Below are positions 1 through 64,000 of a stretch of 64,000 nucleotides of DNA, piece by piece. Position 1 is the first letter of the stretch. Each line of letters starts with the position of its first letter. The stretch comes from Symbiodinium sp. CCMP2592. Taxonomy: Eukaryota; Sar; Dinophyceae; Suessiales; Symbiodiniaceae. Position numbers and translations under genes: made by a program. Where the stretch lies: positions 839,865-903,864 of the forward strand of contig CAJNDT010000946.1 of assembly GCA_905221615.1 (NCBI GenBank), written 5' to 3'. Under the pieces are notes generated by a model, which saw only the letters and a program-made list of their open reading frames with translations, was not told the origin of the DNA and did not search any database.

Positions 1-1121
1 TAGTTTCGAGCTTAAGTTATGCGTTAACGCTGAACCATTGTGGCTGTATTTGCGGACAGAGTTTCAAGCAACTGCAATCTGCAGAATGGTGCCTCTTGTA
101 GCTTTTGTTGTCGAGTGCAACGTATAGGAGAGTTCAGCCCGCGGCAGCTTTCATTTTCTTACTTTGCATACATGCGGTCTTCTTTTGTTTCGGTACCCGT
201 CTGCAGAATTCCTGCGTAGTGGCAATTCTTGGCAACAGCCGCTCATTCTACTCGGTCCCCGCCTAGGTGAGAATCATCGCCAGAGGACCAGCTCTCTTTG
301 GAGTATGAGAATTGGAGACGCAGAGGGGTATGCCGCCTGGTCCAGAAACCCCGTCGGCCTGAACCCTTGGCCTTGAATTAAACTCGAAAACCCCAAAACC
401 TTGGCCTAAACCCTTCAATTGAAAGCCCTAATTAAAGCCTGAAGCTGAAAGCCGGAATAACTTGAACCCCACATACCAGAACCTTTTGGCTGCTGAGCTT
501 GTAGTCACCCGGGACAAAGTAAGGGGTGCTATAAGGGTTCTGTGGAGCTTTGGGTTTATGGGATTTGGGCTTTTTGGGGGTCTACAGGGGTAGACCCTAA
601 AGGTCCAGGTATCTCCTCGGGAGGGTCCGGAATCTCGAGAACCCTTGGGTCTCTTTGGGGTCCCCGAATTCCTACATTTTGCCTTAGGGTCTAGGGTTTG
701 GGCTGATAGGACGGGAATCTCCCCGCTTGGTATCAAGGCTACTGTAGAACCTTTGACCATTCGGTTTAGGGTTTACCTGTATCCCCCTGTCGGTGCAAAG
801 CACCCAAAGCTCCTCCCCCCCCTGCTTACCCCTCATCTCTTTGCCCTGAGATGTCACACTTATGTCTTTAAACCAACCAAGCAACCAACCTATAAAACAG
901 TAGGTTACGACTCAGTTGAAGGGTGTAACCCTTAACAGAGGAGGTTTTTGGATCCCCCAAAAGGGATCAGGCTCTACGGACAAAGACCAACTATATAGTT
1001 TCCTGAGATGTACCATTTTGCTCAATTTTGTTTTTGGGTTCCTTCTTTAAATCCGGACAGTAGGAAAAACGGTACCCTTATCAACATGAAGGGACTGGAG
1101 GACCAAAGCAGCACGATTTGG
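1..1121. other. non-coding, degenerate CCCTAAA-like DNA
   Basis: I see no supportable exon. The stretch holds scattered fragments such as CCCTAAT and TTTAGGG-like heptamers (about 380-460 and 760-780). Open frames on both strands overlap one another and show no coding-like composition. Confidence 0.5.
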
Positions 1122-1238
1122 CCTACGTAGTAGAATAGGTAACCTCTAACTTGTTGTTGTTTAGTATAATCCCTATGTAACCTCTAATATAACCAAACAG
1201 GTTAACCTTTAGTTCCCCATGATACCAGACAAGTAGGT
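1122..1238. mobile_element. foldback element, family 13 (GGTAACCT..AGTTCCCCATGATACC)
   Basis: Shares its left end (CTAGTAGTAG-like, then GTAACCT) and right end (AGTTCCCCATGATACCMGRC, then AAGTAGG) with copies near 13431, 40822 and 52679. The ends contain GGTAACC/GGTTAACC in inverted orientation. A non-autonomous, introner-like element; no protein is encoded. Confidence 0.7.
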
Positions 1239-1244
1239 TGGGGA

Positions 1245-1330
1245 TTCCAGAGGAGCTTCATCTACAAGGGCAGCGTCTTCGTCGTGGGCCACTGAGCCTC
1301 CCGGAGACTCGGGCAAGCCTCTTGCTCATC
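1245..1330 (+). CDS. candidate internal exon, unknown protein
   Basis: A GC-rich island open in the frame giving ..ASSTRAASSSWATEPPGDSG.., unlike the AT-rich flanks. It ends directly at a family-4 foldback element (1337-1432), the arrangement expected for an exon interrupted by an introner. Serine/alanine/proline-rich; family not recognised. Another frame is also open, so the frame choice is tentative. Confidence 0.35.
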
Positions 1331-1336
1331 GGTCCG

Positions 1337-1432
1337 TGTGCCCAACAGTATCAACCTTTGGCTTTAATGGTGGTTCCTATATAGGTACTTTGGGGCCTAA
1401 GTATATACTATTTGGGTACATGGAATCTTTGG
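1337..1432. mobile_element. foldback element, family 4 (GGTCCATGTACCCAAATAG)
   Basis: Begins GGTCCGTGTGCCCAACAGTA and ends TATACTATTTGGGTACATGG, which are inverted matches. Middle contains CCTATATAGGTAC. Same family near 11815, 16811, 23160, 27638, 35320, 38236, 55500 and 57955. Confidence 0.7.
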
Positions 1433-2384
1433 ATATTTGAGGGTTGGTGACTAGTGTTGCATGTTCGTATCATCCGCACATTCTGTCTATGATACTGCTC
1501 GGCAGGATTACGGCTTCAAGCCAAAGCGTGAATATATGGGCCTAAACAATTACCACTACTGTTGTCGGGCCTCCATGATTATTATGATTATAACATGAGA
1601 TATCCCAACATCCTATTCTATTTATCACTGCCCCTATATCCCTAAATCCCTTATAGAGCCTTTATAGAATTATAGAACCCTTAAAGCCCTTTAAGTTCCG
1701 ATATTCAAGCCCAACACGGAGTTGTAAGGTCCCAATGCTGGCCTTCCACAGCAAGAGCGAAGGCAGCCGGATGACGCTGCTTTAGGACTCTGCTGAATTA
1801 CCCCCAAAACTCTTAAATAGCCCAAAGAATGCACCATCTGTAGATGCCAGACTCCAAAGTAGGTGTTTTTCGTTTGTTGTCTGTACACTTGGAGTCGCAG
1901 GGCTAATTCGTAAGCAAATCCTACTCCTAAACTTAGCATACAGCCTGCGACGTAGCTTCCCCCTCTGCAATTCGGTTTGTAGTTTGAGCTACTTGTGTGG
2001 CCAGTACGCTCCAGCCAAAGCCCCCATCCGAACCTCCAGCAGTTTGTTGTTTAGGGTTTCGGGTAGTTGCCTGCTTGCATCTATGGCAAGAGAGCTGAGT
2101 GCTTCAGGCTATTTTTAAGGGACCGCGAGGGTCCACATTAGATGTACTACTGTTATGGCCTTGATTTCTCCCAATCCATGATTAGGATGGTCTTAAGGGG
2201 ATTAATTCCAGAATGGCAGCGCATATGGAACCCCTGGGGAAGAACCCGCAACGAAACGACACAAAACTAGCCTAACCTTTGGAAAGCCCTATGAATCGTC
2301 GTTCAAAGGATCCCTCAGAGAGTCCATGGAATTCCAATTAAAGGAGCCCTAGACAACTCAATGAAACTCCATGCACCCCACGCC

Positions 2385-2760
2385 CGAAGCCCTAAACTTC
2401 TAAACCCCTTATACTCCCTATATCCAAAGCTCTAAACTCCCTTAAACCAGTAAAAACCCTAAGCCCTAACCCCCAACCCTAAGCCCGAAACCCCAACCCC
2501 ATCTGCAGACACGAAAAGGCGCCATTGAAAAGACAAAAAGAACAACCCCAAACCCTCACAAGTTCCCGAATAAGAAGACACAGAAGGCACTCCTGCGAAG
2601 AGCGAAGGGAAGGAGCAGAAGGAGGCGGACCATGGAGGTTTAGAGAGTATGGGGTTTAGAGGTTTAGGGTGTAGGGGTTTAGAGTTTAGACGGTATCGGG
2701 GTACCGGGTGTGAGGGTTTAGGGGTTTAGGTGCAGGGTGTTAAGGCTGTAGGGCTTCGTT
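2385..2760. repeat. paired CCCTAAA and TTTAGGG degenerate tracts
   Basis: A CCCTAAA-type tract (about 2385-2500) is followed by about 130 bp of purine-rich DNA and a TTTAGGG-type tract (about 2636-2760), so the two are inverted relative to each other. The rest of 1433-3062 holds no exon I can support. Confidence 0.6.
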
Positions 2761-3062
2761 TATGAAGAGTTTTCTACAGATCCCCGGCCTGTATTTGATC
2801 AGAAGTTGTCTTTGCTGCCTGTGTTCGTCGAGATATGGGTGTCTGCCAGGGTTTAAGACATCTTTACCGGGGTGTTCGGCACCTCTTCAAAGCAGCCACA
2901 GAACCACAAAGAAACAAAGGGTCAAAACTTAAACCCTAAACCCTATACCGTCAACCTTTAACCTTAAGCCCTAAATCCTAGACCTTAAACCCTAACCGAG
3001 TTGGGCCAGGTCTGCATGGGCCTAGGGCCAAAGGTCTGGGCAGTGTCTGCTGTAGGTATACC

Positions 3063-3180
3063 ATACTAGACCTAGAGCAGGCCCTTATCACCTCTTTTAG
3101 GGTTCAGGTTCCCTTATAAGCCCCTTTAAACCAAAAAGGGGCACCCTTTTTATTCCCACGTTATGCTTGGGTCTAGTATA
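3063..3180. mobile_element. foldback element, family 9 (ATACTAGACC..GGTCTAGTAT)
   Basis: Ends are ATACTAGACCTAGAGCAGGC and CTTGGGTCTAGTAT. The interior carries AAGCCCCTTTAAACCAAAAA and GGGCACCC, shared with copies at 9908, 25082, 26427 and 27412. Confidence 0.75.
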
Positions 3181-3532
3181 GAACTCACGGGATGCACAGC
3201 GTCCAGCCGATTCATAATCGGTACCGGTACCTAAAACCATCATAACCTACTTTTTAGGCTCTGAATATACGCCCTAATATGATTTTATAGTGACTCTACA
3301 GAAAGTGTGTGTTGGCAGGTTAAGCTAGACGCAGCAAGAGGGCTCCCCGACAAATTAGGGTTTAGGGAGAAGCCATTACCTTAGACCCTACCTTCCCCCC
3401 AAATAACCTAAGTAGCTTTGAAGGACCTATATAAGGAACAAAGTCGCAGGCCTTTTGGGGCCTAGGTAGACCATAGATCAGCACGTCGACGCGCCGATAC
3501 CGGCCTTGACTCCCATTTTATGCTCCCTAAAG

Positions 3533-3608
3533 TTCCAAAGCACCCAATAATCAGGTACTCGGGTTTAGGGTAGTAGTCATGTGGGTAACTTTTTTGGAGA
3601 GTATAGGC
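3533..3608 (-). mobile_element. truncated foldback element, family 2
   Basis: Contains CCCAATAATCAGGTACTCGG and GGAGAGTATA as in the full copies at 24502 and 26008, but lacks the outer GGACCCTTAGGG arm on the right. Confidence 0.55.
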
Positions 3609-3694
3609 CTAAACCCGAAACCACCCGAAACCCCTATAGACTGTAAACCCTATAAACACTGATAATTAGGTACTTGCACCCCTAGGGGCTGGTC

Positions 3695-3765
3695 CTGTCC
3701 AACACAAAGCGGCTGCCTGCTCGCGAAACTCGCTGCAGGCTGCAATCACAACCGGACCAAGCCTT
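3695..3765 (+). CDS. candidate exon, unknown protein
   Basis: A short GC-rich island, open in the frame VQHKAAACSRNSLQAAITT. Flanked by CCCTAAA-like intron sequence. No family recognised; boundaries not determined. Confidence 0.25.
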
Positions 3766-4333
3766 AAACCCTGTAAGCCCTAAAGCCCTAAGGCAAACCT
3801 GAAAACTAATTTCAAGGTTTCGAAGAACTCCACAGCTTTTTCCAGCGAACGATCTATCTGAGCAACAAGCTATGCCCCTAAACGGCAGCACCTCAGCTAC
3901 ACCCTCGAGCGCGAAAACCCCAAGCCCCAGATCCTACAACCCCTCTCAAGCCTCTGTGGAGACCTTAGGCACTCTTACCAGGTACCTTACCGTTGTAACC
4001 TTGTACATAGTACTCCAATTGCAGGTTATGACTCCTTAACCCTGGGGTATAGCCCCGAAAACAGGTGGTTTCTGGCATCCCCAGGTCGCACGTAGAGCCA
4101 TAAACGGCGTCTGATTTGTTCCCCCAGGATGTGCGGCAAGGGAAGGGCTGGAAAGTGGTCAAGAGCAAGGCAGTGATCTTGGTTCCTGGTTGTTTGGGGT
4201 CTAGAGGGTTTAGCAGTTAGGTGTTTATGTTTAGGGCTTGCTTATAGGACTTGCTGATTTAAGATTATGGGTTCAGGGTCTAGGCTTATAGGGCTGTAGG
4301 ATTTACATTTAAGGGGGTGGGTTTACCGGTTTC

Positions 4334-4525
4334 ATGATGCTGGAAGGTCCGATTTTTTGCCACGGCGTTTGTGCTGCTTTACGGTCTAGGGCGAAATGTT
4401 CGACTTCTTCTAAGTTGTGTGCCGGGCGGAACCAACAAGAAAATCCCTGTTGTGGTTGGCATATGCACAAAGAAAGTATCCGAAACCTGGAGCCTTTGGA
4501 TTCTACAACCGGAACCCTAAGCTGA
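4334..4525 (+). CDS. candidate cysteine-rich exon ending in a stop
   Basis: Open for 63 codons, with Cys clustered at SKLCAGRNQQENPCCGW and a more polar tail ending TTGTLS and a stop. Codon composition is better than the surroundings. An overlapping minus-strand frame exists; I prefer plus because every firmly recognised exon here is on plus. Function unknown. Confidence 0.3.
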   Translation: MMLEGPIFCHGVCAALRSRAKCSTSSKLCAGRNQQENPCCGWHMHKESIRNLEPLDSTTGTLS

Positions 4526-5000
4526 CGGCAGCCATGGTATAAGCTGGTTGTGTTTGATGATGATATATGTGCACGTGGGCCTCCTTTTTCCGGGTGGAGG
4601 ATTCGGCTGTTCGGGGTTAGAGGCGTGAAAAACTCAAAGGTTTGGGTAGGCTGTTGCCTCAGGACTTGTGTCTTGGGCTTGCGAGCAGGGTTCAGCTTTT
4701 GCGGCTTCAGGTTCGCAGTCGATGTTCTAGCGACAGGCTTGCTGGAAGCTTCAGCAAGAATCATCGCAGACCCGAACCAGTAGACCTAACATAGCAACCC
4801 TAAACCCTAAACCCTGGCCCCCTAAACCCTATAAGCCCTAAAGCCTATTCAAGTCGTAGGGGGCCGTGAGGTCCTCAGTATGAGAGGTTCGTTGCATTCT
4901 TTCAGCCTTCAGTTAATGAATACCTAGGGGTCCCAAACTCACTGCTTTGAGGTTTTGCGCTCTATAGTTTGTTAAGGGGTCATAGCCTACTATTTTGCAG

Positions 5001-5152
5001 GGTTTGAGGCCACGAGTAAGTTAAGCCCTGATGGCGAAGGACTCGTAGCCGAAGGCTTCGCTTCGTTTTGTCGTCCCACCCCGAACGAGGTCTGTGCAAA
5101 ACTCGCTAGTGCAGCCCCGGAAAATCAGCGAACTGCTGTTTCCCGCTTTTGA
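5001..5152 (+). CDS. probable 3'-terminal exon, unknown protein
   Basis: A good acceptor (TATTTTGCAG at 4991-5000) is followed, after two phase bases, by 49 sense codons and TGA (..FEATSKLSPDGEGLVAEG.., then ..NEVCAKLASAAPENQRTAV..). Composition contrasts sharply with the flanks. Family not recognised. A GT donor just before the stop (after AACTGCT) is an alternative ending. Confidence 0.5.
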
Positions 5153-5307
5153 TTACTTCCATCATGTTTTGTCATTTGGGTTGTAGGCGTTTAGGGTTCA
5201 GAGGACAACTGGGTTTCTTGGAGTGACTGTCTAGCCAGGTCGTGGGTGGTGCGATGAAGGCAGAGTAGCGTGCCGAGCCCCAGCCGGCTACGACTCGCTC
5301 TGCCTAC

Positions 5308-5390
5308 GGGGTTTAGGGTTTAGGCTATTGGGGTTTAGGGTTATTAGGGTTTAGGGTTTAGGGTTATTGGAGTTTAGGGATTCGGCTTTA
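5308..5390 (+). repeat. degenerate TTTAGGG tract
   Basis: About ten TTTAGGG-like heptamers broken by single insertions and substitutions; interstitial rather than a chromosome end. Confidence 0.8.
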
Positions 5391-5944
5391 AAGTCCCTGT
5401 ACAGGTACGTTGGGGCCTAGGTATATACTATTTGGGCACATGAACCCTTTTCGGTCCACCATCATGCAACCAAAAGCTGCACCTTTGCCATTCTGCTGAA
5501 GGCTTTAAATAGATTTTCTTGGTTTTGCAAAAGGTACCATTGCAGAGTGTTACAAAGCTTTAAACTTTCGATTTAGGATTAACGGGTCTCCGTGGGCGTT
5601 TGTCTGGCTTCGGCTTTGTCGTCAGCGCATGGGGGCGTCCGCGTACCTAGAAGGTAGATACGCCGGCTCAACGTGCACATGCTTTCATGTAACAGCCGTT
5701 CAGGATTTCGCGTTCAAACGTTAAGGCCCAACATTTTGCGGGCCATGGTTTAGGGTTCTGCTGCCGCATTCACCATTTTGCATTCTTCCAATCACATCAC
5801 GTATCTTCGAGAAACAATACGGTCTCCATAAGGAGTATTCTTGTTGCAGGGTCCCCAGCGCCACCGTAAGAAGACGTGGGTCCTGACACGGAAACTGCCA
5901 TGTTTGAAGCTTACCGTCATTGTCCGCATGCTCCTTAATAAACC

Positions 5945-6055
5945 TAGGGGTGCTTAGAAATAATTTTTAATTTTTGGTTATTATAATCCCTAAGAAACAG
6001 CTAATATTTTAATCTAGCTAGGGTTCTAAGTTCAGTATAGATATCTCTATACCCG
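5945..6055 (+). mobile_element. foldback/introner element, family 18
   Basis: Starts AGGGGTGCTTAGAAATAATT, contains ATAATCCCTAAGAAACAGCT, ends GTTCTAAGTTCAGTATAG. The same start, middle and end form the last intron of the ankyrin gene (33316-33491), so this is an independent copy of a known intron-making sequence. Confidence 0.75.
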
Positions 6056-6285
6056 AAACCTTGGGGGAAGACCAGCAGTTCTCATCGTCCTCTTACCGTT
6101 TCCAACTCCACGAGGTTTACCGGACGTACTGTAGATGAGAAAAGAGAAGGGTTTAGCACAGAATAGAGACAACCTGATTCCCTGTCCCTGGCATGTACAA
6201 AAGTCTTTAAGTGTCACTGGGTTTGGGCTTTGAGGGTTCAGGGTCTGGGGCTGTCGGTTTCCACCTAAACCCTAAACCCTAAACC

Positions 6286-6468
6286 GTGTCTTCGTCGCTA
6301 GCCCAGAAGCAATCTGTCAGCAGCAGCAGCAGCAGTACTCGTCGTCGAGGTCTTCGCAGTAGCAGTAAGAGGACTAAGTGCTGGCCTTCTGAGCCCGTAC
6401 TGCTTATCCCCTTAACTGCCCTAAGCCTGAGTGCTGCTATTCGCAGATGCTGTGCTCAGGACAAAGTT
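6286..6468 (+). CDS. candidate serine-rich exon
   Basis: 61 codons with a run of six serines encoded by AGC repeats, followed by basic stretches (TRRRGLRSSSKR). CCCTAAA repeats lie immediately upstream. Could equally be a CAG-type microsatellite outside a gene. No family recognised. Confidence 0.25.
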
Positions 6469-6556
6469 TGATTTCGGATTCACGTTTCAGGTGGGTCGGT
6501 TTAGGGTTTTACAGTTCAGGGTATGCGTTTGGGGTGTTCTGATCGGGGCTAAGTAC

Positions 6557-6645
6557 CCTAGGGATCTAAGGACTCATATATTAAGTCTTTTGGGCCCAAA
6601 GAACATACTGTATAAGGCTTTCGGGCTGTTTTGATCCCTAGGGGT
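6557..6645. mobile_element. dispersed element, family 15
   Basis: GGGATCTAAGGACTCATATA .. TTTTGGGCCCAAAGA .. AAGGCTTTCGGGCTG .. TTTTGATCCC. Copies near 25306, 48563, 52430 and 56657. The outer inverted repeat is short (GGGATC/GATCCC). Confidence 0.65.
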
Positions 6646-6664
6646 ATTTATTTGGGGTTACACT

Positions 6665-6784
6665 CTGCCGATGTCGACCTCTGCAAGCGGCTCAGAGGCA
6701 ACAACAAGCCTCACGCAGAGGTGGAAGACGCCAAAGGCGGCTTGCGCCACTGCACAGTAGGGAGCTGTCTATCCGTCCCAAACC
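6665..6784 (+). CDS. probable exon, unknown protein
   Basis: GC-rich island directly after a family-15 element. The best frame gives ..SADVDLCKRLRGNNKPHAEV then EDAKGGLRHCTVGSCLSV, open to a TAA near 6797. A second frame starting at ATG 6670 is also open for 28 codons, so the frame is not certain. Family unknown. Confidence 0.4.
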
Positions 6785-7039
6785 ACAAACGATAAACGTG
6801 CATCAAGGAGCTTGGGCTAACGGTAAAGACTGTTGTGTCGAAGACTGCCCAGACCTAGACCATCAGCATGCTTGCATTTCTGAAAGAAGATTGCTTGCCT
6901 AACAGCAAGAAGTCTGAGACAGCCCCATTAGGCCTCAGACTAACCATAAGACTCCAGGAATGTAAATGGTACTTACGTTGGGGTCTAAACTCCGTAATTG
7001 ATGGTGCCTACTTTGGGCTATTTGGAGCCTTAGACTAAG

Positions 7040-7170
7040 CAAAACCCGGAAGAGTTGAACTGACGCCATGGACGAGTCACCATTGCCGCCACCCAGCGCC
7101 ACCCCACGCCCATGTTCCAGGCACGCCGATTTCCTGGGGTTTTCAGGGCTCTGAGTTCGACTACACGCAA
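7040..7170 (+). CDS. candidate exon, unknown protein
   Basis: GC-rich. Two plus frames are open: one from an ATG (MDESPLPPPSATPRPCSRHA..) and one ending ..ISWGFQGSEFDYTQALG. It lies just after a sequence (6948-7025, ending CTACTTTGGGCTATTTGG) repeated immediately before exon 2 of the ankyrin gene. Frame and function unresolved. Confidence 0.3.
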
Positions 7171-7533
7171 GCTCTAGGGTGACGCATTTAGAAGTACCCA
7201 TACCCAAATATGAAGCACTTTTTGGTGGGGCATCATCGTCGCCCGTTATAGGATCCTAGCCACACGGGTTCTTTGAAACAATACCTGCTACATTCGTTTG
7301 TCTGCGCAGGTGCTGCAGGGATCGTAAGGGTCCGAAGTGGTCAGGCGAAGCCCTAAACCCAAAAGCCACTCTCGCAGTTCTTTCACGGAGAACGGAAGGC
7401 GCAGGGTGTTCCTAACCCTTAAACCCTACTCCCTAAGCATTCATACCTCAGCCCACATCCCTAAACCCTGTAGAACCTCCCTAAACGTCGTACCTGTTCC
7501 TCCTCCCCAGGCGCCCCTCTCCTAAAACCCTCG

Positions 7534-7642
7534 TATGGGTGGTCGTCAAAATTAGGGTACCTTTTTGGGTACCATAAATATTAGGTGCCGTATCATGATA
7601 GGTACCCAAAAAGGGACCATAATTTTGACAGCCACCCATATG
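7534..7642. mobile_element. foldback element, family 8 (TATGGGTGG..CCACCCATA)
   Basis: Nearly perfect ends of about 30 bp: TATGGGTGGTCGTCAAAATT at the left and AATTTTGACAGCCACCCATA at the right. Second copy at 19515-19624. Confidence 0.85.
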
Positions 7643-7943
7643 TATATTATCTCCCTAGCCCTGGTACTGGTACCTAAACCCTCCTCCCCAGACACCTCAC
7701 CTCCTCTTCCCTGAACCAAAACAGACAGGCTCATGAAAGGTGGCACGTTTCTGGGGGCTTTCTTCCGAACTACTCTAGGGGTCCAGGCCTTGGGTCTCTT
7801 TCGGGTCTCAGAAATCCTACATTCTGAGGTTCCCTAATTACAGTGTTAGGACCCTTTTTTTGGTACACCCACCTCCCGACAAACAAACGTCCTCAACCCG
7901 AAGCTCGCAAGATCCCCACGTGGGCCTTTGGGACATTTATATT

Positions 7944-8049
7944 CCCAAAGGGTCCAATGTACTGTTATGGGGAATACTTCCCCGAATCATAATAGTAATT
8001 CCTAATATAAAACTACTATATGAGTACTTTGGACCCTTTGGGATTTTCC
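7944..8049. mobile_element. foldback element, family 3 (AAAGGGTCC..GGACCCTTT)
   Basis: Left arm CCCAAAGGGTCCAATGTACT, right arm AGTACTTTGGACCCTTTGGG. Middle has AATAGTAATTCCTAATATAA. Other copies at 22660 and 37884. Confidence 0.8.
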
Positions 8050-8504
8050 CTTATTGGGCGTATTTTAAACCCTATTTACGAATATTTTTCAGAGGCTTTA
8101 AAGGGCCAACCTAGCTAAACCGCCTTAACCTTTTGCCAGGGCCCCTATGATACTATGAATTGCGCATTAGGGTATTGCAGAAAGACCCTACACAACAGTA
8201 GGTTATGGTAGTTGAAGGTAGTGTTTGGGGTTTAGGGTTCCAAAAGCCCACAAAAAATACCAAAGCCGAAACCCTGATCCTGCATACTCTGGCCTCGCAA
8301 GCCTCCGAAACCCACACTCCGAAATCGCAACCTCGACCACAACCCAAATAGCCTAGCCCTTTATATAAGGGTTCATATCAGGAAATCATATGGAACCGTA
8401 AAAGGCAGGTTCCTTATGGTCCAGGTAACCCTTGATCTTATAACCTCTGAGTATGAACCGTTTAACAGAGCGAACTTTCAGACACTCTGAAGGACCGTGT
8501 CGAA

Positions 8505-8615
8505 ATGGAGCTTCAAGACTGTCAAGAGCACACCCAACGGCAACAGTCCCACTGCACCTTGGGCACAGCTGGTAGAGGGTTGCTGAAGAAACACGCCCTT
8601 TTAGGCCGGGGCAGG
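8505..8615 (+). CDS. candidate exon, unknown protein
   Basis: Open frame beginning MELQDCQEHTQRQQSHCTLG, glutamine-rich, on a GC-rich island. Boundaries and family not known. Confidence 0.3.
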
Positions 8616-9434
8616 TCGTTTAGGTTTGGATACTTGGGACTCGTGGACTGGTGGGCTTCTAGGTTTAAGACTTCGGATATGGGTGATTGCAAAGCGTCTG
8701 AGATTCGTGCCACGGTTGCCGTTATTGTAAAAACGCCTTGAAGCACGATCAGTTCTGCGCCTACGAATCGAACTGTCCGCAATTCATGGTGTCTCTTGAT
8801 GTTACGTGTTTGTGCGTACTCCGGTGGCTGCTGCACTTCCTAATCGGTTGCTTGGGATGTCTGAGTCTGCTACTCGCCGAGTTTGAACGGTCGATTGTGA
8901 CTCCGGCTTGAGTGTGTTTTTGAGACTGAACTGTAATCATTGTTGCAGTTGTTTTGGTTTTACTGCTACAATGTTATTATTTTACAATCAGAATTAATCC
9001 GTTACTATCTTAATCAGTTGCATTATCATAACCCTTGTAAATCCCTTTAAGGAACCCTTAAATGATCCCTTAAAGGATCCTTCCTTGGGTACTTGGACCG
9101 TCAGGCTTTGCGCATTTTGCAGATCATCACCTGACATAACCCTGTACCTAATTCTAAGGCTTCAACTAACCATTATCCTAGATTGATCAGTGGATGCTTT
9201 GGACCATTAGGGTACACTACAAACGCTACAATCCTAAGATCTCAGCAGGCCCCCCGAGCCAGTACAGCCGCGGTTCAGAGTTTTGGGGCAAGGATCCTAA
9301 ACCCTCAACCCGGAAGCCTAGGGCTTAGGATTACGGCTGATGAGACAAATCCTGAATTAACTTAATGAGCTTAGACGATGGGAATTATGGTATATGCCTG
9401 ATTATGGGTAATGCCGGGTTTTTATCCCTAAACC

Positions 9435-9700
9435 CTAAAGCTCTATAGATCCCTTAAAGGAACCCCGTAAAGGTACCCTTATAGATCCCTTTAAAGGAAC
9501 CCCAGGATTTACCCAAAACCCTATTCTAACAATCAAGGCCCCTATATTATACAACCCTAAGTATGACAGACGCCCTATAGACGCCTTTAAAGGACCCCTT
9601 TAAGGGAACCCTATTGAAATTCGTAGGGATTTAGATCATCAGCCGTATTACTTTAAAGGTACCCTTATAGATCCCTTTAAGGGAACCGTGGTATACCCCG
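9435..9700. repeat. short palindromic repeats (TAGATCCCTTTAAAGGAACC)
   Basis: Several copies of TAGATCCCTTTAAAGGAACC-like units separated by short spacers. The core CTTTAAAG/CCTTTAAGG is self-complementary. Similar units recur at 34255-34395 and 37300-37345. Confidence 0.6.
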
Positions 9701-9764
9701 CGCAGGCTCGAAATACCCTGAAACCACCAGTGCCGGATCTGGTCCCTCGGCTTACGGCTTATGG

Positions 9765-9895
9765 ATTTAGGGTTGGGGTTTAGGGGTTAGGGTTTAGGGT
9801 TTAGGATTTAGGGATTTAGGATATAGGGATTTGGGGTTTAGGATTTAGGGATTTAGGGTTTAGGGTTTAGGATTTAGGGTTTGAGGTTTGAGGGG
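9765..9895 (+). repeat. degenerate TTTAGGG tract
   Basis: About 130 bp of TTTAGGG, TTTAGGA and TTTAGGGG units, followed directly by a family-9 element. Confidence 0.8.
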
Positions 9896-9907
9896 GCCTT
9901 TTTGAAC

Positions 9908-10010
9908 TTGGACCTAGAGTAGGCCCTTATTCCTTTGTTTAGAGTTCAAGTTCGCTTTAAGCCAAAAAGGGCACCCTCGTTGTTCCGAGGCTACACTTGG
10001 GTCTAGTATA
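9908..10010. mobile_element. foldback element, family 9
   Basis: GGACCTAGAGTAGGCCCTTA .. GCCAAAAAGGGCACCC .. CACTTGGGTCTAGTATAG. Adjoins a family-6 element on its right with almost no spacer. Confidence 0.75.
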
Positions 10011-10011
10011 G

Positions 10012-10120
10012 TAGAAGCCAGAAAGTTGGAACATGGCTTTAGGAGGGTAAGTGCTAGGATCCCTTCTACTTTACCTTAAGGGCATGGGGATGATGATGTT
10101 CCAAGTTTCTGGCTTCTATT
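10012..10120. mobile_element. foldback element, family 6 (AGAAGCCAGAAAGTTGGAAC)
   Basis: Left arm TAGAAGCCAGAAAGTTGGAA; right arm GATGTTCCAAGTTTCTGGCT then TCTA. Copies at 49756, 57714 and 63899. Confidence 0.85.
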
Positions 10121-10299
10121 ATTAGGGTCTCAGGTCTTGGTTTCTCGGCTTGACGTCACGGCCGAAACCCTACGAAATAGCAGGTTTACCTGTAGCCCCA
10201 AACCGAACAACATGGTAGGTAATGACCCCTGGATTCTAGGGCCCTTCAAACAGGACTTTTGTGGTGTTCCCCAGGTCATATAAACCCTATAAGCCGCAT

Positions 10300-10402
10300 A
10301 CTGTTGATGGACAAAATCCTGCATGACCCTAAGGATTCTAAACTATGGGAACTATGGTATATTCCTGACAATGGGTAATGCAGGATTTTGTCCATCAGCA
10401 GT
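10300..10402. mobile_element. foldback element, family 1 (AATCCTGCATTACC)
   Basis: Left arm ACTGTTGATGGACAAAATCC, right arm GGATTTTGTCCATCAGCAGT. The middle TAAACTATGGGAACTATGGT is shared with the other copies (17843, 20483, 37755, 38468, 39346, 62680). Confidence 0.9.
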
Positions 10403-10529
10403 AAGCCCTACAAACCCTATACCCTAAACCCTATACGTTAAACCCAGGTTTTAGGGTGTACTTCAGGACTTAGGGCTGAGAGCTCGGACTTCGGAATGAG
10501 GGGTTTTTTAAAGGGGTGAATGAGGGCTT

Positions 10530-10640
10530 TTTGGGCTTTTTGGGGTTTAGGGTTTAGGGTTTAGGGTTTGGGGCTTGGGGTTTTCTGGGCTGAATGAAGG
10601 CGTTTTGGGGTTTAGGGTTTTGTCAGGATTTGTAGTGTTT
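10530..10640 (+). repeat. degenerate TTTAGGG tract
   Basis: TTTAGGG units interleaved with TTTTTGGGG-like runs. Confidence 0.75.
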
Positions 10641-10746
10641 GTGAAGGGGGGGGGGTTGGAGGCTTATGATATCCGGCTGCTATACTGCAGGAGATAGGTT
10701 CCACCATGTGTACGCCCCAAGTTGCCCAACTATGGCCAGGGTTACC

Positions 10747-10851
10747 CCAAGGGTCCAAGTACACGATAATCATATACTCTCCAAGATCCTAACCTACATA
10801 GCTACTATCCTAAAACCGAGTACCTAATTATTGGGCCCTTTGGACCCTTGG
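10747..10851 (+). mobile_element. foldback element, family 2 (CCAAGGGTCCAAGTAC)
   Basis: Left arm CCAAGGGTCCAAGTACACGA, right arm GGGCCCTTTGGACCCTTGG. The middle ATCATATACTCTCCAAGATC then ACTACTATCC is shared with copies at 24502, 26008, 34145 and 43529, and inverted at 32192 and 42462. Confidence 0.9.
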
Positions 10852-11533
10852 AGTTAGGGCCTAGGATTCAGAGGCTTTCGGGCTTAGGGTACATGTTCCA
10901 AGACTGGTACAGCAAAGTAAAGACCCCCCCAGCGACCAAACCTCTCGGTCCCAAAAGACCCTAAAACTCGAGACTCTGAGCCGATGCGGCTATGAGCATT
11001 ATTGTTGTTGTAAACATGGCTTCACCGTTCTTGCTACAATCATTTTAAGCTAAATGAATGAATACTATGTAAACAGTGTTATTCTCATTGTTAGGAACAT
11101 TTTTTGCCGGGGGTTAAACTTTTGCTTGTAAACGGCGTCGGTGTTTACTGAGCCTCGAGCACCTCTCTAGTGAAATGAATACGTGCAGTCAGAGGTGCAC
11201 CGGAAGAAGAAATTAAGCCTTAAAGTCCAACAGCCCCCACGCACTCTCCCTACAGCCCTAAATTTTGTCAATCTCGAATCGCTAGACTCTCCATTTTGAC
11301 AAGCCAGCCTACAACTTACGAGCCGTAGCATCTCTCAAGGAGCCAGGAAAAAATGTGTCCGGGCTAAAGAGCTGCAGGCTGTTCCTTTGGAGTGTTTGGT
11401 GGGCTGCAGGGCTTATGAACTATTTTGTAGAGGTTGGAGCTACAGGTAAGTATAGGTAGTATATAGGTCTACCTTAATCTACCAACACCTGCCTCTGCGT
11501 AGGCCTCCTTAGAAGTTCGTACTATGCTGAAGG

Positions 11534-11640
11534 CCAGACCTTCCAAAATACTTTAATCAAGAAATATACCTTAAGTCATAGTAGGATCCTTAACATGACT
11601 TAAGGTTTATTGGTTAATGAAGGGATTTTGGAAGGTCTGG
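11534..11640. mobile_element. foldback element, family 7 (CCAGACCTTCCAAAAT)
   Basis: Left arm CCAGACCTTCCAAAATACTT; right arm GGGATTTTGGAAGGTCTGG. Interior AAATATACCTTAAGTCATAG and AACATGACTTAAGG form an inner inverted repeat. Copies at 42993 and 53392. Confidence 0.9.
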
Positions 11641-11814
11641 AAGTCTCGTAACCCTATAACCCCTAAACCCTATGCCGAAGTCTCAGTTTTCATCAGGTCC
11701 ATGCATGCCTTTCACGGGCGCATCTGGGAGGCCTGGGAGTTTTCCAATTAAGGGTTATATGGGTTCTGTATAGGGTTTAGGGTATAAGGGTATATGGCAG
11801 GTACGTAGGCCTCA

Positions 11815-11885
11815 AAGTACCTATATAGGGACCCCGTTAAGGCCTAAGTACCTATACTGTAAATGGGCACATGGAGTCTTGAGGT
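11815..11885. mobile_element. partial foldback element, family 4
   Basis: Carries the family core (AAAGTACCTATATAGGGACC and CCTAAGTACCTATACTGTAA, then GGGCACATGGA); the left arm is degraded. Confidence 0.45.
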
Positions 11886-12339
11886 TTGGCATCACCACAC
11901 TCACCTGTAGCCGAGAAAACCTGCCTTTTTAGTGTTTCCTTTTAGCGGCTTCTATATATAGTTCCTTAAAAAGGTAGGAATTTTGGACCGCACCTAGGAA
12001 CTAATAGAAGTAGTAAGAAGCACTCAGAAATGGAAGGATGCTGAGAACCTAGGTTCAAGTTGAGAAGCATGTCATTGCTTCGAATGAAGAGTTTCCGTAG
12101 ACCCACTAAAGCAAAGACTTGCTCATGTATTTGCTATATAACAAATACTTTGCTATAACTTACCATCCCGCTAGTGGCAGTATGCATGGATCTCCATCTG
12201 GAGCGCCACAGCCTCATATGGCTTGTGTCTCAAGCAAATGTGGCTTGTGTCTCGAAGTAAATGTTCATGAAACGTTTACAGTTTCGGACGGTAGATGTAG
12301 TTAGCCCCAAACCCTCAGCACTATTAGCTCTTTTTACAG

Positions 12340-12420
12340 TTTTGGCGTACGAAGATGAGACTTTCCGTGCATTTTCTTCCCGGCCATCTCCCTCGCATCA
12401 CTCCGCGCTACACCCACAGC
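12340..12420 (+). CDS. candidate exon after a strong acceptor
   Basis: The acceptor GCTCTTTTTACAG ends at 12339. Downstream, one frame reads LAYEDETFRAFSSRPSPSHH to a TAA; a second frame (RLSVHFLPGHLPRITPRYTH) is also open. The pyrimidine tract is the main support. Family unknown. Confidence 0.35.
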
Positions 12421-12465
12421 GATAACTGCAATGGATGCTGCGGTACTTGGAGAATGTATGGGTAG

Positions 12466-12690
12466 ATACCTTGAGATCCTCATACCTCTTAATTGAGGAA
12501 CATGCCTTGAATCATAGTATTAAGCCCCCTATAGTTTACGATGTATTCCTTAATTAACAGGAACATACCTTAAACCATAATACTAATCCCCCCTATAGTT
12601 TACGATGTATGCCTTAATTCAGAGGTATTGGGATCTCTTTCGCATAGGTTTTTAAATACCTATGTATTCCTTAACCAAGAGGTATTGGGA
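12466..12690. repeat. tandem family-7 inner arms
   Basis: Alternating AGGTATTGGGATCTC, ATTCCTTAATTAA.. and CCTTAAACCATAATA units give two nested palindromes, about twice the length of a simple family-7 element. Confidence 0.6.
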
Positions 12691-12764
12691 TCTCTGGATA
12701 GGCAGAGACCTGACCGCTGGTGTTCCCGGCAGCGAGTCGGAGGGGGGTTGAGTTCGTGTTGAGG

Positions 12765-12872
12765 GTTTTAGGGTTTTAGGGGTTTAGGGTTTAAGGGTTA
12801 CTGTTAGGGTTTAGGTGATTAGGGTTTGGGGTTTAGGGGTTTAGGGGTTTAGGGTTCAGGGGTTCAGGGTTT
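12765..12872 (+). repeat. degenerate TTTAGGG tract
   Basis: About 14 TTTAGGG-like units with G-run length variation. Confidence 0.8.
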
Positions 12873-12879
12873 ATTGTTT

Positions 12880-13300
12880 TGGGAATTCTGTGAGGAGAAC
12901 CCGCTGCAGGGTTGCACAGACGCTAAGGCGAACGGCTTCGAGAGTATTGTGGCAGTGCGGGGCAGTGACTCGCCCCTCTCAAATACGAGGTTCTCGACAG
13001 GTCGATATTTCGAATGGCTTTCATGCTCGGCTACGCGCGGGCAGGTTCCGCTGGAGATCAGAGCATGATACAGCGGTATCGCGACGCGGGTCACTCCATC
13101 CCCACCCATTTCGATTGGAGCAGGAAATCCTGACCAAGAAAATAAACCTCGACCAGGAGAAGAAGTCGAAGCTGGAGGTGACGGCGCTCGTTTAGGGTTT
13201 AGGGTTTGGGGTACAAGCTCACGAAAGTCCTGACATACATAGCCGCAGAGCTGCGCGGCAAAAACTTGCCGTGCAAGCCTGCTGACGTGTTTCAGCGGGG
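12880..13300 (+). CDS. candidate exon pair, unknown protein
   Basis: Two coding-like segments flank a 20-bp TTTAGGG remnant at 13191-13210. The first ends in a charged segment (EQEILTKKINLDQEKKSKL); the second begins YKLTKVLTYIAAELRGKN. Both have coding-like composition, and charge spacing suggests a coiled coil. The in-frame TAG at the TTTAGGG remnant means they cannot be one exon as written. Confidence 0.35.
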
Positions 13301-13430
13301 TCGAGGTTTCCACGCAGGACTCCAAGGAGTTCAGAGGTGCACGGGTGCCCCCGGAAAACCCCACGTGGGAGTCTCCGTGGGCCCCAGTGTCACGAAGTTT
13401 GAACTGCATTCGTTGTCCAGTGTCCTAATA

Positions 13431-13545
13431 TCCTAGTAGTAGGGCAGGTAACCTTTGACTTTTTTTGGGTGGTATAGTCCCTATATAATCCCTATATGAC
13501 CAAAAAGGTTAACCTTCAGTTCCCCATGATACCCGGCAAGTAGGA
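13431..13545. mobile_element. foldback element, family 13
   Basis: CCTAGTAGTAGGGCAGGTAA .. CCAAAAAGGTTAACC .. AGTTCCCCATGATACCCGGC then AAGTAGG, matching 1122, 40822 and 52679. Confidence 0.75.
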
Positions 13546-13689
13546 GATAGTACCCTAAATAGTAGGATCCTTATGATAGCGACCCCAAAATAAGGTACCC
13601 CTAATTGTCTGGTGTTGGCCCAGCTGTGGGCCAACCAGACGAGGGTGCTGATTGATTTTCAGCCCAGGCTCTGCTCGTGTAGGGGCCTC

Positions 13690-13770
13690 AATAATTACCT
13701 GTTACTGCTCTGGGGGGTTATAGTATAACGGGCCCCAAAACCCTATTCTGATAGTTAAGGCCCATAGAAT
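13690..13770. mobile_element. foldback element, family 12 (GGCCTTAATAATTA)
   Basis: GGGCCTCAATAATTACC at the left, CCCTATTCTGATAGTTAAGG then CCC at the right, with GGGGTTATAGTATAACGGGC inside. Copies include 28104, 34620, 38703, 50612, 52170 and 53100. Confidence 0.65.
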
Positions 13771-13789
13771 ATGGGCATCAAAACCACTT

Positions 13790-13895
13790 GCAGTTGCCTC
13801 AACGATGCCCACGTGGGTGTTCTGCCGGAGATGTTGACGCGGTTCATCAGAGCCGACATTGATGCTGACATGGCCGGATTTGCCTCAGCGACTAA
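13790..13895 (+). CDS. probable exon, unknown protein
   Basis: Starts after CCACTTGCAG. Frame reads ..CLNDAHVGVLPEMLTRFI then RADIDADMAGFASAT, strongly coding-like. Followed by CCCTAAA repeats. Family not recognised; there is no clear catalytic motif. The alternating acidic residues could fit a calcium-binding loop, but this is weak. Confidence 0.45.
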
Positions 13896-14865
13896 ACCCT
13901 AAAACCCTAAACCACTAAACTCTAAACCCTAAACCCCTAAACCCTTAAACCGTAAACCCTAAACCCGGGCACGCTCCAGATGCACGAGAGTGTTTCCCTT
14001 CGTTTCAATGTTTATAGAGCTTAGGGTCCAAACTCTATACATCCCTAGTCCCCAAAGCCTGAACCCGACAAGCAACCAAGCAACGGCCTCGCGAAAGCTA
14101 AGTTGGGGCTTCGCGGAGCTTATAGCCAACAGCCCCTACGCACTACAATGAAATAGCATTTTATGCTTCTTTCTCCCTGGTTACTTAACAGCCCAGTAAA
14201 CCGTATATAAACCTTCAGCAACCAAACAAGAAGCGAAACTCCGAAATTGCCTGCAGGTGACCACTTCTCCCTCAGCCGTTCAGCCTCTCCAGCGCCAAGA
14301 CTCCAATAGGATTCAGCTTAGGGTTTATAAGTGTTTAGGATTTATGAAGGTATAAGGCCAAGCTTTGGGCTTATGGTTTACGGGTTTAGGATTGAGTTTT
14401 TGTTGAGGGCTGTCCCTGTTATCGTATATACTTTGGTAGTTTTGGGCTTTGGGGTTGGGTGATCAGTGTGTGACTGTACTTATAACCTGCTTAATTACAG
14501 TCCCAAGACCACCACCTTCGAGGAAGTGCCTGTAGATCTTCAGTGTTAGCCTGTAGACAAGCAAGAGGCCCAACTCATTAGCTCACTTTGCCGCCTGACT
14601 TCCTTTAGGTGGCCTTCACATACCGGTGTCTCTTTGCTTACGGTGCGACAGATTTTTAGGTGTATGTCGGGCTTTTATAGCTCGGCGTGTCTTCCAAAGT
14701 CAGATGCGGTCATCATACAGAAAACCCCCGAAGGTCCAATGCAACTGTATGGTAGAATGTAGAGTCTCCATAGTTGGAATTACTATTATGATTTGGGAAA
14801 GTATCCCCCATAACAATACCTAGGACGCGTTGGGGCCGTAAACATATGTAACATTCGGGCCCGAA

Positions 14866-14966
14866 CCCGTGCTCGCGGCTTCATCGGCCGAGGCCGCTTC
14901 CTTGCCCGCTCGCTCCGGGGAGTATCTCGACCATGCCGACTCCGACAGCATCATGGGCGAAGTCCA
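14866..14966 (+). CDS. probable exon with GT donor, unknown protein
   Basis: Of three frames only one has typical coding composition (PVLAASSAEAASLPARSGEY then LDHADSDSIMGEVQ). It ends GTCCAG followed by GTGCGAGG, a normal donor, and TTTAGGG-like sequence follows. Product unknown. Confidence 0.5.
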
Positions 14967-15126
14967 GGTGCGAGGATAGGGTTCAGGCTGCGGGGCTTAC
15001 GGTTTATCTACGTTCATTATAGCATATTCCCGAAGAGCCCATGGACTTAAATGAATAGTGTAAACTTTTTGCCACATTGCTCAGGCTGCTAAGGACTTCA
15101 CGTGGATCGTAAGGAGCCCCGTGACA

Positions 15127-15243
15127 CCTTCCCAAGAGGGTCCATAGATACTACTATTATGGACTTAGGTCCCCACAGTCATTATTAGGATGGTCAACTT
15201 TGGGGACCTAAGTCCACGATGGTAGTGTACATGGACACTCTGG
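15127..15243. mobile_element. foldback element with GGACTTAGGTCCCC arms
   Basis: Inner arms GGACTTAGGTCCCC and GGGGACCTAAGTCC are near-perfect inverted repeats; outer arms AGGGTCCATAGATACTACTA and GGTAGTGTACATGGACACTC pair imperfectly. Single copy in this window. Confidence 0.7.
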
Positions 15244-16129
15244 CTTTTTGAACCAGATTAAGTTGAATTTTCCGCTTCGAGGGTCGCGGTGGACTTTTGG
15301 TGGCCGGAGGTTAGAAGAGGGTTGTGGGGTCTAGTGTCTGTCTATAGGATTTTATTATTTGGGGTTTGCGACTGGGACTTTGTTTTCCGTGTCTAGGCTC
15401 TCCATCACGACGTTTGCTTACTATTCTAGCAACCGAGAGTTGGCGAATCAGGCGTCATGAAGAGTTCTACTACTCACGTTATGGTTCCCTTCTTCGGAGA
15501 TGTCGCTGTCGGTTATGATACATAATAAGCAAACACATGCATGTATGATGTGTATATGCATACAATATACATACACAGCTGTGGGTCGAGACATCTGGCG
15601 GTCTCTGTATTTCTGTGAGGAAGCCTCGAACACTACTACGTACTTCAAGCACAGAGCAGCTAGCGATAAACCAAGAGCAGCATCTTAAACTCCGAAACCT
15701 AAACACGAAAGAGACGAAATGACGAATTCTTTGTTTTCCTGGTGCATATTCCCTATACATCACAGACCCGTCACAGCACAGCAGCTGCCTGCACTCTGGC
15801 AGCCACAGAAGGAAGCAGCCTGATTGTAACAGGGTTTCAGTGACCTCTACTGTCATTGATAAGCAAAACATCGCAGAAGGAACGCCATAACTCCCATGTT
15901 CCCTTCATTTATTGTAAGGTAGGTTGCAGGTTTTATGCATCAGCTGGTCCCAGGCTAAGATTGTAAGTGTCAGGGCTAGATGCGTGAGGCTTCTAGTTTC
16001 TAGTGCTAAGGTATAGTATAGGGCTCAGAGGCCTGCAATCACTAAGGATTTTGAGAATGCCGGTGTTTGAACCAGAGGTCCAGGGTTTGAAGGTGTAGAG
16101 GGTTTAGAGTCAGAGGTTGTGGGTGTTCC

Positions 16130-16345
16130 GAGACTGGAGTTCTCCTATCCCAGGATTTCGGATTTCCGCATTATCCAGCAAGATTCTCGGCAGGATCGTA
16201 TACGTGAGATGGAAGCCCGTCTGACGATGGATGTGGAGAGTGTGCCGCTTTGGCTTAACTTCTGGTTGGCCAGATGCTTTCAATTGGCAGCTCATGAGGG
16301 CCCACAGTGCTTTGTACACTCAACATGCAGCCACATGTCTGACTG
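16130..16345 (+). CDS. candidate exon, charged helix
   Basis: Open for about 72 codons; the central part (SDFRIIQQDSRQDRIREMEA then RLTMD) is amphipathic and charged, consistent with a coiled coil. An overlapping minus frame is open too. Function unknown. Confidence 0.35.
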
Positions 16346-16384
16346 GTAAAAGTCATTGTTTGCTTCTGCTGTCAGCGTAGCTGG

Positions 16385-16657
16385 TTGATTGGGTGTTCCC
16401 CATGTGCTTGCTCCTCAAACCTTGCCTTTTTCCCACCACGAAGCCTGATACGCCTGCGCCCTGCACTCTACTTTGAGCCCCAGTACAACAAAGAGGCGAC
16501 ACCACCTGTCGTTGAGTCCAAAGCACGCGTCCCTAAGCAATCAATCCCAAGCCGGAGTTTAAGCAAATCTTGCGAAAGGGATCTATTCAATCGAACAGTT
16601 GACCCATACACAGCAGCTACACACATTGAACCCAAGAACACAAAACTCAGACTTTGA
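16385..16657 (+). CDS. candidate 3'-terminal exon, unknown protein
   Basis: Open for 90 codons to TGA, polar and basic (..FEPQYNKEATPPVVESKARV.., ..RTVDPYTAATHIEPKNTKLR..). One of the longest frames outside repeats. Not recognised. Confidence 0.4.
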   Translation: MIGCSPCACSSNLAFFPPRSLIRLRPALYFEPQYNKEATPPVVESKARVPKQSIPSRSLSKSCERDLFNRTVDPYTAATHIEPKNTKLRL

Positions 16658-16810
16658 ATAAGACGACCCTGACACCACCGACGGACTAAAACCCTAAGAC
16701 CTTACTATGCCTCACCGTAAACCCTAAGCCCAAAACCCCAAACCTTAATCTCCATTATTGGCCAAGCTAGGGCGGACAGAGAGCAAAAAGGAGCTCAACA
16801 ACAAGACACT

Positions 16811-16909
16811 TACCCTAAGGGTCCATGTACGTAAATAGTATATACATTGGCCTTAAAGCACTCCATTGGGCCCAAAGTATATACTATTTGGGTACATGGA
16901 CCCTCAGGG
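16811..16909. mobile_element. foldback element, family 4
   Basis: ACCCTAAGGGTCCATGTACG at left, GGGTACATGGACCCTCAGGG at right, TAGTATATACATTGGCC inside. Confidence 0.85.
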
Positions 16910-17049
16910 TAATAATCAAAACCCCTGAGATCGCCTGAACCACAAATCCTTATCCCGGTCTTTCGACTCTGGGTTAAAAACCCCAACCCTAAACTCCAAA
17001 CCCTAAGCCTCTAACCCCTGAACCCCAGAACCCCAAAACCCCTAACCCC

Positions 17050-17144
17050 TACCTTAACCCCGAATAACCGACCCTTTTAAGGACTTATGTGAGGAAATCA
17101 TAGTAAGGAACCCCAAAAAAGGTAGGTTATTCAGGGTTAAGGTA
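17050..17144. mobile_element. foldback element, family 14 (ACCTTAACCC..GGGTTAAGGT)
   Basis: Left ACCTTAACCCCGAATAACCG, right GGTTATTCAGGGTTAAGGT. Interior CTTATGTGAGGAAATCATAG resembles the copy at 46603. Confidence 0.85.
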
Positions 17145-17329
17145 AACCCCCGACCCCCCTAAATCCTAAACCCTAATCCTAAACCCTAGACCGCTAACCC
17201 CTAAACCCCAAAGCCACCAAAAGCCATTGAGACCCCCGAAAGCCCAGGATGCCCCGCATGGTCACTGCAACCACCTGTCGCTCCGGGAAGTCCGGCCCGC
17301 TGCCCCAGCACGATTAGGGTTGAGAGGTT

Positions 17330-17520
17330 TACGGGTCTAGGATTTTAGGGTGTTGGGGCATGGGGTTTAGGCTTTAGGGGTTTAGGGTTTAGGATTTTGG
17401 GGCATGGGAGTTTAGGGTTTAGGGTTTTGGGGCATGGGAGTTTAGGGCTTAGGGTTTTGGGGCATGGGAGTTTAGGGTTTTGGGGCATGGGAGTTTGGGG
17501 TTTAGGGTCTGGGAGTAGTG
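17330..17520 (+). repeat. 27-30 bp tandem repeat built on TTTAGGG
   Basis: About five units of TTTTGGGGCATGGGAGTTTA plus GGG..TTTAGGG. A higher-order repeat that grew from the telomere-like heptamer. Confidence 0.8.
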
Positions 17521-17842
17521 AAGTAGGGCTTTAGGGGTTTAGGGGCTGAGTAGTTTTTGGGGTTTAAGGCTTTTAACGGGTTCAGAGTTCAGGTGGGGAA
17601 TAGTTATGGGGTGTGAGTGTTTCGGGCTCAGGGTTGGCAACCCCAAAGTCTAAAGCGTAACCCCTGGTTTTTTCCCCTGCTGATCCATGTACCCCAAGAC
17701 TATGTACTTTGACCTTTTGTAGCATCGTCCCTACATAGGTACTCTAGGGCTAAAAATATAGTATAGACGTGTTGTACATGGGCTTTAGAGTTTTTCGGTC
17801 TTCGGGATGATTGGCCTAACTAGAAAGGTCACAAGGAGACAA

Positions 17843-17950
17843 CTACGGTTGATGATATAAATCCTGCATTCCCCATAATGGGGTATATACCATAATTTCC
17901 ATAGTTTAGGGTCCGTAAGGTAATGCAGGATTTGTATCATGAACAGTAGT
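17843..17950. mobile_element. foldback element, family 1
   Basis: Left CTACGGTTGATGATATAAAT, right ATTTGTATCATGAACAGTAG; interior in the opposite orientation to the 38468 copy. Confidence 0.9.
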
Positions 17951-18779
17951 ACTCCCTTCGGTTGATGAGAGCATGTCAGACTTCGGGCTTGCAGTAAGAA
18001 TTCGTCTCTTTAGGCGTTCTTGCTTTGATGGGATATAGGTCTGGTATAGGGATGTTTTGCTCAATTGCACCAGGTGATTGTGGGATTTTGGTGTTTTGGT
18101 TGTAGCCTAAACCCTACACCCCACACCATAAACTCCCCCTTAACCCTAAACCATAAAAACCATACACCCCAACACCCTAAACTCTAAGGCCTATATACCC
18201 TAAACCCTTAAACCTCTACACCCCAAACTCTAAGGCCTATATACCCTAAACCCCTATATTAAACTCTAAAGCCTGTATACATACCTACAGCCCAATGGAT
18301 CGATCGACGTGGCCTTTGAACACTTGACCCCAACCCTAAGGGTCCATGCCCTGAGGGTCCTAACACTTCAGGGAACCTGAGACTGTAGGATTTCTGAGAC
18401 CCCAAAGAGTCCCAAGGGCTCTTCCTTTCCGGACCCTCCTAAGGAGATACCTGGACCCTTAGGGTGTACACAAATAGTAGAAACTTCGTCACAAGAGTAC
18501 CTACTTATCACCACTCTAAGGCCAAAGTATATGATGCTTTGGCGCATGGACTCGTATACCCTAAACCCTTGTAGAACCCTTAACGAATCCTTTAAGGAAC
18601 CCTGGTCAGCTCCCTAAACCCTATACCCTCAACGCTAACACGAACCCCTTCCAAAGAACTAGTTCCGGTCGCGTTGCAGAGATTTCGCGGTTTTGGGGGG
18701 CCAGAGGGTTTGGGTTTGGGGGCTTGGTGGTTTGCGGCTGCGGGGGTGGGAGAGTTCAGGGGTTGAGTGTTCAAGCCGG

Positions 18780-18880
18780 AGTCAGAAAGGTGACAAGTCG
18801 CTTGCTCCCTGGATCTCGACGATGGACAGCGGCCACGGCATCCAAGCTGCCATGAGTTTGGGGCTTGGGAGCCGGCCCGA
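18780..18880 (+). CDS. candidate exon interrupted by an element
   Basis: Frame reads ..SLAPWISTMDSGHGIQAAMS then LGLGSRPEG on GC-rich sequence, running directly into a family-5 element at 18881. Downstream of the element I find no clear continuation. Product unknown. Confidence 0.35.
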
Positions 18881-18982
18881 GGGGGTTTCCGAAAATACAG
18901 GGTACCCCACTCCGGGGTCCCCATCATAAGTGTCCTACTATTTAGGGTACTATTTTAGGGTCCCCTATTTTCGGAAACCCCC
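18881..18982. mobile_element. foldback element, family 5 (GGTTTCCGAAAATAGGG)
   Basis: Left GGGGGTTTCCGAAAATACAG, right CCCTATTTTCGGAAACCCCC. Copies at 31916, 33727, 41405 and 46773. Confidence 0.9.
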
Positions 18983-19514
18983 AGAACGCGAACCCTAGAA
19001 CCCAGTCAACCCTGAAATCCGTATGTCTGAGCCAGATTAGTAATGGGTTTGTTGAGTTGAGGCCTGGTAGATGCTTGACTTTTTCCTTGGGTGTGCTGCT
19101 GTGTCTCCAACATACATTTGCTTTTTCGAAATCAAGGCTAAAAGTTCCACCGCAGTCCTGCCTAAGGTGTACCATGACGCCCCGCAAGTAGCTCAACAGA
19201 GTACTTGTGGTCCCTAGTGGGGCTTTGTTCGTGCTGGCTTAACGAAAAGATTGGAGGCTGCTATGTGGGGGGAAGCACCATATTCTCCGGATCCAGCATA
19301 GAACAGATGTTAGGGGTTTGTCCTCATTGGAAATTCGGGAATCAAGCTTCAGGCTCCGGGCTTAAGAAGACGAGCTGGCAGGGTTAGGTCAGCATTTACT
19401 CCGTTCCGCGGAAGCCATGTCAAAGACGCCTTCATCTTAATGGTTATACAAACCCTGGGGATCAACATAGCCCAAAAGCCTTATGTAGTATGGTCTTTGG
19501 CCCAAAAGCCTTAA

Positions 19515-19624
19515 TACATGGGTGGTTGTCAAAATTATGGTCCCTTTTGGGGTCCCTATTATAATACGGCACCTAATATTCAGGGTACCCAATTAGGGAC
19601 CATAATTTTGACAACCACCCATAT
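19515..19624. mobile_element. foldback element, family 8
   Basis: Left ATGGGTGGTTGTCAAAATTA, right TAATTTTGACAACCACCCAT: a 20-bp perfect TIR. Confidence 0.92.
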
Positions 19625-19805
19625 GAGTCCTTAGATCCCTGGGAAACACCCCTTGACTAGTCGAGACATCCTCAGATAATTGAGGAATAGATAATGTACC
19701 TTAAATCATACTAGGGACCCTAAACCCAAAACCCTAAAACCTAAACCCTAAACCCTAAACCGACCCTATTGTAATTTAAGGTATAGTCCTAAAATTACGG
19801 GGTTT

Positions 19806-19892
19806 TGGAGGCTCTGGGTACTGAGCCTCCAGCAGAGGCCCTTGGAGCCGGTGAAGCTTGGATTTCCGCACAGGGACGCGTCCCATCATAAA
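19806..19892 (+). CDS. candidate exon upstream of an element
   Basis: Frame EALGTEPPAEALGAGEAWIS then AQGRVPS is coding-like and stops at TAA within the sequence just before the element at 19903. A second frame (LSLQQRPLEPVKLGFPHRDA) is also open. Confidence 0.35.
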
Positions 19893-19902
19893 CTCTATAA
19901 CT

Positions 19903-20022
19903 TAGAAGCTGCCCCCACCTTGTAATAGTGGTATAGTGGGAATATGATAGGAGTATAATAGGGCCTTAATATAATCCTATATAATCCTTATGGTCACTAT
20001 TACAGGGTGGGGGCAGCTTCTA
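19903..20022. mobile_element. 120-bp foldback element with 10-bp target duplication
   Basis: TIR TAGAAGCTGCCCCCACCTTG at the left against GGGTGGGGGCAGCTTCTA at the right. Direct repeats CTCTATAACT (19893-19902) and CTCTATCACT (20023-20032) abut the two ends with one mismatch. No coding capacity. A related right arm (ACTATTACAGGGCGGGGGCA) is at 35273. Confidence 0.92.
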
Positions 20023-20032
20023 CTCTATCACT

Positions 20033-20160
20033 GTTAATCGCGAGCGTTCTGATTGCGATCTTACTGCGAAACCGCAAGAAGAAGTGGACAACAACAGCAT
20101 AAGCAATCAAGCTGTAACATCAGACCAGCACCATCCACCGGCAAGTGAAAATTAGGACAT
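20033..20160 (+). CDS. candidate terminal exon
   Basis: Two frames are open. One gives a hydrophobic segment followed by basic residues (LLIASVLIAILLRNRKKKW then a stop), like a membrane anchor with stop-transfer charges. The other is polar (..TAKPQEEVDNNSISNQAVTS..). Undecided. Confidence 0.3.
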
Positions 20161-20482
20161 AAGCAACAAACCACCATGCCCGAAACCAACAAAGTGCGAT
20201 AAGCCATCGTTTCACCATGTCCCAACCGCTTTGGCTCCTTGTCTCAAAGCCCCAAAACCCTGAACCCTAAAGCCCTGTGGCGCTAAGACCCCAGAACCAT
20301 AGCCCTACGGCCCTAAAGCACTAAAGCCCTGAACCCTAAAGCCCTATGGCACTAAAACCCTGAAGCCCTACGGCCCTTAAGCCCTGAAACGAAGCTCTGT
20401 TGCGACAACCCTCAGTCATCAGGTTTGCAAGAAACGCCCCTAAAGCCCGAAGCCATTGACGCGAAAATCCTAACGCTCTTAG

Positions 20483-20594
20483 TGCGGTTGATGATATAAA
20501 TCCTGCAGTACTCATAATATGGTTGAATATACCATAGTTCCCGTAGTCTAGGGTCATTAACATCATAAGGTAATGCAGGGTTATATCATCAACC
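20483..20594. mobile_element. foldback element, family 1
   Basis: Left GCGGTTGATGATATAAATCC, right GGGTTATATCATCAACCC. An extra ATTAACATCATAAGG lengthens the interior. Followed at 20677-20694 by an (AT)n run. Confidence 0.9.
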
Positions 20595-20814
20595 CTAAAC
20601 CCTCAAACCCTATAGATCTCTCAACGGCACCCCCTAAGGGTATCCTTATAGATCCCGTTTAAAGGAACTCCGGGATATATATATATATATATATCATCAT
20701 CATCAACCGTAGTGGGTATTTAGGGCTATTCGGGGACCCGGAATATGCAGCAATATGAGGCGATGAGCAGCACCACCAGAAGTATGGCAGCAAGGACTTG
20801 TGCTTCAAAGCCCC

Positions 20815-21030
20815 TCGGTTTAGGGTTCAGGGATTTCGGAGTTTAGGGAGTTTAGGGTTTAGGATTTTTAATTTACAAGGGTTTAGGGTTTAGGTTATGG
20901 GGTTTAGGGTTTGGGTCATAGGGTTCGCGGTTTAGCGGTTTATAGGGTTGAGGGGTTGAAGGCTTGGGGTGTTGGTGTTTGAGAGCTGTGCGGGTCAAGT
21001 ATGTCGGGTTTTAGGGTTGAGGGTTTTGGG
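20815..21030 (+). repeat. degenerate TTTAGGG tract
   Basis: About 200 bp of diverged TTTAGGG units. Confidence 0.7.
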
Positions 21031-21551
21031 TTACAAGGCTCTCAGCTTGTAGCCCTTAACCTCGTGAGGTTTGTCGCAATCATGTAGCAGAATCCTAGCG
21101 CAAAGCACTTCGACGTGAGAGGCCGCAGTCCGTGGACCAGGGTCATCCGTCTGAGCCTTTTAAGCTTTAAGGTGTAGGGTTTAGGGCTAGGAAACTGGAC
21201 AAGTACGACTTGGTCGGCCGAAGGCGCTTCTTGAGCCTCGAGCCCAGACACTCATCATCATGCACCCTGGCCCTAGACAGAACTGGGGTGTACCCTAAGG
21301 GTCCTAACACTTTAGGGAACCCAAAATGTAGGATTTCTGACCCCAAGGAGACCCAAGGGCTCTCCCTAGGAGATTCCGGACCCTCCTAAGGAGATGCCTC
21401 TAAGGGCATGCAGAAGGCCTCAGCATGGTAAGCAGAAGCCTCGCATCATGCCCTGAGCAATGCCCAGCAGACCCTACACGCTAACACCCTAAGCAGTAAG
21501 CCCCGAGACCCTGAACCCCTTCAAACTATTCCTCAAACCCTAAATCGTAAG

Positions 21552-21649
21552 CCGAAAAGATCACCAAGGTCCCCTTCCGGCCTGCCGTGATCCTCACGCT
21601 GGCCTTGGGCGCTCTCCTAGCCTGTACCCTGATGCCTCCTGCTGGACAG
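21552..21649 (+). CDS. probable exon encoding a membrane segment
   Basis: Begins after AAATCGTAAG with two phase bases, then GAA AAG ATC ACC AAG, and ends ..CCTGCTGGACAG before GTTTCGGG, a normal donor. The peptide has basic residues (EKITKVPFRP) then a hydrophobic run (AVILTLALGALLACTLM), which fits a signal anchor. CCCTAAA-like intron lies upstream and TTTGGGG-like intron downstream. It resembles the first membrane segment that precedes Cache domains, but I cannot link it to the cyclase gene because the ankyrin gene lies between. Confidence 0.55.
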
Positions 21650-22199
21650 GTTTCGGGTTTTGGGTATAGGAGGGGGCTGAAAGGGCGTTCTGGACTTTGT
21701 GGCGTGGGTTTTTTGAGGGGGTTTGCGGTTCCGGGCTGTGGGATTCAGGGAGCATTTTCAAGCTTGCGTTTCAGGGTTGAGTGACGACGATAGCCCATAA
21801 TATGTCCCCTGAAAGTCTTGTATGTGTATCCCATAGCATTACCCAACAAACCTTTTCTGTTGATTAAGCCTTAGGTTGATTGTTATCCCTCCTCTCGAAA
21901 CTGGCGGCCTGAAACTGAAGGCCACCCTGGACCCCCCGAAGTAACCCCCTAATAAGGCCCAAAAGGATCATAAAGGCTCTCTCAAAGGGTACTTGGGTGG
22001 TCCTGGATAAGCTTAAGCCTTAAACCCTGAACCCAAGTATCTTAACCCCTGAAGCACCAGAAGCATTGACTGAACGACGCTATCGGAAGCCGAGGTTCTT
22101 GCCTCTGCTGGAGTTCACCTCCCAGCTGACGACGCAAACAACCCAGCCACTGGGCTTATAATCTCCCCGTAATCCGCAGCCCTATTTCGTGCATGTAAT

Positions 22200-22575
22200 T
22201 AACCCTAAGGCTCAAAACCCTTAAACCCTAAACCCCTAAACCCTAAACCCCTAGACCCTAAACCCTAAACCAAGCCAGCAACCTAAACAAGAAGTGTCCA
22301 TAGCCATAACACCTTTAACCCTTATAAACCTGAGTGTAATTATACAATGCTGAAGCGCAAGACCATAAACCCTAAACCCTAAATCCCCAAACCCTAAACC
22401 AACCCAAGCAAGACCTAAACAAGAAGTGTGGAACCAGAGGTTACCGAAATAGTAGGCTACTAACCATGTAGATTCTATACCCCAGTAAACTACTACTTGG
22501 GTAACTGGAACCCTGAACCAACCAAGCAACCCTAAGCCCTAAACTCTAAACCCTAAACCCTAAACCCTAGAAGCG
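22200..22575. repeat. CCCTAAA tract containing an element
   Basis: CCCTAAACC units at 22200-22270, 22365-22400 and 22520-22575. Between them, 22438-22512 is a foldback (GAGGTTACCGAAATAGTAGG .. CTACTTGGGTAACTGG) shared with 32301-32398 and 59340-59410. Confidence 0.7.
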
Positions 22576-22659
22576 CAAAGCCCTAAACAAGAAGTGTGGA
22601 ACAACAGAGGAGTTACCAGAGCTCCCTGCTTCGGCAGTTTGACCTCGTGGAGGCGAACC

Positions 22660-22765
22660 CAAAGGGTCCTATGTACTGCTATGGTTGGTTTTTTCCCAAA
22701 TTATAACGTGAATTCCTACTATAGAAACCCTACATTCTAATAAGCGTGTATATTCGAGTACTGGG
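22660..22765. mobile_element. foldback element, family 3, right arm degraded
   Basis: Left AAAGGGTCCTATGTACTGCT; interior TTATAACGTGAATTCCTACT; the right end keeps only GAGTACTGGG. Confidence 0.6.
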
Positions 22766-23159
22766 TTCGTATATTTGCAGTTTCTAGGGATTGTTGAAAG
22801 GGCTTTAGGGTGATACAAATTAAGTGCCGAAAAAGTTTGAGATACGGCTTTGGGCCTTGGGTTTAGAGTCTAGAGTCTTTGAGGGAGTTTTGACAAGGCT
22901 GTGCCGCCGGCTCGTACCAGACCCTAAATTGCAACCAAAAACACCCGCCAACAGGGTTTGGGCTTGACTCGGGTTTGGGGCTTGAAGTTTTCAGCTTGCT
23001 TAGGTTCGGAGCGCTAAGCCTTACATGTCCAACCCAAAAACTCCGCAAAAGGTGTCTCTTGAGGTTTAGGTTTAGTTTGGGGCTTCGGGGTTTGGGTGTA
23101 GACGAGAGGGCATTGAGTGCTGCCAAGGGAAGAAGGATTTGGTGTTCCGGATTCTAGCT

Positions 23160-23270
23160 CTAAGGGTCCGTGTTGCAGTCCATGTGCCCAACTAGTAAAT
23201 ACTTTGGCCTTAAAGTAGTCCATGGTCAGGACTAAAGCATATACTATTTGGGGCATGGACCCTTAGGGTA
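23160..23270. mobile_element. foldback element, family 4
   Basis: CTAAGGGTCCGTGTTGCAGT at the left and GGGCATGGACCCTTAGGG at the right, with TACTTTGGCCTTAAAGTAGT inside. Confidence 0.8.
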
Positions 23271-23999
23271 GGCTCTGTCTTGGAGTTCGAGCCGCTGGAC
23301 AGGAGCTGACAAGGAGTGCTGCTGTCACGGCCCACAGCCGCTTCCATGCAATTAGTGGTTCGAGACGCCATGTTGTGGGGTGTAGATTCGCAGGGTGGTC
23401 GGACCAACAGCCCCCACAATTCGCGTTCAACTGTGTGTCGAACAGGGTTTGTGGTCTCTGGCTTTCCCCACCTGAAACTTGACTGTTCGTGAGTGCGATC
23501 AAGGACGCTTTTATCACATGGTATGTAAGTCTGTTCATTAAGAACGGTTACGTATTGTCATGGCTTGTAACCAGTAAGTCCATAAATTATGCTGGTCTAG
23601 GTGGCACACTGCCGGTGTTCAAGAAGAAAGGTTTATAGAATGGCGGTCACCATGCACAGCATTGGTGTTAGACCTCGAAACCGGAGCTCTATTAAGACCC
23701 TCCACTGCAGCTTCTCACCTTTGTCGGGAACTACAATTGAACCGTAGGTCCTAGTAGAGTCCTACACCCGAAACCTTAATCGCCGAAGTCTGAAACCATA
23801 GGCAAGTCCCCATTTACCCACATGATGGACTGGCGGGTACCAGAAGCCATTCGAAGGAGAATAGCAGTCCTAGGGTTCGTTCCATAATCACTGCACTAAT
23901 TAAAATACATGCCCAGAAAATATATCCACCAGAATCCCCCCGCAACTATTTCGATAATTAATTCCCCAATAAGACCATTGGTGTTACATCTTCTCCCAG

Positions 24000-24058
24000 G
24001 CAACCTCCTGGAGAGCATCAGCAGCACCTTGTGGGATGTCGTCACCCGCTCGGTCATG
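24000..24058 (+). CDS. probable short exon
   Basis: A strong acceptor (ACATCTTCTCCCAG, ending 23999) is followed by GC and then codons for NLLESISSTLWDVVTRSVM, an amphipathic helix. The likely donor is GC (ATG/GCTAGG), and TTTAGGGG follows. Helical segments like this follow the first membrane segment in Cache-receptor proteins, but the family is not proven. Confidence 0.5.
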
Positions 24059-24501
24059 GCTAGGGGCAGTTTAGGGGTTTGCATTTTGAGTTTGGAGCTT
24101 CAGTTTTGGGGCTCCGGGGTAGTCGGGATTCAGGCTGGTGGTTCAGGGCTCGGCGTGTTCGGGATTTGCAATTGGGGCTCGGTGGAGTCGCGGCTAACTT
24201 AAGGGTCCTTCACCCGGCCTTTGCCAAGCAAAACTCCCACCGCCCGCCTGCCGCTCCAAGGAAAGGGGACTTTTCTTAAATCCCGCTTACACCCACTAAA
24301 TCCCACATCCGGAAATGCTTCAGTCTTAAATTCCCTGCGCCTTTCTCAAGCAAAGCCCTAAACCCTGAAGCGTTGAAGGGTTTAGGGTGTAGAGTATGCC
24401 TCCACCTCAAAAACCTAAACTCTCGACTCTTATCCCCTGAACTCCCGAGCCCCAAGCCGAAAAGCCAAAACCCTATGCACTAAGCCTAGACACTTAGTAC
24501 C

Positions 24502-24608
24502 CCAAGGGTCCGAGTACCCAATAATCATATACTCTCCAAAATCCTAACCTACACAACTACTATCCTACAACCGAGTACCTAATTATTGGGTCCTTTGGAC
24601 CCTTGGGG
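24502..24608 (+). mobile_element. foldback element, family 2
   Basis: CCCAAGGGTCCGAGTACCCA .. GGTCCTTTGGACCCTTGGGG; TIR about 18 bp. Confidence 0.9.
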
Positions 24609-24689
24609 TAACCTTTTCCAAGGTTCTAGAGCCGCCAGATCGAGCCTTGGATGCTGTGCTCGGATCCCTGTGCGGGTCTCAGGGGGGGG

Positions 24690-24836
24690 GGGGGTATTTA
24701 TTAGGGACCCAAAAGGCACATAAGCATAAGCATTCTATAGGGATATCCCTACCTTATTGGGCTTCATTATAAGGGGTTTAGATGGGATATCTCTATTTCA
24801 ATTTTTGCTTATGTGCTTTTTGGGGGGTCCTAATTT
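24690..24836. mobile_element. long foldback element with AAAGCACATAAGC arms
   Basis: Left TTAGGGACCCAAAAGGCACA then TAAGCAT, right GCTTATGTGCTTTTTGGGGG then GTCCTAA. About 147 bp; single copy here. Confidence 0.8.
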
Positions 24837-25081
24837 GCCAGTGTTGGGTCCCGGTCCACCTGGGTATCAACAGTCCTATTGCTTTGCGGGTCATACCAAT
24901 CACCCTTTCATGACTTAGTAGCTGAGTGGATACACTTTACACTTTGTGGGACAATACTACCCTCTATAAAGCTGAAAGTGTAAACTTCTTGGTTCTTCTG
25001 AACTCAGCAACTAAGATGAAGCTTTTGTCATTTCGACCTGAATTATCATACCATCACCCAGGCAAATGGGCTCGAGGATGG

Positions 25082-25190
25082 GGGACTCGGCACCCTTATT
25101 CCCTTTCTTAGGGTCAGGTTCCCTTGTAGGCCCCTTTAAACCAAAAAGCACACCCTTGTTATTCCTAGGTTATTCTTGGGTCTAGTAAAT
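25082..25190. mobile_element. foldback element, family 9, left arm degraded
   Basis: Keeps CACCCTTATTCCCTTTCTTA, AAACCAAAAAGCACACCC and TCTTGGGTCTAGTA. Confidence 0.6.
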
Positions 25191-26007
25191 CATGGTATTT
25201 TGGCAGCGTAGGCACAAACGAATACTCATGTGGAGGCTCTTTCGACTTATGCTTTCAGCGAACTCTCGACCCTAAGCCCTATGCCCTAATCTATCCGAGG
25301 TTTTGGCTTGATCCAAGGATTCACATGTTCAGGATTTTGGGCCCAAAGACACTACTATCTAAGGCTTTTGAGCTATTTTGAGACTTAGCGCGAGGGTCTT
25401 TATGGTTTCGGACCTTTGGAAGCCTCGAACCTTCGACTTGATACACTCCACAGATGCTGATGCCCTCGACCTCAAAGCCTAAACCATGGATCCGTGCCTG
25501 GCCCCAAAATCCCGAAAGCTACAACTTTTCGTGGTTCTACTTGCAAATCGTTGGTTATGTTGTCCAACTGAAGGTGTTCGTTCTTTTCGGTATTGGTGTT
25601 GAATTACGCTTTGGGGTTGATGGGTGTGCTACTGTTCGGAAAAGCAACTATTGGAGTTTCTTGATCCTTCCGTTGGCCAGGGATATGCTGCGCAGCTTCC
25701 AGCCAAGCTTCACTTTCGCTTCTGTTCCTCTGCCGCTCTAAGAAGTTGTTGCGACCCGAACAGCCAGAAGCCTGAATTTTTCCTACGCCTCAAATCCTCA
25801 GTCCTAAGCCTTATAGAAAGTTAGCCCCAAGCCCCTGAACCCGAAACTCTAGATCCGCAAGCCTTACGTCCTACGATCACCCTAAAAATCTGCACCCTCA
25901 AATCCCAAATTTAGCGGGATGTTCGGGGATGATGGTTCGGGGGCTTTCGTGGTTGAGTGTAGTACCTTTTTCTTGGTTACCCGTTGTTCTTTTCTTCATG
26001 ACCCTCC

Positions 26008-26115
26008 CCTAAGGGTCCAAGTACCTAATTATCATATACTCTCCCAAATAGTAACCTACAAAACTACTATCCTAAACCCAAGTACCTGATTATTGGGTCC
26101 TTTGGACCCTTAGGG
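26008..26115 (+). mobile_element. foldback element, family 2
   Basis: CCTAAGGGTCCAAGTACCTA .. GGGTCCTTTGGACCCTTAGG. The most regular copy in the window. Confidence 0.92.
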
Positions 26116-26426
26116 CTCAAGGAAGAACAGGCCCTCCAAAGAAAGATGCGGCAAGCCAGGCTCGCACAGCCGAATTTGGAATAGGGTGTAGGGCCAAGCG
26201 GAATGGTAAGGGTTTTATTGTTTAGCAAATTCGGGTTGAGACTTTCGGGTTTGTTATGGCATGGCCTAGAGTTTCGGGGCTATGCAACTATAGTAAGGAG
26301 CCTTATAGCCTATAAGGAATCGTTACCCTAAACCCTAAACAGTATATTCGAGTATGGAGCTCTAATCTAAGGAATCGTTACCCTAAGCCTTAAACTCTAA
26401 AGTCTTAAACATCACATTGATTCTTA

Positions 26427-26540
26427 ACTAGGACTTGGAGTAGGCCCTTATTCCCTTTCTTAGGGTTCAGATTCCCTTACAAGCCCCTTTAAACCCAAAA
26501 GGAGCGCCCTTTTTCTTCCTAGGTCACTCTTGGGCCTAAC
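26427..26540. mobile_element. foldback element, family 9
   Basis: ACTAGGACTTGGAGTAGGCC .. AAACCCAAAAGGAGCGCCC .. CACTCTTGGGCCTA. A partial duplicate of the right arm (TACTCTTGGGTCTAGTTGAA) lies at 26580-26600. Confidence 0.7.
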
Positions 26541-26744
26541 TCTTACGTAGGTCTGGTTAAAGAGCCCTAAAAGGAAGCCTTACTCTTGGGTCTAGTTGAA
26601 GAGCCCTTTTTAGGAAGCCTTCGTTTGAAGTCAGGCCCCGGCCTCCCACCCTGAGCCCCGACTCGCCCAGGAAGAGCAGCGAGCCATGATCGCTTATCGC
26701 GCGATGGTGGAGCTCCAGGGCCAGTGACCATGCCAGCACGGAAT

Positions 26745-26875
26745 TCAGGGGTTTAGGGGTTTAAGGGTGAGAGTTTAGGGGTTTGGGGGTTTAGGGTTTA
26801 GGGGTTTAAGGGTGAGAGTTTAGGGGTTTGGGGGTTTAGGGTTTAGGGGTTTAGGGCTTAGGGTTTCGGGATTGG
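26745..26875 (+). repeat. about 52-bp tandem repeat of TTTAGGG units
   Basis: The unit containing GGGTGAGAGTTTAGGGGTTT occurs twice in tandem, then grades into plain TTTAGGGG. Confidence 0.8.
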
Positions 26876-26883
26876 GATTGACC

Positions 26884-26990
26884 TATATATGGCTCCATAG
26901 TAGCTCCTTTTTGAGATTACCTCATAGGATTCTAAAGTCTAAATATTATTAACCCAAAAAGGAAGTAGTTGCTATGGAGCCTCTAGGTAG
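26884..26990. mobile_element. foldback element with ATGGCTCCATAG arms
   Basis: Left CCTATATATGGCTCCATAGT then AGCTCCTTTTTG; right AAAAAGGAAGTAGTTGCTAT then GGAGCCTCTAGG. Confidence 0.75.
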
Positions 26991-27207
26991 GTTATGCTTG
27001 CTTCCCTAAGGGTCCACGCACCTCAGTCGTGTTTAGTCTTTTTTGAAGTAACTTTATATGGGCTACTTTAGAAACGCTTCCTTTCGGCTCCGCAGCCACA
27101 AGAGAGTTTCGACTCGCTGCCACTATCCCTCCACAAGCATGCTCTATGTTTTGTAGTACGAATTACGCCTCAGTACGTACTTGGCCTAGGTTTTATCTTC
27201 CTTGCAG

Positions 27208-27360
27208 GAGGGATGCTTTGAGCCCCGTGTCCTACCTGAACTGGATAGCAGAAGCTTGCCCACCCATGATTCGTTTCTGTTTCATCCACGATCTGCGATG
27301 CTTGTAGTTAGCCTGATCGTGAATGTTGTCTACAAGAAGCTTTCAGAATTGAGTGCGTAG
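27208..27360 (+). CDS. probable 3'-terminal exon
   Basis: Acceptor TTTTATCTTCCTTGCAG ends at 27207 with a good pyrimidine tract. Exactly 50 codons plus TAG follow (EGCFEPRVLPELDSRSLPTH .. VVSLIVNVVYKKLSELSA). A C-terminal hydrophobic helix is followed by basic residues. No family recognised. Confidence 0.45.
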   Translation, partial: EGCFEPRVLPELDSRSLPTHDSFLFHPRSAMLVVSLIVNVVYKKLSELSA

Positions 27361-27411
27361 GCACGGTTAACCCGTCTGTCTAAATCCGAAGCCTGCAGCC
27401 ATGATATAGAA

Positions 27412-27635
27412 CCTAGAGTAGGCCCTTGTATATTCCTTGTTTTGGGGTTCAGGTTCCCTTACAAGCCCCTTTAAACCAAAAAGGGCACCTTAGGTACGGC
27501 CCCCACTCAGTAATAGTTGAATCATATCCATAATATAGATATCTTAGGACCTTAATAGTAGCCCTGTTCTAGATTCTTACTGCATGGGGGCCGTACCCAA
27601 AGGGCACCTCTTGTTTCTCAGGTTACTCTGGGGTC
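27412..27635. mobile_element. family 9 element split by a nested element
   Basis: The left part (AACCTAGAGTAGGCCCTTGT .. CCAAAAAGGGCACCT) and the right part (AAAGGGCACCTCTTGTTTCT .. TACTCTGGGGTCTA) together form a normal family-9 element once the 27491-27598 insertion and one target copy are removed. Confidence 0.88.
27491..27598. mobile_element. 108-bp foldback element nested in family 9
   Basis: TIR TAGGTACGGCCCCCA at the left against TGGGGGCCGTACCC at the right. Flanked by an exact 11-bp direct repeat AAAGGGCACCT (27480-27490 and 27599-27609). The interior is AT-rich and non-coding. Confidence 0.93.
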
Positions 27636-27637
27636 TA

Positions 27638-27748
27638 CCCTAAGGGTCCATGTACTCATATAGTATATACACTGGTCTTAACGTACTCCCTAGATGGGTA
27701 CATTGGGCCCAAAATATGTGCTATTTGGGTCCATGGACTCTCAGGGTA
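27638..27748. mobile_element. foldback element, family 4
   Basis: ACCCTAAGGGTCCATGTACT .. GGGTCCATGGACTCTCAGGG. Lies within a few bases of the family-9 element. Confidence 0.88.
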
Positions 27749-27904
27749 ATATAGGGGCCTTAATAATTAGAATTTGGAGCCCGATCTACTATAACTATAA
27801 TAAGGACCCCCTCAAGATGGTTACATAGACCCTTAGGGTCTAGCTATTCAGGTCAGATCTGTGCTTCGCCTCCCTGGTCGGAAAGCAGTCTGAACAAGTT
27901 GCTT

Positions 27905-27965
27905 TGGGGGTTTAGGGTTTAGGGTTCAGGGTTTAGGGTTTTAGGGTTTAGGGTTTTAGGGTTGT
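27905..27965 (+). repeat. TTTAGGG tract
   Basis: Eight near-perfect units. Confidence 0.85.
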
Positions 27966-28103
27966 CTACATAGGCTTTACATCGACAGACCGGTAGGGAT
28001 TCCCAAATGCCAGCCCTATACCTTAAAACCTTAAACCACGAGTGCAAAGGTACGCCTTCCAGCAAAGCACAAGCCACCGATGCCCGGCCGAAAGTGGAAC
28101 CAA

Positions 28104-28206
28104 TATACGGGCCTTAATAATTACCCATACTATTTTGAGTGCTCCCTATTGTAATTATAGTACAATGGGCCCCAAAGCCCTATTCTAATTATTAAGGCCC
28201 CTATAG
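28104..28206. mobile_element. foldback element, family 12
   Basis: Left ATACGGGCCTTAATAATTAC, right CTAATTATTAAGGCCCCTAT, with an inner ATTGTAATTATAGTACAATG hairpin. Confidence 0.88.
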
Positions 28207-28689
28207 AAATTGTTTCCCCATGCTGTTTAACCTCGGGGGCTCAAGCAGTGAAGACCCGCAACTACCTTCCTGGCCTTTGTGCCATGTGATAGCTGTCAAA
28301 GCCACGTCAAGGTGAAGCTTCAGAGTTGCAGTTCAGATTTTCGGGGGATTGTTCAGGGTTTCAGGTTTGAGTCTTGATGTCTCATGCGTTATATCTAGAG
28401 CTACTCACCAGAGATGAGAAACCGCAGGGTTCAAGATTAGGTGTAGGGTCCGGGGTCCCCCGAAATCCAAAGAGGGTACTTTAGGACTTAACCAATACAA
28501 CAGATGAAACTCCGACTCCTAAGCTGCTGGGCCCGATCTATACCTGTAGTTTTTGTGTCTACATTTTCTAACCGTTGATATGGGAGGAGCTAAGGAGCCA
28601 GGGATGATGATACTCCCTTTTAAATAAGGAGCTAAAGAGCCAAGGGAACCCCCAAACCACTGGCTAGTTTTTTTAGCTACTTACGTAGG

Positions 28690-28930
28690 CTCTGATGTAC
28701 GCACATGTGCGTACATGTGCACGCACATGCATGCCAGCGATCCATGCGTGCATGCCTGCATGCCGACTTGCCTACATACCCGCATACCGACCTAGCTACC
28801 GACCTACCTACCTGCATACAAAGAGATAACAGCGGTACGGATGTCTAAATTGTATGTGTATGCACGTATGTGTGCATGCAGGCGTAGGCAGGCAGGCAGA
28901 CAGGCATGCAGGTAGTTTGGATGGCGCGCA
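28690..28930. repeat. alternating ACGCACATGC / GCAGGTAGG microsatellites
   Basis: GTACATGTGC, CATGCATGCCTG, CTACCTAC and GCAGGCAGGCAG runs form a purine/pyrimidine-alternating region of tetranucleotide repeats. No exon seen. Confidence 0.75.
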
Positions 28931-29539
28931 GGTAGGCATGTTCTTTTTAGTGTGATCTCTCGCAAGTCTGATGTGCAGGGGAAGTCCGTCTGCAGCCGTT
29001 TTGCTTTATCTTAGCCCGTAGGGCTTGCTGAGTTTTCCGACCCATGGTAAGAGCACCAGATTGCTAGCCTCTAGCCTCAGTCCAAACTATCTGCTTGATA
29101 TCCAGCACCCGAACCTAAGTCAGAACTTGCAGAACTCCAAACCCAGCTGAAGCTTCAGAGCTCGGAGGGACTAACCCCTGCTGAGAGGACCGGCCACCCT
29201 GAAGCTAGTCCCAACCGCTAAGTACATCACGCCCCAAGCTTTAGAAACGACTCATAGACCTGGGAGCCATCAACCTGCATACTCGTTTGCTATATGGTGG
29301 CGAAGACCTTTCTACATTATTCAACTAAACCAAACCGTAATTCAACCCGGAACCCTAAACCATACATGAAACCCTGCCCTTAACCCTTAATCCTGAATAA
29401 CCTTAACCCCCAAACCTTGACACGAAACCTTACTAAACCCCATCTGCAAAATCCCCAATCGCCAGACCCTCAAAAATCCGTCGAGATGCCTTACAGATGT
29501 CTCCTAGGGCCTTTTACAACCGATTATTATGCAACCCTT

Positions 29540-29790
29540 AGACAACCCTTGCAGAACCATTATAGAACCCTTGTAGAGCCCTGTAAGAACCCTTCTAGAG
29601 CCCGGATAGAACCCTAATAATTTCGCACCCATTATTAGAACCCTGTACAAACCCCTATAGAGCCCTTACAGAGCGCTAATAGAGCCCTAAACCCTAAACC
29701 CTAAACCCTAAACCCCTAAACCCTAAACCCTAAACCCTAAACCCCTAAACCCTAAACCCTAAACCCTCAACCCTAAACCCTAAACCCTCT
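29540..29790 (-). repeat. TAGAACCCTT repeats then CCCTAAA tract
   Basis: About ten TAGAACCC/TAGAGCCC decamers (29540-29690) change into some 14 near-perfect CCCTAAA units (29690-29788), which end at the acceptor of ankyrin exon 1. Confidence 0.85.
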
Positions 29791-29800
29791 AGAGCCGCCG

Positions 29801-29868
29801 ATGCTGCGCATCCGCTGGGCCTCTGGCACTGAGCTCGCAGCCATCGCCTGGGGCCAGTTCTCGGAGAG
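29801..29868 (+). CDS. ankyrin gene exon 1 (start codon)
   Basis: Acceptor-like CCCTCTAG ends at 29791, then AGCCGCCG and ATG at 29801. Ends GGAGAG before GTGGGC. Codes MLRIRWASGTELAAIAWGQF then SE. The ATG is chosen because the peptide matches the usual first strand of this ubiquitin-like domain; a short 5' leader exon may precede it. TTTAGGG-like intron follows the donor. Confidence 0.7.
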
Positions 29869-32800
29869 GTGGGCAGAAGGGTGCAGATCTTAGGGTTTCA
29901 GGTTTTCGGGTTTTCGGGTTTAGGGTTTGAGGGGTTTATAGGGTTTTATGGCTTTTTGGGTTTTTGGGTTTTTGAGTTGTTGGGTTTAGGGGTTTAGCGC
30001 CTGGGGGGCGGTGTAGCTGCAGCTCGTGTTGTCGGTGTCTCCCTCTTCTGTGTGGGTTTTGGCCCACGTGCGTGAACTAATGGACACGGTTTTCCACTCA
30101 GGGTTTAGCACTTGGTGTTCCATAGGGACCCTTAGGGGGGGCGTAGGGGGCCGTAAGGCGTGTAATGAGGACTTAATACCCCTACCCCCCTCCCGCTAAC
30201 CCCTCTAAGGGTCCCTATGAGTTTTCATAGGGTCTAGCGTTTGAGAATTGGGGCTTTCGGGATCAGGGTTCAGGGTTGAGAGCTTTCGGGTTGCCGCGCT
30301 ACTGGGAGGTTCATGGTTAGTTTTAAGTGGAGTTATAAGTAGGGCATCCACAATTATAACCCATATTAGGGGACTTATAACTCCACTTATATCTACCCAT
30401 GAACCTCCAAGTAGGATTGGGGTTCCGATCCGAAGAGACTCGACCATCTCGCAGTCAGGAGAGTTCTCCTTGGGTTTTAGAAGGCTTTTACGATGGTCGT
30501 TGGGAGGTGTGTTTGTGTGTTGGTGTGTGCTTGTTTAACCGCTTTCTATGAGCGTTATTTGCGTCCGGTGTTTGACGGGTTTTACGGTCAGGTGCCGACC
30601 GTGTTGTTTGGGCTTGCGGTCTTTTGAACGAGACACGAGCGGAGCAATAGATGTGACACGCTCATTTGCTCACCTAAGACTCTAAGTATATACACAGCAC
30701 CTACTTCGGGGTCTAAAGTCTGTAAACGGTACCTACTTTGGGCTATTTGGCGCCTTCGGGTCACCTTTCCCCGAGATTTCTTCCAACCCGACCTGAGCAG
30801 GACTGACGACACTGCGCAGCCCACGGTCGCAGCCCTGAAAAGAAGGCTGTATCTCGGCCGCCGAGGGGTTTCAGCGTGCAGGGCTGAGGAACCGGAGGGT
30901 GTAGAGTTTGGGGGTTGCTTTATTCGGGTTTAGCTAGCTTTCCCTTGGGATCAGAATACTACAAAAGCTTTATCTAGGGGCCCAAGAGCAATTAGTACAC
31001 GAGACCTTAGAGAACTCGGGTTGGAGGGGTTTAGGGTTGGGAACCCTCAACCCCCTAGGGTTTAGTCAAGAGTTTGGGCTTGAAGGGCTCCCTGCTTGAG
31101 CTACTCTTGCTTTTATTATATAGGAGCATAAATTACTGTAGAATTGGGTTTTGGGCTCCCTCATGGTATAGTTATAGTAAGGAACCCTAAAATAGTATTG
31201 GTAGTTACTTAGGCCCTATATTGTTCCTGAGTTTACACCCTAGATACCTTAACGATGATCCCCTCAATTATGGACTGCAACTGTAAACGCTGAACTGTTT
31301 GGGTAGCTCAGGCAATGTCTCTGTGGATACTCGCGCTTCCGACAGCGCCTTCTCGGCGACGATGGGGTTCTGACTGAGAATTCACCGCTGGACACGCTGT
31401 CCCTGAGCTGTGGTTTATTTGAGAGTTGAAAGTTCGGGGGTCTAAGGTTCATAGTGGAGTCTGGGTGTAGCGTTTAGGGTTCAGTGGCATGCAACAGGCT
31501 TGTTATAAGTGGTCTGCGATATAGTATATATATATATATAGAGAAAGAGAGAGATCATGCTTTCATTTCGGGTCATTCTTTGGGCTTTACATTTCGGACT
31601 TTTCATGCTTGTCACTTCTATTTCGCAGCTTCAAGACCTAAAGAAGCCGGAATCCATGCACATGTACACGCTTGCAGGACTAAGTGGCTAGCTAGACCCT
31701 TAGCTGTTACCGCAGCTCTAGTTTGGGGGGGGGGTATCTTATTTTCTTGGGATATTACAACATTCATAGAGAGGGTTAGGTCTCATGCAGGGGATTAATT
31801 ATCCACCACGACAAACGGAGGCTCTTTTGATTCAGGGACTCTGTCGTATTGAAAGCCTGTGCAGTTATTGGGCTGTGATCCAGCTGGGTAGCGACTTAAG
31901 TACATACTGCAAAAAGGGGGTTTTCCGAAAATAGGGGACCCTAATCTAGAAGCCCTAAACAGTAGGATCCTTATTATAGGGACCCCGAAAAAAGGTACCC
32001 CTAACTTTCTGAAAATTTCTTTTCCCGGCCCACAATCCAAGTGATCAAGTCTCAAAGCTCCGGGTCAGGTCGGATGTTCAGTTTGTCCTCGTGAACTTCC
32101 AGCCGCCTTTGGCGAGTGATTGCCTCGCACTTGTGGCCGCAGCAAAGGACAACAACTTGAAGGACCTGGAGGCTGGCCATCAAGCCCTGTCTCTAAGGGT
32201 CAAAGAGACCCAATTAGTCGGTACTCGGGTTCAGGATAGTAGTTATGTAGGCTACTGTTTTGGAGAGTATATGATAATCAGGTACCTGGACCCTTAGGGT
32301 ATAGGGATCCAGTTACGTTTATATAGTAGGTTACGAGGGTATATGATATATGGTTAGTAACCTGCTAATTCTTTGGGTAACTGGAGCCCTAGGGAAGTGG
32401 GGTAAGTCCTCTGGGTTCAAGCGTGTCGGGTTTCTTCTGAGCTTAAGGGATTCGTGAACACTGAACACTATGAATCTGCATCAATCTGACGGGGAAGCGA
32501 CGCTTTTGCCAGAACAAAAGTTCACTTGCTATGCAGGTCTTGCTGCAACGACCTCTGAATCCCAATGTGATGGATGCGAACGGGGAGGTCCCCTTGGGCG
32601 GGGCAGCTTGCTTCGGGAATCCAGAAGCAGCCCTCCTGCTGCTTGAAGCGAGTGCAGACGTAGAGACGCCCATGAGCGACGGCGCGACACCACTGGTGAT
32701 CGCATCCCAGAATGGCTATGTGGATTTCGTGCAGCTGCTGCTGGAGGCAAGGGCTGACCCAAACCGGGCACTTCCGCAACAAGGTGCCTCTGCACTGCAC

Positions 32801-33683
32801 ATAGCCTGCCAAAATGGTCATCTTGAAGTGGCACGCCTGCTGCTGGATGTGGGTGCTGAAGTGAACAAAACCATGAATGATGGAACAGCCGCACTGTTTC
32901 TGGCTTCTCAGCAAGGATATCTGGAGATTGTTCAGATGCTGCTACAGCAGGCTGCTGATGCTAACATGGTTAACGAAAGCATGGGGTCTAGTCTCGTGGT
33001 GGCTTGCGAAGACGGGCATCTCGACGTAGCTCGAACATTACTTGAAGCTCGTGCTGACCAAAGAGCTACGGATCCTTGAAGACGAGATGAACCCCAAAGC
33101 GGTTTCAGGTTCATATACCAGGACCATATAGGGATTCATAGTATTAGGGTATAGGGCCCCTACTTTTTAAGGGTCATTTGGTCCTTAAGGATGATGGCAC
33201 CACGCCACTCTTTGTTGCAGCCCAGAATGGACACCTGGCTGTAGCCAGTCTCATGCTTCAGTTTGGGGCCAACATCGAGCTGCCCATCGATGATGGGGCG
33301 ACACCTCTTCTCGTCGCATCTTAGGGGTACTTAGAAATAGTTGTTAATCGTTCAACTGGTTTTTTATAATCCCTAAGAAACAGCTAAAATTATATATATA
33401 TATATATATATATTGAACTGATCATTGTGTACTCCCTAAGCAACAGCTGAAACTGTAATTTTCGCTAGCGGTTTACGTAAGTTCAGTATAGGCATCTTGG
33501 AACGGCCATTCGGAGGTCGCTCGGGTGCTGCTGGATGCACGCGCTGACATCAATGTCTCGCAGGATACTGGTGCCACTCCTTTACATGCTGCCTGCACGA
33601 ACTGCCACGGATCGGTCATAAAGCTTTTGTTGGAGGCCAGAGCGGATGTGCATGGATACTTGCGAGGCTCGGGGATGTGGTGA
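29801..33683 (+). CDS. ubiquitin-like domain / ankyrin-repeat protein, 7 exons
   Basis: Likely a cytosolic or nuclear protein-binding scaffold; partners unknown. Exons by eye: 29801-29868, about 30751-30845 (5' edge unresolved), 31312-31404, 32069-32171, 32537-33070, 33190-33315, 33492-33683 (TGA). Together about 400 residues. Exons 1-4 encode a ubiquitin-like N-terminus: MLRIRWASGTELAAIA, then TVAALKRR, then YSRFRQRLLGDDGVLTENSP and DVQFVLVNFQPP. Exons 5-7 encode about eight ankyrin repeats with normal TPL..A, NGH..VA..LL and AD.N features. Phases agree at every junction from exon 2 onward. Donors are GC (introns 2, 4, 6) and GA (3, 5). This domain pairing is frequent in dinoflagellates. The family is secure; exact ends of exons 1 and 2 are not. 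Confidence 0.85.
30121..30219. mobile_element. foldback element, family 11 (CATAGGGACCCTTAGGGG)
   Basis: Left CATAGGGACCCTTAGGGGGG, right CCCCTCTAAGGGTCCCTATG; lies in ankyrin intron 1. Second copy at 43738. Confidence 0.92.
30301..30413. mobile_element. foldback element, family 10 (TGGAGGTTCATG)
   Basis: GGGAGGTTCATGGTTAGTTT then AAGTGGAGTTATAAGTAG; right CTTATAACTCCACTTATATC then TACCCATGAACCTCC. In ankyrin intron 1. Second copy at 47477. Confidence 0.92.
30751..30845 (+). CDS. ankyrin gene exon 2 (ubiquitin-like core)
   Basis: Frame RLRVTFPRDFFQPDLSRTDD then TAQPTVAALKRR; the PTVAALKRRL segment matches the conserved helix of the domain. A GC donor (AAAAGAAG/GCTGTA) at 30846 gives phase 2, which fits exon 3. 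The 5' edge is uncertain: sequence upstream (30686-30750) repeats 6948-7025 and may be an element end. Confidence 0.65.
31312..31404 (+). CDS. ankyrin gene exon 3
   Basis: Starts after GGTAGCTCAG; codes QCLCGYSRFRQRLLGDDGVL then TENSPLDTLSL. SRFRQRLL is a signature of this domain. A GA donor (CTGTCCCT/GAGCTG) joins in phase to exon 4 and restores LSLSDVQFVLV. Confidence 0.75.
31916..32022. mobile_element. foldback element, family 5, in ankyrin intron 3
   Basis: GGGGGTTTTCCGAAAATAGG .. TTATTATAGGGACCCC .. ACTTTCTGAAAATTTC; right arm diverged. Confidence 0.7.
32069..32171 (+). CDS. ankyrin gene exon 4
   Basis: Starts after CGGGTCAG; codes SDVQFVLVNFQPPLASDCLA then LVAAAKDNNLKDLE, the end of the ubiquitin-like fold and first ankyrin helix. 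GC donor (CTGGAG/GCTGGC). Confidence 0.8.
32192..32300 (-). mobile_element. foldback element, family 2, in ankyrin intron 4
   Basis: TCTAAGGGTC .. GGAGAGTATATGATAATCAG then GTACCTGGACCCTTAGGG: inverted orientation of the 26008 copy. Starts 20 bp after the donor. Confidence 0.85.
32301..32398. mobile_element. GGTTAC-type foldback in ankyrin intron 4
   Basis: GATCCAGTTACGTTTATATA then GTAGGTTAC; right CCTGCTAATTCTTTGGGTAA then CTGGAGCCCTAG. Back-to-back with the family-2 element. Related copies near 22438 and 59340. Confidence 0.75.
32537..33070 (+). CDS. ankyrin gene exon 5 (main repeat block)
   Basis: 178 codons after TGCTATGCAG, about five ankyrin repeats (..SDGATPLVIASQNGYVDFVQ.., ..ASALHIACQNGHLEVARLLL..). 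Ends ..ARADQRAT at a GA donor; the next exon resumes with DDGTTPLF, giving a repeat one residue shorter than its neighbours, so this junction may be off by a codon. Confidence 0.85.
33190..33315 (+). CDS. ankyrin gene exon 6
   Basis: 42 codons: DDGTTPLFVAAQNGHLAVAS .. ANIELPIDDGATPLLV. Ends at a GC donor whose GC is the first base pair of the target duplication GCATCTT. Confidence 0.8.
33316..33491 (+). mobile_element. introner forming ankyrin intron 6 (family 18)
   Basis: The element AGGGGTACTTAGAAATAGTT .. GTAAGTTCAGTATAG occupies 33323-33491 and is flanked by GCATCTT at 33316-33322 and 33492-33498. Removing one GCATCTT plus the element restores an uninterrupted ankyrin repeat (TPLLVASWNGH). 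The interior carries an (AT)n expansion at about 33394-33412. Confidence 0.92.
33492..33683 (+). CDS. ankyrin gene exon 7 and stop
   Basis: ASWNGHSEVARVLLDARADI .. ATPLHAACTNCHGSVIKLLL, then a short tail HGYLRGSGMW and TGA. A GT at 33652 could instead be a donor to a further exon, so the C-terminus is less sure than the repeats. Confidence 0.75.
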   Translation, partial: ASWNGHSEVARVLLDARADINVSQDTGATPLHAACTNCHGSVIKLLLEARADVHGYLRGSGMW

Positions 33684-33726
33684 TTCAGGCTTTCGTTCAA
33701 CTGCGAAAGCCATCTGATGATGTCGG

Positions 33727-33823
33727 AGTCTCCGAAAATAGGGATCCTAATGTAGTTCCCTAAATGGTAGCATCCTGATTAGAAGGACCCCAAAGTGAGT
33801 TACCCCGTATTCTCGGAAACTCC
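33727..33823. mobile_element. foldback element, family 5
   Basis: GAGTCTCCGAAAATAGGGAT .. TATTCTCGGAAACTC, 44 bp after the ankyrin stop. Confidence 0.85.
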
Positions 33824-34144
33824 CATGTGCGATGAGCACACGATCGTCCACGATCAAAAGACTTCGATTGCTTTGCCCCAATCGGTTTTGGGTTTCAGGT
33901 TTCCAGAGACCCTCAGCACATCTCAGCCCCAATCCCTCAGCTGGAAGCTGAAACCGACCAGATCCAGTCCAGCAAGAATTTCAGTAGCTACCCACCCACA
34001 CCCTCCGAGCCGCACTTTAATGTTGAAAGGTTTGGCGCTTTGGTGTTAGCTCAGAGCCTCGGCACAACCCGACCAGATTAAGAGTGAGGAGACGGAGTGA
34101 AGTAGTGGTTCAGAGGTCCTAAACGCGGACGCCCAAAGCATTCT

Positions 34145-34253
34145 ACCCTAAGGGTCCAAGTACTTAATTATCATATGCTCCCCCAAAGTGTAACCTACAG
34201 AACTACTATCCGAAGCCTAAGTTCCTAAAAATTGAGTCCCTTGGACCCTTCGA
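34145..34253 (+). mobile_element. foldback element, family 2
   Basis: ACCCTAAGGGTCCAAGTACT .. GAGTCCCTTGGACCCTTCG. Confidence 0.85.
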
Positions 34254-34419
34254 GCTATGTTATAGAATCCTACTATAGATCCCTGATAGAGCCCTTTACG
34301 GAACCTTCTAAAGGAACCTTATAAACTATAGAATGCTACTATAGATCCCTTATGGGGCCCTTTACGGAACCTTTGAAAGGGAACCTTAAGGCCCCCAAGG
34401 CCCTATAAACCCCTAAACC

Positions 34420-34540
34420 CTAAGCCCTTAAGGTTTTGAAACCCTAACCCCTAAACCCTAAACCCTAAACCCTAAACCCTAAACCCCTAAACCCTAAACC
34501 CTAAACCCCTAAACCCTAAACCCGAAACCCTTAAGGCCCC
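34420..34540 (-). repeat. CCCTAAA tract
   Basis: About 14 CCCTAAA/CCCCTAAA units, preceded by CCCTTTAGGAACC-type palindromes (34255-34395). Confidence 0.85.
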
Positions 34541-34619
34541 TAGACCCGAGGCAGTGGTGTGGCAGAATTCATCTACGTAGGCTTTACCGGCCGGATCCTC
34601 GGAGAGGGTGCAGACGAGG

Positions 34620-34700
34620 GGCCTTGATAATCAGAATAGGGTTTCGTTTTTTGTGGAATCTTAGGAATAATATTGGTACTTATTTAGGCCCCTATATTAA
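34620..34700. mobile_element. partial family-12 element
   Basis: GGGGCCTTGATAATCAGAAT then AGGG at the left; TTATTTAGGCCCCTATATTA at the right. The flanking word AGACGAGGGGC repeats on both sides (34611 and 34703), a possible target duplication. Confidence 0.65.
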
Positions 34701-35159
34701 TTACAGACGAGGGGCTTCATCTGGGCACAGTGACACAGTGACATGTTTGAGGGATGACTTTGCAGCTGTACGTGATAGGACTCTTTGTGTACTTGCCAAC
34801 CCACACGGCGGGTTCAGAAAATAAAAGACCATAGCTCCATTGTGACGGAGCCTCCTCAACAGAATCCTAAATCTTGAGGAATCCATGCATACATGCAGTG
34901 CACATAGTTCTGTCCCTGTCTGGGCATGTCATACGTCTTGTCTATGCATATACAGTCATAGATATGGTTCTGTGTGTTCATGAGTACAACTTGCAAGACA
35001 AGGTAAGCAGCTTAGGCACAACTAAACACACATCCATCTCATGTTTGACACGACGCAGCTTGGCTGTTGAGCAGCTCACTGCCTTAACTCCATCAGCCGT
35101 AATGTCTAAACCTTGGGTACCCCCACTTTGCAACAGTCTACAGTACAGGTCATACTAAG

Positions 35160-35480
35160 GGCTTACATATATATATATATATATATAATGTATACATATA
35201 TGAGTTAAAAAACAATAGGAATGACGATAATGGGTGATAGTATCGACAATCTTACAGGCATTGTCCGGCCGTCACTATTACAGGGCGGGGGCAGGATCCA
35301 ATCTAATCCTGCCCTAAGACTCCATGTGCCCATATAGTAGGTACCTAGGCCTTAAAGGGGTCCCTATACTAGTACTTTAAGGCCTCAGTATATACTACAT
35401 CTAAACCCTCCTAAGGGTCCATCCATGTTCCCTACATAGGTACATTGGGGCCAAAGTATACACTACAAGTGTACATGGAC
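35160..35480. repeat. (AT)n run and overlapping family-4 copies
   Basis: (AT)n at 35165-35188. Then two or three family-4 arms (GACTCCATGTGCCCATATAG at 35328; GTACATGGACCCTTAGGG ending 35480; another right arm at 35536-35555). Indicates repeated insertion of one family at one spot. No exon. Confidence 0.65.
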
Positions 35481-35832
35481 CCTTAGGGTAGACTAGATAT
35501 GTGGCACTGGGCACTTTAAGGCCTAAGTACCTACTATCTGGGTACATGGACCCTTATACCCTAAACCCTATAGAACCCATATAACCCTTAAAGGAATCCT
35601 TAAAGCATCCCTACATGGGTACATGGGGCCTTTGTTCAGCTGCCGAGGCGGGGAGTTCGCAGGAGCTTCCTTGGCTTGTGCCGATGCGAACTGCACGCAA
35701 ACAGCCACCTGCCAGAAGTCGGCCTTCGGGTTGGTACCCATAGGCTCCATAGGTAGTTCCTGTTTGGGATTATATGCTCTTATAGGGTTCTAAGCATGAA
35801 CCCTAAAAACAGCAACCAGCCAGAACTGTCTG

Positions 35833-35925
35833 GTTCTTGGAGGGAATGGGCGAATAGTAGTCCCTATATTATATAATCGCCAAGAAGAGTCTCCATCGTC
35901 CATTCCCCCATTCCCTACTAAGAAC
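35833..35925. mobile_element. foldback element with TTCTTGGAGGGAATGGG arms
   Basis: Left CTGGTTCTTGGAGGGAATGG, right CCATTCCCTACTAAGAACCA. The sequence AACCAGCCAG lies on both sides (35814 and 35921), a candidate 10-bp target duplication. Confidence 0.75.
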
Positions 35926-36395
35926 CAGCCAGGGAATTCGGCTTCGGGGTGTAACGGTTTATATAGGATTGAGGGTTAGGAGCTACCCTCGATTTAGTTG
36001 GAGTGTAAGGGGTTTGGGTGTAGGATTTAAGGCTCAAGGGTTTGGGCTTAAGGTTCTCTTCCGGGTTTAGGGTTCGGCGCAGGCTTGAACTTTTCTGCGG
36101 TGTCTTGAGCAGTATATTTTCCGCCTGTGGCAGCGGGTGTGGTTAGAGTTTTGTATTTGTTCGGTTTGTCTGAGTCTGGCTTTGCTCAGGCAGCCATCAG
36201 GACATGTTGTGAAAGCTTCGCCAGATAATGAAATCCCCCACCACTGCAAGCCGTCACACTAGAAGCTAAGGAACACAAGATGCATATGCGGTTTTGTGCT
36301 CGTGTTGCAACAAGTCTCCCAACTTCCCAAACATGAACCAAAGGGTCTAGCCATCGGATCACGCAAATAGTGGTTTGGTGAAGGACTGGCACGAG

Positions 36396-36764
36396 GCAGC
36401 GACAGCAGCAGCAGCAGCAGCACCGCCGCCACCACCACCGCTGCCACTGCCACTGCCACTGCCACTGCCACTGCCATTGCGACTGCCGCTGCCACTGCCA
36501 CTACTACTACCACTGCCACTACCACTACCACTACCACTACCACTACCACTACCACTACCACTACCACTACCACTACAACTACAACTACAACTACAACTAC
36601 AACTACAACTACAACTACAACAGCAGCAGCAGCGACAACAACAGCAGCAACAGCCACAGCAACCATAACGACACCACCACCACCACCACCACCACCACCA
36701 CCACCACCACCACCACCACCACCACCACCACCACCACCACCACCACCACCACCACCACCACCAC
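36396..36764. repeat. compound trinucleotide microsatellite
   Basis: About 370 bp: (CAG)n, (CCACTG)n, (CCACTA)n, (CAACTA)n, (CAG/CAA)n and about 30 CAC units. The long open frames here on both strands (Leu/Pro, poly-Val/poly-Gly) are by-products of stop-free repeats and not annotated as genes. Confidence 0.93.
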
Positions 36765-37029
36765 CGTCTTCGTCGTCATTGTCATCACCTTGCATCACCC
36801 TTTTCTGTCAAGATAACCAGTCATAGGAACTATGGCAGGCACAGAAGCATAAGGATCCCTATAAACCCTAAACCCGAACCGCGGCCAGAAATGAAGGCAC
36901 CGGTTTAGGGTTTAGGGTTTGAAGTTTAGGGTTTCGAAAATCAGCCACAGGGTGGGCCTTGGGCTAGTTAATATTTCCCTTCCGAATCCTGAACCTGCTA
37001 AAACCTGAGTCCTCGAGCAGCTGTCGTGA

Positions 37030-37105
37030 GGAAGGCGGCTGGTATGACTGCCCCCACAACCCGGACAATACTTTCAAGGACCTGGACTGGGTCGCAAAGG
37101 CTTCT
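37030..37105 (+). CDS. candidate exon, unknown protein
   Basis: Frame EEGGWYDCPHNPDNTFKDLD then WVAKAS. Composition is coding-like. WY motifs occur in Cache-type sensor domains, but here the motif lies upstream of the segment it would normally follow, so I do not assign it. Confidence 0.4.
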
Positions 37106-37433
37106 ATGTGAGGGAGACCTCGTATAGTATGAGGTTGTTTAATAAGGTTTTATAGAGTCTGCACAGGGTTCAAGGGTTTTAACTGTTGTATGGCTTTGCG
37201 GAAGCTTCATGACCCGTTGACAATAGCGCTATAGTTCCCGTAGCCAGGCGGAGATTGCAAGTTCAATACTGGGATCTATGAGGGCTCCTGTAAAGGGGTC
37301 TATAAGGGATCCTTTAAAGGGTTCCTTTAACGGGATCGATAAGGATTCATTGAACCTCCAAGCAGGAAGACACTTCGACATGGGTTTGCAGTTTGGGTTT
37401 ATGCTCTGTAGCGTTTCATGACGATTTATTGCC

Positions 37434-37590
37434 TGATGATAAGCACAACAGGATCAACATGATAGTGGCGGGTCAAGTTTTCCCGATGAAAAGCAGAGCA
37501 GGATCGATATGACAGTGGGGCGGGTCAAGTTTTCCCGATGATACGCAGAACAGGACCAATGTGATAGTGGTGGGTCAAGTGCTCGTCATG
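37434..37590 (+). repeat. about 56-bp tandem repeat, 3 copies
   Basis: Unit carries AGGATCAACATGATAGTGG and CGGGTCAAGTTTTCCCGATG; the third copy diverges. Confidence 0.8.
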
Positions 37591-37754
37591 ATTGACGACG
37601 ATGTCTATGAGTGCTGAAGATGCCGGTTCCATTCTTGTTAGTTGTCGTGGCCCTGATGATAAAGATGACAGGTGATATGATTATGACACCGATGATGCTG
37701 ATGGTCGCCAATGGTGATGAGTTAAGGTACATTAAGGTACATGGAAGCTAGGGG

Positions 37755-37859
37755 TACTGCTGATGGACAAAATCCTGCAGGGCCTTATATACCTAAATTA
37801 TGTGAGTTATGATACTATACTATACGTAGGGTAATGCAGGATGCTGTCCATCTGCGGTA
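37755..37859. mobile_element. foldback element, family 1
   Basis: TACTGCTGATGGACAAAATC .. GGATGCTGTCCATCTGCGGTA. The left arm matches the 10300 sub-type (GATGGACAAAATCCTGC). Confidence 0.85.
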
Positions 37860-37883
37860 TCCTTCTCAAAACCTCGACAAGCA

Positions 37884-38016
37884 GCTTCAAAGGGTCCTAT
37901 GTACTGTTATGGGGGATACCTTCCCAAATCTGAATATGATTCCTACTCTAGAAACCCTAGATTCTACTATATAATATAGGTACTTATAGTAAGCCTTATT
38001 GGACCCTTTGGGAGCT
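37884..38016. mobile_element. foldback element, family 3
   Basis: GCTTCAAAGGGTCCTATGTA .. TTGGACCCTTTGGGAGC. Only 25 bp from the family-1 element. Confidence 0.85.
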
Positions 38017-38235
38017 TCCCCATATCTGCAGCCTGTGAGGATCGATTTGAGCAGCTCGGAGTGGCGCGGAGAGCGACGGAGATGCAACATATGGGGGTTC
38101 CGTAGTTTAGGGATTTGGGGTTTAGGGTTTAAGGGGGGTTCCGTAGATTAAACGGCTCCATGTACCCAAATAGCGATCCTCCAAGGATTCATTTAAGGGT
38201 TACTGTATGGGTTCTATAGAGGGTTTAGGGTATAA

Positions 38236-38345
38236 GGGTCCATGTGCCCATAAAATATATACTTTGGCCCCAATGTACCTATATAGGGAGTACTTTAAGA
38301 CCCATTTCAGGCCAAAGTATATACTATTTAGGTACATGGACCCGT
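38236..38345. mobile_element. foldback element, family 4
   Basis: AAGGGTCCATGTGCCCATAA .. ATTTAGGTACATGGACCC. Confidence 0.85.
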
Positions 38346-38467
38346 AGGGAAAGGATCAAGCTTAGACTTCGACTTGAGCTTCTTTAAGGGGTCTACAAGG
38401 GCTTCTCTGAGGGGTTTGATTACAGGGGCCTCAATAGTTGGAAAGGGTTGTGACGCATGTTATCTTA

Positions 38468-38573
38468 TACGGTTGATGATATAAATCCTGCATTACCTTA
38501 AGGGTCCTAAACTATGGGAATTATGGTATATTCCTTATTATGGGTAATGCAGGATTTAGATCATCAACAGTAG
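38468..38573. mobile_element. foldback element, family 1 (reference-like copy)
   Basis: TACGGTTGATGATATAAATC .. GATTTAGATCATCAACAGTA; interior AACTATGGGAATTATGGTAT. Confidence 0.92.
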
Positions 38574-38702
38574 TTATCAACGAGCCCTGAACATTGGTAA
38601 TTGTCCAGGCTGTTGTATCATTATGTAGGTTGGTTGATCAAGCTTGTTGTTTGTCTTGTTGGAGTTCAGCAGCTTCCCTCTTGAAAGGCCGCCTGGAAGA
38701 AT

Positions 38703-38820
38703 GTAGGGGCCTACATGATCACCTAAACTTAAACCATTTTGGGGGTCCCTTATTGTAAGTATAGTAGAAAATACCCAAAACCCTAGTCTAATTATCAAGG
38801 TCCCTATAGTAACTGTAGTA
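38703..38820. mobile_element. foldback element, family 12
   Basis: TAGGGGCCTACATGATCACC .. AATTATCAAGGTCCCTATA with GGTCCCTTATTGTAAGTATA inside. Confidence 0.75.
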
Positions 38821-39011
38821 GATCAAGTCTTGGCTTTTTGGGTTTCAAGCCCCAAGCCCACTGAACCACCCCAGGCCGACCGGTAGCGTCCGAAGCATGC
38901 AGCCGCATACCATGAAGCTTAGGGTGCAACGGTGGCCAGGGGTCAAGTATGGACTTAGGGTTTCGGGTGGCGCATGCCCTAAACCCTGTTCAGGGTTGAG
39001 GGTTTGGGTTT

Positions 39012-39340
39012 TTGTTCGCAGAAGTCGTCTTTGCAGGGCTGAATACTTTAACGTTTCGGTCACTAAGTAGACTCAAGGGCCGAAACTACAAAAACCTTCG
39101 TGCGAATGGCAAGCTCCGTGCTACTATCTCGTTTTGTCCGTATACGGTGTCTGAAGGATCAACCTTGGTAGTGAGAATACGTGCGTGCAAAACACATGCG
39201 GAGCCTGAACCCATGCCGAAGCACTGTCGAGTTCCTGAACAAAAAGCAACTTCAGCTGCAACGCCAACGCATCACCAGTCAAGTGCACAAGGACAAAGCC
39301 CTACTAAGCTGCTTTCTCGCAGTGATCCTGCGAACGGTAG
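39012..39340 (+). CDS. candidate exon interrupted by a family-1 element
   Basis: Open for 110 codons before the element (..LRATISFCPYTVSEGSTLVV.., ..KATSAATPTHHQSSAQGQSP..). The open frame also runs through the element, which is probably chance. Basic and polar; not recognised. Confidence 0.35.
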
Positions 39341-39345
39341 GAATG

Positions 39346-39441
39346 AGGGTATAAATCCTGCATTACTTAAGGACGTAGACTATGGAAATTACAGTATATT
39401 CCTTATTATGGGTAATGCCGGATGTATATCATCAACCGTAG
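39346..39441. mobile_element. foldback element, family 1
   Basis: GGTATAAATCCTGCATTACT .. GGATGTATATCATCAACCGT. Left arm shortened. Confidence 0.85.
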
Positions 39442-39905
39442 GATTGATTACTTCGACTGTCGCCTAGGAACCCCTCTGCAGTGCCGGGTTTCCGACACAG
39501 CGACCATGGTTCACCCTGCATTCTCGCCGCGGGGCCCGGTTTGTGCTTAATTAAAGGAAACCTTAAACCCGGAACCCAAAGCCGAAAACCATTTCACCCC
39601 GGACCTTTTCGGCTTTAGGGTTTAGGTTTAAACCTTTTAGCGTTTTGGGCGTTTGGGGCTGGAAGGTTCACGGTGGAGGGTGCTGAGGTGCGGCGTTTCA
39701 GCTTCAGCCTGTAGATTGTATGGAGGTCGGTGGAGAGATCAGTGTCTTGGTGTGAGTTCTAGGGGCTTGAAAAATTAAGTTAAGACTGCGTGTGCGAGTC
39801 TCTTGCTTTGGAATTCAATAGAATGATCGAATTTACAGGGGATGTTAGGACCTACAAACCATGCTGCAACACCTCGTGCATGCGGGCGTGGCCCAACCGT
39901 CAGAT

Positions 39906-39909
<4 letters not shown>

Positions 39910-39948
<39 letters not shown>

Positions 39949-40030
39949 GAGAGAGAGAGAGAGAGAGAGATAGAAACAGAGAGCGATAGAGAGAGACACA
40001 GAGCGAGACACGAAGATATCGTGTGCGCAC
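39910..40030. repeat. (GA)n microsatellite
   Basis: About 60 bp of GA then degenerate GAGACA. The minus frames rich in Leu/Ser are repeat translations. Confidence 0.92.
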
Positions 40031-40274
40031 ATGTCTGTCTGTCTGGATGGGTTGATGGATGGATGTATGAAAGTATGGATGCATTGATGTAACCCTGAAA
40101 GCATACGGCTTGGGCTTGCATTCGAGTTGAGGATTTGGAGGGGATAGGATAGGTTGCGTGTTTCGTGGTCAAACTCATGCCGCACTCCAATTACTATGCT
40201 CATTCGCTCATTCATGTCTCAGCTGTTTCTGACTGGGCTCTCTACAAACACAACCACCGACATGCAATCTGCCA

Positions 40275-40725
40275 TGTATATATATATATACACGCACACA
40301 CACACACACACATCTACACATCTGTATATATATATATATATGCTTATCTGGCCAGGTGTACTTATTGCTTCTTTAGACATGCATGTATGCAATTAAATGT
40401 AAAACTCATATACATTTCTGTGCCTTCGCCTTGCGACGGCACGGGGGATGTATTCGTATATACATGTGCACCATAAAGCAAATCAACCAAGATGGCTAAG
40501 TTAACACACTCATAAATAAAGACGCCTATACATCAAATGTTGCATGGATGAAGACATATAGGTAATAGGTGTATACAATATATACACATGTAATATCGAT
40601 GTGCATATATTTGTATATATGTGTATACAGGCAGATACAAAGACAGGAAGGTAGATAGATACATAGTCAGATCGACACATAGGTGGGCAGGTAGTTATGT
40701 AGATAGACAGATAGCTAGATAGACA
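40275..40725. repeat. (AT)n, (CA)n and (AGAT)n microsatellites
   Basis: TATATATATA then CACACACACA at 40276-40311, TATATA at 40325-40341, GTATATATG at 40610-40625, and (AGAT)n at 40650-40725. No gene between. Confidence 0.85.
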
Positions 40726-40821
40726 GCTTCAGCATGTACCCGTATCAGTGCAGGAACGACCAGGAACCCTGATCCCGGACTCTAAAGCTTTATCCTTAAG
40801 CTGTACTCCACTGTGTCGCTA

Positions 40822-40905
40822 GCCTAGTAGTAGACCAGGTAACCTTTGACCTATACAATCCCTATATAACCAAAAACGTTAACCCCATGATACCCGGCAA
40901 GTAGG
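40822..40905. mobile_element. foldback element, family 13 (short form)
   Basis: CCTAGTAGTAGACCAGGTAA .. AACCCCATGATACCCGGCAA then GTAGGG; the interior is about 30 bp shorter than the 13431 copy. Confidence 0.75.
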
Positions 40906-41404
40906 GTCGTTCGGCTTTATGGGTTGAGAGAAGCCGACGAATGAGGCCAGTCCAATAGCACACGAAGCCTGCGGCGAATGCATCTTGGCCTGAAAGTGGC
41001 TACCCGGGTTCTGAAATTGCGGCGGTTCCGTAATATAAACGTAGTACAATTGGGCCCCAAACGCCCTGGTCTAATTATCAAGGCCCATGTATCATAGGCT
41101 TTATTAGTGATCCTCACGCTTCGACCTAATTTTTGTTAATACACTGTTCCCCCGTGGTTTAGGGTGTCCACCCGCCCACGCGCCCACCCGCCCACCCACC
41201 CACCGACTCACCCCACCCCGAAACAAGCACACCTGACCTCATACTGAATCCCTTAGGCTGTTTTGTACGGCTTTGAGGCATGTCGGCGCGCGGGATTGTA
41301 GTTGGTTGGGTTCAAGGTCCAAGGGTTTAACATCGCCTTTAACATTTGGGCTTCTGAGGCCTGGGGGCGTGATAGGCTGTGGCAGTACAGTTGTAGGAAT
41401 GTGA

Positions 41405-41494
41405 GAGTTTCCGAAAATAGGGGTACCATGTTTTGGGGTCCTTAGGATCATTCTATGTAGGGTACCATATTGCGGTCCCCTATTTTCGGAAACT
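41405..41494. mobile_element. foldback element, family 5
   Basis: GAGTTTCCGAAAATAGGGGT .. CCCCTATTTTCGGAAACTC: 19-bp perfect arms. Confidence 0.93.
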
Positions 41495-41709
41495 CCCATG
41501 TCCAGAACCCCCAAAAAAACCCTTGACTGGAGCCGCTACGGTCCTAAATAGTGTGTTTTGGGTGTATAATCGAGGGTAGTTGGGGGGCGGGGGCCTAAGG
41601 GGGGTGGCGGTGCTCGGGTTATCTTTTAAGCTTGAGTCAGCCTGGTTTGGCAACGGCTTGAGATCCTGCCAGTGCTGCAACCCTTGCGATTCCTGTATTT
41701 GTAGCTGCC

Positions 41710-41916
41710 ACTATGTGTGATGACTTTGATCTCGACATCCAAGTTCGCCAAAAGCTCGGCCCCAGAATTTGCGTGTATAAGCCAACACTCAATCTGACGA
41801 CGGGAGTGGCATCCAAGTTCTGTTATTCCCCCTGTTTATCTGTGAGCTGGAACCGTTGTAAGTGCTGCTGCCAAGAGCCTCATGATCTTCCATGTGAGTT
41901 CTGGGGAGGGCTTGCC
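41710..41916 (+). CDS. candidate cysteine-rich exon
   Basis: Open frame MCDDFDLDIQVRQKLGPRIC .. SWNRCKCCCQEPHDLPCEFW. Coding-like composition and cysteine content. It could be an upstream part of the cyclase gene's extracellular domain, but there is no motif to prove it. Confidence 0.35.
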
Positions 41917-42059
41917 TAGACCTAAAATGAACTGCAACGCCTTCGTTTTGCAATTACCTTACTTGACTCTTGTACAGTAGGGGTCCCAATCATAGTGGCA
42001 GGTTATCCGAAACAACTGGTGCATTCTAGGGCCTGCAGGTAAGCTCTAGGGTTTCGCAC

Positions 42060-42175
42060 TAGTCTAACCCTTAAACCCTACACCCTACACCCTAAACCCT
42101 AAACCCTACACCAACATCCTAAACCCTAAATCCTACACCCGAAACCCTACACCTAGATCCTAAACCCTAAACCCT
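42060..42175 (-). repeat. CCCTAAA/CCCTACA tract
   Basis: Alternating CCCTAAA and CCCTACA units, ending at the acceptor-like CCCTAGAG before the next exon. Confidence 0.85.
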
Positions 42176-42176
42176 A

Positions 42177-42300
42177 GAGACGCAAAGAGTTCTTTAGACT
42201 CCATCTGAGGTGGTCTGGCCTCTACGTGTTTATGGACGGCACCCTGGGCTTCACCAAGACAGCCCCTGTTGCAAGTTGCGGCAACTACTCCTGCCTTCAG
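42177..42300 (+). CDS. cyclase gene exon, Cache-like N part
   Basis: RRKEFFRLHLRWSGLYVFMD then GTLGFTKTAPVASCGNYSCL. LYVFMDGTLGF fits the Y-G-F-x-x-G-T-F-type strand of Cache domains. Likely GC donor after CTTCAG (42300). Assignment to the cyclase gene is by position and motif only. Confidence 0.5.
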
Positions 42301-43328
42301 GCCGGCACCCCTGGAACATCCGAAGGGTCCGATGTGGTTGAGGGTTCATGCAAGTTTAGCCCTAAGGGTCCAAAGGACCCAATAAAAAGGGTTCCCTTAA
42401 AAGGGTTAGCAGGGTTCCTTAAAAGGGTTCTATAAAGGGTTTAGAGGATTTTATACTACGGTTCTAAGGATCCAAAGGACCCAATAATCAGGTACTTGGG
42501 TTTAGGATAGTAGTTTTGTAGGTTACTATTTGGGAGAGTATATGAGAATTAGGTACTTGGACCCTTCGGGTAATAATTTATACCGGGTTTGTCGGGCCTC
42601 ATGAACCGGCCCGGGGCTAGGTTCTGAATCCGGAAACGCAATCTCGAGCTTAGAGTGCTGGGTCAGAGCCTGAAGTCCGGAATCCCGGGAGGATCTAGAA
42701 AGTAGATCTCCTAATCTGGGGCCCTATACGAAGGGTACTTTCTAGGAACCCGCATGAAGGGATCTACTTTTTGGATCCTCCCGGGGGTCTGAGAAGTCTA
42801 GACTGCCCTAAACCCTGAACCCTATGTCCTTGGGCTGTTTGGGGCTTGCATTCCCTTGATGACTAGACACGGTCTCCAAAACCATAGGACCCAAGTGTCT
42901 GTATGGGTGATACGCAGGCTCGAGCCTTAAATGCAGTTCTTGGTATGAGGCCCTGCACAGTGCAGCTACTCACTCTCCTGGGGTAAGAGAGACCCAGATC
43001 TTCCAAAATCCCTTAATTAAGGAAGATACTTTACATCATATCAATGATCCTGCTATGACTTAAGGCCTTACATTCCTTGATTAAGGAATATACTTTAAAT
43101 CATATTAAGGATCCTACTATGACTTTAGACTTTAGGTATATTCCTGAGCTAAGGGATTTTGAAAGGTCTGGGGAGCCTTCAAAGCTTTCGAAGCTTTCAG
43201 AGCTCGGTTCCTTTACATCGCTTGCACAGATACCCAGAGATCCCAATACCCCTTAAGCAAAGAATAGACTAAACCTTAAACCATAGTCTTAAGGCCTCTG
43301 TAACTTAAGATATATATATATATATATG

Positions 43329-43369
<41 letters not shown>

Positions 43370-46300
43370 TCCTTAATCAAAGGTCATAATCTTAAGGCCT
43401 CTATGACTTAAGGTATATATTCCTTAATCCAAGGTTTATCGAGTATTGGGCTTTAGCCCTAAACCCTGAAGGTCTTGTGCGCTCCAGAGGTAGAGCCTTC
43501 TGATCTCCATTGGAGTTCTTTGTAAATTCCCTAAGGGTCCAAGTACCTAATTATCATATACTCTTTCCAAATAGTAACCTACATAACTACTACCCTAAAC
43601 CCAAGTACCCAATTATTCTTTTGACCCTTAGGGATTTGCCATGTTTAATCGTGGCGCATTCGGGTTTGCTTGGGGGTGTAGGTCTTGGGCTTTTGTTGGG
43701 TTTGGGGCCGGGGACTCGGGCTCAACGGGCAGGGTTTATCATAGGGACCCTTAGGGGGTAGGGGATAATACAACCGGAAAAAGGCCCTATTAAGTCCGTA
43801 TTCTGCGTATTACGGCCCCTAACCCCCTCCCCCCTACCCCCCTAAGAGTCCTTATGATTTGAGGCTGAATTCCTGTATATTCCTATACTGAGAAACCGAG
43901 GTAAATACAGCACAGGCCTACTTCCGGTCAACCCCAGCAAACCCGACAAGAACCTTATCAAACATTTTTCATATTTGATGAAGCCCAGAAAGAATCCGTA
44001 GGTATTCAAAACCTTCCATCTTGGCTGCGAGCCTTGGAAATTGATGATTGTCACTCCGCGCCAGGGCGTCGTGGCCGCAGACATTTCCCTGCCAGTTGTC
44101 AGCCGCGAATGCGGTGAGGCCGGGTTAAGACTCATGTCGGGTCCCAAACCCCCGAAACTTAGGGTTTAGAGTTTCAGGTTTAGGGTCTCTTAACCCTACA
44201 CCCTGAAACCCCAAGCGCTGCACGAGCTCAAGCCGCGAAGCCCTAAACCTGAAAAATCCCAAACGCCGCCACCCTGAACAGAACAACCATGACCTCGATC
44301 ACTTTGAATCCTGGATTCTGCACTTCACCAGAAGACCGACTACAAGCCCAGTCGTTGATCTGTGGAACCTGAACCCACCTTGAGATCCCAGAACCCTTTA
44401 ACTAAGGAATATACCTTAAGTCATAACATTAAGCCCCGTGTAGTTTAAGGTATATGCCTTAATTCAGGGATACTGGGGTCTCTGGGCAAGTTCCTAGCTA
44501 AACCTCTGTATGCCGAAGGCCTTCAAAAAGCTTCAGCGGCAGCTGCGGGAGTCAGCGTACAGTTTTCCCATCAACAGCAGTGGCTCGGCTTGGCTGATAT
44601 ATCATAGCACTGAAAACCTGCCCAAACCTTGCGCCCTAAACCCTAAGCCCTAGGCCCCCGCAACATTGAACTAAACCCCGTGAGCCTTCATACACGCCTC
44701 AATTTCTAGGACACAATAAGCGTTGATGTGCCTGTGCAGGCCTGGGCCTATGCAGTATGTACACTGGCCCTCAAGTCACTGCAGAGGAAGGTCGTTTATT
44801 GTCATATAGTCTGAGTACATACTACAAAGGTGCATTGACCACAAAGAATGCCTCGGACTGCCACTGACGGTGTGACTTGTGTTTTGGGTGCAAGGTTTCA
44901 AACTCAAAAGGAAACCCTGGAAAACCTTCCATCGAGTCCTAGAAAGCCCCAATGAAGCCAAAGTGGTAGGTACGTGGATAGTAGTGTCCCAGTAGGTACT
45001 TGTGCGGGTCTGTAGAAGAGCTTGCGAGAAAGAGGCTTGCAGACCTTTCTTCGGTCCGGTGCACTGAGCACTCCATGCATTCCGGGGTCAAGACTTACCA
45101 ACTCAACTTGTTTTCCCGGGTCTAAGGAGATGCAATGGGGATTGGGGTGGTGGTATACTGTCTAAGAGTTCCAGATGGACACCGTAAACCCTGAAGCCTA
45201 AGCCATTATTATCATGATTGCTACTGTTATTGTTATACAAGTCTAAGTAGAAGAACTAGTATTAGTACACTAGTACTGAGTACTGGTAGTAGTATTAGTA
45301 TTAGTATGAGTATTATTAAACTTGCTACTCTGTTGCTCACACCGAGCCCTTGGGCTCCAACCACACGTGCTCGCGATGGTTTAGCCTCATCTGGTCCAGC
45401 CGCCGCAGCAGATTTGTATCCACTGAAGCCATGAGGGTCCATATATAGCACTACCTAGAGGCTCATACCCTGCCCCTCTTTTGGGATACCTAGTTCTATG
45501 GTTAGGATCTGTTATATAGAATAACTGGGTACCACCTAGAGGCTCATACCCTGCCCCTCTTTTGGGATACCTAGTTCTATGGTTAGGATCTGTTATATAG
45601 AATAACTGGGTACCACCTAGAGGCTCATACCCTGCCCCTCTTTTGGGATACCTAGTTCTATGGTTAGGATCTGTTATATAGAATAACTGGGTACCTTAAA
45701 AAAAGGTAAGGTATGAGCGTCTAGGTGTAGGGGAATCAGGTCCCCAAAACTACTGGGGTCTAAAACTATATTGGTCGTATACCTGGACCCTCTGGGACAG
45801 CTAGGTTTGCGGTTTAGCGCTCAGGGCCTCAAGCCTCAAGCCCTTAATACACAGTTTAGGGTTTGGGGTTACTGCTTTACAGTCTAGGGCTGAAGAGTTT
45901 GGGGCTGGCCACTGTCCGACGGCAACAAGTATCCATAGTAGGCGCCTTGTCTAGATTTTGTGTTTTTATACGTCAGCTACAGGGGAGGGTAAGCCACAAA
46001 ATGACCCAAGACATAAGAAGTCATGTGCAACAGGGCGCTTGTTGAGGGTGATCATTTCCTTAAGGGGCAGGATGCATGCTTCGGCCGGCGAAACAGGGGC
46101 TTACAGTTTCCCAGTCTCCGTACTTTCAACTTTCAATCTCTTCAGCTTCAACCCTCCCCCTGCACCCCTTTAAATGCTGTACCCGATACCCTAAACCACA
46201 ACTCTAAACTCTGACCCTGCGCGCCCCCTAAGCCACCCGACCAAGATAATTCTGCTGTCTTCGTGGTCAACCACAAGAGCAACCAAGGCCCGGAGAGAGT

Positions 46301-49300
46301 TTCAGACGGAGCCTTTAAGCCGTTTCGGTCCAATATAGGAACCCGATCAGGGATCCTTGGGTCTTTTTAAGGTTCTTTGTCTGCACCCTAGTATTTTGGG
46401 GTTATAGGGCCAGGGTTTCTTAATCAGGTTCCTACATTAGGCTTTAGGGCCTTACAACCACCAAGACCTTCGATTGCACTATGGGTGCTCTAGGGCCTCA
46501 ATAGTCTTTTACAATGTCTTGGTCTAACTTACGGCATGCTAGGGTATACCTGCAGACCCCAAACCCTTCAAAATGGTAGGTTAGGGCCCCTTAACTATAT
46601 AGGGTATACCTTAACCCTGAATAACCTACCTTTTTAGGGTTCCCTATGATGATTTCCTTATATACATCCTTTAAAAAGGTCGGTTCTTCCGGGTCAAGGT
46701 GGCCCTTCACAAAGTCGTTTTCGGATCGCCCGGTTCGTACTCCTATAGGGCTTCAAGGGTACTACAAGGTAGTTACCGAAAATTGGGGGTCCCTAAAATA
46801 AGGATCCTGCTATGTAGGGTACTGATAATAGGGGCCGCCATTTTCGGAAGCCCCCACAAGAGCTTGTACAGCTAGAGACCGCTGACTGTTAGCGAACAAA
46901 GGAGCTCCAAACCTCGAAAAGGCCCTGCAAGCCCTACCTTGGGATCCGAAAAGCTCTATACTGCTTTAAGGCTTATATACCCTCTAATATGAAGGGGTCA
47001 TAACCTACCTTTTTGTAAGGTTTGGGGATACAGAATCCTAAACCTTAGAAGACTTAAGTTAAAGAAGCACGGGGAAAATGATCTTAAACCCAAACCCCTG
47101 AACCCTGAACTTTACACCCTGAACCCACAAGGAATCTGAAACCCAGGCTTGAGGGTTAACGGCTGAGGGTTGAGGGACTATCGGGTTTGGGGTTTAGGGT
47201 TCAGCTCTGAACCCTGAAGGTGTCACAAAAGACAGCTCCAAGCTGTAAGCCCCAAAGCCCCCTAAACGCCAAACGGGAAAGTCGAAGCCCTGAATGCAGA
47301 GGGCGGCTCTAATGACACCGGCTGAGACCTGTACCCTAAACCCTGGACTCTGAAGGCCTAAAGCCTTGTGGAAACCCTAAGGCACTGACAAGCTGACTCC
47401 AGCGACCCTAAGCGCTAAACCCGAAACACCAAATCCACAACCCTGAGAGATTTACAGAGTCCTTGCAAAGCCTTCTGCTTGGAGGTTCAGGTGTAAATCT
47501 AAGTGGAGCTAGAAGTAGGGTAACTATACTTATACCCCATATTAGAGGACTTATAACTCCATTTATAACTACCCATGAACCTCCAAGTAGACTCCTTAAA
47601 GTCCTAAGCCCAGAAAGGCGGCTCCAATGACGCCGGCTGAAAGGAAGCCTAAACCCTATTCTGATGATTGAGGCCCTCATATAAAGCCCTAGAACCCCCC
47701 TAAATATAAAGCCCTAGAACCCTCAAGGCCCTTCATATAAGGCCCTAGAACCCCCTATAAAGCCCTAGAACCCCTTAGGCCCTGACCCCCTAAGGCCCTT
47801 GTAGGATCCTTAGAGTCTTAAGCCCAGAAACCTAAGCCTAAGCCCAGAACCCAGAGACTCCAATATCCCTTAATTAAGGAATATTCCTTAAATTATAGTA
47901 GGATCCCTTATATGATTTAAGGAATATTCCTTAAATTATAGTAGGATCCCTTTATGATTTAAGGATATTCCTTAATTATAGTAGGATATATTTTCCTTAA
48001 ATTATAGTAGGATCCCTTATATGATTTAAGGAATATTCCTTAAATTCTAGTAGGATCCCTTAAAATGATTTAAGGAATATTCCTTAAATTATAGTAGGAT
48101 CCCTTATATGATTTAGGAATATTCCTTAAATTATAGTAGGATCCCTTATATGATTTAAGGAATATTACGGAATATTCCTTAAATTATAGTAGGATCCCTT
48201 ATATGATTTAAGGAATATTCCTTAAATTATAGTAGGATCCCTTATATGATTTAAGGAATATTCCTTAAATTATAGTAGGATCCCTTATATGATTTAAGGA
48301 ATATTCCTTAAATTATAGTAGGATCCCTTATATGATTTAAGGACTATTCCTTAATTAAGGGATATTGGAGTCTCTGGGAAAGGCGGCTCCAATGACACCG
48401 GCTGGCTCATCGGCTCCTCCGGCGACCTAAGCGCTCCCTTCGGCCGAGCGGAAGACTCTTCGCAGGCGCCAAAAAAGCGTAAAAGGGCTCTATATGGACT
48501 CACATACATATGGGGGTTCCTTTAAGGGGGATCTATAAGGGGTCCTTTACAGGGATCTATAGGGCTTAGGGATCTAAGGACTCACATATTACGGCTTTTG
48601 GGCCCAAAGACCGTGCTATATAAGGTTTTGGGGCTATTTTGATCCCCAGGGAAAGCGTAAGGAACTCGGGTTTCAGAGGATTTTTCGGGTGTGTGTAGGG
48701 GTGTAGGGTTTAATGGTTGAGTGTAAAAGCATTGAGGGTTTCGGAGCTTTTTAAGTAGATTTAGGGCTTTAGCTTAAGGTTCGGGGAGAAAGGGAAAGAG
48801 ACGTGCAGGGTTTTACGGGGTTTAGCGTTCTAGGATTTGGAGTTCCGGGCTGGAATTTTGGGTTCTTAGCAGTTTATGGTTTCGAGGTCGACTTAGGAAA
48901 CACCTGATCTTCAATCCCACCAATGACGGATCGCGCATAAACCTTAAACCCTAAACCCCTAAAAGCCCCTGTAAACTCTAAACCCGTAACCCCCCCCCCC
49001 TGTAAACTCTAAACTCTTAACCCGTACCCCCCAAACTCTCAAACTCCGATCCAGTTTTTCAGACCTCTACACCCTAAACCCCAACTCAGCTCTTGATTCC
49101 TTCGCATGAAGAGAGGGGCCGGACATATTTCACGAAAGTATCCCTAAGGGCTCCTTATTCCAACTCGACTAGAATATACCCCCCAAGCCCTATTCGAATC
49201 ACTGAGTTGGCCAACATAGTGTCCAACTTTTGCAGTAGCCCTTATCATAGAAGCCTCTGAAACCAAATGAGGCCTCATATTACATTCCACCTATAAGTCC

Positions 49301-52300
49301 CTGAACCCTAAACGCCCGTTACGGAAGGCGATCGTCCGAAGCACCGCTCGTGCGTTGCTCCAGCGGTTTGGTGCCTGGGATGCCTTGGCGTTAGAGGCCT
49401 GGACGGGTTTGGTGTTTTACCTTAACCCCAATGGTTAAGGACTCGTAAATCAAGGCATACATAGTCAGGAACCCTGCAGGAATCAGGGTATAGACAGCTC
49501 AGAGGGTTTATAGGGCTTCGCATTTTGATTTAGGGTTCCGGGTTTACGATTAGCTCGGCTAAGGCGTCACTTGGCAAGCAGTGTGTTATTCAACGCAACT
49601 ACCCGCTCGCCCAAATTCGGGTGTAGGGTTTAGATTGGGGAGGCTTCGTTCAAGGGTTGGCTTTTTCTCACAGGGATCCCAGGCTGTGAGCATTAAAGTA
49701 GGAGGGGCATTTCCAAATGACGGGTTTACCAACGGGATCCTTTACCTTACAGTAGAGGCCAAAAAGTTGGAAACCCCATAGCCTCGATCCTTCAGAGTCA
49801 TGTATAGGGAATCCCAGCACTATTTGGCCTTAATCCGGTTTCCAACTTTTTGGGGCTTACCTTACCTACCTTCAACTATAACTTGTCAAGGCTCCTGATT
49901 TTCAGGGTCGTTCTCGCATTTCTTTGGGGGTTCCTTCGAAGGCACCCGGAGGAGAGACGAGGGCCTAGCTGGTTAATTACTGAATATATCTCACTACAGA
50001 GGGTTTGGGTCTGAGCAAGATGTTTCTTATCTCGTGTCTGTAGATACTTAACCCTAGAGGCCCATAAACCCTGAGCCGTATAGACTACAATATGCCTCAT
50101 GCAAAGCCCTACTGAGTTTACCAAGGGCCCCTCAATCATTGGAGCGAAAAAGTAGGCTTTGTTGACGGCTCGAAAGTTTAGCAAGTGTTATGTAGGGTTT
50201 TGTCAGCTTGTAATTTACAGGGTTTTTGCAGTGTGCTGGGGACACTTGGCTTTTCTCTAAGGGCTTTTGTAGGGATTCCGCAACGGTTCAGGGTTTGTGA
50301 TCATGCAAACAGGCCGTTAGTCTAAGGTACTAATACACAGCTTAGGCTTATCGAGTTTATGCTGCCAGAGCTTAGGATCTGGTGCTGCGGGTTTGTGTTT
50401 GCGAGCTTTAGGCAGAAGGTGGTCGTGTGTGGGACCATGGTTTTTGGAAAAGTTCTTGCCCTGATGTTCAGAGATTTCGGTGCCGTGGGCTTGAAGACAG
50501 GGAGGTCCGACCTCAAACATCGTGAAAACTCTTCAAGCATCGGCCTGCGAACAAAGCCGTTGAACCTGCACTGCCAGAAGCCCGAAGCAATTGATCCGAA
50601 ATGCTATAATATGGGGGCTTTGATATACCTATACAATATTTGGATAACTACATTTTTTGATAATTATAGTATATTCAAACTCCCCTAAAAATTCTATTCC
50701 GATTATGAGGGCCCTTATTATATTGCGCTGTAGGTCTTGTAGTAGCAAGTCCCAGGGTCCCAACGATACCAGAGACCCATCCTGGACCCTCGGCCCGAAA
50801 GCCTCATTGTGCCCTGAACCTGAAGCCTAACGGTTTAAGGTTTAGGGTTTAGGGCTTAGGGTTTAGGGTTTAGCCTGAACCCTAAGCCCTAAACCTACAA
50901 TGCCAGGAGCAGCAGAGGTTTCGCTACCGTGCTGAAAACGAGTCGAAGGACAAGGGTTTAGGGGTCAGAGTCTGTGTTTGTTCTGCGGTTTTGGATTCAG
51001 GCAGTTACCGGATCAGGACGTACATTGAAGGTTGTCCTAAACTCGACAAGAGATACCGCATGCCATAACCTGAACCCCCTTAATCTAGCTCGAACCTAAG
51101 GGGCCAGGACGGGGATGTGATGCAGAGGAGGACCCCGAAGCCTAAGCCTCAAAAACCAACAACTTAAGCCCATTCTGGCCACAACAGGCGCCAGGGGCAG
51201 CACCGGATTGGGTACTGAAACATTCACGATTTAGGGTTCAGGGTTTAGGGACTACATATACCACGACCACAACTACGACCACGACCACGACCGCTGCGGC
51301 CACCACGACCACGACCACGAGCGCTAAATATCGCCATGTGCTGGCACTGCAAGCACTGTAGAACTAGCACTACCACTACGACCTGCTACTCAAGTGTTCG
51401 TAGCGCAAGTACCTCGTACCAAAGTACTGCCGGAAGCTCCAAAAGGGCCACGTTGCCGCCAAATTGCTTCATGTCCACATTTGGGTGAAGTGAAAAAGCA
51501 GCCTACGAGGTTAATGTTTCCAAGTCTACTTCACGGCTCCTTCTTATCAGTATACAACAGTATACCGCAGAATCGAATCCTATTCTAATCACTATGGCAC
51601 TATATTAGACCTAAAGCCCCATAGTTCAATCCTACAAGCCTCAAATCCTCAATGCTAAATGTTGCAGACCCAAAAGCCGAAAGGTCTAACCTCAGAGTAA
51701 AGGTCTAACCTCAAGCCGAACACTGCGCAGGATTGTAGCTCCGATTTCCGCGAGTTCACTGCACCAGGATGTATCGAGGCCCCTGGTGTAACTTACAAGC
51801 CCTAAACCCTGGGCGCTGTGCGGGATTGGGGCAGCAAACTGAAACAAGGTTCTCAGCAAGTCACATGATAAACAAAACTAAACTGCCACACCGCCAGTCG
51901 TCTATTGAATACCAAGCCAATACCCGACTGTGCTGCGACGCTTGAACCCTTTCCTAACTTTGTTCGATTCAACTAGTTGTGTTGTGTCTCTTGTGCCGCT
52001 TCATACGATGTTCATGATGTTGCTGATGATCTCGGTGATGACCACGATGATGGTGATGATGGACATGATGAGGAAATGACGGGGATAATGATGTGGAAGA
52101 TGATGATGGTGGTGATGATGGTGATGAGGACAGTAAGGATGAAGTTGAATGTCATGAGGGGAGCCTTTACAGTTACCAATACTACTTTGGGGGTTCCTTG
52201 TTATAAGTATAGTTGAATGGGCCCCAAAAGCCAATTCTAATTATTACCCCTATAATATAGAACCTACTATAGATCCCTTATAGACCCCTTCTAAGGATCT

Positions 52301-55065
52301 CATTCTATTTAAGGCCCCAATCTCAGACCGTTGTTTGTGTCCTTCGAGGTGGGCACCGCTTCCATCAAGCTGGACGAGGCATCCTAGGGGTTTGGGGAGA
52401 TGGAGATGCTAGACATACGGATTCTCCCATAACCCTAGGGCTCTAAGGATTCGTAAATTGAGCTTTTGGGCCCCAAACCCATACTATCATACTATATAAG
52501 GCTTTTGGGCTAATTTTGATCCCCAGGCATAGAGGCAGAGAGGTTGCTATAGGGCTAAATGTCTCTTTAAGCGTTCCTTGCAGGGCTACTATCGCGGGAT
52601 CCCATATCAAGGGCCACTAGAGGGTTCTATAGCAGATTCTCCCATAAGGCTGAGACTTGTCAAACAGTGCACGGGCTTCCTAGTAGTAGAGTAGGTAACC
52701 TTCAACTTTTTTGGGTAGTATAGCCCTCTATATAGTCCCTATGTAACCAAAAAGGTTTAATCCCTATGTACCCAAAAAGGTTAACCTGTAGTTCCCCATG
52801 AGACCCGACAAGTAGGGCTTTACTGATGATCTTCCATCTGGGATATACCGTTGAGTACATGTGGCCTTGAAATGTAGGAGCCTGATCAAGAAACCCGGAG
52901 TCTTTAATAGGGTTCGTTTTAGATGAAATCTATTACTTTGGGGTTATATGACCAGGGTTTCTTAATCGGGTTCCTACATCAGGTGATTTCGTCGAAGGCC
53001 CGAAGGTTGAGTGTGGAAGGAGATCTGGGGTTAGCTGGATCAAGGAGAGAGCTTGCAATCCAAACAGAGTTCCTTCGCTATAGGGGCTTTAAAATAATGA
53101 TTGACCAGTACGATTTGGGGGTTCCTTATTGTAACTATGTTATGGTATAAAACAAACCCACAAACCCTATTCTAATTATTAATTCGCTTATATTCGGGTT
53201 TCTGCCCTGCTCGAGTTGTTGCTACACCCCTGCCGCACTTGCTGCTACCCCTGCTTTTGCCACTACCGTGGGAGAGACCATTACGACCGCAACCCTCGAA
53301 GCATCTCTTACAGAGCCCATCTGCAAGAGACCTATGATAATAACAGAGAGAAGAATGGATCGATGGCAAAACGTAGAACCTATCTAGAGCCCCCCCAGAC
53401 CTTCCAAAATCCCTTCATTAAGGAATATACCTTAAATTTTAACAGGATCCCAAATATGAATTAAGGTATATTCCTTAATTAAGGGATTTTGGAAGGTCTG
53501 GGCATATAGAACCTCTTAGCAGCCCGAAAATCCCCAAACCCTTTGATTGGAAACTTCAGGCACGTACCCGTTCGCGATGCTATATGGTTCCATACAGTCC
53601 CCTTAACGGGTACTATAGGGTTGTATGATAGGCTTCCCGTAACGGAGGCCTTAAGGGAACTCTCAACAACAGGAGGTTCGATGAACCCTGATCAAACCCT
53701 AAACCCTTAAAGGAAGCCTTAAGGGAGCTCCCAAAATACGAAGATCGGTAAACCTTAGTTCAACCCTAAACCCATCAAGGAAGCCTTAAGGGAAGTCTCA
53801 AAATATTGGAGGATCGATAAGCCCTAGTCAAAGCCTGAACGTTTAAAGAAACCCTGAACCCAAAACCCTAAACCCTTAAAGGATCCCTTAAAGGAGCCCT
53901 TAAAGGATCCTCCTTAAGGGAAGTCTCCAAAAGGAGGATCGATAAACGCTGGTCAAACCCTGAACCCTCAAAGAAACCCCAAACCCTGAACCCTTAAAGG
54001 AGCCCTTAAAGGATCCCTTAAAAGCGCCCTTACAGGATCCCTTAAAGGAGCCCTTAAAGGATCCCCTTTAAGGGATCCACTTAAGGGAAGCCTCCAAAAG
54101 GAGGATCGATGGCTCGTCGTCCTCGTCTCCCCTTCGCCGGCCTTCCACGCGCTCGCGCGTTCCGTGGAGACTTCCGCCGAGGAGGAGTTTCAGGTGTGCC
54201 GTTTAGGGTTTAGGGGTTTAGGGTTTAGGGTTTAGGGGTTTAGGGTTTAGGGTTTAGGGGTTTAGGGTTTAGGGTTTAGGGTTTAGGGTTTAGGGTTTAG
54301 GGTTTAGGGGTTTAGGGTTTAGGGTTTAGGGGTTTAGGGTTTAGGGTTTAGGGGTTTAGGGTTTAGGGTTTAGGGGTTTAGGGTTTAGGGTTTTACGGTT
54401 TATTAATTTAGACCCAGGTGTGCTCCCTGGGTCTTAGGAATTCCACTAAGGTTTCCTTTAAGGTCTCCTGTAAGGGCACTCTTGACGGTTCCTGGGATGA
54501 GTCACGGGTATCACAAGGGTTTAGGTTTTCTTGATTGGGATTAGGGGTGTAGCGTTCCACGGGTTGCTACAGTCTCCGTTGTAGTTCCGTTTTTGTTTAG
54601 CCGGCTTTGTAACCGTACAAGGTAACCCTTTAATTAAACAGGAACTACAACGGCGACTATCCACAGGATTTGTTATAATGGGTAACTTTGAAGGCTACCT
54701 TGAGGGATCCCGGCTTCTTCAGGCATATTTTAGCATTTGCGGGTTTCGGGTTCTAAGCTTTTCGGCTTCTCCACTTGGGATCACAGGGCTTACGGCACTT
54801 GTACGGTTGTTAAGAAAGATTCCAGAAGGGTTTTTCGGGCATCCGGGTTTTGGCTTAAGTAGGGGCTGGCTGACTTTGACTTCTTTGACTGCAGAGTCCC
54901 TGTCTTAAGGATTCCCTCTGTAGCTTAAGGAATGTTCCTTCAAGACGCACATACCCCCTAATCAGGCTCCACATACCACATAGTCTCGTCCCCTCTCTCA
55001 CTCTCACTCTCGCACACAATCACGCATTCACACTCGCTCTCTCTCTCTCTCTCTCTCTCTCGCTC

Positions 55066-55139
<74 letters not shown>

Positions 55140-58100
55140 CCTGCTTCTGCCCCAATAGTATAATATGGTCGGATAATTACTCAACTTTGGTTGTTGCCAT
55201 TTATGCACAGTTCACTATCTTTAATATTAGTACTGTGATTAGTATGATTACTGTCAATATTACTACTTTGCTAGTATGTTGTTACTGCTAGTATTATTGT
55301 TGGTATTGTTATTGCACACATTGTTACTCTTCTTCTTCGTTTAACTACATCCCTCGACTGTGGGCGCTGGAAGTCCCCCTCTTGGAGCATCGTTGGCCTC
55401 TTGGATTTCTATGGCCTAACGGCCTATCTATGTCTATGTGCCACATAGGGCCTATGTACCTCAAGGGTCCCTCTAAGGGTTCTATAAGTGTAATTTTCTG
55501 AGAGAGAAAAAGGGTCTGCGTGCACAAATTGGTAAATACTTTGGGCTTAGAGTAGTCCCTATATAGGTACGTGAAGCCCAAAGTACAAACTGTTCATGGA
55601 CCTTCGGGGCGGGTGCGAGTTTTTGCCTTGGGCCTGGCACCTTCTTCTTTGGAAGAGGGTACGGGTTTGGGGCTTGGTGTCCCTTTCAGGGTTCCTTTGA
55701 AGGGTTTAGAAGGTCTTATCAGCGTTCTATTGTAACGTGAAGCGGTTGGGGCTTTGGGACTTGGGCGTAGTTTCGGATAGGGATGGGGGAAAACGGCACG
55801 GCCACAGGATTGGCCGGGCATTAGAGAGACGATGTTGGACGACTGGTTGAAAAGTGGTGGTGCTAACTATCGAGCGGCATGCTCGCCCGCATTATTGTGT
55901 CTGTGTTTGCACGTCTGTCTGTCTGTCTCCGTCCGTCCGTCTGGTTGTCTTTTGATACAACTGTATGTCAGCATTGATGTTGTCACGGCTACCGTTGGTG
56001 TTGCTGTTGCTGTTGTACCCAGACTTTGCCGTAAGGAGCGAAACCCTTTCGACTAAAAACCTTAGACTCTTCTTGTTACTGACCTGCAGGTCATGGAGGA
56101 AGCCATGCAAAGCATGGTTCAGCCCTGAGTAATGCACGTGATGCAAAGGGCTATGTAATTATGTGTAAATGCTTGGGGTCGAGTGTCTGCTGCTTCGGGA
56201 TGTATGCTGGGCTCAACTTGACCTTTGCAAAGCCTGTTATCTTATGAGTGTGCGTATAGAGCTCGGGAACGAGAGTACCGAGTTATGGGATTATGGGTGG
56301 GGGGGGGGGGTAACTATGAATCAACGTGAGAGAAACTACGGAAGCCTTCAGCCCTAAAAGCAGTTAGCAAATCACTCAAGAAGTTCATTATTTCGAAATC
56401 ACCCATGCCGGAGGACCTGCTGTTCCAGCAAGCTGAAGACTTGAAAGGGTTTAGGGCACACATCCTCTACTTGCAGGGTCGCAAAGCATAAAGTCGTTAG
56501 CATCAGAGGCACAATCTCTTCAGGGAAGGCTCCAGCATGTTTCATGGATCCTTGGACGGATGAAGACCCCGAAACGTGTCCAAGGATTCGCTTCGTTTCG
56601 AATCCCATCCGAGACCGTACATGCCGTTGATGGCGGCCAAAGTGTTCAAATACATGCTCTAAGGTCTCATATACTAAGGCTTTTGGGGCCAAAGACCATA
56701 CTCTGTAAGGCTTTTGGGCTATTTTGATCCCCAGGGCACTTCCCCAAAACCATCAAGTTCATGACCACCAACCTAAGCCCAAGTACCGAATTCCTGGGTC
56801 CGCTGGACTAGCACGAGCATCCGCTTACAGTACAGTTTCCTAATAGATGTGGAGAAGATACCTGGCAACCTTATTGAAGTTGACGACTACGGGCCTGATA
56901 TTATGGAGTTTAGTCCCAAGTCTTTGTTCCAGAGTTTCATCCAAAGCAGACCCTGAACCACGAACTCTCCCTCCATCGCACTGATCACGAACCTGAGGGG
57001 GTGACCATTCTCCACAGTGCTGCCTTTGCTTTCCTGGTCACCACGGCGCTGCTGGGATAAGTCAGTGGATTAGGATCAGTTGCGGGTGCAGATTTCCAGG
57101 TTCGTACCAATTCTGTGGAACCTTAGATAGTCATCGAAGCTGGTTTCTCGAGGCTTTCCCGGGGCTTGGGACTTTAGCGACATCGTATAAACGGGGGGTA
57201 ATTAAGCATCGTGACACTGCCATCAATGCTTTCAGGCTTTTTGTTGCAGGCTGCGGACTTCAGGCATTCAGAGTTCATTTTCACTTTAACACATTTTCTT
57301 AAAAAGTCAATTCGAAGGACCATTGCTGCTACTAAGAATCCGAACAGCTCGGTTTCGGGTGCATCGAAGCGAATTGGACACAGACTGGGCCACACCATCG
57401 TCTTATGAGCTGCCCTAATTACTCCGTTTCGGGTTCAGGCAGCACCGCTAAGCAATCACGTAAACCTAGCCAGGTCTATGAACTAGGTTGTGTATTGGGG
57501 GTGTCCGCATTGGTATACTGGCACTTCACATGAGGATGATGATCAAACCTGCACACTCAGACTTGGACCCTGATCCAAGCAACGTGGCTCCCAAATTTTA
57601 TAACCCATAAGAAACGAGTGCACAAGACAAACGTACAGTCCAATAGACACAGGGTAGAAGTGTGCACGACGACACCCAAATCCCAAACGCTGAACCCTAA
57701 ACCATACAGGGAACTCCAGAAAGTTGGAATATGGTTTCAGTGTAGGATACCCTATATTTTACCATAAAGGGTTTAGGATAGTCATATTCCAACTTTCTGG
57801 CTTTTACTTTAAGCCCCCAAACCTATCGATCGGTGACGGGACTTGAAATCCTTGACTAAGGAAAACCTAGAAGCTAAAATGCTTGAGGCCTACCGAAACT
57901 GCAGAACGGGGCGGTTAAGGTATGCCCTGAAATCCTAGACGCCCTCACCCTCGGGGTCCATGCATCCATGCAGTATAAGCTTCGGCCCTAAAGCACCTAT
58001 ATAGGGAATACGGAATACTTTACGGCCAACGTATCTACTACGTATATATCATATGGGTACATGGACCCTTATACCCTGAACCCTAAACCGTTGTGGCAGC

Positions 58101-61100
58101 TTTTCTTTAAAGGACGCCTTAGAGGAGCGCTTAAGGTACATAGGCCCGTAGGCTCGTTCCATAAGAACAGCGAGGTTGACGGTGGGCATCGGATGCGGTC
58201 TTGGCACAGCCGTGCCTGGGCCTGGCTTCATGTAGGAGTTGAGGGTTTAGGGCTCTAGGGGGTTTAGGGCTGAGGAGTTTAGGGTTGAGGGATTTAGGGT
58301 CTAGAGTCTAGGGGTTCAGGGCTCGGGGGTTTAGGGCTTGGGTGTAGGGCTGAGGGGTTTAGGGTTGAGGGATGCAGCATCTAGGGCACTAACGAGGAGT
58401 TTAGAGCCGAACTGAAGGTCTGCGACTGTGCTGAATTCGGGGTTTTGCAGTTGGGGGAGGTATGCAGGTTTGCAGGAGCACGAACACTCGGCAATCATTC
58501 TCATGAGTTCCAGTACAGGAATCTTGCTGAGTATTCCAGTTTTTTTGAAGGAGGCGGGCTTCCGATTTGAACAGATGGCCGAAATTGATAACTACCCAAC
58601 ACCACGCAGGGATTGGGTATGAGTAAGTGAGTAGTCCTGAGCCCGACATCTTGATCCCTAAACCCTAAACTTACCCTAAATCTTAAACCCTGAACCCTAT
58701 CTCTATATACATCCACATATATGCATATATGTATATATCACACACACACACACACACACCTCAAATTCCCTTAGACTTTTCATACCACAAGCATCCCTTT
58801 CCTAAGCCCACGCTGAGGTTAACCCTGCATTCCCTAAATCTTATTTATCCCACATCCTGAACCTTTTGTACCCTAGCCCTAGGCCCTATATGCCGCAAAC
58901 ATCCCTTTCCTAGTCTGAAACTGAGGTGGCCCACCCAATAGATTTAGCTATACATACTTATGTTATGTACTCTACAATGCAGATACCCTATACCCCTAGA
59001 CCATAGCTCGTCCTAAACCCGAAGTCCGACTATGTGTATATATATATATGCACGTATACACACACATTTTATTTATATATAACCCCTTAAACCCAAAAAG
59101 ATCCCTTAAAGGAACCCTTATAGTAATTACCCTGTCAAGGATCAACGGTAGCCGAGGTGGCCAACCCTTTGAAGGATCTCACCAGCCAACTCCGTCTGCT
59201 GGGAAACCTGGAGTTTCACGGCCCTGGGAGTCTGGAACAGGCCTGAGCCATGGCGAGTCGTGTTAACTAAAGAGAACCCCCAGTTAACACCACCAGAAAC
59301 TCCAACTGCCCTCCTCGACGGCTCCAGAAAAACTAAAAACCCTAAACCCTACATTACTGGGGTATATAATGTATGGCTAGTAACCTACAATTTGGGTAGC
59401 TGGAGCCCTAGGCCGGGGACATGGAGGGTCTTTTGAAGCGTTGTCTTTTGGGGGGGGGGGGGGGTCCTTAGTTTCGTTCCTTTCTCGGGAGGTTTAGAAA
59501 GGGTTTCATCGGTCCCCATATGAGCTGACCTATTTGAACCTTCTAGCTTTTCGTGATGTCGCTATCTGCGAGAGCGTAGCACTTCGTGTTCTCATACCAG
59601 TCGCATCCGCAATAGATCCCTAAATTTTGCCAGCTACCAAGCCCAGCTTGTGTTAATCAAGTGTACAGGTTTACGGATTAAAACTTGTTCAGCGTGGCAG
59701 GCAGAAGCAAGCTCTAGAATACGCGACATCAGCGAAGTGCAGCTGGCGTACCTGGGACTGTGTTCAGTTCAGCGGGTTTTGGGCCGTTTGTGGCCATTGA
59801 CGGGTGGATTCGAGGTTTCTTGGACATGGTCATCAAGACCGGTGACCGCCGACAAGACCATTGCCATTTGCCCATGGGCGTGGTCATGGTCATCATCATA
59901 ATCAGCATGACCATGTTCATGGTCATCATCAGCACAAGTATCAGCCTCGTCACCATCAGCATCGTCATCAGAATTATCACTGCATCGGCATAAATCTGCT
60001 TCGGTTCTTGACCATCATCACGGCCATTGTATTTATCGTGCATTGGTCTTCGACACCAGTTCGGGGCCTAAGCTGCCGCTGTCTTTGTTCTACGCACACT
60101 TGCGTGATCCGGCTTCTTTTCCCTTGCCGGTTCATCATTCTGCGAAAAGCCTCCCACTTCCCATACAAGTTAAAGAGGCAGTCGCTGCTGGGAGCGAGCC
60201 CCAGACCCAACACCCTAAACGCACACAGCTCTAAACGTAACCCTGGTGTTTGAGCAGCCTAAGCCCGAGCTTCCGAGCCAGTGGAGTCTTAGACAAAGAA
60301 ATGCTCGTCAGCACCCCCCCCCTAAATCCTATACTCTCTATCGATGTTGGGAAAAGGCCCCAGTTATGAATCCTTTTTGGCGACTTCTGAAACCGACACC
60401 TAGTAATCCTAAACCCTAAACCCTAAACCCTAAAGTATAAGCCTTAAGTCCCCCCCACCAGGTTTTGCCGCCTCTCCCGTGGCATCGAGACCTTTGCACG
60501 CTTCGTGCCGGAGCCCGTGGTCAGGAACATCATCAAGGGCGACTGCAGGGCCTCGAGGCCTTTGAGTGGATAGTATAATATAGTATAATATAGTATAATA
60601 CAGTAGAATATAGGATAATGTAGCATAATATACTATAATGTAGTATAATATAGTATAATGTAGCATAACAGAGTATAATATAGTATAATGTGCATAACAT
60701 AGTATAATATAGTATACTGAAGGGCGACCGCAGGGCCTCAAGGTCTTTGGGGGGGGGGCTTACAGCAGTATTTTTCGTTGTGTTTCTATCTATGATTCTC
60801 ATCACGGGTTTTCGTATCTTTATACCAACAGTACCTCTTTTGGGGGGAACATAGGATGACATGGTTCTTGAGGTGATAGTCCTAGAAACGAGGGCTTATG
60901 CATTCGCTAGATTTAGGTCTAGTGTTTGCGCTTGGTAGTGCATTGGTGGCTTTAGGCCATTTTCCTCTATGCAGCTCGAGGACGAGGGGATTTAGAGTGT
61001 ACGGTGGTTTTGGGTTTTGGGATGTAGGGTTCCGGGCATGTGTGATGAACAGCAAAAATCTAGAGGCTGGACTTAAAGGACTAGGTTTGCAAGGTTCGCT

Positions 61101-64000
61101 AGGCCATGCATGAGTGCACGGTTTAGGGTTTAGGGTTTAGGGTTTAGGGTTTTTTAAATTCAAAACAGGGCATTCCTGGGACTGGTTGAAGGTCTAAGGC
61201 TTCAGGCCGTGAGGGTTTGGAGGAAAGCAGAAGTGACCGGTAGCCGCCGCGAGAGGTTTAAGGTTTAGGGTTTAGGGTTCCTGGCAAAATCAAATGATCC
61301 GTGGACCGCCTTCTTGTTGTTCTCTGTTGAGATAGCAGGTGAACCGTACTTTCCAACACAAAACTCACTAAACGATACGTACGGATACGACAGCAACCTG
61401 AAAGAAGGGCAGTTGTCCTAGCAACTTGCAGCCAGCGCTTCGTTTCTGTGTGCCTGAGTATCGCTTGTCCGTGAATGGTCAGAGACCAGTTTTGCTTGGT
61501 GTGGCACTATATGTTACTATACTACAATACTGTTTATGCTAACAATACTCTAATATGATACTATTTTAAAATGTCATCTGCTATCGTACCCCATCAGACT
61601 ATCGTGCTATGTTGCGATCGTACGGTCATATATACTGTAATATTGTAAAACCAGACCAAGACCTTAAACCCTAACCCTACAACTAGACCCAAAACTGGCT
61701 TGCGGAAAACTGCTGGCGGCAGGCTGCACGTCGCTCCAAGGGTGCCTTGGACATGTCATTATTAACACACCTTAACTGGTTTTCAGCGCTCTTTTTAAGT
61801 TCCTCTAAGGGTTCCTATTAGGGTTCCTTTGACACTTTGACCAACAAAGGTTCCTATAAGGTTTTGCAACTGCCTATGCTTGAGGTGAGAGGCCTAACTA
61901 AACATGTCACAGTCAAGATCCAGATCACTATCGAAGTTGGAACGAGCACCCAAGTTAACAAAATAAGAGCGAACGATGTGAAATCGGGCGACGGGGCTTG
62001 AACATTGCTTTGTTCCGTAATTCTTTTTGGCACTGGAAGCTTCGAGTTGTAGGAGATCAGTTCGAATCTGGGCTTGCAAGTTTATGTTGTTATAGTGGCC
62101 CTGATAGGTCCTCTTCGGTTCACCAGAATTTTGGCTTTCTAAGCTGCTAACCCACGCAATCCTAAACCCTCAAACCCAAAACCCCAAACCCTAAAACCCT
62201 GAACCTGAATCCCTCAAACCCGTAATTCCTGAAACCCTAAACCTGGAACGCTAAACGTCAAACCCCCACATCCCTAAAATCCATCACTCTTGTCACGATT
62301 TCAGGGCGAAGAGCCCGCAAGAGCCGTAAATCCTCAATGCCCCACGCCCTCAGCTTTCAAACCAACCCGTGTCCCGAAGCAAACCAGGTTTCGCTACTCA
62401 AAAAATCAGCCTTTAGACTCTTTATGAACCTCTCTGTGTTTTTTTGTTTTAGGATGGTGCTCTGCCAGGATGCAGGAGTTCAAGTTTCTTGTGGAAGCTG
62501 GATTTAGAATTTTATGATAACACGCTCTTCTGAGCACAGAGCTATTTTTATACAATTTTCCGATCTTCGGGGGCCCGTCCCGCGTCGTCGAGTTCAGTTT
62601 CCAAAAGGTTCCTCGAATCACGAGCCCTTGGGCTCCAAGGACTGATGTGTTCAAGCTCTTGGGACGAAAGACCATGCTATGGCTGATGATATAAATCCTG
62701 CATTACCCGTTCTGAGGTCATCAACCGTACACGAGGTTTTCGGGCGGTTTTGAGCCTCAGGGGAAGGTTCTCGGGGTCTGCTGCCAAGGAAGTGACGATC
62801 ATGTTCTCGGACATCCGGGACTTCACCACGCTCTCAGAATCCATGGCTCCTTGCATCGCAGACACGTTTTTGGTAGGGGGCACAGAGCCTTTGGCTTCCA
62901 AATCTTGGGATCTTGCGGGAATATACCCTGCACCTTCACTGCATAGGGCCTGTTGACTACACCTCCAAAAAACGAGGTGTGTTTGTGAATGCAGGGCAGA
63001 ACCTGTGCGCGCGCTTGTGCAGCTAATGCGCAAGAGAGCCTTGCTGCTTGTCTGCTTTAGGGCCGGGAGGAAGTTGCTGTATGTGAAACTTTGCTACCTC
63101 AAAACCCAGGCTGCAAGCTCAAATCGGCCCCTGAGCCCCTGAAACTCTGAACCAGGCCAGTGTTTAGAGAGTTTTGGGTCTCGGGTCTTTGGGGCTTAGG
63201 GTTTCGGGTTTGGGGTTTCGGGTCTTTGGGGTCTAGGGTGTAAGGTGTGGGGCACTTTTAACTGCACCCCGAACTCCCCAGCAGCAGTTGCAGCATGTGA
63301 GCCGAGGAGCAGATTGACCTGATCTTCCTGCTCACGAGACGCTTATCTGGCTTATCTGTAATTTTTTTTAAGAAGGGTGGTATGTTCCCCGTTTGGCTAT
63401 CGTACATTATATTAGGATCCATACAAGAAGCCCCAGTAGAGACACAAGGTCCCATAGTAGCAGTGTAACAAATCAAGCATAAGTGAAGACTTCCTAGGCT
63501 CTGGGGTTAAGGCCTACTATCGGATTCTGTAGGATTTCATCGGGTTTAGGGCGTAAGCTTGAGAGTTTAGGGTTTGCAGGGTTTAGGGTTTAGGCTTCAG
63601 AATAAACACCAAGCATAAACATCTTAGCTCGTTTCTGAAGACGGACAAAGCATCCCAATATGACTTTTGCCCATATTGGTTTGAGGGTTCGATATGCTTG
63701 TCGTTCTGGAGCACACCTTCATGTCAGGACCCGGAACCGCTACTGTAAACCCCCAAATCCTAGAGCCTTGTGTAAACTCAAACCCTGGAAGCCCGTATGG
63801 CAGGCCGGCTCCTACCGGTAGATTTGCACTTTTCATTCAGTTCTTCATGCAGCCGTTCGAGAATTTGTTGGTGGATTTAAGGACTATACATAGTCGAATC
63901 CAGAAAGTTGGAACATCATTATCCTCATGCCCTTAAGGTAAGGTATAGGGAATCCCGGCACGAGTCCTCCTTAAACCATGTTCGAACTTTCTGGGGTTCA
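42177..64000 (+). CDS. Cache-HAMP class III nucleotidyl cyclase, split into short exons, partial
   Basis: Predicted membrane enzyme making cAMP (or cGMP) from ATP (GTP) under control of an extracellular sensor. Exons by eye: about 42177-42300, 44065-44113, 48383-48465, 49327-49396, 52327-52378, 54104-54193, 56998-57045, 59157-59240, 59701-59747, 60462-60557, 62767-62852, 63302-63357. Phases match at every junction except 49396/52327, where an exon is missing. In order they give a Cache-like sensor (GVVAADISL, TGWLIGSSGDLS, LVVLVSPSP), a membrane helix, a HAMP-like segment (ANPLKDLTSQLRLLGNLEFH), a linker (SRIRDISEVQLAFCRLSRGI, then RFVPEPVVRNIIKGD) and the catalytic start (KEVTIMFSDIRDFTTLSESM). 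FSDIRDFT holds the first metal-binding aspartate. The second metal aspartate, base-selecting residues and C-terminus lie beyond the window, so ATP versus GTP cannot be told. The 5' end is also unknown. Confidence 0.75.
42462..42570 (-). mobile_element. foldback element, family 2
   Basis: CTAAGGATCCAAAGGACCCA .. GGTACTTGGACCCTTCGGG. Confidence 0.85.
42685..42788. mobile_element. foldback element with CCCGGGAGGATCTAGAAAGT arms
   Basis: Left CCCGGGAGGATCTAGAAAGT then AGATC; right GATCTACTTTTTGGATCCTC then CCGGG. Single copy in this window. Confidence 0.88.
42993..43172. mobile_element. double-length foldback element, family 7
   Basis: CCAGATCTTCCAAAATCCCT .. AGGGATTTTGAAAGGTCTGG, with the inner arm (GGAATATACTTTAAATCATA) present twice, an intermediate towards the array at 47862. 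Confidence 0.9.
43240..43435. repeat. family-7-like arms with (TA)n expansion
   Basis: Inner family-7 arms (CATAGTCTTAAGGCCTCTGT and TCATAATCTTAAGGCCTCTA) enclose about 50 bp of (TA)n at 43312-43362. Confidence 0.7.
43529..43635 (+). mobile_element. foldback element, family 2
   Basis: CCCTAAGGGTCCAAGTACCT .. TCTTTTGACCCTTAGGG. Confidence 0.85.
43738..43858. mobile_element. foldback element, family 11
   Basis: ATCATAGGGACCCTTAGGGG .. CCCCCCTAAGAGTCCTTATG then AT. Confidence 0.88.
44065..44113 (+). CDS. cyclase gene exon, Cache DISL motif
   Basis: After CCGCGCCAG; codes GVVAADISLPVVSREC plus one base, with a GT donor (GTGAGG) at 44114. GVV-A-DISL is the characteristic Cache strand. The frame is open upstream (..CEPWKLMIVTPRQ) so the exon may start earlier. 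One base here plus two at 48383 complete a glycine codon. Confidence 0.6.
44383..44486. mobile_element. foldback element, family 7 variant
   Basis: TTGAGATCCCAGAACCCTTT then AACTAAGGAATATACCTTAA; right AAGGTATATGCCTTAATTCA then GGGATACTGGGGTCTC. Confidence 0.75.
45451..45730. mobile_element. foldback element with triplicated left half
   Basis: An 84-bp unit (CACCTAGAGGCTCATACCCT .. GAATAACTGGGTAC) occurs three times in identical tandem copies, followed by one inverted right arm (AAGGTATGAGCGTCTAGGTG). The identity of the units implies recent amplification. Confidence 0.93.
46603..46700. mobile_element. foldback element, family 14
   Basis: GTATACCTTAACCCTGAATA then ACC; right GGTCGGTTCTTCCGGGTCAA then GGTGG. 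Confidence 0.75.
46773..46855. mobile_element. foldback element, family 5
   Basis: TACCGAAAATTGGGGGTCCC .. GGGGCCGCCATTTTCGGAAG. Confidence 0.82.
47477..47589. mobile_element. foldback element, family 10
   Basis: CTTGGAGGTTCAGGTGTAAA .. ACTACCCATGAACCTCCAAG, matching 30301. Confidence 0.92.
47862..48375. mobile_element. family-7 element expanded into a 43-bp palindromic array
   Basis: Outer arms CAGAGACTCCAATATCCCTT and AAGGGATATTGGAGTCTCTG are intact. Between them about ten tandem copies of a 43-bp unit (GGAATATTCCTTAAATTATA then GTAGGATCCC..TGATTTAA) replace the usual single copy. It ends 8 bp before a cyclase exon. Confidence 0.95.
48383..48465 (+). CDS. cyclase gene exon, second Cache half
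   Basis: After GGGAAAG, two phase bases then GSNDTGWLIGSSGDLSAPFG and RAEDSSQ. TGWLIGSSG fits the G-x-L-x-x-S-S segment of Cache domains. GC donor after TCGCAG. Read-through would add APKKRKRAL, a nuclear-signal look-alike, but the downstream exon joins in phase without it. Confidence 0.65.
48563..48652. mobile_element. dispersed element, family 15
   Basis: TTAGGGATCTAAGGACTCAC .. CTATTTTGATCCCCAGG. Confidence 0.7.
49327..49396 (+). CDS. cyclase gene exon, Cache helix
   Basis: After TTACGGAAG, in phase 0 with the previous GC donor: AIVRSTARALLQRFGAWDCL then GVR. The I-R-x-T-A-R-x-L helix follows the S-S strand in Cache sensors. Probable GC donor (TTAGAG/GCCTGG). Confidence 0.6.
49756..49857. 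mobile_element. foldback element, family 6
   Basis: GGCCAAAAAGTTGGAAACCC .. GGTTTCCAACTTTTTGGGGC, with the shared interior AGGGAATCCCAGCAC. Confidence 0.88.
50612..50720. mobile_element. foldback element, family 12 variant
   Basis: TATGGGGGCTTTGATATACC at the left; CCGATTATGAGGGCCCTTAT at the right; ATAATTATAGTATATT inside. Confidence 0.55.
50830..50900. repeat. abutting TTTAGGG and CCCTAAG tracts
   Basis: About 45 bp of TTTAGGG is followed immediately by CCTGAACCCTAAGCCCTAAA, forming a short telomere-like hairpin. Confidence 0.7.
51255..51330. repeat. (CACGAC)n hexamer repeat
   Basis: ACGACCACGACCACGACC units; poly-Thr in one frame. Not supported as an exon. Confidence 0.85.
52010..52140. 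repeat. (GATGAT)n degenerate repeat
   Basis: GATGATGGTGATGATGG-type units. His-rich on the minus strand and Asp/Met-rich on plus; a repeat, not a gene. Confidence 0.85.
52170..52256. mobile_element. foldback element, family 12
   Basis: ACTTTGGGGGTTCCTTGTTA then TAAGTATAGTTG; right GGGCCCCAAAAGCCAATTCT then AATTATTACCCCTATA. Confidence 0.65.
52327..52378 (+). CDS. cyclase gene exon, Cache end
   Basis: After CCAATCTCAG: one base then RPLFVSFEVGTASIKLDE-like coding (PLFVSFEVGTASIKLDE), with a GC donor (GACGAG/GCATCC). Phase 0 end fits 54104. A 5' partner exon with phase 2 was not found. Confidence 0.5.
52430..52527. mobile_element. dispersed element, family 15
   Basis: CCTAGGGCTCTAAGGATTCG .. 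AATTTTGATCCCCAGG. Confidence 0.65.
52679..52817. mobile_element. foldback element, family 13, with internal duplication
   Basis: CCTAGTAGTAGAGTAGGTAA .. CATGAGACCCGACAAGTAGG. The segment CCCTATGTAACCAAAAAGGTT is duplicated in tandem, making the copy about 25 bp longer. Confidence 0.8.
53100..53190. mobile_element. foldback element, family 12
   Basis: GGGGGTTCCTTATTGTAACT .. AAACCCTATTCTAATTATTA. Confidence 0.6.
53392..53503. mobile_element. foldback element, family 7
   Basis: CCCCCAGACCTTCCAAAATC .. GATTTTGGAAGGTCTGGGC; single inner arm pair. Confidence 0.92.
53640..54103 (+). repeat. tandem repeats ending in the exon acceptor sequence
   Basis: Units of about 70-130 bp contain AACCCTAAACCCTTAAAGGA and CCTTAAGGGAAGTCTC and end AAAAGGAGGATCGAT-like (53670, 53745, 53812, 53935). 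The final copy of AGGAGGATCGAT is the acceptor and first codons of the exon at 54104. Inside, AAAGGAGCCCTTAAAGGATC units are further repeated. Confidence 0.85.
54104..54193 (+). CDS. cyclase gene exon, membrane-proximal Cache end
   Basis: Exactly 30 codons: DRWLVVLVSPSPAFHALARS then VETSAEEEFQ, with GT donor (CAG/GTGTGC). W-x-V-V-x-x-x-P is the usual last strand of a Cache sensor. Another frame with ATG (MARRPRLPFAG..) is open but breaks phase with neighbours. Confidence 0.65.
54197..54400 (+). repeat. long TTTAGGG tract directly after a donor
   Basis: About 28 near-perfect TTTAGGG/TTTAGGGG units beginning 4 bp after the GTGTGCC donor; the cleanest telomere-like array in the window. Confidence 0.95.
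54566..54662. mobile_element. foldback element with CTCCGTTGTAGTTCC arms
   Basis: Left CTACAGTCTCCGTTGTAGTT then CCGTTTTTGTTTA; right TAATTAAACAGGAACTACAA then CGGCGACTATC. Confidence 0.85.
54995..55137. repeat. (CT)n microsatellite
   Basis: About 140 bp, mostly CT with CTGT interruptions; the Arg/Glu-rich minus frames are artefacts. Confidence 0.95.
55500..55600. mobile_element. foldback element, family 4, diverged
   Basis: TTGGTAAATACTTTGGGCTT then AGAGTAGTCCCTATATAGGT; right AAACTGTTCATGGACCTTCG. Confidence 0.6.
56355..56487 (+). CDS. candidate exon, charged
   Basis: Frame LKAVSKSLKKFIISKSPMPE then DLLFQQAEDLKGFRAHILYL Q, ending CTTGCAG/GG. Coding-like, but not assignable and it does not fit between the neighbouring cyclase exons in phase, since 54193 joins 56998 directly. 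Confidence 0.35.
56657..56737. mobile_element. dispersed element, family 15
   Basis: GCTCTAAGGTCTCATATACT .. CTATTTTGATCCCCAGG. Confidence 0.65.
56837..56957 (+). CDS. candidate exon, unknown
   Basis: After CCGCTTACAG: YSFLIDVEKIPGNLIEVDDY then GPDIMEFSPKSLFQ, to TGA. Acidic. It may be a decoy or belong to another transcript. Confidence 0.35.
56998..57045 (+). CDS. cyclase gene exon, membrane helix
   Basis: After GAACCTGAG: GVTILHSAAFAFLVTT with a GC donor (CCACG/GCGCTG); reading on adds ALLG before a stop. Phase 0 both sides, so it fits 54193 and 59157. The helix is short (about 17 residues with VAN from the next exon), so a small extra exon may be missing. Confidence 0.5.
57250..57408 (+). 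CDS. candidate terminal exon
   Basis: After TTTTTGTTGCAG: AADFRHSEFIFTLTHFLKKS .. KNPNSSVSGASKRIGHRLGH .. to TGA. Strong acceptor, coding-like, basic C-terminus. Not part of the in-phase cyclase chain; perhaps an alternative last exon. Confidence 0.4.
   Translation, partial: AADFRHSEFIFTLTHFLKKSIRRTIAATKNPNSSVSGASKRIGHRLGHTIVL
57714..57803. mobile_element. foldback element, family 6
   Basis: CTCCAGAAAGTTGGAATATG .. CATATTCCAACTTTCTGG. Confidence 0.9.
57955..58070. mobile_element. foldback element, family 4
   Basis: GGGGTCCATGCATCCATGCA .. CATATGGGTACATGGACCC. Confidence 0.8.
58245..58375 (+). repeat. degenerate TTTAGGG tract
   Basis: GGGTTTAGGGCTGAGGAGTT-type higher-order units of about 25-30 bp. 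Confidence 0.75.
58700..59075. repeat. (AT)n and (CA)n runs
   Basis: TATATACATC, (CA)n at 58738-58759, and TATATATATATG with ACACACAC at 59035-59068. No exon seen between. Confidence 0.8.
59157..59240 (+). CDS. cyclase gene exon, HAMP-like segment
   Basis: After CGGTAGCCGAG: 28 codons VANPLKDLTSQLRLLGNLEF then HGPGSLEQ, with a GC donor (GAACAG/GCCTGA). N-P-L-x-x-L-x-x-x-L-x-x-x-x-x-L-E fits a HAMP first helix. Phase 0 joins 59701. Confidence 0.75.
59340..59412. mobile_element. GGTTAC-type foldback, partial
   Basis: TACTGGGGTATATAATGTAT then GGCTAGTAACC; right TTTGGGTAGCTGGAGCCCTA. Lies in the 461-bp intron between the HAMP and linker exons. Confidence 0.6.
59701..59747 (+). CDS. cyclase gene exon, linker
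   Basis: After GCGTGGCAG: AEASSRIRDISEVQL then two bases of an Ala codon, GT donor (GTACCT). The next exon supplies the third base and continues FCRLSRGIETFARFVPE. S-R-I-R-D-I-x-x-V-Q is typical just before class III cyclase domains of this type. Confidence 0.8.
60462..60557 (+). CDS. cyclase gene exon, FVPEPVV segment
   Basis: After CCCCCCACCAG: one base then FCRLSRGIETFARFVPEPVV and RNIIKGDCRAS, with a GC donor (TCGAG/GCCTTT). F-V-P-x-x-V-V immediately precedes the catalytic domain in many class III cyclases. CCCTAAA repeats lie just upstream. Confidence 0.85.
60535..60755 (+). repeat. exon-end duplication flanking (TAGTATAATA)n
   Basis: AAGGGCGACTGCAGGGCCTC then GAGGCCTTTGA at 60535 recurs as AAGGGCGACCGCAGGGCCTC then AAGGTCTTTGG at 60720. 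Between them are about 15 units of TAGTATAATA/TAGCATAATA (60569-60718). The first copy has a GC donor, the second a GT donor at the same place. Confidence 0.9.
61120..61160 (+). repeat. short TTTAGGG tract
   Basis: Five perfect units; another short tract at 61262-61280. Confidence 0.85.
61281..62159. other. intron sequence without recognisable exon
   Basis: Contains an AT-rich stretch (61500-61660, TACTATACTACAATACTG-type) and no exon that fits the cyclase chain. Followed by a degenerate CCCTAAA tract (62160-62275). Confidence 0.5.
62680..62730. mobile_element. family-1 element with interior deleted
   Basis: Left arm GGCTGATGATATAAATCCTG then CATTACCC, right arm GGTCATCAACCGTAC; the middle of about 55 bp is gone. 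Sits 37 bp upstream of a cyclase exon. Confidence 0.85.
62767..62852 (+). CDS. cyclase gene exon, catalytic start
   Basis: After GGGGAAG: one base, then FSGSAAKEVTIMFSDIRDFT and TLSESMAP plus one base, GC donor (CTCCTT/GCATCG). VTIMFSDIRDFT is the hallmark beta-strand of class III nucleotidyl cyclases; the Asp of FSD binds metal. Confidence 0.92.
63302..63357 (+). CDS. cyclase gene exon after the catalytic start
   Basis: After GCAGCATGTGAG: two bases complete a Ser codon, then EEQIDLIFLLTRRLSGLS, GT donor (TCT/GTAATT) or an earlier GC. This matches the helix that follows SESM in the family. The remaining domain is beyond the window. Confidence 0.7.
63540..63600 (+). repeat. short TTTAGGG tract after the last exon
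   Basis: GGGTTTAGGGCGTAAGCTTG then four TTTAGGG-like units. Confidence 0.65.
63899..63996. mobile_element. foldback element, family 6
   Basis: TCCAGAAAGTTGGAACATCA .. CCATGTTCGAACTTTCTGG. Nearly complete at the window edge. Confidence 0.88.

Follow-up and report, generated by a model that had tools for sequence, protein, structure and literature searches.

The window, as the whole stretch of DNA analysed is called here, comprises 64,000 nucleotides of Symbiodinium sp. CCMP2592 (G000:C946:839865-903864), and the genome searched is the 1.098-Gb assembly of 5,383 contigs. The locus of interest is an ankyrin gene whose exons are separated by predicted introns, two of which contain short dispersed elements flanked by duplications, while a third holds a nested short repeat (Table 1). 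With the predicted introns removed, the joined protein matches Ank_2 with an E value of 1.2e-55, and the joined frame has its best Ank match across the junction of intron 3 (residues 49-78 against profile positions 1-30). One short repeat with inverted ends is present in seven copies in the window, at positions 10743, 24498, 26007, 32193, 34144, 42464, and 43529. Local tandem and palindromic repeats lie at 47850-48378 and 45450-45695, and a long simple triplet-like repeat run at 36259-36826 creates large, probably spurious, open reading frames on both strands. With as many as 3 mismatches allowed, the window contains no copy of the dinoflagellate spliced-leader 21-mer, and no match in an RNA-family search reached the gathering score.

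Table 1. Positions in the window of the ankyrin gene, its predicted introns, and the associated elements.
Feature	Position	Strand	Remarks
Element copy 2	5943..6040	+	98 bp, same strand as the ankyrin copy; 7.1% diverged from consensus
Predicted intron 1, GC-AG	32172..32536	+	365 nt; by-eye sequence reading and downstream reading frame
Short repeat of the third family, inside intron 1	32193..32299	-	Inverted ends CTAAGGGTC...GACCCTTAG
Ankyrin exon	32537..33070	+	Pfam Ank_2, E 1.9e-36 for 32537-33073
Predicted intron 2, GA-AG	33071..33189	+	119 nt; excision would join QRAT to DDGTTPL in frame
Second-family element, CCTTAAGGACG...GGTCCTTCAGG	33074..33190	+	117 bp; duplication AT at 33072-33073 and 33191-33192
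Ankyrin exon flanked by introns 2 and 3	33190..33315	+	Pfam Ank_4, E 3.5e-8
Predicted intron 3, GC-AG	33316..33491	+	176 nt; excision would restore an ankyrin repeat
Left copy of 4-bp duplication, GCAT	33316..33319	+	GC is the proposed 5' splice site; exact match to 33492-33495
Element copy 1, CTTAGGGG...CAGTATAG	33320..33491	+	172 bp; internal duplicated segment and TA run
Right copy of duplication, GCAT	33492..33495	+	Start of the following exon
Ankyrin exon after intron 3	33492..33680	+	Pfam Ank, E 1.2e-11; open until stop at 33681

The prediction of intron 3 is well supported by the sequence. Excision of 33316-33491 gives TPLLVASWNGH, a canonical ankyrin repeat, as the preliminary description of this DNA had claimed, and retention reads LLVAS followed by a stop. 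Pairing GT, GC, or GA donors at 33280-33339 with AG acceptors at 33465-33509 left the frame open in five cases; all of these end at 33491, and only the donor at 33316 rebuilds the full repeat. A GT donor at 33313, paired with the 33491 acceptor, likewise leaves the frame open at the cost of one valine, so the repeat fold was used to choose the exact donor of intron 3. Another AG, in TTCAG 5 nt before the 33491 acceptor, may compete but breaks the frame. At the homologous point, a further repeat of this gene (from 32678) carries no interruption, and TCGCATC is found in both. A genome search with the joined exons for a DNA-similar paralogue returned a single candidate, the gene itself, and thus no paralogous empty site. 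The ends of the element appear to coincide with the intron borders of the gene, as is typical of an introner. The start of the element (33325-33342) encodes GYLEIV in the ankyrin frame, resembling an ankyrin motif elsewhere in the gene; this likeness was taken as coincidence because the same 5' end is found genome-wide.

The exact 20-base 5' end of the element in intron 3 occurs at 1,942 places in the genome, compared with none for the reversed pattern. A similarity search with the element gave 61 matching stretches, the window's own counted (40 scored places of 1,120 candidates), and the likeness among copies is far above chance. A 23-base core of the element had no match in one scan of bacterial and archaeal genomes, and viral-contig matches at nine loci, which share only a 17-mer with it, were taken as chance. 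Two samples of copies were compared. The first consisted of 39 fetched loci and the two window copies, with both ends recognised in 38 copies and with L020 and L022 representing one duplicated place. The second was picked by the 5' end alone; 96 loci were fetched, 67 were kept, and 29 were dropped as their 3' end did not match the end pattern (altered, cut or, in L160, masked). Family comparison established the consensus ends CTTAGGGG...CAGTATAG, and the commonest length in the second sample, chosen by its 5' end, is 99 bp (30/67). Against this 99-bp consensus, the copy in the ankyrin gene is identical at 61/66 aligned bases in its 5' half and at 49/56 in its 3' half (gaps left out), and its greater length of 172 bp comprises a TA run and a segment duplicated internally. 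Locus L018 resembles this copy in carrying an internal duplication of the same middle segment.

An exact 4-bp target duplication flanks 25 of the 38 copies in the first sample (24 of 37 independent places) and 48 of the 67 in the second. Flank identity by position at exactly 4 bp is 82 and 87% in the two samples, respectively, compared with 17-38% in every other register examined; when the register was kept but fewer or more bases were compared, identity was 55-87%. Since agreement between the flanks spans exactly 4 bp across the family, GCAT is the duplication in the ankyrin gene. The earlier proposal that the intron equals one element plus one duplication holds (172 bp plus 4 bp, 176 nt in total), with a duplication of 4 rather than 7 bp, and the suggested check for duplications of 7-8 bp showed duplications in many of the sampled copies, again of 4 bp. 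The second copy that had been placed at 5945-6055 is indeed present, with corrected borders (Table 1) and without a duplication (1 of 4 bases alike). The target of the 48 exact-duplication sites in the second sample is roughly symmetrical, C-TATW-G. A strand-specific motif, NNAT, obtained from 24 sites of the first sample was rejected because the query held GCAT before the element and enriched such copies, whereas the 48 sites picked by the 5' end show the symmetrical target. The element ends form an imperfect inverted repeat, in which 11 of 17 positions pair and ACTTAGAA is exact; this signal is weak (shuffle p 0.003).

MITEs are non-autonomous DNA transposons. The element resembles them in its shortness, high copy number, inverted ends (a weak feature here), and fixed duplication length of 4 bp, and no coding capacity was seen in it. 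It is unlike them in a strong strand coherence along contigs, which is absent from two other short families of the genome. One of these is the second family, one copy of which makes up intron 2 and which is unrelated to the element in intron 3. A search with this second family scored 40 of 1,601 candidates, and among 21 copies, that of the window counted, 19 have an exact 2-bp duplication.

Taken as a whole, these observations are best explained by the insertion of a MITE-like element into an ankyrin exon and its splicing as a GC-AG intron, a reading that we regard as highly probable. The element would be a MITE-like, non-autonomous DNA transposon of about 99 bp with weak 17-bp inverted ends and 4-bp duplications, moved by a transposase supplied in trans. 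One copy would have entered the ankyrin exon on the sense strand after GCAT, leading to the duplication of GCAT. For the spliceosome, the left duplication would provide the donor, GC, and the element tip the acceptor, TATAG, so that the mRNA would be unchanged. The same origin of the two splice sites, in a mobile element inserted in an exon, had been put forward in the preliminary description and agrees with the present analysis. The family, its ends, the duplication length, the exact restoration of the frame, and the stop on retention are the observed part of this explanation. The second family appears to have made intron 2 in the same way, which supports it.

The preliminary description implied that the whole family is an introner family, which is unsupported on present evidence. 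When the flanks of copies were joined, 42 of 64 were open in sense and 38 of 64 in antisense, compared with 55.6% in random controls (p 0.13 and 0.62, respectively). Six other long joined frames, searched in sense only, had no Pfam match at E 0.01, whereas the ankyrin frame matches. Single flank frames were taken from 38 loci, leaving out L022 as the duplicate of L020. The 150 longest of 549 sense frames of at least 60 amino acids matched three Pfam families, DUF4336 (8.7e-27), HSP90 (4.1e-4), and MGC-24 (1.2e-4), and the 150 longest of 571 antisense frames matched none. The flank frame behind the DUF4336 match was not pinpointed among 10 frames tried, nor by composition ranking. Shorter frames chosen by a rough coding-like score (150 of 986 sense and 150 of 1,036 antisense) gave no Pfam match on either strand. 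Because the sampled flanks show no clear coding excess, most copies of the family are probably not introns, and the family probably lies for the most part in non-coding DNA, with the ankyrin copy as one of its uncommon insertions into an exon. That most copies are introns after all, their coding signal missed in unrecognised lineage-specific genes, is unlikely. The orientation of the element, which follows long blocks and probably genes as described below, fits such a family, and the 42 of 64 open sense flanks leave room for a minority of exonic copies; on the other hand, the excess is not significant, sense and antisense are alike (p 0.58), the first sample is more open in antisense (25 versus 21 of 35), and none of the six other long frames has a Pfam match.

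Less probable still is that an ordinary transposon disrupted the gene and no splicing occurs. Frame restoration alone is no proof of splicing, because the original frame always returns when an element is removed together with one duplication, and frame-exact excision is thus expected of any duplication-bearing insertion; the lack of clear coding flanks in the sampled copies and the early stop in the element also suit this explanation, and the ankyrin gene could be a decaying gene. However, a GC donor and an AG acceptor stand exactly at the required borders, although only 14 of the 48 exact duplications of the second sample start with GA, GT, or GC, and just one with GC. Usable borders are present at both of the independent insertions in this one gene, and the ankyrin exons remain open although the element has diverged from its consensus at 5/66 and 7/56 aligned bases. 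Finally, GCATCTT does occur twice as first noted, at 33316-33322 and 33492-33498 with GTTCAGTATAG just before the second copy, but the idea that these 7 bp are the target duplication is refuted at the family level and retains a negligible probability, as 36 of 38 aligned copies in the first sample start with CTT, the flank match ends at 4 bp, and another ankyrin repeat of the gene reads GCATCC; CTT belongs to the element as its own first bases and matches the exon by chance.

The strand of the copies along contigs was also compared. Among the matches listed (the first 100 of 1,942 places), neighbouring copies lie on the same strand in 57 of 60 pairs, with same-strand runs of 14/14 places over 0.96 Mb on contig C80 and 9/9 over 1.56 Mb on C1. 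Both window copies are on the plus strand. When the listed places and both window copies were pooled (177 distinct places), agreement was seen in 56 of 58 adjacent pairs within 300 kb and in 7 of 10 beyond that distance. As controls, adjacent pairs were on the same strand in 21 of 55 cases for the intron 2 family (Fisher p 1.7e-11) and in 14 of 32 for the third short-repeat family (Fisher p 5.9e-8).

Dinoflagellate genes can occur in long unidirectional blocks (PMC8110479), and motif markers were applied to locate genes near the copies. An ankyrin motif, searched twice (1,677 and 108 places; 43 and 0 for the reversed controls), and a kinase motif (138 places; 8 for the reversed control) were used, taking the first 100 places listed of each and one place per cluster. 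Among the matches listed, markers within 120 kb of the nearest known copy agree with it in strand on four of four contigs (C36 at 6 kb, C1 at 35 kb, C1247 at 82 kb, and C3124 at 118 kb), the ankyrin gene itself besides. Among those farther away, three of eight agree (C169 at 278 kb, C435 at 628 kb, and C1 at 1.3 Mb), and the others disagree (C125 at 274 kb, C1868 at 439 kb, C36 at 751 kb, C169 at 941 kb, and C14 at 1.3 Mb). An EF-hand motif was dropped as a marker because its reversed control was nearly equal in count (67 versus 80 places); by eye, its places agree with the element strand on C113 (17 kb) and C924 (279 kb) and disagree on C5207 (842 kb) and C4556 (1.5 Mb). Recurrence of an ankyrin motif pair at about 521 bp in G000:C1:2873050-2877022, and of the EF-hand motif at about 1.35 kb in G000:C5320:249120-257260, suggests tandem arrays. 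When flanks were read in the direction of the element, T exceeded A in 27 of 38 loci (p 3.4e-4), and there was no skew of G over C (21/38, p 0.70).

On this sparse gene evidence, the copies probably point along transcription. Selection for splicing in exons is not a ready explanation of the orientation, because few copies appear exonic; replication direction may lie behind the strand coherence. We tentatively consider it possible that the element is oriented by transcription, inserting or surviving almost only in sense across unidirectional gene blocks, coding and non-coding DNA alike, unlike the two other short elements. Among the titles and abstract openings listed, subscription papers excepted, none dealt with strand coherence outside genes for an introner or MITE family.

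The splice-site logic that the preliminary description presented as directly visible in this copy had already been published for Symbiodinium microadriaticum (PMC9860276, Fig. 2B), whose introners are described as co-opting the 5' splice site from a 4-bp duplication (Gozashti et al. 2022). Introner family 1 of that species, compared here by its published description, has the same 4-bp duplications, inverted ends, element-borne 3' splice site, and duplication-derived 5' splice site; it differs in that the sampled copies of the present family lack clear coding flanks. For Polarella glacialis, 12,253 recent introner introns are given in PMC11453091, and in this and other dinoflagellates (Roy et al. 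2023, as cited there) several transposon families create introns in one genome, as is also proposed here. The introner elements described for Amoebophrya (PMC7789003) likewise combine inverted repeats with direct repeats at the edges of the intron. They differ in their direct repeats of 3-5 nt, inverted repeats of 8-20 nt, and widely varying non-canonical borders, whereas the predicted borders here are GC-AG and GA-AG.

The route of intron gain, with a gene-derived start and an element-derived end, is thus already described in dinoflagellates, and the orientation result is less expected. Intron 3 is a clean sequence-level example of this known route, and within one gene two unrelated families, which differ in duplication length, have each given rise to an intron independently. 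The orientation result weighs more than the intron itself, and the idea of orientation by transcription is testable with existing dinoflagellate annotations. If a DNA transposon does follow transcription across non-coding DNA, this would help to explain an intron maker without selection gene by gene, and its sense bias would pre-adapt the element to yield spliceable introns whenever an exon is struck.
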